Program-made: the position numbers and the translations under genes
The notes under the pieces: generated by a model
Told to the model about the DNA's origin: nothing
Databases searched by the model: none
What the model saw: the letters and a program-made list of their open reading frames with translations, nothing else
Shown: in pieces, positions 1 through 39,563 of the stretch
Position numbering within the stretch: the stretch's first letter is position 1
Layout: the number at the start of each line of letters is the position of its first letter
Assembly (NCBI GenBank): GCA_027314645.1
Contig: DAHVAL010000015.1
Span: 6,262 to 45,824 of the forward strand
Origin: Nitrospirota bacterium
GTDB lineage: Bacteria > Nitrospirota > Leptospirillia > Leptospirillales > Leptospirillaceae
DNA: 39,563 bases
Direction of reading: 5' to 3'

Positions 1-552
1 TTTTCAACCACCGCCTCCGTCCACGATTTTTTCGAAGCGGCCTCCTCGGGGAATCTTTTCGGACAACGGGTGGTTCATAACGCGGTCCGGCAGGTTCGCG
101 GGGGATACGTGGCCTATGTGATGGTCGAGGTTTCGAAAAAAGATATCGGGCAGGCCTACAAGAATTTCATTGAAGAGGAACGGGCCCGGCGGGACCTTAG
201 GCTGGCCGAAACCCGGGGGGCGGTTCTCCTCGGAACCGGCCATTATCGGAAGGCGCTCGGATTTTATCGCCAAAAGGCGAAAAAGGATCCTCAAAACGAT
301 GTCTGGTGGATCGGAATAGGGGCGGCCCAATATCGGCTGGGGAACTATCCGGCGGCGCTGAAGGCGACCGATCATGGGCTTCTTCTCAATCCCCGCTCGT
401 TTTACGGATACTGGAACCGGTCAAGCATTCTTCAAAAGCTGGGACGGCACGTGGAATCGGTCGATGCGGTTCGGGTGGCCTGCCGGATTCGTCCTTCGGA
501 GGCCTGTTCGCGCCGGCTTGAACAGGCGGAGCTGAACGTGCTTGCGCACTAA
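1..552 (+). CDS. TPR-repeat protein, C-terminal part (5' end outside window)
   Basis: The frame is open from base 1, so the gene almost certainly begins upstream; the GTG at 70 has no convincing ribosome-binding site. About 183 codons are visible. From about residue 80 of the visible part there are two or three helical pairs with TPR character (a W-x-G-x-G-x-A-x-Y-x-x-G-x-Y-x-x-A pattern, then a P-x-S-F-x-G-Y-W-N-R segment). The upstream part, ending in a G-Y-V-A-Y-V-M-V-E-V strand, could be the end of an LPP20-like or other periplasmic domain, but that is a guess. Such TPR tails usually serve as protein-interaction modules. The gene is convergent with the MarR gene and their ends overlap by 4 nt. 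Function unknown. Confidence 0.75.
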   Translation, partial: FSTTASVHDFFEAASSGNLFGQRVVHNAVRQVRGGYVAYVMVEVSKKDIGQAYKNFIEEERARRDLRLAETRGAVLLGTGHYRKALGFYRQKAKKDPQNDVWWIGIGAAQYRLGNYPAALKATDHGLLLNPRSFYGYWNRSSILQKLGRHVESVDAVRVACRIRPSEACSRRLEQAELNVLAH

Positions 553-986
553 AGGGCGCGGGATTTTGGGCGGGGTGGGGCGTTCCTGAATCCGTCTCGG
601 ATCTTGAGGAGGAGAGGGCGGATGACGTCCATATCCTCTTTGGTGAGCGCCCGGTCGAAGAAGATTTCGAGATAGCGGATATGCCGCGGAAAGACTTCCT
701 CGAACAAGCGTTCTCCCGCGGGGGTCAGTCGAATGATCTGGCCTCGCCTGTCGTTCGGGTTTTGGGTGCGCACAATCAGCTTCTTTTTTTCAAGGCGAGT
801 CAGGACGCCTGTCAGGGTTCCCTTGGTGACCAGGGTTTCTCGGGCGAGATCGGTGCATCGAAGGCCATTGGACCGGCCGAGTGTGACGATGACATCGAAC
901 TGGCCCCGGGTGAGCCCCATCGTTCCGATATGCCGGTCGGACACCTGAAGAAACGCCTGATAGGCTTCGACCAGAGGGCGGAGCAT
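549..986 (-). CDS. MarR-family transcriptional regulator
   Basis: A winged-helix DNA-binding protein of the MarR type. The recognition-helix region (L-A-R-E-T-L-V-T-K-G-T-L-T-G-V-L-T-R-L-E) is followed by the wing signature N-P-N-D-R-R-G-Q-I-I-R-L-T, which matches the family D-x-R-x-x-R-x-x-x-L-T motif. The frame could extend to 1109, but that would overlap the upstream gene by 59 nt and add an unrelated N-terminus; the ATG at 986 gives about 145 residues, normal for MarR. No strong Shine-Dalgarno supports either start. It is the last gene of the FTR1/cupredoxin cluster, so it probably regulates that cluster or iron/metal or redox stress genes. The ligand cannot be inferred. Confidence 0.85.
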   Translation of the reverse strand: MLRPLVEAYQAFLQVSDRHIGTMGLTRGQFDVIVTLGRSNGLRCTDLARETLVTKGTLTGVLTRLEKKKLIVRTQNPNDRRGQIIRLTPAGERLFEEVFPRHIRYLEIFFDRALTKEDMDVIRPLLLKIRDGFRNAPPRPKSRAL

Positions 987-1050
987 GATCAAAAAATGGG
1001 GGGACGAAGGACGGTGGGTGTTTCCCGTCGAATCCTCCCCAGACAATGGC

Positions 1051-1416
1051 TTATTTGACAGTGATCGTTCCACGGGCCGTCCTTGGATGAAAGTCGCCGA
1101 AATACTCATAGGTTCCAGCTCCCAGTCCGGATACGGGGATATCCACGGTTTGACCGGGTCTTATGATGATCTCGAAGGCCATATCGTAACTCTCGAATTC
1201 TTCCATCGATTTTCCCGAATTCGTGACCCTGAACACCAGTGGCTCTCCCTTGGGAACCGTTTTGACCACCGTTTCGAATCGATGGTGGCGAATCGTGACA
1301 TCAATCCGAAGTGGACTTTGGCCTGCCGTTTGGGCAAGGGTGAAAGCGGGACCGAAACCAAGACTCCAAATAAAAAACATCATCGACAATAAGATCTTTT
1401 GTAACAAATCCCTCAT
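1051..1416 (-). CDS. Secreted cupredoxin-like domain protein (iron-uptake associated)
   Basis: 121 residues: an N-terminal signal peptide (hydrophobic stretch about residues 7-28, likely cleaved after T-L-A) and one cupredoxin_1/EfeO-type domain with the pattern P-K-G-E-P-L-V-F-R-V-T-N-S-G, then F-E-x-x-x-x-x-F-E-I-I-I-x-P-G-Q-T, then G-T-Y-E-Y-F-G-D-F-H-P. In copper-binding relatives the last motif has Cys before the D-F-H-P; here it is Gly, and the mature protein contains no cysteine, so a type-1 copper site is unlikely. It lies 60 nt downstream of FTR1, where EfeO-like cupredoxins assist periplasmic iron delivery or oxidation. Inferred role: periplasmic partner of the permease. Confidence 0.82.
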   Translation of the reverse strand: MRDLLQKILLSMMFFIWSLGFGPAFTLAQTAGQSPLRIDVTIRHHRFETVVKTVPKGEPLVFRVTNSGKSMEEFESYDMAFEIIIRPGQTVDIPVSGLGAGTYEYFGDFHPRTARGTITVK

Positions 1417-1476
1417 ATGGATATCGTAGCCCTTCTTATGACATTTTTCAAATGGAAACTCAAATGAAGCGAATCT

Positions 1477-2319
1477 TCATCGAATCTTCCGAACAGTCTG
1501 AGGACCGGTTCCCAAAGAATTCCGGTGGGAGCGCAGCCACCAGAGCATCATGACGATCATGTAGGAAAAAGTGGTCAGGACCACCGTGAGGGAGGGGCGG
1601 GCGCGGTAACCAAAAAAATCGGCCATGAAGCCGCCGACCATATGGTGTTCGTTGAGAAGCCCGCTGGTGTCCCAGACCTGGCTGATGATGGGAGGCAAGG
1701 CTCCGATCATGACGAGGCGGCCGACCGCCGATGAAATCATCCCCGTGGCGAAGAGGATCAGAAGGACGGAGGTGATCGAGAAAAAAAGACTGAGAGGAAT
1801 CCGGACGAACCCCTGGAAAAGGAGGGCGACCAGGGTGATTCCGGCCGCAAGGCCTGAAATCCCCCAAAGAAATTCGGCGGTATTTGGTCCTCCCGTTTGG
1901 GTCGCGATTCCCCAGAGGAAAAGAATGGTTTCCAGCCCTTCGCGGAAGACCCCGAAAAAGGAGAGCAGGAAAAGGGCTCCAAGTTCGCCGGAATCCAGCA
2001 GGCGGCCGACCTTTCCCGAGAGCTCGCGGGAGAGATCCTTTCCGTGGTAATGCATCCAGATGACCATGGTGGTGAGGAAGAAGGCGGCGAGAAAGAAGAT
2101 GAGAATGTCGATCTCGGTTCGGAGCGGGCCCGAGAGCGTGGCCACGAGATCCCGGGATCCGATCAGAACCACCCCGCACAGGAGAAGCGCCGTGAGGACC
2201 CCCGCGATCACATAATTGCGGTCGGACGCCCGGCCGGCCTTTTTGACGGTGGTCAGCAGAATTCCCACGAGGAGGGCTGCCTCGATCGATTCCCTCATCA
2301 CGATAAGAAACGTTTCCAT
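1477..2319 (-). CDS. FTR1-family high-affinity iron permease
   Basis: 280 residues, the usual length for the family, with about seven hydrophobic membrane spans. The two hallmark R-E-x-x-E iron-translocation motifs are present: R-E-S-I-E at residues 9-13 in the first span and R-E-G-L-E at about 126-130 in the fourth. FTR1/EfeU proteins import ferric iron across the inner membrane, usually after periplasmic oxidation of ferrous iron. The ATG at 2319 follows GGAG at a spacing of about 7 nt. A Fur-box-like sequence lies just upstream (2340-2358). First gene of a leftward operon with the cupredoxin and MarR genes. Why an organism from iron-rich acid would keep it is discussed in the findings. Confidence 0.95.
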   Translation of the reverse strand: METFLIVMRESIEAALLVGILLTTVKKAGRASDRNYVIAGVLTALLLCGVVLIGSRDLVATLSGPLRTEIDILIFFLAAFFLTTMVIWMHYHGKDLSRELSGKVGRLLDSGELGALFLLSFFGVFREGLETILFLWGIATQTGGPNTAEFLWGISGLAAGITLVALLFQGFVRIPLSLFFSITSVLLILFATGMISSAVGRLVMIGALPPIISQVWDTSGLLNEHHMVGGFMADFFGYRARPSLTVVLTTFSYMIVMMLWWLRSHRNSLGTGPQTVRKIR

Positions 2320-2339
2320 GCCCCATCTCCGAAATTTTT

Positions 2340-2358
2340 GAGAATGACTATCAGTGTT
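2340..2358 (-). promoter_or_regulatory. Candidate Fur box upstream of FTR1
   Basis: The 19-mer beginning GAGAATGACT agrees with the classical Fur consensus (GATAATGATAATCATTATC) at 13 of 19 positions, counted by eye. It lies 21-39 nt upstream of the FTR1 start codon, where a repressor would block transcription initiation. It could also affect the divergent beta-CASP gene, which starts at 2472. No fur gene is in the window. Confidence 0.5.
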
Positions 2359-2471
2359 ATTGTAGGGATTCTCGAAGAAGGCGTCAAGATCTCATCGGTT
2401 GTTCCAGGGGAATTGGGAGTATGTTAGACTAGGGCCGATCCGAAAGGGAGAAACTGTCAAAAGGAGGGAAG

Positions 2472-3872
2472 ATGCGCGTGTCGTTTCATGGGGCCGCCCG
2501 CCGTGTGACGGGATCCTGCTATCTCGTGGAGGCGGGAAGGAACAAATTTCTGGTCGATTGCGGCATGTTCCAGGGGAAAGACGACATGACGCAAGAAAAT
2601 TCGCGACCTTTGGGATTCGATCCGAAAGACCTGACGGCCGTTCTTCTGACCCACGCGCATCTTGACCATTGCGGACGGCTGCCCCTTTTGCTCAAGCAGG
2701 GGTTCAAAGGCCCCATCATCGCCACTCCCGCGACCCGCGACCTGACCGCCATCGTGCTGATGGACGCGGCCCACATCTTAGCGGAGCATGCCGAACACCT
2801 CGAGTGGCGGTCGGGTCATGCCGTCCCGCCCCTGTACTCTCTCGTGGACGTCTTCGACACCATGCGATCCTTTCAGATCCCTGCACAATACGGCGAGGTC
2901 ATCTCCCTCGCCCGGGACGTGGACGCCGTCTTCCACGATGCCGGCCATATTCTGGGCTCATCCTCGATCCAGATCACCGAGCGGTCGGGACAATCACGAA
3001 CCCGGATTCTTTTCTCGGGCGATCTGGGCTCCTCCGGGCGCTCCTTTCTCAAATCTCCCGACCCGCCCGCCGACTCCGACGTCGTCGTGATGGAGACGAC
3101 CTACGGGAACCGGAATCACCGTTCCTATGTGGAATCGACGGGGGAACTTCGGGAGCATATCACCGAGACCTTTCGGAGAGGGGGAAACGTCCTGATTCCG
3201 ACCTTTGCCCTGGAACGGACACAGGAAATCCTGTTTCTCTTCAAAAAGTGGGACTCGGAGGGGTTCTTTCCTCAGGGAAGCCGGATTTACCTCGACTCCC
3301 CGATGGCGATCCGGTCGACCGATGTGTTCGAACGCTATGCGGAGGCCTTCGATACCGAAATCCGGGAGCTTTTGAAAAACCGTGTCGATCCCTTCCACTT
3401 TGACCGCCTGACGCTTTCAAGAAGCAGCGATGACTCCCGCCGGATCAACGAAAACAAAGGTCGCTCCATCATCCTCGCCGGGTCCGGCATGCTTTCGGGG
3501 GGCCGGATGATGTACCATCTCGAACGGGAAATCGACAATGCGAACTCCTCCCTGGTCTTCGTCGGCTATCAGAGCGAAGGGACGCTGGGGCGCGAATTGG
3601 TGGACGGAGCCCGGACGGTGAAGATATTCGGCCAGGAGCGGGAGGTTCATCTTCGGATGTCCATGATCAATGGATTCTCGGCCCATGCCGACCAGAGGGA
3701 TCTCCTCGACTGGTGCCGGAAGATGTCCGTTCCCAACCTGGCCATCCTCGTCCACGGGGAAGAGCGGTCGATGGAGGGCTTCCGAAAGGTTCTTCCCAAG
3801 GTGGGGTGGTCCCGCGTCACGCTCCCTGAGATGAATGAATCCATCACCCTTTCGCCGACATACGTCGAATGA
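2472..3872 (+). CDS. Beta-CASP metallo-beta-lactamase-fold hydrolase (putative RNase)
   Basis: 466 residues. The metallo-beta-lactamase core carries T-H-A-H-L-D-H-C-G from about residue 59 (zinc ligands H-x-H-x-D-H), then G-H-I-L-G-S and S-G-D-L-G-S. The beta-CASP insert and its motifs follow: P-T-F-A-L-E-R, A-G-S-G-M-L-S-G-G-R and G-F-S-A-H-A-D-Q. This places it with the Ysh1/CPSF73-like bacterial RNases, which cleave or degrade RNA using two zinc ions. No KH domain is present, unlike archaeal aCPSF. The start is well fixed by an AAGGAGG sequence 5 nt before the ATG. It is separated by 66 nt from the acyl-ligase gene and may be co-transcribed with it. Substrate unknown. Confidence 0.93.
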   Translation: MRVSFHGAARRVTGSCYLVEAGRNKFLVDCGMFQGKDDMTQENSRPLGFDPKDLTAVLLTHAHLDHCGRLPLLLKQGFKGPIIATPATRDLTAIVLMDAAHILAEHAEHLEWRSGHAVPPLYSLVDVFDTMRSFQIPAQYGEVISLARDVDAVFHDAGHILGSSSIQITERSGQSRTRILFSGDLGSSGRSFLKSPDPPADSDVVVMETTYGNRNHRSYVESTGELREHITETFRRGGNVLIPTFALERTQEILFLFKKWDSEGFFPQGSRIYLDSPMAIRSTDVFERYAEAFDTEIRELLKNRVDPFHFDRLTLSRSSDDSRRINENKGRSIILAGSGMLSGGRMMYHLEREIDNANSSLVFVGYQSEGTLGRELVDGARTVKIFGQEREVHLRMSMINGFSAHADQRDLLDWCRKMSVPNLAILVHGEERSMEGFRKVLPKVGWSRVTLPEMNESITLSPTYVE

Positions 3873-3938
3873 TCAGTCCCACGGGGTAAAAACGATGCCC
3901 GTACCCTCTCGCATTCTCTCTTTTCAAGGGACCTCCCG

Positions 3939-6563
3939 GTGAGCGACCTCTCCCTTCTCCACCGCTTTTTCAGGCTGTCGAAATCCCGCCTGGACCATCC
4001 GATGATCGAGGTCTGGGGACAGGAAGGCGACCGGGTGTTCCGGGCGCAGAGCATTTCCTATAAAGAGGCGGGGGAAATCGTCCTCCGGAAAGCCTCCGCC
4101 CTGCAAAAGGAATTGACCCCTTCCGACACCCTCGTCGGGATTCATCTTCCTCCCGGTCCCTCCTATGTCACCACCGACCTTGCCCTCATGCTCATCGGCC
4201 GGACTCCCGTTCTGATCGATCATCTCCTTCCTCCCGAATCGGTCCGGGGAATCCTCGAGGCCTTCGGAATTACGGCCCTCGTCACATGGGACGAGACCTT
4301 GAAACATTTCCTGAAATCCTCGGGACCCTATCGGACGCTTTCCTCCGAAGAGGAGGATCGAAAGAGTCCCCCGCAGGACCCCGGGCCCCTCTTGGCGGCG
4401 GCCCTTCCGCAAGGAAGCGAGACGGTGGCGCATCTTTTATTGACTTCGGGGACCACCGGAGAACCGAAGGGAGTGCCCCTGTCCCACCGGAACCTGCTTT
4501 CGGACGCCGATGCCGCCTTGACCTACGGAGTGTTCACCGATCGGGACCGCGTCCTCTCCGTCCTCCCTCTTCATCATTCCTACCCCTATATGACCGGGAT
4601 CCTGCTTCCGCTCTCCTGCGGCGGGACGATCCTTTTTCCGCCCGATCTGTCTCCGGCCGCGCTGGCAGGGGTGTTGCAACAGGGAGAGGTGACCATCTTC
4701 CCTGCGATTCCGCTCCTCTGGGAGCGTTTTCATAGACGGATCTTCGAGGAAATCGGCAAAAAATCCTCCCTTGCCCAGACCGTGATCACGCGGGGGCTCC
4801 TTCCATGGTCTTATTTCCTCCGCCGAAGGTTCGGCCTCACCATAGGAGCGATTCCGTTTCGTGCAGTGCGGAGGCGTTTCGGCCCTCGCATGAAGGCGCT
4901 TTTTTCGGGGGGGGCGGCCCTGCCCCCAGAAATCGCCCGGGATTTTCTCGCCATGGGGTTGACCATGCTCGAAGGGTACGGACTGACGGAAACCTCCCCG
5001 GTCGTGTCGGTCAACACCCCGTCCAATTGGTCGGTCGGGACCGTGGGACCGCCGATTCCGGGTGTCGAAGTCCGTGTCCTTCCCCCGGAGGAAGGGAGAC
5101 CCGGCGGAAGAATTCTCGTTCGTGGCCCCATTGTCGCGGACTTTTGGTGGTTTCCCGGAGGGGAGCGTCGTCCCATCAAGGATGCCGAGGGATGGTTCGA
5201 TACGGGGGATCTGGGATTTCTCTCGGAAGGGCGGCTCACCCTTGTGGGCCGGGAAAAGGAGGTGATCGTCCTTCCCAGCGGAAAGAACATTTTTCCAGAA
5301 TTTCTGGAGCAGACCCTGATCAAAAAAGGACATATGGCGGAGGCGGCGGTGTTCCTCGAAGGAAAGGCCCTCATCGCGCTGGTCCGATCGGAGGATCCGT
5401 CCGTCGGGGACGCTCAAATCCGCGAGGTGGTCGAAGCGGTCAACTGGGAGCATCCGGGGCACAGCCGGATCGCCGCCTTCGAAATCGTGAACACGCCTCT
5501 TCCCCGAACACGTTTAGGAAAGCTTCGCCGCTTCAAGCTTCCGGACATTTATCGGGAGATTCGATCGAGGAGGATGGGCTCCCACAAAAAATCGCTCATT
5601 CCGGACAGCCCTCTAGTGGGGCGGGTCCGTGACCTGATCCGGTCCATTTCCGGAATCGGGGGAGAGATTCCCGATGACGCAAAGCTCGAAGCCGATCTCG
5701 GGATCGACTCCTTGGGCAAGATCGAGCTTCTCCAGGAGATCGAGGAGATTCTTGGGCAAGAGGTTCCAGACACCTTGCTCACAGGAATCGTGACGGTGGG
5801 GGATCTCCTCGAACGGATGTCGAAGGAGGGGGCGTCAGGAGCCCCTCCGGCCGATCCCTTGACCCCCCCCTTAAACGAGGCGGAGGAGTCCTTAATCCCC
5901 GGCAAAGGACCTGGGCCTCATCGAGAACTCGCTCTGCCCCAGCGTTTTCTCTATCAGGCCCTCCGCCACCTTGCCGGATGGCTGTGGGGGGTCGCCTGGC
6001 CTCACGTTTCCGCCAGCGGTTCGGGGGTGCCCGGAGAGATCTCTCTCCCTCCCGGCCCCTTCGTCGTGGTGTCGAACTTTTCTGGTCCCCTCGACCCTCT
6101 TCTTCTTGCCTTGTCCTTGCCGAAGGAGATCCTTGCGCGAACCTTCATGGGGGGGGGCCCTTCCGGGGAAAAGGCCCGGCTTCGTCCGTTTCAGGAGCTT
6201 GTCCGGCTTATTCCCGGTGAGGACGGCCAGGGGGTCACGGAGCTCCGGATGGCGATCCATTTGCTTCGTTCCGGGTCCGGGCTGGTGGTCTTTCCTGAAG
6301 GAGAAGCCACTCCCGATGGACGCCTCGGGGTCTTTGGACCCGGGATCGGATCGATCGTTCGGAGGGTGAAATGCCCGATCCTCCCGGCCAGGATTTCGGG
6401 GTCCTACAAGGCCTGGCCGCCCCACCGCCGTTTTCCGCGTCTGGGACCGGTCTCTCTTCACTTCGGGCCCATGATCCCTCCAGAGGCCTTCCAGGGGCTG
6501 GATGAGGGAGCGATTGCCCGTGTCCTCGAGGGGGCTGTCAGGAAGATTCCCGACTCATTTTGA
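3939..6563 (+). CDS. AMP-dependent acyl ligase / acyl carrier / PlsC-like acyltransferase fusion
   Basis: 874 residues with three domains. Residues about 1-555: adenylate-forming acyl ligase with S-G-T-T-G-E-P-K-G near 168, G-Y-G-L-T-E-T-S near 345, and G-W-F-D-T-G-D-L-G followed by the hinge and lysine region. Residues about 565-630: acyl carrier domain, phosphopantetheine serine in G-I-D-S-L-G-K near 589. Residues about 690-870: PlsC-type lysophospholipid acyltransferase with F-P-E-G-E near 784. The expected catalytic N-H-x-x-x-x-D motif reads N-F-S-G-P-L-D (about 713-719), so the catalytic histidine is replaced. E. coli Aas has a related ligase/acyltransferase pairing but in the opposite order and without the carrier. 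Likely activates a fatty acid, loads it on the carrier and hands it to a lipid acceptor. GTG start with a moderate Shine-Dalgarno (AAGGGA). Confidence 0.9.
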   Translation: MSDLSLLHRFFRLSKSRLDHPMIEVWGQEGDRVFRAQSISYKEAGEIVLRKASALQKELTPSDTLVGIHLPPGPSYVTTDLALMLIGRTPVLIDHLLPPESVRGILEAFGITALVTWDETLKHFLKSSGPYRTLSSEEEDRKSPPQDPGPLLAAALPQGSETVAHLLLTSGTTGEPKGVPLSHRNLLSDADAALTYGVFTDRDRVLSVLPLHHSYPYMTGILLPLSCGGTILFPPDLSPAALAGVLQQGEVTIFPAIPLLWERFHRRIFEEIGKKSSLAQTVITRGLLPWSYFLRRRFGLTIGAIPFRAVRRRFGPRMKALFSGGAALPPEIARDFLAMGLTMLEGYGLTETSPVVSVNTPSNWSVGTVGPPIPGVEVRVLPPEEGRPGGRILVRGPIVADFWWFPGGERRPIKDAEGWFDTGDLGFLSEGRLTLVGREKEVIVLPSGKNIFPEFLEQTLIKKGHMAEAAVFLEGKALIALVRSEDPSVGDAQIREVVEAVNWEHPGHSRIAAFEIVNTPLPRTRLGKLRRFKLPDIYREIRSRRMGSHKKSLIPDSPLVGRVRDLIRSISGIGGEIPDDAKLEADLGIDSLGKIELLQEIEEILGQEVPDTLLTGIVTVGDLLERMSKEGASGAPPADPLTPPLNEAEESLIPGKGPGPHRELALPQRFLYQALRHLAGWLWGVAWPHVSASGSGVPGEISLPPGPFVVVSNFSGPLDPLLLALSLPKEILARTFMGGGPSGEKARLRPFQELVRLIPGEDGQGVTELRMAIHLLRSGSGLVVFPEGEATPDGRLGVFGPGIGSIVRRVKCPILPARISGSYKAWPPHRRFPRLGPVSLHFGPMIPPEAFQGLDEGAIARVLEGAVRKIPDSF

Positions 6564-6631
6564 GCAGGCCACCCCCGGGAGAGAGCGTTCCTTGGGTCAG
6601 GAACCGCCCGTGTGTCTCCGGCCATTGCCAG

Positions 6632-6652
6632 GGAGCCCGTTCGGGTTGCTCC
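6632..6652. terminator. Possible bidirectional stem-loop between convergent genes
   Basis: GGAG pairs with CTCC around an inner CCC/GGG stem, lying between the convergent acyl-ligase and phosphomannomutase genes. There is no clear T-run on either strand, so it would be a weak or Rho-assisted terminator at best. Confidence 0.3.
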
Positions 6653-6673
6653 TCCGGTCTTGACCCTTAAATG

Positions 6674-8107
6674 TCAATGAGGGGAGAGGTCTTGCTCCGC
6701 CAGGGAGGGTTCGAGGCCTTCCGACTTCATGGCCTGTGAGAGGGCGGAGGTCAAGAGAGCCCTGATCTCGCTCATCCGGCCGGGGGATTCGGCTTCAAAG
6801 CGGAGAACGAGGGCCGGCTGGGTGTTGGAGGCCCGAACCAGGCCCCACCCGTCGGAAAATTCGGCCCTGATTCCGTCGATATCGATAAAGGCCACCCCCT
6901 GGGACTTGAGAAGGGACTTCAGGCGTTCGACGACCGGAAACTTCAATTCATCGGGACAGAACCGGCGAAGCTCGGGCGTCGAATACGTCTTGGGCAGCGC
7001 GGAGAGCAAGGAGGAGAGAGGCCGTCCGGACCTTGCAAGCAGGGCCATCAGACGGATCCCGGCATAGAGGGCATCATCGAATCCGTAATACTCGTCGGCA
7101 AAAAAGATATGGCCGCTCATTTCTCCGGCGAGAGGCGCCCCCGTCTCTTTCATGCGGGCCTTGATCAGCGAATGGCCGGCTTTCCACATGTCGGGAATTC
7201 CTCCGAGGGCGGCGATCCGATCATACAGGAACTTGGAGGCCTTCACCTCCGAAATCACCCGGGCCCCTCGCCTTTTGGCAAGCACCTCTTCGGCAAAGAG
7301 GACCATCAATTGATCGCCGAAGAGGCATTCTCCCCGCTCATCAACCACGCCGATCCGGTCGGAGTCCCCATCGAAGGCGATCCCGAGATCAGCCTCTTTG
7401 TCGAGGACCTCCTGTCTGAGGGCGGCGAGATTTTTCGAGACGGTGGGATCGGGATGATGGTTGGGAAAGGTCCCGTCCGGTTCCTCGAAGAGCATGGTCA
7501 GGTCGATGCCCAGGGGAGTATAGAGCGCTCTCGCGACCAGACCCGCGGTCGCGTTTCCGCAGTCGACGATAACCCTCAGGGGACGATGGCCAAAGGCGGG
7601 AAGAGATCCGAACCGGCTGGTGAGGTCCTTGACATAGGCCAAGGTCACGGGATGAGAGGAAAGGGTGCCGGGAGGGCCGGGAAAAGGAGGGGGCGGGGCG
7701 GCATCGATGGCGATCGCCCGTCGCTTGATGGCGGAGATGGCTTCCCCGTAAATTGTTTCCCGGCCGATCGCAAGCTTGATCCCGTTGTCGGGGGAAGGGT
7801 TGTGGCTGGCGGTGATCATCGCCCCGCCCCCGACGGGAAGTGTGAAGAGGGCGTAGTAGAGGAGCGGAGTCGGCACCACCCCGATGTCGATGACCGAGAT
7901 CCCGCAGGATCGAAGGGTCTCGGACAAGGTCTGGGCAATGCGGGAAGAGGTGAGCCGGACATCTTGTCCCAAGGCGATCGTCAGGACATTTTTGGCCTTT
8001 AGGATCTCGGCCAGGGCAAGGCTGATCGAACGAACCTGGCCGTCTGAGAGATCTTTTTCCGCATTTCCCCGAATATCGTATTCCCGAAAGATCCCGGGAT
8101 TGATCAA
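6674..8107 (-). CDS. manB: Phosphomannomutase/phosphoglucomutase
   Basis: 477 residues, the normal length for the alpha-D-phosphohexomutase family (AlgC/ManB type). All four signatures are visible: the phosphoserine loop T-A-S-H-N-P (Ser about 101), the magnesium loop D-G-D-S-D-R (about 245-250), the sugar-binding G-E-M-S-G-H, and the C-terminal phosphate-binding R-A-S-N-T-Q-P. It interconverts hexose-6-phosphate and hexose-1-phosphate, here most likely mannose, because the upstream gene makes GDP-mannose. The two genes overlap by 4 nt as TTGA: this gene starts with TTG at 8107 and the previous stop is TGA, which implies translational coupling. The true substrate range (mannose versus glucose) cannot be read from sequence. 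Confidence 0.95.
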   Translation of the reverse strand: MINPGIFREYDIRGNAEKDLSDGQVRSISLALAEILKAKNVLTIALGQDVRLTSSRIAQTLSETLRSCGISVIDIGVVPTPLLYYALFTLPVGGGAMITASHNPSPDNGIKLAIGRETIYGEAISAIKRRAIAIDAAPPPPFPGPPGTLSSHPVTLAYVKDLTSRFGSLPAFGHRPLRVIVDCGNATAGLVARALYTPLGIDLTMLFEEPDGTFPNHHPDPTVSKNLAALRQEVLDKEADLGIAFDGDSDRIGVVDERGECLFGDQLMVLFAEEVLAKRRGARVISEVKASKFLYDRIAALGGIPDMWKAGHSLIKARMKETGAPLAGEMSGHIFFADEYYGFDDALYAGIRLMALLARSGRPLSSLLSALPKTYSTPELRRFCPDELKFPVVERLKSLLKSQGVAFIDIDGIRAEFSDGWGLVRASNTQPALVLRFEAESPGRMSEIRALLTSALSQAMKSEGLEPSLAEQDLSPH

Positions 8108-9591
8108 GGATGGTCCTCTTTCACAGGAGGAGGGGCGAAGGTGTCATGGGTCTCATCGGTGCGCCGGTAATCGTCCTGAAATCGTATGATGTCGTCCTCT
8201 TCCAGGTACTCTCCGTTCTGGACTTCGATAATGATCAGGGGAACCTTTCCCGGGTTTTCGATCCGGTGCTTCGTGGCCTTGGGCACATCGATGCTTTGAT
8301 TGGTATGAAGGAAGATTTCTTCCTCTCCCAAAATGATGCGGGCCGTTCCGGCAATGACCACCCAATGCTCGGAGCGGTGAAGGTGCATCTGGAGGGAGAG
8401 GCGGCCTCCGGGATTGACGGTGACGCTTTTCAGCTTGTACATGGGGCCCTGGTCCAGAACGGTATAGTGTCCCCATGGCCGGTGCGTTGTCCGGTGTTCC
8501 ATGGCCTCCACGGCATTTCGATCGCGCAGGCGGGATACCACCTCCCGCACCTGCTGGGCCCGATCCTTGGGACAGATCAGCGTGGCGTCGTCGGTGTCCA
8601 CAACGATCATGTCCTTTAGCCCGATGAGGGCGACGACCCGTTTGTCCGCATGGATGATGGAGTTTTCCGTGTCGATCATGACGGCGTTCCCCCGGACCAC
8701 ATTGCCCTCGTTGTCATGAGGAGAGATGTCGTCCAGGGCCGACCACGATCCGACGTCTTTCCAGTCGATCGGTCCGGAGATCGACCAGACGCGGGAGGAA
8801 TGCTCCATCAACCCGTAATCGATGGAAAGAGGCGAGGTATGGCGGTAAAAGTGATCGATCGCCCGTCGCTCTTCCGCCTGGCCCAATGCCTCCCGGACGG
8901 AGGACAGGGATTCGAAGAGGGTGGGCTGGATGAGGGAGAGTTCCTCGAAGAAGGTGCGAACGGAAAAGACGAACATCCCCGAGTTCCAGTGATGGCGTCC
9001 TCCGGAAAGAAAGAGCCGGGCCTTCGTGAGATCGGGCTTTTCGACGAACTTGGCCACCTTTCTGGCAGTGAAGAGGCCGGTCGAAAATGCGGGGAGTTCT
9101 TCCCCCAGTTCGAGGTACCCGAATCCGGTCTCCGGCCGATGGGGGGGAATCCCGAAGGTCAGGAGCACTTTTTCGTTCTGGGCGATTCCTGCCGCGTGCT
9201 GAACGAGAGCGAGGAAATGATCCTGCGGGCTGATCAGATGGTCCGAGGCCATGACCGCGACCACCGCGTCGGGATCTTCCCGCGCGATCAACAGGGATGT
9301 GAGGGCGATGGCTGGAAGGGTGTTGAGGGAGCGGGGTTCGATGACGAGACGGCACTCTCGTCCGAGGCCGTCGTTCATCCCCTGAAGGATTCTGCGTGTT
9401 TCTGAGGCATGGGTGGCACCCACCACAATCGCGATCCGGTCTTCCGGGACCAGGGGGAGAATCCGGTTGACGGTCTTGGCAAGGAGGGAGTCGGGCCCCT
9501 CAAAGGAGAGAAACTGTTTCGGAAAGAGCTCCCGGCTCATCGGCCAGAATCGCGTGCCGGAACCTCCGGCCATAATCATGCTGTAAAGCAT
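8104..9591 (-). CDS. manC: Mannose-1-phosphate guanylyltransferase / mannose-6-phosphate isomerase
   Basis: A bifunctional type II enzyme of about 495 residues. The N-terminal nucleotidyltransferase has G-G-S-G-T-R-F-W-P at about residues 9-17 and F-V-E-K-P near 185. The C-terminal cupin/isomerase part contains P-G-G-R-L-S-L-Q-M-H-x-H-R-S-E-H-W, the metal-binding site of the phosphomannose isomerase domain. It isomerises fructose-6-phosphate to mannose-6-phosphate and turns mannose-1-phosphate plus GTP into GDP-mannose, for exopolysaccharide or LPS. The frame extends to 9618, but the ATG at 9591 directly precedes the conserved domain and is preceded by a G-rich ribosome-binding site (GGGGGG). 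Confidence 0.95.
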   Translation of the reverse strand: MLYSMIMAGGSGTRFWPMSRELFPKQFLSFEGPDSLLAKTVNRILPLVPEDRIAIVVGATHASETRRILQGMNDGLGRECRLVIEPRSLNTLPAIALTSLLIAREDPDAVVAVMASDHLISPQDHFLALVQHAAGIAQNEKVLLTFGIPPHRPETGFGYLELGEELPAFSTGLFTARKVAKFVEKPDLTKARLFLSGGRHHWNSGMFVFSVRTFFEELSLIQPTLFESLSSVREALGQAEERRAIDHFYRHTSPLSIDYGLMEHSSRVWSISGPIDWKDVGSWSALDDISPHDNEGNVVRGNAVMIDTENSIIHADKRVVALIGLKDMIVVDTDDATLICPKDRAQQVREVVSRLRDRNAVEAMEHRTTHRPWGHYTVLDQGPMYKLKSVTVNPGGRLSLQMHLHRSEHWVVIAGTARIILGEEEIFLHTNQSIDVPKATKHRIENPGKVPLIIIEVQNGEYLEEDDIIRFQDDYRRTDETHDTFAPPPVKEDHP

Positions 9592-9725
9592 TTTGCCCCC
9601 CAAGAAGGTGACGACCAAACCTCTTGAGGGTTCATTATCCCTATCGCTTTTCCCAAAGACAAGGGTTTATAAGAGAAAGAACGGGATTCCCGCTCGGGCC
9701 AGGCTCTCTTGGAAGAGTGAGGACA

Positions 9726-9753
9726 CGAAAAGAGACCCGCCGGAGGACGGGTC
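9726..9753 (-). terminator. Intrinsic terminator (leftward)
   Basis: On the minus strand GACCCG and CGGGTC form a 6-bp GC-rich stem with an 8-nt loop, followed by TCTTTTCG. It is about 130 nt downstream of the small gene ending at 9884 and would end transcription from the hsp20 direction before manC. Confidence 0.55.
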
Positions 9754-9883
9754 CCTATAGGATTTCCACCCAACGTTCAGCGACACTCCGTCCCCGCCTC
9801 TCCCGGTCCGGATTTTCGCTCGAGCCTTGGGTGGTTTTTGACCTCCCGAGTTCCCAAACGGGTTTCAAACGCCGCCATAAGAT

Positions 9884-10054
9884 TCAGAATGTTTTAAGAA
9901 ATCCGGAAAACCATCTGGACCATATGGAAACCTTTTTTGCCTTGGCGTTCTGTTTAAGAGTTTTGAGAAGCGCCCAGTCCATATGAAAAATGCTTTGGAC
10001 GACTCCGTCTTTTTCGACGATGACCACGGGATTTTTGCGGTAGATTCTCGCCAT
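9884..10054 (-). CDS. Small basic hypothetical protein
   Basis: 56 residues from an ATG at 10054 that follows GGAG at a spacing of about 8 nt; the frame extends upstream to 10120 without better support. The protein begins M-A-R-I-Y-R-K-N-P-V-V-I-V-E-K-D-G and is rich in Lys and Trp at its C-terminus (K-A-K-K-V-S-I-W-S-R-W-F). No signal peptide, membrane span or known motif is seen. It lies downstream of hsp20 on the same strand, with a terminator after it, so it may be its operon partner. Not recognised. It could be a chance frame, but the ribosome-binding site and terminator placement favour a real gene. Confidence 0.4.
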   Translation of the reverse strand: MARIYRKNPVVIVEKDGVVQSIFHMDWALLKTLKQNAKAKKVSIWSRWFSGFLKTF

Positions 10055-10247
10055 TTCTGATCTCCATTCCGGGTCGGGGGTTCTCCAGATTCCGAGGATC
10101 CAGCTCCATTCCCTATCCACCGCCCGTTTGAATAGGAAGGAAGCCGTCTTCTAGAGGGGTTCCGGAATCTCTGCCGGAGTCCTGGTCTCCTTTTAGATGG
10201 GAGCGTCCACCGTCACCGTCCAAGGGACCACGACGCACGGCGTTCGC

Positions 10248-10694
10248 TCATTCAACGGGGACCTCCAGGCTTGTTTTCTGGGAATCGCCGCGCTTTCCGA
10301 TTCGGACGGTCAGGACCCCGTCCTTCAACGTTGCCGTAATCTTGGAAGGATCGGCGTTTTCCGGCAAGGAAAACGACCGGGTGAAATCCCCGCAATATCG
10401 CTCGGTCCGGTGATAGCGGGATCCTTTCTGATCCGAACTCCGGAACCTGTAGCCGGAGAGGAAAATGACCCCGTTTTCAACCACGACCCGGAGCGCCTCT
10501 TTTGACACCTCGGGAACCTCGATTTTTATGAGGAATGCGTCCTCGTTCTCAAGGATGTCGGTGTCCGGACTCCACAATGACCCCGTGGAAGATTCCGAAG
10601 GCGGGGGGGATTTTTCCTTAAATAGTAGGGGGGAGAGCCTTCGGGCGATTTCATCGATTTCCCTTAGGGGATTCCACTCTATGAGACCGGCCAT
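10248..10694 (-). CDS. Small heat-shock protein, Hsp20/alpha-crystallin family
   Basis: 148 residues. The alpha-crystallin domain spans about residues 45-140, with the typical patterns F-L-I-K-I-E-V-P-E-V, G-V-I-F-L-S-G, F-T-R-S-F-S-L-P-E-N-A-D and A-T-L-K-D-G-V-L-T-V-R-I. The C-terminal V-P-V can serve as the I-x-I-type anchor that links sHSP oligomers. It is an ATP-independent holdase that binds unfolding proteins in the cytoplasm. AAGGAG precedes the ATG at a good distance. A sigma70-like promoter is visible upstream (10778-10805), and no CIRCE element was seen. Adjacent on the same strand: a small hypothetical gene downstream and an SDR upstream. Confidence 0.94.
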   Translation of the reverse strand: MAGLIEWNPLREIDEIARRLSPLLFKEKSPPPSESSTGSLWSPDTDILENEDAFLIKIEVPEVSKEALRVVVENGVIFLSGYRFRSSDQKGSRYHRTERYCGDFTRSFSLPENADPSKITATLKDGVLTVRIGKRGDSQKTSLEVPVE

Positions 10695-10777
10695 GAGAGA
10701 CTCCTTAATGTCACCTCTATTGGGTCAATTTAGGGTATTTTCGGGATTTCCCCCTTTTAATTATCATGTACGTTTAA

Positions 10778-10805
10778 TAAATATCACTCATTTTTTATCT
10801 GTCAA
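10778..10805 (-). promoter_or_regulatory. Sigma70-like promoter for hsp20
   Basis: On the minus strand a perfect -35 TTGACA (10800-10805) is followed after 16 nt by TATTTA (10778-10783) as -10. The leader to the hsp20 ATG would be about 75-80 nt and AT-rich. No sigma32-type CCCCAT box or CIRCE inverted repeat is seen. Confidence 0.55.
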
Positions 10806-10905
10806 GATTTATTTTCAAGAGGATAAGAAGACGAATTTTTTTTATGAGCGGGAGGAGGCGGAAAAGGGGACGAGGGGATAAGCCAGAACGGACTCTATGG
10901 GGGAA

Positions 10906-11652
10906 TCACGATTTCGAGGCTGCGCGAAGTAAACGATCCCCCCAGCGTGATGGGAGAAGCGCCAGAATTCGCACCAAGACCAGGAGGAGAAACGGAAACG
11001 CGATCCTGTCGCGTCCCTGGTCGATTCCCGCCCGTATCCGCTGGGCCGCGTTATCCGGGGAGAGGACGAAGGGCATCGGGTAGGGATTGTTCCTTGTCAT
11101 TTCAGTTGCGATATATCCTGGATTGATGAGGGACACGGAGACCCCCCGCGGCGCGGCGTCGTACCGGATCGCATCGGTCCATGCGGCCAAGGCGGCCTTG
11201 GAGGCACAGTAGGCTCCGGCCTTTGGAAGTCCCCGGTAGCTGGCGAGGCTGCCGATGACAGCGATCCGGCCGTGTCCGGCCTTTTTCATGGCCGGAAGAA
11301 ATGGCTCGATCGTATTCAGAACCCCCATGACATTGGTGTCGAAAATGAGCCGCATCGCCTCAGCGCCGTTTCCCTCTTCTGGCCCGCGCACCCCTGCATT
11401 GGCGATGATGAGGGACGGCGGGCCTTCATCTTCGAGAATTCTGCGCGCAAGGGTCTCCATTTCGCTTCTGTCTCTGACGTCGATCCCATGGAGGATGGGG
11501 CGGGCTCCCCGGTCGGACAGAAGAGCCGAAAGCGCTTGAAGCCTGTCGACTCTTCGCGCGACAAGGTGGAGTGTGGCCTCCGGATCCCCGTAGCGGAGGG
11601 CCAGAGACCATCCCAGCCCGGAGGAGGCTCCTGTGATGAGGATATTGGCCAT
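10906..11652 (-). CDS. SDR-family NAD(P)-dependent oxidoreductase
   Basis: 248 residues, the usual classical SDR length. The cofactor loop T-G-A-S-S-G-L-G is at about residues 7-14, N-A-G near 85, the catalytic Ser lies in G-S-L-A-S-Y, and Y-C-A-S-K near 148 holds the catalytic Tyr and Lys. The C-terminus is hydrophobic (F-P-F-L-L-L-V-L-V-R-I-L-A-L-L), which may attach the protein to the membrane and suggests a lipid-type substrate. GGAG lies 8 nt before the ATG. The substrate cannot be assigned from sequence; relatives reduce acyl or sugar ketones. It lies 211 nt upstream of hsp20 on the same strand, but hsp20 has its own promoter. Confidence 0.92.
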   Translation of the reverse strand: MANILITGASSGLGWSLALRYGDPEATLHLVARRVDRLQALSALLSDRGARPILHGIDVRDRSEMETLARRILEDEGPPSLIIANAGVRGPEEGNGAEAMRLIFDTNVMGVLNTIEPFLPAMKKAGHGRIAVIGSLASYRGLPKAGAYCASKAALAAWTDAIRYDAAPRGVSVSLINPGYIATEMTRNNPYPMPFVLSPDNAAQRIRAGIDQGRDRIAFPFLLLVLVRILALLPSRWGDRLLRAASKS

Positions 11653-11789
11653 GAATCTCCGAAAATGAAGGGATGCCGATGGAAAACACCGAGGTATTCA
11701 GGTACTCTTTCAGGGTAGCATAATTTGGAACGAACCGGGTCCCTTCCGGGGAAGAAAGGAACGGGAAAGACCCTTATCGGGCAAGGAAC

Positions 11790-12794
11790 ATGGCAAAACG
11801 ATCGGCAAAAAATCGGGCGGCCTCGGACAGCATGATCGATGAGCTTCTGGAGATCCGTCCTCGTGAGGAAAAGAATGTCGGAAACAGGGCTGGATTTGTC
11901 GCGGTCGTCGGCCTCCCCAACGCAGGAAAATCGACCCTCGTCAACACTCTGGTCGGGGAAAAAGTCTCGGCGGTCAGTCCGACCCCTCAGACGACCCGAA
12001 CCCTGATACGGGGGATTCTGACGGAATCTCGGGGGCAGATCGTGTTTCTGGATACCCCGGGATTCCATACCTCCGGTCCTCTCTTAAACCAAAGGATGGG
12101 AGGGCGGCTTCGGGAGGCTCTTGACGAGGCCCACGCCATCCTCTGGGTGGTGGATATGTCGTCGAGAAAATGGGACCGGGAATGGGAGAAGTTCCTGGGC
12201 CTGATCGCTCCCCAGCGTTCGAAGAAGCCCTTGGTGATCGGGTTGACGAAGATGGATCGCCTGGGTCCTTCAAAGATGATCCCTGTTCTCCTCGAGTTTG
12301 AGCGGGCCCTGGAGCGGCATGGCGTCGAAGGGGAGATCGTCCCTCTTTCCGGGCTCAAGGGCCTAAACCTCGATCCGTTAAAGGACCTCCTGTTTTCCCA
12401 CCTCCCCGAGGGCGAGCCCATCTTCGATCCCGAATGGTATACAAACCAGACGATGCGGGAGATGGTCCGGGAAATTGTTCAGGAAAAGATTTTTTCCCTT
12501 CTTTACCAGGAGGTCCCCCATCAGTGTGCCGTGCTGGTCGAGCAGTTTCAGGAGCCGACCAGCGAGGAGAAGGCCACGCGGATTGAAGGATCGATCCTCG
12601 TCGAGCGGGACTCGCAGAAAGGAATCGTGGTGGGTTCCAAGGGCGAAACCATTCATTTGATCAGCGCACGCGCCCGTAAAGAGATTGAGAAATTGACAGG
12701 GACGCCAGTATATCTGCATCTCACCGTGCGTGTGGTCCCCGATTGGAGGGACCGGCCTTCCATTTTGCGGGACCTGGGATATCTGTCGGAGTGA
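11790..12794 (+). CDS. era: GTPase Era, ribosome maturation factor
   Basis: 334 residues, longer than the usual about 300 because of roughly 30 extra N-terminal residues rich in Lys, Arg and Glu. GTPase motifs: G-L-P-N-A-G-K-S-T near 41-49, the switch I T-T-R-T, and D-T-P-G near 88. The G4 element reads T-K-M-D instead of N-K-x-D, a tolerated but uncommon change. The C-terminal KH domain contains G-I-V-V-G-S-K-G-E-T-I and binds the 3' end of 16S rRNA during 30S assembly. AAGGA lies only about 2 nt from the chosen ATG, so an internal start at 11835 is possible. recO follows 30 nt later, a classic era-recO pair. Confidence 0.96.
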   Translation: MAKRSAKNRAASDSMIDELLEIRPREEKNVGNRAGFVAVVGLPNAGKSTLVNTLVGEKVSAVSPTPQTTRTLIRGILTESRGQIVFLDTPGFHTSGPLLNQRMGGRLREALDEAHAILWVVDMSSRKWDREWEKFLGLIAPQRSKKPLVIGLTKMDRLGPSKMIPVLLEFERALERHGVEGEIVPLSGLKGLNLDPLKDLLFSHLPEGEPIFDPEWYTNQTMREMVREIVQEKIFSLLYQEVPHQCAVLVEQFQEPTSEEKATRIEGSILVERDSQKGIVVGSKGETIHLISARARKEIEKLTGTPVYLHLTVRVVPDWRDRPSILRDLGYLSE

Positions 12795-12824
12795 CCGGGC
12801 CTTTTTTGGCCGCGAGGAACGTTC

Positions 12825-13553
12825 ATGGCTGAGGAACGGGCTCTCATCCTTAAGTCTTCCCGATATCAGGACGCATCCAAGATCGTCTCCTATTTTTCTT
12901 TTGAAAGCGGCCTTAGGACAGGGTTCGCGAGAGGCGCCACCGCAAGGGACAACCGGTTCGGGGCTTCCCTGGAACCCTTGACGCTTTGCCGGATCTCAGG
13001 AAGAATCGGCAGCTCCCAATCCCTTCACCGAATCCACCACGCCGATATCCTTGATTCCTATCGCCGGATCCATGCCGACTTCAATCGACTTACCTGGGCT
13101 GGGTTGGCGGTTCGATTTCTCCTGGGGCTTCTTCCGCCGGATCATCCTGAACCCTCCCTCTTCGACAGAACCGTCGAAATGTTTGGAGAACTCGATGCGG
13201 GGTCGGTCCATTCCGGGTTGATTTGGATCCTGTTCGCCCGGGAAAGCTTGGCAATATTGGGGTATCGGACCGCTCCTGCGCGATGCGCCCGATGCCATAA
13301 AAAGACGCAGGAGGAAGGCGTGCTCTTTTACCCGGGGGACGGAACGGTTCTCTGCAGGGGATGTCGGAAAGACGGAGAAGGGAAGGGGATCGAAACCTCA
13401 GCAAAGATCCTGGATTGGCTTTCCGGAGAGGACCCGGAAAGGGCCCTCGACCCCCACTATGTGGGCGCGATGATCTCTTTTCTTGATGATCTTATCAGCC
13501 ACCATCACCCCCGATGGATTCCAACCGGGGCCATCGCGTTTCTCCCGGAATGA
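12825..13553 (+). CDS. recO: DNA repair protein RecO
   Basis: 242 residues, matching the family. The N-terminal OB-fold (about 1-80) starts with the characteristic A-L-I-L-K-S-S-R-Y-Q-D-A-S-K-I pattern. A helical region and a C-terminal zinc-finger follow, with C-A-R-C near 152-155 and C-R-G-C near 177-180. RecO anneals ssDNA and, with RecR and RecF, loads RecA onto SSB-coated gaps. GAGGA precedes the ATG. It follows era directly, an arrangement found in many bacteria. Its end is only 9 nt from the convergent beta-barrel gene. Confidence 0.94.
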   Translation: MAEERALILKSSRYQDASKIVSYFSFESGLRTGFARGATARDNRFGASLEPLTLCRISGRIGSSQSLHRIHHADILDSYRRIHADFNRLTWAGLAVRFLLGLLPPDHPEPSLFDRTVEMFGELDAGSVHSGLIWILFARESLAILGYRTAPARCARCHKKTQEEGVLFYPGDGTVLCRGCRKDGEGKGIETSAKILDWLSGEDPERALDPHYVGAMISFLDDLISHHHPRWIPTGAIAFLPE

Positions 13554-13562
13554 CGGGTGGGA

Positions 13563-14198
13563 TCAGAATACAAAGAAATGGACCCCCACGGACGTGGTGA
13601 TCATGATAAGCGGTCCAGCGGAGAATCCAGGACCGGGGTAGGCGGGAAAGGCCAGGGGAACTCCGGCCAACCGCTCTTCTAAAAACCATTGCTTGAAACT
13701 CCACCCCACGCCTAATTCTGCGAACGGTTCGGGCGTGATGCGCCCTCTCCCGAAAGAATATTCGAACGCACTTCCGATGTCTCCCAGGGCATAGAGCCAA
13801 TCTTTGGCTTTATTTCTATACAGGACATGGTAGATCCCGAAGGACAAAGGGGTGATGGAGACAAGCCCCGAGTTGTTGGGATAATAAGTCACCGGATTAA
13901 TCGGAACGGTTTGGGTCGTCTCGAAAAAATTGGCCCCCAAGTTTGCCGTGAAGTCCCAGTCGGGGCGGAATTCCCACATCATTCGAATCGTGCCGCCCCA
14001 CCCGAACGGAGAGGAGTTCTGGAGGGGCGAGGTCGGCAGATAGTCGAAATTGCCCATGAGCTGGATATCGAAGGCTCGGGAGATGGCGGGATGACACAAC
14101 ATCATGAGGAAGGTCACCAATGCTGAAAATACGACCTTTGATCGAAGGACCCGGTTCCGTCGTTTTCTTTGGACCATCGGTGTGCTGAGATTGTTCAA
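13563..14198 (-). CDS. Outer-membrane beta-barrel-like protein
   Basis: 211 residues. A basic N-terminus and hydrophobic stretch (about 20-42, ending S-R-A-F-D) form a signal peptide. The mature part alternates aromatic and polar residues in strand-like segments (for example M-M-W-E-F-R-P-D-W-D-F-T-A-N-L-G and S-F-G-I-Y-H-V-L-Y) and ends in V-G-V-H-F-F-V-F, a terminal Phe typical of Bam-assembled porins. It starts with TTG at 14198 inside the upstream gene's stop (TTGA overlap), after AAAGG; an ATG eight codons downstream is an alternative. Translationally coupled to the membrane protein gene. Family not recognised; it resembles small 8-stranded OmpW/PagL-like barrels in size only. Confidence 0.72.
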   Translation of the reverse strand: MNNLSTPMVQRKRRNRVLRSKVVFSALVTFLMMLCHPAISRAFDIQLMGNFDYLPTSPLQNSSPFGWGGTIRMMWEFRPDWDFTANLGANFFETTQTVPINPVTYYPNNSGLVSITPLSFGIYHVLYRNKAKDWLYALGDIGSAFEYSFGRGRITPEPFAELGVGWSFKQWFLEERLAGVPLAFPAYPGPGFSAGPLIMITTSVGVHFFVF

Positions 14199-15253
14199 CG
14201 GAGCCTTTCTGTCATGGCCCCTGAAATGGCGCGTCTCGATCCGGTCACTGCCAGTAAAAAGAATGCGGAGGAAAAAAGCGTCAGGCCGAGGAACAGTCCG
14301 ACCGGGAATCCTGGAGATACGGGAATCGCTCTTACCGTGACATGTTGAAGCGTCACGGTTTCCTCTTTGACGGTCCAGAATGAAAGTCGATAGTCCCCAT
14401 CATCCGGTGGAAGTATGAACGCCCGATGGGTGCCACTCCTGTCGACAGGACCTTCGAAGAATGTCAGGTCCTGGCCGTACCGGAGCCAACTGTCCAGGCG
14501 GTGACGAAGGATCAAGTAGGATCCCGACTCCTTCCCTCCGGAGGGGAAAATGGGAAGAAGCATGCGGGGGGCGTTTGCACGGCCCTCGGATTCGTGAAAT
14601 CCCGTCGTCTTGATGTCATGGACGGGAGCGGCCGTTTTGGGCGAAAGAACCACCGTTGAAAACATCAGGAGAAGTCCTCCTGTCGCCAGGGATGAAAAAA
14701 GGATCTTGCGATTTGACAGACCCCGGAGCCTTTCGGCGAGAAGAGGCAGCGAATCGAAGGCGAGGCGGCCCGACAGATATCCGGCCAGCCCCAGAAGGAT
14801 CAAGAGGACGAGGTCATTCCGGTAGAGTCCCAGAGGGGTGGCCACCTTAAAAGTGGTGCTCCGGACCAGGGCGCCGGTTTTGGCGTCCGAAAGGGTCATG
14901 GTGTATAGCCCAGAATCCCACAGGGAGAGACGAATCGATGGGGGAGTGGCGCGCTGGCCGATCGGTGGAACGAGGAGGGGCATCTGGAAGACCGTCCGGC
15001 CAGGGCGCCAATAATTGACAGAGAAAGCCGCGTTCTTGTCCTTGACCACCCTCAATAGAACGGGGAGGGCCAGGGGGGAATGGTTTTCCGGAAGCCGGAC
15101 CGAAAAGGTGACCTGGGCTCGAGGGAGTTCGGGCGAGAGGATGCGTCCAGGCGACCAAGTGGTACGATAAAGATGGATGAAGAACCCCGCCGTGCCGATG
15201 ATCAGCCCGCCGGCCAAGAAGGGGATCACAAAACGAAATGCGAATTTGTTCAA
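14195..15253 (-). CDS. Hypothetical membrane protein with periplasmic domain
   Basis: 352 residues. Membrane segments are predicted by eye at about 8-28, 147-165, 185-205 and 320-342. The first loop (about 30-140) looks like an Ig-like or CopC-like beta domain (V-T-F-S-V-R-L-P-E-N and R-L-S-L-W-D-S-G-L-Y-T-M-T-L-S-D-A-K-T-G), and a second polar domain lies at about 210-315. TTG start at 15253 after GGAG with a 7-nt spacing. Its end overlaps the start of the beta-barrel gene by 4 nt, so both proteins probably work together in the envelope. No family was recognised and no catalytic motif seen. Confidence 0.72.
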   Translation of the reverse strand: MNKFAFRFVIPFLAGGLIIGTAGFFIHLYRTTWSPGRILSPELPRAQVTFSVRLPENHSPLALPVLLRVVKDKNAAFSVNYWRPGRTVFQMPLLVPPIGQRATPPSIRLSLWDSGLYTMTLSDAKTGALVRSTTFKVATPLGLYRNDLVLLILLGLAGYLSGRLAFDSLPLLAERLRGLSNRKILFSSLATGGLLLMFSTVVLSPKTAAPVHDIKTTGFHESEGRANAPRMLLPIFPSGGKESGSYLILRHRLDSWLRYGQDLTFFEGPVDRSGTHRAFILPPDDGDYRLSFWTVKEETVTLQHVTVRAIPVSPGFPVGLFLGLTLFSSAFFLLAVTGSRRAISGAMTERLR

Positions 15254-15383
15254 AGATTATCTCCGGAATGTTCCGACGAAAGAGGAGCATGCCATACAGA
15301 GCCGAAGGGGTCTTCCGCCGGGGGGGGTTCCTTTGTGCAAGTCCCCGTCCAAGATCTGTCTCCGTATTCTGTGGGAAGAAGGA

Positions 15384-16364
15384 CTAAAAGTCAAAGGAGA
15401 CGCCCATCGCCATATACCGTTCCTTGGTAAAAAGAAGATCCCCGAGGTAGGAGTATCCGTTGTAGATGTCGATCATGGGGCGGATATCAAAATAGGAACC
15501 CGGCCGATGGAACATGAGTCCGACCTGGAAATCCTCGATGGGGGTGTATCCGGTGATCCCGCGGGATTCCAGATACAGGGAGGTATAGGCCCGACCGAGA
15601 TGGTCCAAAAACCCCAGGCTCTTGGTGTAAGCTTCGATGCCTGCCTGAAGGATGAGGGAATCCTGGGCCGTAGAGTAATAGTTCAGCCCGAAGACGCGAT
15701 AGGAGGCTCCTCCGTAGATGCGTATGTAGGGATTGAGGTCCCAGGAGGAAACTTCCTGAAGAATCTCCTGTCCGAAATCCGAAAGTTTGTTGAGGTGGGC
15801 CAATGTCGTGTAATCGTATCCGGTATGGGAACTTTCATGGTAAAAGAAGAGCCGTTGCGAGAACCTTCCGACTCTGGCCGTTACGGGAATCCCCACGATG
15901 TAATCCCCATCGATGAGATAGGTGTTCGCGCCAAAGATTCCGAATCTTGAAAAAGCGCCTCCCATGATGCCGATCTGGATGGCCTTGTCGACCCCTTGCG
16001 TGGTCGACTCCCACCGGGCGATGCCGATGTCGCCTGCCACGTTCCCGTTGAACTGGTAGTATCCGGGGGTGTCGGAAAGCACAAAGAATTCGAGGGTGGA
16101 GACGGGTTCGCGGGGGTTCGAAAGAAGGGGAGTGAAGACGTCTTGGGTCGGGAAGAGGATGACCCTGGAGTCCCCATTTTGAACCGGAATCACTCCCGCC
16201 GTGCCCTGGGAAGGATTATCCTGGTCGAGGGTGATATTTGTGGAAGGGGGCGGGGCGGCGTGTGAGAGGGTATTGGTCGGAAGCGTGAATCCGATCACGG
16301 CGAGAAAAACGATGCAACACACAGAGGAGCATCTCCCCAGGATCCCGCGCTCAGTCTTGGACAT
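15384..16364 (-). CDS. DUF1207 outer-membrane protein
   Basis: 326 residues with a signal peptide (hydrophobic about 15-30, ending S-H-A-A-P). The body matches the DUF1207 pattern as I know it: F-P-T-Q-D-V-F-T-P-L-L-S-N-P-R-E-P near the N-terminus, then D-Y-I-V-G-I-P-V-T-A-R, F-F-Y-H-E-S-S-H-T-G-Y-D-Y, and I-R-I-Y-G-G-A-S-Y. Members are predicted outer-membrane beta-barrels of unknown function. The final residue is Phe after M-G-V-S-F-D, consistent with Bam-dependent insertion. It lies 130 nt upstream of the membrane-protein/beta-barrel pair on the same strand, so three envelope genes form a probable unit. It is divergent from the rlmI-like gene. Confidence 0.85.
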   Translation of the reverse strand: MSKTERGILGRCSSVCCIVFLAVIGFTLPTNTLSHAAPPPSTNITLDQDNPSQGTAGVIPVQNGDSRVILFPTQDVFTPLLSNPREPVSTLEFFVLSDTPGYYQFNGNVAGDIGIARWESTTQGVDKAIQIGIMGGAFSRFGIFGANTYLIDGDYIVGIPVTARVGRFSQRLFFYHESSHTGYDYTTLAHLNKLSDFGQEILQEVSSWDLNPYIRIYGGASYRVFGLNYYSTAQDSLILQAGIEAYTKSLGFLDHLGRAYTSLYLESRGITGYTPIEDFQVGLMFHRPGSYFDIRPMIDIYNGYSYLGDLLFTKERYMAMGVSFDF

Positions 16365-16572
16365 AGGGTCTGGAGTCTCCCTAAAGGTATCTCATCTGTC
16401 TCGTCGGTTAACGTTCATCCAGCGGGCGGAAAGAGGTGGACCCTCGCATTGCTATTTTTGAAGAAGGGGAATCTACTTCCTGAGGGGGAACCGTAGTCTC
16501 CGCATTTTTAGTTTAGATTAGAACTTGTTGCGTGGCAAGAGCCCACCGACCGGATGCGAACAGGAGCGCAAA

Positions 16573-17760
16573 ATGGAAAATCGCGGAGAAGTTCTGCTTA
16601 AAAAAAATGAGGAGCGACGGGTCCTCGCTGGGCATCGATGGGTATTTTCGAACGAATTGCAAACACCGCCGGAGACTTCAGGAGCCCCACTCCTGGTCGA
16701 TGTCCGCTCTGCGTCGGGGAGATTCCTTGGGACGGGCCTCTTCAACCCCCATTCCTTGATTTCCGTCCGTCTTCTCGATGGGCCGGTACGCTCCCTCTCC
16801 GCGTATCTGGAAGAAAAGATCTTCCGGTCAGTGGCGATGCGGCATGAACTTGGGGGCTCCCAAGAGGGCGTTCGGCTTGTCCATGCGGAGGCGGACGGAC
16901 TGCCTGGGCTGGTGGTCGACCGTTACGGAGAATACCTTTCAGTGCAAATCACCACCCGCGCGCTGGAAGCGTATTCCAGGGAAATTCTCTCCCAACTGAC
17001 ATCGATCCTTTCTCCTCTTGGAATTCGAACCGATCGGAGAGCCCGCATTCGTGCGTCGGAAGGCCTTCCGATCGAGGAGGACCAGATCATCGGGGATATT
17101 CCGCCCGCGCTTTCCGTTTGCGTCGATGACGTCCCTCTGGCCTTTTCCTTGAAGGAAGGTCAAAAGACGGGCCTGTTTCTCGACCAGAAGGATAATGTGC
17201 GAGCGCTGGCCCCGTTCTTGGTCCGCCCGCGTATTCTCGATGGGTTCAGTTATGTCGGAGGGTGGTCGGCCGCCATTATGGCGCAGGGGGCGAAAAAGGG
17301 ACTTTCGGGGACAACCCTCGAAATCACGGGGGTGGATGCGTCGGAGAGGGCCATCGGATTTTATCATGACAATGTTCCTGGCGGCCGCGGGATCGTCTCT
17401 GATTTTCTCCCGTGGGGAAGAAAGGCCCGCGAAGAAGGTCAGCGTTTCGATGTCGTGATCCTGGACCCTCCCGCCTTCATCAAAAGCCGCCGCCTGATGA
17501 AAGAAGGGATCGAAGGCTACTATGGCGTATTCAGGCTTGGGCTGTCCCTTTTGGCGGAGAAGGGGGTCTTTGTGGCCTGTTCCTGTTCAGCCCTTCTGTC
17601 GTGGGAAGATTTTTCGGGAATTTTGCGGTCGGTGTTCCAGAAGGAGGGACGGAGAGCGCGCCTTTTCTATCAGGGTCGGGCCTCCTGGGATCATCCGAGG
17701 ATATTGGCCATGCCGGAACTGGACTATTTGAAATGTGCCGCCTTTTGGGTCGAGTCCTAA
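16573..17760 (+). CDS. rlmI: RlmI-like 23S rRNA m5C methyltransferase (class I SAM)
   Basis: 395 residues. An N-terminal PUA domain (about 1-75, with R-R-V-L-A-G-H-R-W-V-F-S-N-E) is followed by an EEHEE-like region and a Rossmann methyltransferase. Diagnostic motifs: L-K-E-G-Q-K-T-G-L-F-L-D-Q-K-D-N, D-P-P-A-F-I-K-S-R and C-S-C-S. This matches the RlmI/YccW family, which methylates C1962 of 23S rRNA. The frame extends upstream to a TTG at 16525, but the ATG at 16573 has AGGAG at 7 nt and fits the PUA start. A GC-rich stem-loop lies about 35 nt after the stop (17793-17810) without a T-run. The exact target base is inferred from the family. Confidence 0.9.
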   Translation: MENRGEVLLKKNEERRVLAGHRWVFSNELQTPPETSGAPLLVDVRSASGRFLGTGLFNPHSLISVRLLDGPVRSLSAYLEEKIFRSVAMRHELGGSQEGVRLVHAEADGLPGLVVDRYGEYLSVQITTRALEAYSREILSQLTSILSPLGIRTDRRARIRASEGLPIEEDQIIGDIPPALSVCVDDVPLAFSLKEGQKTGLFLDQKDNVRALAPFLVRPRILDGFSYVGGWSAAIMAQGAKKGLSGTTLEITGVDASERAIGFYHDNVPGGRGIVSDFLPWGRKAREEGQRFDVVILDPPAFIKSRRLMKEGIEGYYGVFRLGLSLLAEKGVFVACSCSALLSWEDFSGILRSVFQKEGRRARLFYQGRASWDHPRILAMPELDYLKCAAFWVES

Positions 17761-17904
17761 GGGGATTTTTCAGGGCTCGTTCGAACGGGAAAGGGGTCGA
17801 GGGGGACCCCGCGCATCGAAGGATCTTTGATAGGGCGTAAGGCTTTTGAACCACGTTTTTTGGCTCCGGGGCTTTCCGCTGAATCCTTGCGGGCGCCCTC
17901 TTGA

Positions 17905-17934
17905 TTGACCGATCCCATTACGATCCTTTATGAT
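17905..17934 (+). promoter_or_regulatory. Sigma70-like promoter for typA
   Basis: -35 TTGACC (17905-17910) and -10 TATGAT (17929-17934), separated by 18 nt; each differs from the consensus at one position. Transcription would start near 17941, giving a leader of only about 50 nt before the ATG at 17992. Confidence 0.6.
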
Positions 17935-17953
17935 GATGATTCTGCAAATTTTT

Positions 17954-17991
17954 TTCCCTCATGGGAATGACTGGATTCCCGTGGGGGAATC
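17954..17991 (+). promoter_or_regulatory. Mutually exclusive hairpins in the typA leader
   Basis: Four segments can pair in two ways: TTCCC (17954-17958), GGGAAT (17963-17968), GATTCCC (17974-17980) and GGGAATC (17985-17991). Pairing 1:2 plus 3:4 hides the G-rich Shine-Dalgarno just before the ATG at 17992. Pairing 2:3 (six perfect base pairs, 6-nt loop) would free it. Read directly from sequence; a regulatory role is inference. Confidence 0.5.
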
Positions 17992-19836
17992 ATGGTTCAA
18001 CACAAGGCGGACAAACGAATGACGGCGTCACTTTTACACATCAGGAACATTGCGATCATTGCTCACGTCGACCACGGAAAGACCACTCTTGTCGACAAGA
18101 TGCTCCAACAGGGACATGTCTTCCGGGAAAACGAAGTCGTAGAAGAGCGCGTGATGGATTCAAACGCCCTTGAAAAAGAGCGCGGAATCACCATCCTCGC
18201 CAAGAATACGTGCATTTTCTATCAGGATTACCGGATCAATATTGTGGACACCCCCGGACATGCCGACTTCTCGGGGGAGGTCGAGCGGACTTTGACGCTG
18301 GTTGACGGTGTCCTTCTCGTCGTGGACGCCTTCGACGGACCGATGCCTCAGACGCGGTTCGTCTTAAACAAAGCTCTCCGCATGGGGCTTCGTCCGGTTG
18401 TGGTGATCAACAAGATCGATCGGCCGGGCGCCCGCCCGATCGAGGTTCAAAACGAGGTGTTTGGTCTGTTCATCGAGCTTGGAGCCACCGATGCCCAGAT
18501 GGAGTACCCCGTTGTCTTTGCATCGGCAAAGAAAGGGATCGCCTCCCTGGATCCGATGAAAGAGGGGACCGACCTCATCCCGCTCTTCGACACGATCATC
18601 AACTATGTGCCCCCGCCGGATGTGGATGAAAACGGCCCGTTCCTCATGCAGGTGACGAGCTTCGAGTATGATTCCTACCTCGGCCAGATCGCCTTGGGAA
18701 AGATCATGCGGGGAAAGGTCTCCGCCGGAGAAACGATCGCCCGTGTTGTGGACGGAGCCCTGGTGGAGCGGAACAAGGTCAAGAAAATCCTCTCCTTCGA
18801 GGGACTCAAGCGCATCGAGGTTCCCATGGCCAAGGCGGGCGATATCATCCTTGTGGCCGTATTCGAGGATCTTCGGATCGGGGACATTCTCTCCGATGTC
18901 ACGGAGCTCGGGTCTCTTCCCCCGATCGAGATCGGAGAACCGACCATCTCCCTCGAGTTCATGGTCAACAATTCCCCGTTCTGCGGCCAGGAAGGGAAGT
19001 TTGTCACAAGCCGGAATTTGCGCGACCGATTGATGAAGGAGATCCGGACGAATGTCGCCCTTCGCGTGGAGGAAACCGACAGTCCGGACTCTTTCAAGGT
19101 GTCCGGGAGAGGAGAACTCCATATCGGGATCCTGATCGAGACGATGCGGCGTGAAGGGTACGAGTTCCAGGTGTCCCGCCCGCATGTTCTTTATAAGGGA
19201 GAAGGCGCGGCAAGGCAGGAACCCTACGAATATCTGGTGGTTGATGTCCAGGAAGACTTCGTTGGCGCCGTGATCGAAAAGCTGGGCCCCCGTAAAGGGG
19301 AAATGCTGAACATGGCTCCCCAGAAGGACGGCCATGTCCGGCTGGAATACCTCATTCCTGCCCGGGGCCTCTTGGGATACCGAAGCGAATTTTTGTCGGA
19401 CACCAAAGGGACGGGCCTTCTCAATCATACCTATCACGGGTATGGAGATTACAAGGGAGAAATTGCGGGCCGAATCAATGGGGCCCTCGTGTCGATGGAA
19501 ACCGGCGAGACCGTGGCCTACGCGCTCGAAGGAGTTCAAGAGCGGGGCGTGCTGTTCGTCGGGCCCGGCCTCAAGGTGTACGAAGGAATGATCATTGGAG
19601 CCCATACCCGCCCCACCGATCTTGCCGTGAATCCCTGCAAGAAAAAACATCTCACGAATATCCGTTCCTCGACGGCTGAAGATGCCATCACTCTCGTTCC
19701 TCCAAAGGTGTTGAGCCTGGAGCAGGCACTCGAGTTTCTGGAGGACGATGAGATCATGGAGGTGACCCCTGAGAACCTCCGCATCCGAAAACGGATTCTT
19801 AACGAACAGGAACGAAGGAGGGCCTCGAAAAAATGA
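17992..19836 (+). CDS. typA: Ribosome-associated translational GTPase TypA/BipA
   Basis: 614 residues, the usual length. The G-domain has [10 protein letters not shown] near 24-33, R-G-I-T-I near 62, D-T-P-G-H near 87 and N-K-I-D near 142. EF-G-like domains III and V and the BipA-specific C-terminal domain follow. TypA binds 70S ribosomes in competition with EF-G and is needed for large-subunit assembly at low temperature or under stress. The ATG at 17992 has a G-rich site directly upstream; an in-frame ATG at 18019 fits the length of other TypA proteins but has a weak Shine-Dalgarno. Its stop overlaps the cyclophilin start by 4 nt (ATGA), so the two are coupled. Confidence 0.97.
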
Positions 19837-20483
19837 CACCGCGAAATTTTTTCAAGATGACTGTCTGGGGTTTGGCCGTCCTGTTCATGGGACTTTCAAC
19901 CACTATTTTGGATAAAGGGATTCCAATGAATGCCAATGCTGAAACCTCTTCCAAGCCTCTCCCTCCAGGGGAATATGCGGAATTAGAAACCTCGATGGGA
20001 ACCATCGTGTGCCAGCTGTTTCCCAGTTCGGCCCCCGAAACCGTGGCGAATTTTGTCGGATTGGCCGAAGGAACAAAGCCGTTCATCGACCCTCGCACGG
20101 GGACTCAGGTCAAGCGGCCGTTCTTTGACGGCCTGATTTTCCATCGTGTAATCAAGAACTTCATGATTCAGGGAGGGGACCCTCTCGGAAACGGGACGGG
20201 TGGGCCAGGATATCAGTTCAAGAACGAAGTCGATCCCGCCCTGCATTTTGACCGCAAGGGCGTGATGGCGATGGCCAATGCAGGTCCGGATACGAACGGA
20301 AGCCAGTTTTTCATCACCGTGGCCCCCACGACGTGGCTTGATGGAAATTATTCGATCTTCGGCCAGGTTGTGGCCGGCCAAGATGTCGCCGATCGGATTG
20401 CCGAGGTTCCAACCGACCGTCGGGATCGTCCCGTGAATCCCGTGACCATTCTTCATGTTAAAATCCTGCGCGTGGCTCCCTGA
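19833..20483 (+). CDS. Cyclophilin-type peptidyl-prolyl cis-trans isomerase, exported
   Basis: 216 residues. The N-terminus holds a hydrophobic segment (about 8-25) followed by N-A-N-A-E, so it is a secreted or membrane-anchored periplasmic form. The cyclophilin domain has F-F-D-G-L-I-F-H-R-V-I-K-N-F-M-I-Q-G-G-D-P, the catalytic-arginine motif of the family, then M-A-N-A-G-P-D-T-N-G-S-Q-F-F-I-T and W-L-D-G-N-Y-S-I-F-G. It speeds proline isomerisation during folding of envelope proteins. The start overlaps the typA stop, so translation is coupled. Close to PpiA-type enzymes. Confidence 0.95.
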   Translation: MTPRNFFKMTVWGLAVLFMGLSTTILDKGIPMNANAETSSKPLPPGEYAELETSMGTIVCQLFPSSAPETVANFVGLAEGTKPFIDPRTGTQVKRPFFDGLIFHRVIKNFMIQGGDPLGNGTGGPGYQFKNEVDPALHFDRKGVMAMANAGPDTNGSQFFITVAPTTWLDGNYSIFGQVVAGQDVADRIAEVPTDRRDRPVNPVTILHVKILRVAP

Positions 20484-20525
20484 TATTTTGGGTGGGATGA
20501 CCACCTGGCGGAGAAAGGGAGAAGG

Positions 20526-21308
20526 ATGAAATCTTCTTCTTCCAAAATGACGGCATTGTTCATGGGAACGGGCTCCTCGGTGGGCGTTCCCATGATCGGA
20601 TGCTCCTGTGCGGTCTGTCGCTCTCCCGACAAACGGAATCGAAGGACCCGTTCCTCCATTCTTGTCTCCGACGGAGGAAAAAACCTTCTTGTCGATACAG
20701 CTCCGGACCTTCGCATTCAATCTCTTCGGGAGGGAATTTCCCGAATCGATGCCGTCGTCTACACCCATGCCCACGCCGACCACGTCTTGGGCCTCGACGA
20801 ACTCCGCACGTTCAATTTCATCATGCAGGAAGAGATCCCTATCTATGCGCCCCCGCGCGTTCTGGAGCGCATCAAGGCCATGTTCTCTTACGCTTTTTCG
20901 GAAGAGAACAAAGAGGGGGTCACACGCCCGCGGCTTGTTCCGCGCGAGCTTCCTGGCCCCATGGAGATCATGGGAATTTTTGTGCAGCCGTTTTTGGTCG
21001 AGCATGGTCCGGTGATGAATACGGCCCTGAGGATCGGTGATCTGGTCTATTTGACGGATTGCAATGCCGTTCCGGAGGAGGGGAAGAGGGTCATGAAAGG
21101 GGCTTCGACGATGATCGTCGGGGCCGTGCGCTATGAGCCCCATGAATCCCATTTCGGTTTGGCCCAAGCGATTGCGGAAATTCAGGAGATCTCGCCTCGG
21201 GCGGGCTATATCACCCATCTTTCCCACCGGATGGATCATGCGACCCTCGAGGGGGAGCTGCCTTCCGGGATTCGCCCGGCCTTTGACGGCCTTAAAATCG
21301 TGGTGTAA
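20526..21308 (+). CDS. Metallo-beta-lactamase-fold hydrolase (PhnP-like phosphodiesterase)
   Basis: 260 residues. The N-terminus has G-T-G-S-S-V-G-V-P and a three-cysteine C-S-C-A-V-C site like the structural zinc site of PhnP. The catalytic T-H-A-H-A-D-H motif is near residue 79, later D-C-N and L-S-H-R-M-D-H complete the two-metal centre. The family hydrolyses cyclic phosphodiesters; PhnP acts on 5-phosphoribosyl 1,2-cyclic phosphate, but no C-P lyase genes are here, so a general housekeeping phosphodiesterase is more likely. An AAGGGAGAAGG sequence precedes the ATG. Third gene after typA and cyclophilin, 42 nt downstream; convergent with metH. Confidence 0.88.
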   Translation: MKSSSSKMTALFMGTGSSVGVPMIGCSCAVCRSPDKRNRRTRSSILVSDGGKNLLVDTAPDLRIQSLREGISRIDAVVYTHAHADHVLGLDELRTFNFIMQEEIPIYAPPRVLERIKAMFSYAFSEENKEGVTRPRLVPRELPGPMEIMGIFVQPFLVEHGPVMNTALRIGDLVYLTDCNAVPEEGKRVMKGASTMIVGAVRYEPHESHFGLAQAIAEIQEISPRAGYITHLSHRMDHATLEGELPSGIRPAFDGLKIVV

Positions 21309-21337
21309 TTGAGGGGGCCGCCAACCCTCCCGGCCTC

Positions 21338-23800
21338 TTATTCGGGCTTTCGAGCCAATTCCTCGAGCACGCGTTCCGTTAATGGAACGACCTCCCCCAC
21401 ATCCTTTCCATAGCCGTCTGCCTTGATTTCCTTGGCAAACTTCGGGGTGACGACGGCACCCCCCACAATCACCTTGAAGGGAAGCTTCCTCTCCTGGATC
21501 GTGTCGATGGCGATCTTCATCTGGATCATGGTGGTCGTCATCAGGGCAGAGAGGGCGACGATCTGGGCTTTTTCTTTTTCCGCCGTGTCAAGGATGACAT
21601 CAAGAGGCACATTTCTTCCGAGGTCCAGGACACGGTACCCGAAATTCCGGAGCATGAGGATGCAGATATTCTTGCCGATATCGTGGATGTCCCCTTTCAC
21701 CGTGGCAAAAACGATCGTGCCCTTCGGTTCGGTCGGCCCTTTGGCTTCAAGATGAGGTTGCAGGACTTCGACCCCTTTTTTCATGGTGTCCGCGCCGGCG
21801 ATCAGGTGGGGAATGAACTTGAGCCGTTGTCCGAACAGGTCTCCCAGCTTTCGGATGGCCGGGGTCATGATATCGACAAAGACGGAAAAGGGCGGGGTTC
21901 CCTCCGAAAGCGCCTGGTTGACCAGAGGGGTGATGGCCTCCCGCTCGCCTTCGATGATGGCGCGTTCTATTTTCTGGGCGGTTGAAAGAGGACCTTCCGG
22001 AGAGGTTCCTGCCGCCTGTTGAGATCCGGATTGAGACGCGGGGGTGTTTCCCGACGGAACCAGAGGGGTCCATCCTTCCGCTTTCTTAATAAATACCCGG
22101 CATTCCGGGTCCCGGCCGGAAAATAGGCTGGCGGCCGCAACCGTCTGGTGAAGAAGGGGGTCGTAAGGATCGCAGATGGCGCCGTCAAGCCCGGCCCCTA
22201 TCGCCATGGCCAGGAATGTATCGTGGACGGATTTTCGAACCGGAAGACCGAAGGAGACATTCGAGAGCCCAAGAACTGTTCGGGCCCCCCATTCCGATTT
22301 GAGGATCCGGATGGTTTCAAGTGTTTGTCTGGAGGCTTCCTGGACCGCGGAGACGGTCAGGGCCAAGGTATCGAATACGATATCTTCCGGGCGGAGTCCA
22401 TACTTTTCTGCCGCCCTAAGGATTTTTTCGGCATTCTTGATCCGGTCGACCGCTTTTTCCGGGATGTCCTCCCCCGAAAGCAGACCGATGACCGCAGCTC
22501 CGTACCTTCGAATCAAGGGCAAGACCTCTTCGATGCGTTCTTCCTCGGCGTTAACGGAGTTGACCAGGGCGCGCCCAGGATAAATCCTAAGCCCCGCTTC
22601 CAGGGCGGAGGCGAAAGACGAGTCGATGACAAGGGGAAGAGACACCACGTTTCCGATCGCCGTGACGGCTTTTTCCATCATTCGGGCTTCGTCCACAAGG
22701 GGGACTCCCACGTTCACGTCCAGCGCGTGGGCACCCGCGGCCGCCTCTTTCCGGGCTTCAGCGACGATCAGGTCGGTCCGTCCTTCTGCGATAGACTCTG
22801 AAAATACCTTCTTTCCGGTCGGGTTGATTTTTTCACCGATCAGGACAAAGGGAACTCCGTCCCCAAACGGAAGGACCGTATTGCGGGAGGTGATCCGGGT
22901 CAGGCTGATTCTCGAGCGATGAACCGGCGGAAGGCCTCTGACCTTTTTCGAGAGGAGGCGGATGTAGTCAGGAGTCGTGCCGCAGCACCCTCCGATGATG
23001 TTGGCTCCCGCCGCCACGAAGGCCGGAGCGTAAGAGACCATCTCCTCCGCGCCGGTCGGGTAGACTGTTCGTCCGTCACGATGAACCGGAAGCCCGGCAT
23101 TGGGTTCAATCGCCAGAAACGTATGGGTCGCCTTTCCCAATCGTTCGAGCACCGGCACCATGGCTTCCGGACCGACCGAACAATTGAGGCCCATAATTTC
23201 CACTCCGAAACCTTCGAGAACCGCCGCCACGGTTTCCGGGTCCGAGCCCGAATCCGTTATCCCGTCCGCGTTGAAGGTCATGAGGGCCATGATCGGAAGT
23301 CCCGGGGCCCCTTCCCTGACTCCGACCAGAGCGGCCCGCATTTCCTGAATGTCGAACATCGTTTCGATCGCGATGAGGTCCGCTCCTGCTTCTTTGAGAA
23401 TCGCCGCCTGTTCCCGGAAGATGCCGACGGCCTCTTCGAAGGAAAGCTCCCCGACCGGGGCGATGGTTGTTCCCGATGGACCGATATCCCCGGCGATATA
23501 CGCTTTTCCTTTAGAGGCCCGGCGGGCGAGTTCGACCCCCGCGTGATTGATTTCCCGGATGCGGGACTCTGCATTGTATTCGGCGAGTCTGAGGCGTGAG
23601 GCGCCAAAGGTATTGGTAAGAAGGATGTTCGACCCCGCATCGGCATATTCGGCATGCACGCGCGCAATTTCATCAGGCCGCTCAAGATTCCAAAGATCCG
23701 GAGCGTATCCTGGGGGCAGCCCTCTTCCTTGCAATAAGGCTCCCATGGAACCGTCCAATAAAAGAATGTCTTTTTTAAGCCGTTCAAGGATTGGAATCAC
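21338..23800 (-). CDS. metH: Cobalamin-dependent methionine synthase lacking the reactivation domain
   Basis: 820 residues against about 1,200 for E. coli MetH. Residues 1-290: homocysteine methyltransferase with zinc cysteines in G-L-N-C-S (about 207) and G-G-C-C-G (about 271-272). About 310-570: pterin-binding TIM barrel (D-V-N-V-G-V-P). A Ser/Gln/Gly-rich linker near 580-610 precedes the helical cap and the B12 domain with D-I-H-D-I-G-K-N, whose His (about 706) is the lower cobalt ligand. The protein ends there: the SAM-binding reactivation domain is absent but is encoded by the gene just upstream, whose stop overlaps this start by 4 nt. It transfers methyl groups from methyl-tetrahydrofolate to homocysteine. 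Confidence 0.96.
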   Translation of the reverse strand: MIPILERLKKDILLLDGSMGALLQGRGLPPGYAPDLWNLERPDEIARVHAEYADAGSNILLTNTFGASRLRLAEYNAESRIREINHAGVELARRASKGKAYIAGDIGPSGTTIAPVGELSFEEAVGIFREQAAILKEAGADLIAIETMFDIQEMRAALVGVREGAPGLPIMALMTFNADGITDSGSDPETVAAVLEGFGVEIMGLNCSVGPEAMVPVLERLGKATHTFLAIEPNAGLPVHRDGRTVYPTGAEEMVSYAPAFVAAGANIIGGCCGTTPDYIRLLSKKVRGLPPVHRSRISLTRITSRNTVLPFGDGVPFVLIGEKINPTGKKVFSESIAEGRTDLIVAEARKEAAAGAHALDVNVGVPLVDEARMMEKAVTAIGNVVSLPLVIDSSFASALEAGLRIYPGRALVNSVNAEEERIEEVLPLIRRYGAAVIGLLSGEDIPEKAVDRIKNAEKILRAAEKYGLRPEDIVFDTLALTVSAVQEASRQTLETIRILKSEWGARTVLGLSNVSFGLPVRKSVHDTFLAMAIGAGLDGAICDPYDPLLHQTVAAASLFSGRDPECRVFIKKAEGWTPLVPSGNTPASQSGSQQAAGTSPEGPLSTAQKIERAIIEGEREAITPLVNQALSEGTPPFSVFVDIMTPAIRKLGDLFGQRLKFIPHLIAGADTMKKGVEVLQPHLEAKGPTEPKGTIVFATVKGDIHDIGKNICILMLRNFGYRVLDLGRNVPLDVILDTAEKEKAQIVALSALMTTTMIQMKIAIDTIQERKLPFKVIVGGAVVTPKFAKEIKADGYGKDVGEVVPLTERVLEELARKPE

Positions 23801-24483
23801 GTGTCGGTCTCCGCCTCAGGATTCGATTTTTGTTCCGTTCCGGGACGCTGCCATCCGATCACTGCGGAGACGGAAAGTCGCGGAATCATGATATAGGCTT
23901 CATTGAGCGAGATCCCGATCTGATGGGCCTCGGTCAACGCCATCACCTCGGTTTGGGAGGAGAGGGGCCAATCGCCATATCCGACTCCAAACCGGTAGGT
24001 CCGCTGGTATCCGGCGCGAACGATTTCCCGTTCAAGCATGCGGTCGAGCCAAATCCCCATGTAATCCGCCATCCATGCGCCGACTCTTTCGAGGAAGTAG
24101 GCATGCGCAGGCTCGGGTCCGGTGAGTCGATCGACCTCATTTTCAATTTTCGGCCCGATGGTGGCAACGATCAGGGAGGCGTAGTCACAGTGTTTCAGGA
24201 GCTTGACCATTTTTTCGCCCTGAAAGAGCGTGGAGGTTTCTTTGGCGAGGACCTTCCTCTCTTCCATTCCGGTGATCTCAAGCGTTCGATAGACACCCTT
24301 TCCCTCGATCATCCGGTATCCTTCCTCAATCGCTGTGCTGATGGCCTTTTCCATGGCAGGTTCGCCGAGTTCGGCAAGGGAAGCCTTTTTAGGAATGCGC
24401 ATTTCTCGTAGGATCTGGCGTTCCTCGATCTGAAAGGGGATATTGTAGAAAAAAATCGGATGGCCGAGTCTGATGGCCGGCAT
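23797..24483 (-). CDS. Free-standing MetH reactivation (SAM-binding) domain protein
   Basis: 228 residues of the Met_synt_B12 activation-domain family. The SAM-binding signature R-x-x-x-G-Y-x-x-x-P is intact as R-F-G-V-G-Y-G-D-W-P (about 164-173), followed by S-L-N-E-A-Y-I-M-I-P-R-L-S-V-S-A-V-I-G, the usual end of the domain. It would reductively remethylate oxidised cobalamin on the neighbouring MetH core, using SAM and an electron donor. The frame extends to a GTG at 24522, but that lies inside a terminator stem; the ATG at 24483 with AAAGGA upstream is preferred. Its stop overlaps the metH start by 4 nt, which favours equal synthesis of the two proteins. Confidence 0.9.
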   Translation of the reverse strand: MPAIRLGHPIFFYNIPFQIEERQILREMRIPKKASLAELGEPAMEKAISTAIEEGYRMIEGKGVYRTLEITGMEERKVLAKETSTLFQGEKMVKLLKHCDYASLIVATIGPKIENEVDRLTGPEPAHAYFLERVGAWMADYMGIWLDRMLEREIVRAGYQRTYRFGVGYGDWPLSSQTEVMALTEAHQIGISLNEAYIMIPRLSVSAVIGWQRPGTEQKSNPEAETDT

Positions 24484-24507
24484 GGGGTCCTTTCCGAAGA
24501 TCTCACC

Positions 24508-24543
24508 AAAAAGGACCGGCACCCGCGACGCGGAGTCGGTCCT
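24508..24543 (-). terminator. Intrinsic terminator/attenuator between thiC and metH operon
   Basis: On the minus strand AGGACCG pairs perfectly with CGGTCCT, an inner CCGC/GCGG stem strengthens it, and five T residues follow. It lies 63 nt after the thiC stop and only 25 nt before the start of the MetH reactivation gene, so it either terminates thiC or attenuates the downstream operon. Confidence 0.8.
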
Positions 24544-24549
24544 GTTTGT

Positions 24550-24582
24550 GTATTCGAGGAGATGTTGCGACCCTCGAAATAC
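24550..24582 (-). other. Stem-loop preceding the thiC/metH terminator
   Basis: TTCGAGG (24553-24559) and CCTCGAA (24572-24578) form a perfect 7-bp stem with a 12-nt loop, extended by GTA/TAC across a one-base bulge. It sits 7 nt before the terminator on the transcribed strand, an arrangement compatible with an anti-terminator or a processing stem. Confidence 0.5.
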
Positions 24583-24605
24583 AAGGTTCTAAAGTTTTTC
24601 AATCC

Positions 24606-26868
<2,263 letters not shown>

Positions 26869-26970
26869 TTGAAAGGTTTGGAAATCATTTTCGCTTCGGC
26901 AGTCGCTCTTGTCCCGCTTGCACTTTCTTTAGCCCTTATTCTAGGGATCGTCTCTGATGGAAAGAACTGA
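26869..26970 (+). CDS. Possible small single-span membrane protein
   Basis: 33 residues from a TTG start preceded by AAAGGAAA at a suitable distance. After a short M-K-G-L-E start it is almost entirely hydrophobic (I-I-F-A-S-A-V-A-L-V-P-L-A-L-S-L-A-L-I-L) and ends in S-D-G-K-N, so it would be one membrane helix. An in-frame ATG at 26836 would give 44 residues but has a poor ribosome-binding site. The size and topology resemble small subunits of respiratory oxidases or transporters, though none is encoded nearby. It may be a chance hydrophobic frame in a gene-poor region. Confidence 0.35.
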   Translation: MKGLEIIFASAVALVPLALSLALILGIVSDGKN

Positions 26971-28031
26971 AAGGCGGAAAGGCCCTATTGTTTTAGGAAT
27001 GGGGATTCTCGGGAGACATTCATCTTTGCCAGGGCCAAAGGGTCGAAATTCTGGAGCGACCCGGGAAAGGATGTTCACACTCCCGCCCGCCCATTCTTCC
27101 CCGAACATCTCCTCGTTGCACTCGTTTTACTCCCTCAGGATCAGGGTCCGGAGACCTCCACAGGAGCCGCATCGGATCCGAATCGGCTCAAGAGATCGGG
27201 ATCGACATTCATGAATAATGGGGCGGAAGCATTTGGAGTCTATCGAAGACTTTCCGGACAGAGGTACGGGTCTTGATCACCAAGAGGGAGAAATCGGGCG
27301 AAGTCCAATGCTGCCTGGCTTAGGAGCCCCATATCGGAGAATGTGAAGGTTCTGATCCGCGTGGATCCGGCCGATTAGAGAGTGACGATTCGACTAAAAC
27401 TTCGCTGAAAACATAGGGATTTAGGGGGGGCCGATTTTCTCATCCATCATTTCGTATTTGAATCCATGCCCCAAGGAGGCTACCATTAAGAGGACCTCTC
27501 CCCAAAAATACAAAATGTAAGGGTTCAAGAATCGGCTTTGGAAGATATGGCGAAGCGGGGCGCAATGAGTCGCATCGTCGAGACGGCGTAGAGTGGGACC
27601 GTCCGAAAAATCACGAGGACTCATTCTTGGGGGGCGACGGCACCCCTTCTTTCCGAATGGGAGCCTTGGGCGCACTCCAAAACCCGATTTCAGAGCCGGC
27701 GGTCGACGAGAATGGGCGTTCGCGGGAGTGGGGACATTTATGAGAACATCGGAGAAGGACCCTTCTGGGGATCTCTTCGAATGCGTCCGAGAAGGGGAAC
27801 ACGATATTGCTCCATACCTCTCGATTACGCCGCATGCCTTCATGAGGCAATCCTTTTGGCCCTCTTCTCCCGGAGACTCGGGATCGCTCGGTCTCTGTTC
27901 GAGGGACCCCGCTTTAACTCGGAGGTGGCCGCTCCTTTCGGCTTGGGTGCCCTCTGGACAAACCGTGATCCCAAGGACCTCTCCATGGAAATAAAAGGCT
28001 TCCCCCCCTTACTCCGTCGGAGCGAAAGAGG
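26971..28031. other. Gene-poor stretch, no supported gene
   Basis: About 1.06 kb. Several overlapping frames of 80-140 codons occur on both strands, but all are rich in Arg, Pro, Ser and Gly in the way shadow frames of GC-rich DNA are, and none shows motifs or a good ribosome-binding site. It may be decayed former coding DNA. No repeats or insertion-sequence ends were recognised. Confidence 0.4.
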
Positions 28032-28937
28032 ATGAGCCCCTTCGCACCGGACGCCCCGGGTTTCTCGTGTTCTTCTAAAGATTTTCTCCATACCAAGGTC
28101 TTGGCTTCCTCCATCGGAAAGCGATCCATCATCGCCTCCATCTTCGCCCCCTTCAACCCACTTCTCCGCAAGATTCGGTTCGATCCCCGCCATCCCGAAT
28201 TCCCGATCATTCCGACCGTCAAGTCCCTTCCAGTGAACTCAGTGGGACGCGATTTCGTCGTCGGCGATCTCCACGGACGACTTCCCTATCTCGAAGCCAT
28301 GCTGTCCTCCGTCCGGTTCGACGAAGGCAAAGACCGGCTCTTCTCTGTCGGCGACCTTGTTGATCGCGGTCCCGACTCCACCGGGGTCCTGTCCCTTCTC
28401 CGGAAACCATGGTTCTACTCCGTCAAGGGAAACCACGAAGATCTCCTCCTGCACCATGCCGGGTGCATCCGCCGATACCGGAAGATCTATGCCCGAGCCA
28501 TGAGAGGACGGTGGCTCGAAGAATTTCTCTCCTCGTCGGACTTTAAAGATCTGACCGGACTCATTGCCGCGCTCCCGCATATCATCGTCGTCGGCCAAGG
28601 GGCTCCCGGCCGTTTCCACGTGGTCCATGGGGAGATCTCCCTCGGAAAGGGAGGAGGAAGGAGCGTGGGAACGGATGCCGACGTCGACGCCTGGGCGGAG
28701 GGCCGCCCTTCATCGGGTCCCGCCTTCGAATCGGTCATCCTGTGGAGCAGGAAGATATTCGCGTCAAACGGACCCTATACGCCATGGCGTCCGGGACTTT
28801 CCCCCACGTTCTGCGGACACACTCTCGCCAGGACCGTCCGTATCCGTGAAAGCCACGTCAACATCGACACCGGAACGTTCCTTCGGGGCTCCCGGAACAC
28901 CGGATCCGGAGGTCTTTCGCTGGTCCAGGCGAACTGA
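28032..28937 (+). CDS. PPP-family serine/threonine protein phosphatase
   Basis: 301 residues if begun at the ATG at 28032. The phosphoprotein-phosphatase metal motifs are G-D-L-H-G (about 78-82), G-D-L-V-D-R-G (about 107-113) and G-N-H-E (about 133-136); V-V-H-G-E, G-H-T and I-D-T-G follow. The core is like the lambda/PrpA-type phosphatases of about 220 residues, so the first about 67 residues are extra and unlike any domain I know; a GTG at 28233 would give the normal length but lacks a Shine-Dalgarno. It uses two metal ions to remove phosphate from proteins or small phosphoesters. Isolated in a gene-poor region with no kinase nearby, so its substrates are unknown and it could be acquired DNA. 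Confidence 0.85.
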   Translation: MSPFAPDAPGFSCSSKDFLHTKVLASSIGKRSIIASIFAPFNPLLRKIRFDPRHPEFPIIPTVKSLPVNSVGRDFVVGDLHGRLPYLEAMLSSVRFDEGKDRLFSVGDLVDRGPDSTGVLSLLRKPWFYSVKGNHEDLLLHHAGCIRRYRKIYARAMRGRWLEEFLSSSDFKDLTGLIAALPHIIVVGQGAPGRFHVVHGEISLGKGGGRSVGTDADVDAWAEGRPSSGPAFESVILWSRKIFASNGPYTPWRPGLSPTFCGHTLARTVRIRESHVNIDTGTFLRGSRNTGSGGLSLVQAN

Positions 28938-29340
28938 CTCATTTCTCCGGGCTCCACCCCCTCCGCCGTTCAATCAGGGTCCGATCAGGGCCGCCTTTTA
29001 TGGCTTCTGTGGATTACGATCATTTGGTCTTTTGGCGACGCCATGAAGCCCATTTTTTATGGTATTTTGATGAAGAAGGGTGGTGGGGAGAGTTCGGCCT
29101 ATTGATGCGTCCACTGACATAAGCCGACCAGGGTTGGTCATGGAGCGCCCAAGACGGGCCCGGACCCATGGTCTTCTCCTGAGTATTGCGGGCCGGGGAT
29201 CCGGGTCCGGAAGAGCATTCAAAATACCGAGAAGAACCCCCACATCTTGAAAGGAAGGGCCCGAAGGTCACCCCCCCGATACCCTGAATGTCGACAATGA
29301 AGGAGTTTTTGAGGGGATGAAGGTGGCCTGCTCAGACTCC
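28938..29340. other. Intergenic stretch with a long imperfect inverted repeat
   Basis: No gene is supported. TCTTCTC (29172-29178) plus GTATT (29183-29187) can pair with AATAC (29223-29227) plus GAGAAGA (29229-29235), giving a 12-bp interrupted stem around a roughly 35-nt GC-rich loop. Its role is unknown. Frames on both strands lack protein-like features. Confidence 0.35.
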
Positions 29341-29364
29341 AATTTATCTTGGATTCGATAAATT
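29341..29364. promoter_or_regulatory. Perfect inverted repeat upstream of the SQR promoter
   Basis: AATTTATC and GATAAATT are exact inverse complements separated by 8 nt. The repeat ends 6 nt before the -35 box of the SQR-operon promoter, a position typical of an activator site, although a repressor is possible. The AT-rich 8-8-8 geometry fits a dimeric helix-turn-helix regulator. Confidence 0.55.
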
Positions 29365-29370
29365 CTTTGC

Positions 29371-29399
29371 TTGCGGTTCTTTTTTGGTTGGTCTAAAAT
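29371..29399 (+). promoter_or_regulatory. Sigma70-like promoter of the SQR/DUF1641 operon
   Basis: -35 TTGCGG (29371-29376), 17-nt spacer, -10 TAAAAT (29394-29399). Transcription would begin near 29406, giving a leader of about 140 nt before the ATG at 29546. Confidence 0.55.
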
Positions 29400-29545
29400 C
29401 GGAGGGTCGGAAGGCAGGACCGAACGGTGTTTCGCTTCTGTCTTGCGGCCAGAGTTGGAGGGCGCAATAGGCGCTCTGAGGATTAATCCGGTTCCAGCAG
29501 CCGGGAATAAATTTTCCCAACTCCTGGACCAGGGTGGAGGATAGA

Positions 29546-30685
29546 ATGGCCAAGAAAATCGTGGTTCTGGGCGGAGGGGTCGCCGGAACAATCGTCGCTA
29601 ACCAGCTTGCACGAAAAATTGCTGGAGATCTCCGTTCCAAGTCAGTCTCGATCACCCAAATCGGGAATACTGAAACGCATACCTATCAGCCTGGGTGGCT
29701 TTACATCCCCTTCGATCTTTCCCGGCCCGAGGATTTAAAACGGCCCCAGAGATCCCTTCTCGATCCCTCCATCACCTTTGTTCTGGATAATATTACCAAC
29801 ATCGACATACAGGGTCAGAAGCTCACTTCCAAGGAAGGGAAAGAATACACTTACGATATTCTTGTGATCGCCACCGGCTCCGTTCCCCGGCCCGACCTGA
29901 CCCCTGGTCTCGTGGAGGGCGGGCACTGGTTTCATACTGAAGAAGGATCGATCAAACTTCGCGATGCCCTCAGGAGTTTTACCGGGGGAAGAATCGTCAT
30001 CTCGATGGGGGTTCCGCATAAATGCCCGGTCGCCCCGGTCGAGGTGACCCTCATGCTCGATGACTATTTGAGAAAGCGCGGCATTCGGGACAAGACGGAA
30101 ATCACCTATACCTACCCGGTGGGAACGGTCCACACCATTCCTGCCGTCGCCAAGTGGGGCGCCCAAACCTTTGAGGAGCGGGGCATCAAATACGAAGTGT
30201 TCTTCAACATGAAGGAAGTGGACGTCAAGAAAAAAATTGTCCACAGCATGGAAGGGAGCCAGCTTCCCTTTGATCTTCTGATCACCATCCCTCAGCACCG
30301 AGGGGCTCAGGTGATTCTTGACTCCAAACTTGGAGAGGGGGGTTGGATTCCCACCAATAAGGAAACTCTCCTGATGGAGGGAAGCGAGAATGTGTTTGTC
30401 GTGGGAGATACGACCAACCTTCCCGTTTCCAAAGCCGGGTCGACCGCCCATTTCTCCGCCGATGTGCTCGTTGAAAACATCGTGGATCTCCTCTCCGGAC
30501 AAAAACCCTCCCATAAATACGATGGAAAGGTGTTTTGTTTTATCGAAACCGGAAGAAACCAGGCCAGCTACATTTCCTTCAACTACACCAATCCCCCGGT
30601 CCCTCCGACTCCGACCACGATGGTGCACTGGTTGAAGATTTCTTACAACAAGATGTACTGGCTCACATCCAGAGGAATCCTATAG
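29546..30685 (+). CDS. Sulfide:quinone oxidoreductase-like FAD-dependent oxidoreductase
   Basis: 379 residues. The N-terminal FAD-binding motif is G-G-G-V-A-G near 9-14; V-I-A-T-G-S near 110 and V-F-V-V-G-D-T near 290 are the other flavoprotein signatures. Only two cysteines exist: C160 in P-H-K-C-P-V-A-P and C331 in K-V-F-C-F-I-E-T-G. These match two of the three redox-active cysteines of characterised SQRs; the third is missing, which points to a divergent SQR type or to another sulfur substrate. SQRs oxidise sulfide to polysulfide at the membrane and pass electrons to quinone. GGAGG at 6 nt supports the ATG at 29546 over the GTG at 29534. The DUF1641 gene follows by 9 nt. Confidence 0.9.
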   Translation: MAKKIVVLGGGVAGTIVANQLARKIAGDLRSKSVSITQIGNTETHTYQPGWLYIPFDLSRPEDLKRPQRSLLDPSITFVLDNITNIDIQGQKLTSKEGKEYTYDILVIATGSVPRPDLTPGLVEGGHWFHTEEGSIKLRDALRSFTGGRIVISMGVPHKCPVAPVEVTLMLDDYLRKRGIRDKTEITYTYPVGTVHTIPAVAKWGAQTFEERGIKYEVFFNMKEVDVKKKIVHSMEGSQLPFDLLITIPQHRGAQVILDSKLGEGGWIPTNKETLLMEGSENVFVVGDTTNLPVSKAGSTAHFSADVLVENIVDLLSGQKPSHKYDGKVFCFIETGRNQASYISFNYTNPPVPPTPTTMVHWLKISYNKMYWLTSRGIL

Positions 30686-30694
30686 GAGAACACG

Positions 30695-31447
30695 ATGGGA
30701 GAAGAAACCCGGACAGACCTCCTCAAGGATAAGCTTGGGGAGCAGGCAACCCAGGACCTTCTTGTGAAGATCCTCGACCGTCTCGACACATTGTCGGAGG
30801 CGGTGATAGCCCAGAAAGCCTTGATGGACATCGGTTCGAACCAGCTCGTGGAGCGGGTGGCCGAATCGGCGGATCGGGCCCTCACACTGATTGATCGTGC
30901 CTCAGATCCCCATGTCGTGGTCCTCCTGGAAAAGCTTCGAGACATCGAAGGAATCATTCCGGCACTTGAACGGATCGCTCCGTTGGTTTCTTCCGGAGGG
31001 CTGGACACTCTTGTTGAAATCGGAACCGCGGCAACGGCCATCAACCGGATCATGACCGATGGATTGCTCGAAAGGCTCGTCACGCAGATCGAAAGGGCCG
31101 GCTCGTTGATGGAGCAGTTCATGGAGCTTCCCGTGGACCGGCTGGCCTCGGCGGTTCGGAGGATGGACGAAGTGGGGGCCCTCGACACATTGCCCGATGT
31201 GGCTTCGGGGGTGGTGGCACTGACAAGGGTGGTGAATGATCAGTTTGTGGAAAGGCTGATGGTGACCTTGGAGAACTGGGTGGCGGAAATCGAGATTCTC
31301 CATTCAGCGCTCAACCGGGTCTCTGTCGAAGGCAAAACGGGCTCCGGTTTGTTCAGTCTTCTCGCCCTCATGGGGGATGCGGAGAATCAGAAGGCCATTT
31401 ATACCGGTCTCGAACTTGTCAAGGCTTTGCGCGCCGCGCAGCGCTGA
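30695..31447 (+). CDS. DUF1641 protein, SQR partner
   Basis: 250 residues, helical, soluble, with repeated amphipathic L-x-x-L-x-x-I patterns (L-V-K-I-L-D-R-L-D-T-L-S-E-A-V near the N-terminus, S-G-L-F-S-L-L-A-L-M-G-D near the C-terminus, the latter recalling the DUF1641 core). No cysteine, signal peptide or membrane span is visible. DUF1641 genes are commonly found beside sulfide:quinone oxidoreductases or related flavoproteins; the molecular role is unknown and a membrane-attachment or assembly partner is one possibility. Only 9 nt after the SQR gene, so co-transcribed. A strong intrinsic terminator follows 32 nt after its stop. Confidence 0.82.
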   Translation: MGEETRTDLLKDKLGEQATQDLLVKILDRLDTLSEAVIAQKALMDIGSNQLVERVAESADRALTLIDRASDPHVVVLLEKLRDIEGIIPALERIAPLVSSGGLDTLVEIGTAATAINRIMTDGLLERLVTQIERAGSLMEQFMELPVDRLASAVRRMDEVGALDTLPDVASGVVALTRVVNDQFVERLMVTLENWVAEIEILHSALNRVSVEGKTGSGLFSLLALMGDAENQKAIYTGLELVKALRAAQR

Positions 31448-31479
31448 CGTCTTCTCCAGCGCGAGGTGATTTTCCCAGA

Positions 31480-31511
31480 AGCGGAAGAGGGCAACCTCTT
31501 CCGCTTTATTT
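31480..31511 (+). terminator. Intrinsic terminator of the SQR/DUF1641 operon
   Basis: AGCGGAAGAGG (31480-31490) pairs perfectly with CCTCTTCCGCT (31495-31505) around a GCAA tetraloop, followed by TTATTT. An 11-bp stem with a GNRA loop and T-rich tail makes this the clearest terminator in the window. Confidence 0.95.
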
Positions 31512-31852
31512 GTGCCTCCTCCTTCCAATCCATCGAATGAACACCTGGGTGAGTGCCTGTAACGGTGGATCGACGGATTCCCTGGCGGCCAAGGTCAGGG
31601 TCTTTCCCGTGTTCTCCTGTGATCCTTCCTTAGGGCCCGGAAATCCTTAAAACCAATGACTCCGTCCGAGGGATTAGGTACAATGATTTCAAATTTTTCG
31701 GGAAGGTTTTCCTGCGACGCTTCAAAGGAGTGGAAGGTGCGGGGGAAGGATGAGGGGCGAGCGTTCCCTCAATGGGCGGAGAGAGTTCGGACAACCCCGC
31801 GGCCCGACGCGATGATCGTCAGGCCGGGTTGCCGTTGAAAGCTTAGGAGATC
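31512..31852. other. Intergenic region upstream of the MHS transporter
   Basis: About 340 bp without a supported gene. A 60-codon frame at 31656-31838 has no protein-like features. A TACAAT element at 31679-31684 within GGTACAATG could be an extended -10 for the transporter gene, but no good -35 lies at the right distance. AGGAG is placed 5 nt before the transporter ATG. Confidence 0.4.
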
Positions 31853-33205
31853 ATGGAATCCCCCGTATCGAAAACACAAATTCTTCTTGCAAGTCTAGTC
31901 GGAACCACGATCGAATTTTTTGATTTTTATATATTTGCCACCGCCTCCGTTCTTGTGTTTCCAGCACTTTTTTTCCCCCCGGGCAACCCGGCAACCGCCA
32001 CGCTCCAATCCCTTGCCACGTTTGCCCTGGCCTTTCTGACGCGTCCCATAGGGGCGGTCATTTTTGGGCATTTCGGAGACCGGGTGGGACGAAAGGCCAC
32101 CCTTGTGGCCTCCCTCCTGACGATGGGAATCTCGACTGTCCTCATCGGCCTTTTGCCGACCTATGACCGAGTCGGCCTCATCGCCCCGCTCCTTCTGGCC
32201 TTGTGCCGGCTCGGACAGGGAGTCGGCCTGGGTGGAGAGTGGGGCGGCGCGGTCCTTTTGGCCACCGAAAACGCTCCGCGGGACAAAAAGGCGTGGTTTG
32301 GAATGTTTCCTCAGCTCGGTGCTCCAGTGGGATTCATTCTTTCAACCGGCGTCTTTCTTGCCTTGTCTCATTTTACGTCGCGGTCGGAATTCGCCCAGTG
32401 GGGATGGCGGATTCCATTTATTTTGAGCGCTTTTCTCGTCATTGTGGGGTTGTGGATCCGCCTTCGGATCCTTGAAACGCCGGAATTCAGGAAATCTCTC
32501 GATCGGGGGGAACGGGTCCGCCTTCCGATTTTCTCCGTCCTGCGCCATTACCCACTTGCGCTCATTCTGGGGGTCTTCTCTCTTTTCAGCACCTTTGTCC
32601 TTTTTTACCTCATGACCGTGTTTGCCCTGGGGTGGGGGACGACACACCTGGGGTACAGCGGGGAAAGCTTCCTGCTGATACAAATGATCGGGGTGATTTT
32701 TTTCGGTCTCCTGATCCCGGTCTCCTCCCATTACGCGGATCGGAGAAGTGCCCGTGAAGCGATGATGATTTCCACGGTTCTCATCTTCATATTTGGTCTG
32801 GCGTTCGGTCCCATGCTGACCCCGCACCATGCCTTCAGGGTGCTCGCGTTTTTCTTGGTCGGGTTTTCGATTATCGGTCTCACCTATGGGCCCGCCGGAA
32901 CGATTTTGGCGGAGCTTTTTCCGACTCCTGTCCGTTACACAGGCGCCTCCCTCGCCTTCAATCTCGCAGGGATTGTCGGCGCCTCCCCGGCTCCGTACAT
33001 CGCGACGCGCCTTGCGGCGGAGCATGGACTCTCCGCCGTAGGCGTCTATTTGTCGGCCACCGGAATCATCACCTTTCTAGCTCTCCTTTTTGTACGGCCG
33101 GCTGAGGAATCCTTGCCTTCGGGCCTGAGCGAATGGAAGGAGTCCCCTGCATTAGGGTCGCCCGGTTCCGACCGGAGCCCGTTCACCAATGAAGACCCTT
33201 CGTGA
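31853..33205 (+). CDS. MHS-type major facilitator transporter (KgtP/ProP-like)
   Basis: 450 residues with about twelve membrane spans. MFS motif A is present as G-H-F-G-D-R-V-G-R-K between spans 2 and 3, and G-V-G-L-G-G-E-W-G-G-A in span 4 is characteristic of the metabolite:H+ symporter (MHS) subfamily, which includes alpha-ketoglutarate permease KgtP, ShiA and ProP. It would import an organic acid or osmolyte with protons. AGGAG lies 5 nt before the ATG. Its last codon overlaps the start of lhgO by 4 nt (GTGA), so both are expected to act on the same compound, plausibly 2-oxoglutarate or 2-hydroxyglutarate. That substrate is inferred only. Confidence 0.9.
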   Translation: MESPVSKTQILLASLVGTTIEFFDFYIFATASVLVFPALFFPPGNPATATLQSLATFALAFLTRPIGAVIFGHFGDRVGRKATLVASLLTMGISTVLIGLLPTYDRVGLIAPLLLALCRLGQGVGLGGEWGGAVLLATENAPRDKKAWFGMFPQLGAPVGFILSTGVFLALSHFTSRSEFAQWGWRIPFILSAFLVIVGLWIRLRILETPEFRKSLDRGERVRLPIFSVLRHYPLALILGVFSLFSTFVLFYLMTVFALGWGTTHLGYSGESFLLIQMIGVIFFGLLIPVSSHYADRRSAREAMMISTVLIFIFGLAFGPMLTPHHAFRVLAFFLVGFSIIGLTYGPAGTILAELFPTPVRYTGASLAFNLAGIVGASPAPYIATRLAAEHGLSAVGVYLSATGIITFLALLFVRPAEESLPSGLSEWKESPALGSPGSDRSPFTNEDPS

Positions 33206-34461
33206 CCCCCACGCCTGAGGAATCCTCCGAATACCTGATCATTGGGGCCGGCATCTTGGGGCTTGCCATGGCCCGGACAATTCGGGAGGCAAAACCGCAT
33301 GCGTCCATTCATGTGATCGAGAAAGAATCCGTTCCAGCCTGGCATGCCAGCGGAAGGAATTCCGGGGTTCTTCACGCCGGGTTTTATTATTCATCCGACT
33401 CCCTTAAAGCCCGATTTACCAGGGAAGGGAACCGATTTTGGAGAGAATATTGTCTAGATCGCGGTCTTCCGATGAATCCTTCGGGCAAGGTGGTGGTGGC
33501 CCGAACGGAGGTCGAAGCGGAAGGGATCAAAGAGCTGAAAAGACGGGGGGACGTCAACGGAGTCGATGTTTCGATCATCGATGAAAAAGAACTTGCGGAA
33601 ATAGAACCCAATGCAAAGACGGCGGGCATTGCCTTGTGGTCCCCGACCACAATGACCGTCGACCCCAATGACGTGGCAAAAACTCTGGAAAAGGAACTCA
33701 CTCGATCGGGCGTCCGTTTTTTTTATGAAACTCCCTATCAGAGGCGGATCGAGAATGGGTCTGTCCGTGCCGGGAACAGGGTATTCCGTTACCATGCGCT
33801 CATCAACGCCGCCGGACTTCATGCCGATCGCATCGCCCAGGATTTCGGATTCGCTTCCGATCTCCTTCTGCTCCCCTTCAAAGGAATCTATCTCGAGTCC
33901 GAAGATCGAAATCACGCAACCTTGCCGGTTGGAACAAACATCTATCCCGTCCCCGATCTACGTCAGCCTTTCCTGGGGGTCCATTTCACCGTGAAGGTCG
34001 ATGGAACAGTCAAGATTGGCCCGACGGCCATTCCAGCATTCTGGAGAGAAAACTACAAGGGATTGGACCGTTTCGAGTGGACCGATTTTCGTGAGATTGT
34101 GGGATGGGAATCCTCTCTCTTTTTCAAGAATGACTTCGGATTCAGGGATCTGGCCCTGGAGGAAATCAGGAAATATTCCAAAAAATATATGGTGGAGCAA
34201 TCCCGCTCACTGGTGAAAACCCTCGATCCCTCCCGATTCACGAAATGGGGGAACCCTGGCATTCGAGCCCAGCTTCTAGACACGCGAAAGAGGGTTTTGA
34301 TCTCCGACTTCCGCGTGGAGGGGGATCGCCATTCGATCCATATTTTGAATGCGGTCTCTCCCGCCTTTACCGCCAGCATTCCGTTTGCCCGGTGGATTTT
34401 TGATGAATATGGGAAGAATGGGCAATGGATTTCCCCGGAGAAGGGGTCAATGCATTCCTGA
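33202..34461 (+). CDS. lhgO: L-2-hydroxyglutarate oxidase/dehydrogenase
   Basis: 419 residues. FAD-binding G-A-G-I-L-G-L-A at about 16-23; the family signature S-G-R-N-S-G-V-L-H-A-G-F-Y-Y near 50-63; L-I-N-A-A-G-L-H-A-D near 197; and a C-terminal G-x-P-G-I-R-A-Q-L element. These define the LhgO/L2HGDH group of the DAO superfamily, which oxidises L-2-hydroxyglutarate to 2-oxoglutarate, passing electrons to oxygen or the quinone pool. GTG start overlapping the transporter stop by 4 nt. In an autotroph using a reductive TCA cycle it could repair 2-hydroxyglutarate made by side reactions. Convergent with the glycosylase gene. Confidence 0.92.
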   Translation: MTPTPEESSEYLIIGAGILGLAMARTIREAKPHASIHVIEKESVPAWHASGRNSGVLHAGFYYSSDSLKARFTREGNRFWREYCLDRGLPMNPSGKVVVARTEVEAEGIKELKRRGDVNGVDVSIIDEKELAEIEPNAKTAGIALWSPTTMTVDPNDVAKTLEKELTRSGVRFFYETPYQRRIENGSVRAGNRVFRYHALINAAGLHADRIAQDFGFASDLLLLPFKGIYLESEDRNHATLPVGTNIYPVPDLRQPFLGVHFTVKVDGTVKIGPTAIPAFWRENYKGLDRFEWTDFREIVGWESSLFFKNDFGFRDLALEEIRKYSKKYMVEQSRSLVKTLDPSRFTKWGNPGIRAQLLDTRKRVLISDFRVEGDRHSIHILNAVSPAFTASIPFARWIFDEYGKNGQWISPEKGSMHS

Positions 34462-34508
34462 AGAAAAAAGAGGCTCGAGACTGGGAACCCTTCGAGTGGA
34501 CAATGCGC

Positions 34509-35087
34509 TCATTTTCTGGAAATGTAGGGGCTCCCACCGATATAGAACCTGAGTGGACGGTCCTTCCAATCTCCGGCGTAATGGACCCCTATTCTCGGGC
34601 GGCTCACCACGGAGAAGGGGAGGGGGTCCGCCGGAGGCGTCCCGATGAAAAAATGTGCGCTTAAAAGGTCCAGACCATTTTGACGTTTGTCGATCTTCAT
34701 GGCCTGACATAGAAGCCCCGGGCCTTTGGTTTTTTGGGAGATGTTGAGAACCGGCTCCAGGGCCCTGATGAGAACTGCGCACGGGTTCCCTTCTTTTTCC
34801 GTCACCACATTCATGCAGTAATACATCCCATAGATCATGTAAACGTAAGCGTGACCGGGCGGCCCAAACATGACCCGGGTCCGGGAGGTCAGTCCACGGG
34901 AGGAGTGACAGGCTTTGTCCTCCGTGCCGAGATAAGCTTCAACCTCAACGATTCTGCCGATTTTAGGCATTCCGTCCACAACATGGACCAGAACCTTCCC
35001 GAGAAGATCGCGAGCGACATCGATCGTTTCCCGGTCATAAAAAGCCCGGTTGAGCGGGAGAATGTCCGTGAACTGTTCAGATCCCAT
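34509..35087 (-). CDS. DNA-3-methyladenine glycosylase (AAG/MPG family)
   Basis: 192 residues from an ATG at 35087 with GAGAGG just upstream; the frame continues to 35147 but adds no conserved sequence. Family motifs: A-R-D-L-L-G-K-V-L-V near residue 25, I-V-E-V-E-A-Y-L-G with the catalytic glutamate near 53, R-T-x-V-M-F-G-P-P-G-H-A-Y-V-Y-x-I-Y-G with the intercalating-tyrosine region, and G-P-G-L-L-C-x-A-M. The enzyme removes alkylated or deaminated purines (3-methyladenine, hypoxanthine) as the first step of base-excision repair. It lies about 200 nt downstream of phosphoketolase on the same strand. The protein ends shortly after the R-P-R-I-G-V-H-Y motif, as usual. Confidence 0.95.
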   Translation of the reverse strand: MGSEQFTDILPLNRAFYDRETIDVARDLLGKVLVHVVDGMPKIGRIVEVEAYLGTEDKACHSSRGLTSRTRVMFGPPGHAYVYMIYGMYYCMNVVTEKEGNPCAVLIRALEPVLNISQKTKGPGLLCQAMKIDKRQNGLDLLSAHFFIGTPPADPLPFSVVSRPRIGVHYAGDWKDRPLRFYIGGSPYISRK

Positions 35088-35288
35088 TGGCCTCTCTTGT
35101 CCGCCTGTACGGTTCGAAGATAACGGTGGGTTTTCCGGACATGGCATGGGGCGAATACATGGCGTTCCTCATGATCCGGAATCCGGGGAGAATGATCCAA
35201 CCCGCCCCAACGGGACGGCTCCATGATGGATTTCCAGAATTCCTGTTCTAGCCGTGAAGATCGTGGCCATTGGGGGCCCCTAGGCGGG

Positions 35289-37661
35289 TCATTTGGAAAA
35301 AGGCCATCTGAAACCATCGATCTCCGGAAGGTCTTGGCCCGTCTCCTTGGCATAGAGAAGATGGCGCGTGATCTCTCCTTTGAGCCAGTCCTTCACATGA
35401 CTTCCCCGAGATTGCAGTTTGGGTACTCTGTCGATGACATCGATGGCAAGGGAGAATCTATCGATTTGATTGTTGATGGCAAGTTGAAGCGGCGTGTTGA
35501 TGCTTCCTTGTTCCTTATACCCTCGGACGTGCAGGTTTTTGTGGTTGGTTCTCCGGTAGGCCAATTTGTGAATCAGCCATGGGTATCCGTGAAAGTTGAA
35601 GATGATCGGTTTATCCGTCGTATAGAGGGAATCGAAGTCGCGGTCGGAAAGTCCATGGGGATGCTCTGACTGCGGTACGAGCCGAAAGAGATCGACCACA
35701 TTGACAAATCTTAAGCGAAGATCGGGGAAATGCTCTCGGAGAAGAGCCGTTGCCGCAAGCGCCTCGGTCGTGACGATGTCTCCGGCTGCGCTCATGACGA
35801 CATCCGGGTCTTCTCCCTGATCGGTTGAGGCCCAATTCCACAGTCCGATCCCTTTTGTGCAGTGGATGATTGCCTCTTCGATCGGCAAAAACTGAAGGTG
35901 AGGTTGTTTGTCGGCGACGACGACATTGACATAGTCGGTGCTGCGGAGGCAGTGGTCCATCACACTGAGGAGGCAGTTCGCGTCGGGGGGCAGGTAAATG
36001 CGCACGACTTGGGGGCTCTTGTTCGTCACCACATCAAGGAATCCGGGGTCTTGGTGAGTGAATCCATTGTGGTCCTGACGCCACACGGTGGAACTCAAAA
36101 GAATATTCAGAGACGAGATGGGAGCTCTCCATGGGACTTCCGTGTGGGCTTTTTCAAGCCACTTTGCGTGTTGATTGACCATGGAATCGATAATATGGGC
36201 GAAGGCCTCGTAAGTGTTGATCAATCCATGACGCCCAGTCAAGAGGTATCCTTCGAGCCATCCCTCCAGGGTATGCTCGCTCAGCATTTCCATGACCCGG
36301 CCATCCCTTGCCAGGTATCCGCCGTCATCGTCTTCCGGTTTGAGATCCGCCATCCAGGTCTTTCCACTCGCTTCATAAATTGCCTGCAGCCGGTTGGAGG
36401 CCGTTTCATCGGGTCCAAAGACGCGGAAATTTCCCGTATTTATTTTCATGACATCTCTGAGGAACTCTCCGAGAATGTACGTGTTTTGATCTTCCTGGGA
36501 ACCGGGGGAGGCAACATGCGAGGCATAGGTTCGAAAGTCAGGAAGATGGAGGGGAATCCGGAGGAGGCCCCCGTTAGCATGCAGATTGGCACTCATGCGT
36601 CTATTCCCTGTTGGCGCCAGGGCACGCAAATGAGGAAGCAGCGTTCCTTTTTCATCGAAAAGCTTTTCTGGGTGATATTGTCGTAACCAGTCCTCCAGAA
36701 GCTTCAAGTGGGTCGGATTCTGCGAAACGTCGGTTATCGGCACTTGGTGAGCTCTCCAGGACCCTTCGATCCGATGTCCGTCGACGTCCTTCGGGGCGGT
36801 CCAGCCTTTGGGGGTTCGAAGCACAATCATTGGCCAACGACCTCGTTCGGGATTCCCTGAGATTCGTGATTTTTTTTGGATGGTTCGGATCTCGCGGAGG
36901 CAGCGCTCCAACGTCCGAGCCATCAAGCCATGCATGGGGAGGGGATCGTGGCCTTCGACGAAATGCGGCGAATAGCCGTATCCCTCAAAAAGGGAGCGGA
37001 GCTCGTTTGAGGAAACCCTGGAGAGAACTGTCGGGTTGGCGATCTTGTACCCGTTTAAGTGAAGGATGGGCAGGACGGCTCCATCTCTCAGGGGATTCAG
37101 GAATTTGTTCGAATGCCAGGAGGTGGCGAGAGGGCCTGTTTCGGCTTCCCCGTCCCCCACGACCGCGACAACGAGAAGGTCCGGGTTGTCGAAGGCGGCC
37201 CCATAGGCGTGAGAGAGACTGTATCCCAGTTCGCCTCCCTCGTTGATCGAGCCTGGAGTTTCAGGTGTGCAGTGGCTTCCGACTCCTCCTGGATGGGAGA
37301 AAAAGCGGAACAAATTTTTGAGCCCCTCTTCATCCTGGCTGCGGTCATGATAGCGTTCTGAGTAAGTCCCTTCGAGGTAGGCATTGGCCAGCATGGCGGG
37401 GGCTCCATGCCCGGGGCCGCTGATGTAGAGGGCATTGAGATCGTGGGTTCGAATGAGCCGGTTCATATGGACCCAAATGAAATTCTGTCCTGGATCAGAT
37501 CCCCAATGGCCCAATAACCGTGGCTTGATGTGGGAGGGGGAAAGGGGATTTCGCAGGAGAGGGTTATCTTTCAAGTAAAGCATTCCGAGGGCCAGATAAT
37601 TTGCTGCTTTCCAGTAACTGTCGATCGCCTCTAATTCCTCTGAGTCGGGGTCTTTGGGCAT
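35289..37661 (-). CDS. xfp: Xylulose-5-phosphate/fructose-6-phosphate phosphoketolase
   Basis: 790 residues, the expected length. Thiamine-diphosphate enzyme signatures: G-H-W-G-S-D-P-G near 52, G-P-G-H-G-A-P-A near 82, S-H-P-G-G-V-G-S-H near 122 and G-D-G-E-A-E-T-G near 169 (TPP-Mg motif). The C-terminal half has [10 protein letters not shown] and the terminal W-P-F region. It splits xylulose-5-P or fructose-6-P with phosphate into acetyl-phosphate and a triose or tetrose phosphate. No acetate kinase or phosphotransacetylase gene is adjacent. GAGGAG precedes the ATG by 8 nt. The gene appears less GC-rich than its neighbours, possibly acquired. A leftward promoter and a large dyad lie upstream. 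Confidence 0.97.
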
Positions 37662-37839
37662 GGGAGGATCTCCTCTGGTTGGATGAAACCGTGAAATGGC
37701 TCTTGTTCGAATCTACCCTAGGAATGGCGAAAAGGAAATCAAGGGAGAAGCCATTAAAAGTTGATGGAAATGAATCAAAATGGTCCTAATTCCTTGCTTG
37801 GCCTGGGACGAATTGTCCGATGGAATGAATATTTTTTCG

Positions 37840-37867
37840 CTTATAAGATAATTTTTTTCTTTTTCAA
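37840..37867 (-). promoter_or_regulatory. Sigma70-like promoter of xfp
   Basis: On the minus strand -35 TTGAAA (37862-37867), 16-nt spacer, -10 TATAAG (37840-37845). The leader to the xfp ATG would be about 170 nt. Confidence 0.5.
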
Positions 37868-37876
37868 ACCTCTCCC

Positions 37877-37904
37877 TTGACGAATTTTTTCCGCGCAATA
37901 CAAT
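37877..37904 (+). promoter_or_regulatory. Rightward promoter divergent from xfp
   Basis: -35 TTGACG (37877-37882), 16-nt spacer, -10 TACAAT (37899-37904); each box matches five of six consensus positions. No host gene is seen downstream of it before the IS21 element. Confidence 0.5.
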
Positions 37905-37930
37905 ATCGTTCGTTTTGAAATAACGATATT
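37902..37930. promoter_or_regulatory. Perfect 9-bp inverted repeat (operator-like)
   Basis: AATATCGTT (37902-37910) and AACGATATT (37922-37930) are exact inverse complements with an 11-nt spacer. The dyad overlaps the -10 and start region of the rightward promoter and lies about 35 bp upstream of the xfp -35 box, the classic position for an autoregulated divergent regulator. Confidence 0.6.
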
Positions 37931-38219
37931 TGAGTAAAAATTGGCGCATTGACTATGGGAGATTGCATGGGAAATGACTCATGGGAATTTTGGTGGGATT
38001 CTCGCGGACCTATTTCCTGAAAAATTCACCTCTTTCCAGTCTGGGACGGGATTTCTGAGAAAATGACAATATGCTGCAAGCCTTTTTTTTATCGATTTCA
38101 TTTGACTAGTCCCTTTTTCTCTCCTTTTCGTTATTCGGAAACCGTAGACTCTGAAGGTGATTGGAGTTTTGAAATAGGATGCTGCAAGCACTTTGGAAAA
38201 TCCGATGCATATTCTCCCC

Positions 38220-38353
38220 GATCGCGAACGGGGATTCTCCCTGAACGCGATCACTCATTCTCTTTGATGGCGAACGGGTAATTTCTCGATCGCGATCACC
38301 TGTTCTCTCCATCGCGAACAGGGATTCTCGCCATGGCGAACCCCCATTCCCAT
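38220..38353. repeat. Six tandem degenerate 22-23 bp units (IS21 terminal repeats)
   Basis: Units start at 38220, 38243, 38266, 38288, 38310 and 38332. The core is GCGAAC or GCGATC followed by about six bases and ATTCTC or a close variant. Units 1, 3, 5 and 6 have GCGAAC; units 2 and 4 have GCGATCAC, giving a partial pattern of about 45 bp. IS21 elements carry several such transposase-binding repeats at each end, usually two or three. Confidence 0.8.
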
Positions 38354-38441
38354 TGGCTTTCTCTCGGGTCGTTTCCCTCGCATGAACTCCGTATTCTTCT
38401 GATTGATGGTGCTCTGAGTCACCTAAATCTGGAGGGATGCG

Positions 38442-39563
38442 ATGTCAAACACGAGGTTGCCGATGAACCATGCCCGAGAGATTCTCCGACTTTCACGCGA
38501 GATGAAAATGTCGGGACGAGCCATTGCCAAGAGCCTGTCCCTGTCCACATCAACTATTTCCAAGTACCTCAATCAACTCGAGTCAGTTCCCTGGCCCTTG
38601 CCTGAACCGGGTTCCGAGGCGTTTCTGGCACAGGTTCTGGAGAAAAAGAAAGTTCCTGCACCGTCGGCCAGGATCCTCCCGGACTGGGCCCAGGTCCATC
38701 GGGAGCTCCAGAGCCACAAGGGTGTCACCCTCCTGCTCCTCTGGGAAGAGTACCGGGAGACAACCAGGGAGCGGGGATATTCCTACTCCCGTTTCTGCTT
38801 GCACTACGCCGCCTATGCCAAACGGCTGAAGCCGTCCTTCCGGAACACCTACCCACCGGGAGACCGGCTTTTCATCGACTACGCCGGCACCACCGTCCCG
38901 ATCCAGGATCCCAAAACAGGAGGCGTGGCGCTGGACGCCCAGATCTTCGTCGCCGTCCTGGGGTTCTCGAACTTCGTCTATTCCGAGGCCACCTCGAGTC
39001 AGGAGTTGTCCTGCTGGATCAGTTCCCATGTCCGCTGCTTCGCGTTCCTGGGAGGCGTTCCCGCCCTCCTGGTTCCGGACAATCTGAAGAGCGGGATCAC
39101 CACTCCCGATCTCTACGAGCCCCTCGCCAACGAGACCTACCGGGAGATGGCGGAGCACTACTCCGTGGCGATTTTTCCGGCGCGCGTCAAACGTCCCCGG
39201 GACAAGGCTCCCGCAGAACAGTCGGTCCTCCTGGTGACCCGCTGGATCCTGGCCCGCCTCAGAAAGAGACCCTTCTTCGACCTCTTCTCTTTGAACCAGG
39301 CGATCCGGCTTTTGTTGGACGAACTCAACCGCCGTCCCTTCAAGGGGAGCCGGACCGGGTCGAGACAGGAGCTGTTCCTGTCCCGGGAAAAGGACGCGCT
39401 TCAGCCGCTTCCCTCCACACGGTTTGAACTGGCCCGCTGGAAGAAGGCCAAGGTCCATCTCGACTACCACGTCGAGGTGGATCGTCATTTCTACTCCGTG
39501 CCCTACATCCTGATCCACCAGGAGGTCCGGATTCGCATCACCGAGACCGTCGTGGAGGTCTTC
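38442..39563 (+). CDS. istA: IS21-family transposase IstA (3' end outside window)
   Basis: 374 codons, open to the last base, so the gene is cut by the window. The N-terminal helix-turn-helix (about residues 15-45) has S-G-R-A-I-A-K-S-L-S-L-S-T-S-T-I-S-K-Y-L. The catalytic triad of the DDE core is D146 in L-F-I-D-Y-A-G, the IstA hallmark, D213 in P-D-N-L-K-S-G, and E259 in K-A-P-A-E-Q-S-V. The C-terminal beta-barrel region begins with D-Y-H-V-E-V-D-R-H-F-Y-S-V-P. GGAGG lies 7 nt before the ATG at 38442; an ATG at 38463 is a weaker alternative. It cuts and joins the element ends with the ATPase IstB. No frameshift is seen, so the element may be active. Confidence 0.95.
   Translation, partial: MSNTRLPMNHAREILRLSREMKMSGRAIAKSLSLSTSTISKYLNQLESVPWPLPEPGSEAFLAQVLEKKKVPAPSARILPDWAQVHRELQSHKGVTLLLLWEEYRETTRERGYSYSRFCLHYAAYAKRLKPSFRNTYPPGDRLFIDYAGTTVPIQDPKTGGVALDAQIFVAVLGFSNFVYSEATSSQELSCWISSHVRCFAFLGGVPALLVPDNLKSGITTPDLYEPLANETYREMAEHYSVAIFPARVKRPRDKAPAEQSVLLVTRWILARLRKRPFFDLFSLNQAIRLLLDELNRRPFKGSRTGSRQELFLSREKDALQPLPSTRFELARWKKAKVHLDYHVEVDRHFYSVPYILIHQEVRIRITETVVEVF

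Follow-up and report, generated by a model that had tools for sequence, protein, structure and literature searches.

A conserved terminator between thiC and the methionine synthase genes of Leptospirillaceae, and its probable partial read-through

Background

The rplL-rpoB attenuator of Escherichia coli is a partial intrinsic terminator located within an operon. In E. coli, over 40% of the sites of termination have been described as showing read-through, and 38% of the operons in Methanococcus contain internal terminators, which were shown there to set expression ratios (PMC10450193). Here, we analysed a stretch of 39,563 nt (called the window) from the 2.04-Mb draft genome of a Nitrospirota bacterium of the family Leptospirillaceae, in which an intrinsic terminator lies between thiC and two genes of methionine synthesis. 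Judged from its sequence, this element is best read as a further case of the known intra-operon partial terminators. Relatives in the same genus are catalogued as Nitrospirae MAGs and other family members as Leptospirillum sp., and our literature search for Leptospirillum termination data or a link between thiC and metH found nothing relevant.

Results and discussion

Gene order at the thiC-metH locus

Three genes follow each other on the minus strand of the window. The first is thiC (24606-25967; phosphomethylpyrimidine synthase, 453 aa; PF01964, E 1e-190), and after a gap of 122 nt comes metHact (23797-24483; 228 aa), a stand-alone homologue of the MetH reactivation domain, whose end is overlapped by 4 nt by the start of metH (21338-23800; 820 aa; S-methyl_trans, Pterin_bind and two B12-binding domains, with no activation domain). 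The PF02965 score of metHact is 24.8 bits, slightly below the 25-bit cut-off, and the sole solved relative found is PDB 1J6R (E 1e-11), which was deposited as methionine synthase and which we take to be TM0269 of Thermotoga maritima. The ATG at 24483 is the correct metHact start, because the alignment of the proteins from the 17 genomes starts at residue 1 in every case, and a GTG at 24522 was ruled out as an alternative since every relative begins at the ATG. The Shine-Dalgarno sequence AAAGGA (24488-24493, minus strand) is invariant in the genus.

This gene order is general in the family: the locus was located in 17 genomes of Leptospirillaceae, each with thiC directly upstream of metHact, and metH adjoins metHact wherever the contig permits. 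A search of 21 genomes detected no MetE, while the same search was positive in 10 of 14 control genomes. The metH gene appears to be single-copy, being split over contigs in two fragmented genomes. With no MetE detected and metH apparently single-copy, metH must therefore be expressed despite the terminator in front of it.

A terminator hairpin close to the metHact start codon

A sequence-only reading of this DNA had placed two stem-loops between thiC and metHact, one of them a strong leftward intrinsic terminator, and both are present. The terminator stem-loop (24512-24543, minus strand; dG -18.8 kcal/mol; z -2.7, with 1 of 200 shuffles equally stable) has a GC-closed stem (24542-24513; GGACCGACTCCGCGTCGCGGGTGCCGGTCC) extended by an A24543-U24512 closing pair. 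The U-tract (24508-24512, minus strand) reads UUUUU, then GG, and its first U is the one able to pair with A24543. Thus a stem of -16.6 to -18.8 kcal/mol is followed immediately by U5, the anatomy of an intrinsic terminator. The reading had also stressed its nearness to the metHact ATG, which is right, although the gap from the end of the U-tract is 24 nt and not 25 nt.

The fold of the full 127-nt intergenic region is not better than shuffles (z -0.96), and the number of hits in a generic terminator scan over 3 kb is not above chance, so the case for a terminator depends on rarity and conservation, not on strength alone. Because the simple 3-kb scan showed no excess, a genome-specific survey was run with a home-made gene finder on same-strand gene pairs with gaps of 40-400 nt. 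In the window genome, 4 comparable terminators were found in sense and 0 in antisense orientation (121 pairs, 420 kb), and the numbers in a relative (G017) are 16 in sense versus 5 in antisense (390 pairs, 1.6 Mb). The metHact terminator is the nearest to a start codon among the surveyed terminators of both genomes, and G017 shares this arrangement, its stem lying 24 nt from the ATG. Among the 4 terminators in 420 kb of the window genome, it has the lowest U-tract score, these scores being relative values only. The pattern GGACCG...CGGTCC-T4 occurs only once in the window genome, which rules out a repeated genomic element.

Conservation and spacing in relatives

The terminator is kept in the five nearest relatives of the window, and a U-tract is retained in most of the family, with four or five U in 6 of 6 close relatives. 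Across six species, 95% of the stem cells are paired and seven double-sided compensatory cells are distributed over 3 pairs, a count exceeding all 500 shuffles and the slid controls, with the reservation that the shuffle control leaves relatedness in and that the sample is only six related species. Generally, a terminator-like hairpin follows thiC in the family (16 of 17 genomes). Loss of the terminator under the same gene order had been named as evidence against it, and this is seen weakly, in one genome of 17 (L022), whose hairpin after thiC has no U-tract.

Of the 16 genomes with a terminator, 14 have the stem 62-79 nt behind the thiC stop codon, and the other two have it 23-24 nt behind. 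The stem and metHact are separated by 29-30 nt in the clade of the window, by 24-26 nt in a second genus (L019-L021) and by 49-189 nt elsewhere. Spacing to thiC is thus steadier than spacing to metHact, which favours reading the element as the terminator of thiC rather than as a device in the metH leader; this argument is moderate, because both spacings are constant within each short-spacer clade. A tree of ThiC and MetHact requires two changes to account for the short spacing. L019-L021 have a longer U-rich tail (UUUUCAUUUUUU), which argues against obvious leakiness.

Promoters of the operon and read-through into metHact

A strong sigma70-type promoter is predicted upstream of thiC (26165-26194, minus strand), with a -35 element TTGACA (26194-26189), an 18-nt spacer and an extended -10 element TG-A-TGAAAT (26170-26165). 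Its matrix score is 11.5, reached at about 5e-5 per site in the genome background. All 15 relatives that were checked have an equivalent, located at -139 to -431 relative to the thiC ATG, and its form in these genomes and the window is TTGACA-17/18-TGAAAT, TTAAAT or TAAAAT (ATTGACAAGAA...TGATGAAAT in the genus). In all 16 genomes, this element is the top-scoring promoter upstream of thiC (at most about 5e-5 per site).

The thiC 5' leader predicted from this promoter is about 191 nt (25968-26158, minus strand) and has no TPP riboswitch. Leaders range from about 103 to 395 nt across relatives, and the promoter element was nonetheless found in 15 of 15; no convincing conserved fold was detected in the leader, the covariation term being about zero. 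The region of about 2 kb before thiC (25968-28031) holds no convincing protein-coding gene, and only the promoter region within it matches relatives at the DNA level. TPP control of thiC was rejected, as no TPP riboswitch was found in 21 genomes. Four loci from three other genera of the family (L037-L040) carry an intrinsic-terminator-like hairpin at a fixed 52-54 nt before the thiC ATG, in leaders of 115-162 nt and in genomes without a TPP riboswitch; as a possible new attenuator, this thiC hairpin is a stronger candidate than the hairpin before metHact.

Between 150 nt inside thiC and metHact, the same promoter scan gave only chance-level sites in the clade of the window; the matrix covers sigma70-type promoters with hand-set weights, so weak or alternative-sigma promoters would escape it. 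The best score before metHact in the window is 6.2, with 0.5 such hits expected. As the earlier reading had argued, no promoter lies in the gap after the terminator: the 24 nt are too short, and they contain no candidate. The genes are co-directional, with no sigma70-type promoter detected between them, the thiC promoter serving as a positive control.

From these features, thiC, metHact and metH probably form one unit transcribed from the thiC promoter, and metH mRNA would arise by leakage through the terminator at a fixed ratio, with no metabolite sensing. Transcription of all three genes would start from 26165-26194, the hairpin and U5 at 24508-24543 would end thiC as an intrinsic terminator, most polymerases would halt there, and a minor share would pass the short U-tract and make metHact-metH mRNA, so that the terminator would fix the thiC:metH mRNA ratio. 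Read-through is the best explanation because the clear promoter of the operon sits upstream of thiC, and with this as the only such promoter detected, no MetE found and metH apparently single-copy, it is the simplest source of metH mRNA. It would supply all or most of that mRNA, and the ratio may be under selection. The earlier proposal of either attenuation or partial read-through from thiC is thus supported in its second part and not supported in its first.

The metHact-metH pair might instead be transcribed from a separate promoter that is invisible to the scan and lies near the 3' end of the thiC gene, in the gap before the hairpin or overlapping it; the terminator would then only end thiC or would lie within the leader of that transcript. 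Two relatives (L015 and L016), with spacers of 176-189 nt, have a candidate extended -10 element (TGnTATGAT) downstream of the terminator, which suggests from the sequence that in these two genomes metH acquired or retained a promoter of its own. In distant Nitrospirae where metHact is away from thiC (L041-L044), an A/T-rich extended -10-like sequence was seen by eye before the gene, and a short-leader or alternative-sigma promoter is conceivable. For the clade of the window, however, the scores are at chance and the weak sites of L009 are not conserved in L010-L014, in contrast to a thiC promoter that stands out in every genome. Moreover, the gap of 24 nt behind the U-tract has no room for -35 and -10 elements together with a leader that includes the Shine-Dalgarno sequence. 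A separate promoter therefore seems unlikely here. After the thiC terminator, the L015 intergenic region also contains tandem TTCTTGTTCCCGGGC-like repeats.

The upstream hairpin and the search for a sensor

The second stem-loop, HP1 (24549-24583, minus strand; dG -11.9), has a z of -3.2 as a 42-nt piece folded alone and of -1.9 for the whole 63-nt pre-terminator stretch. Covariation had been proposed as a check on both stems; it is found in the terminator stem (6 species). The window HP1 is not alignable with the GC-rich HP1 of sister species.

In a regulated attenuator, upstream RNA would toggle between terminator and antiterminator depending on methionine, B12, SAM or thiamine status. Such a device would agree with the terminator staying within 24-30 nt of the metHact ATG in both short-spacer groups, the nearest such position in the two surveyed genomes, and with HP1-like hairpins preceding the terminator in several species. 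Moreover, in L010-L012 and L014 the CCCAUUG that follows HP1 might form a helix with CGAUGGG, which lies at the 5' foot of the terminator, and a G-U-compatible version exists in L013. This possible helix of 6-7 bp in five sister species is, however, absent from the window. Pairing of the leader with the terminator 5' arm exceeded shuffles (p<=0.05) in 1 of 14 species (window p 0.26), so that no conserved, mutually exclusive antiterminator emerged from these species, and the pre-terminator stretch of L019-L021 folds at chance level. The distance from terminator to thiC is steady in most relatives while that to metH varies eightfold, as expected for a thiC end.

No Rfam family was found in the window or 16 relatives at gathering or lax thresholds, the hits being at chance level, and none of the SAM, cobalamin, TPP or T-box covariance models matched, in agreement with the earlier remark that no SAM, cobalamin or T-box consensus was recognised. 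Nor did inspection by eye reveal a leader peptide, that is, an ATG-initiated reading frame with Met codons, in 24544-24605 of the window. A cobalamin riboswitch was not found in the window genome, and such riboswitches occur at L045, L046 and L047 in three genomes of the same genus (G001, G007 and G004). Regulated attenuation is accordingly quite unlikely. The particular form in which an undescribed factor or fold, such as the HP1/CCCAUUG-CGAUGGG pairing seen in sister species, switches a metH attenuator and couples thiC and metH to methyl or B12 status would be very unlikely on this sequence evidence; the new sensor suggested earlier finds no consistent antiterminator, no HP1 shared with sister species and no Rfam match.

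Within one transcription unit, intergenic hairpins often serve RNA stability or processing, and this one stands immediately upstream of the Shine-Dalgarno sequence, but a main role in protecting thiC mRNA at its 3' end or a processed metH mRNA at its 5' end, with little termination in vivo, is highly improbable, because such a role does not need the U-tract that close relatives and most of the family have kept.

Comparison with known systems

If partial read-through is correct, the sole detected methionine synthase of these iron-oxidising bacteria of bioleaching and acid-mine settings would depend for its expression entirely on transcription that leaks past the thiC terminator. The locus would then be a simple natural example of a conserved partial terminator joining two cofactor pathways, and the arrangement can be tested in cultured Leptospirillum.

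The thiC-metH site resembles the SAM, cobalamin and T-box attenuators in that a terminator precedes a methionine-synthase gene, and it differs from them in having no conserved sensor domain, no Rfam match and no antiterminator above chance. The homology of metHact to TM0269 is a likeness that concerns the downstream gene only. The closest match is with the intra-operon partial terminators (PMC10450193), in which a terminator likewise lies between genes of one unit with no detected promoter after it, and downstream expression by read-through, here inferred, sets the product ratio. Unlike the known partial terminators, the thiC-metH site joins the unrelated pathways of thiamine and methionine, and its hairpin ends just 24 nt from the downstream start codon.
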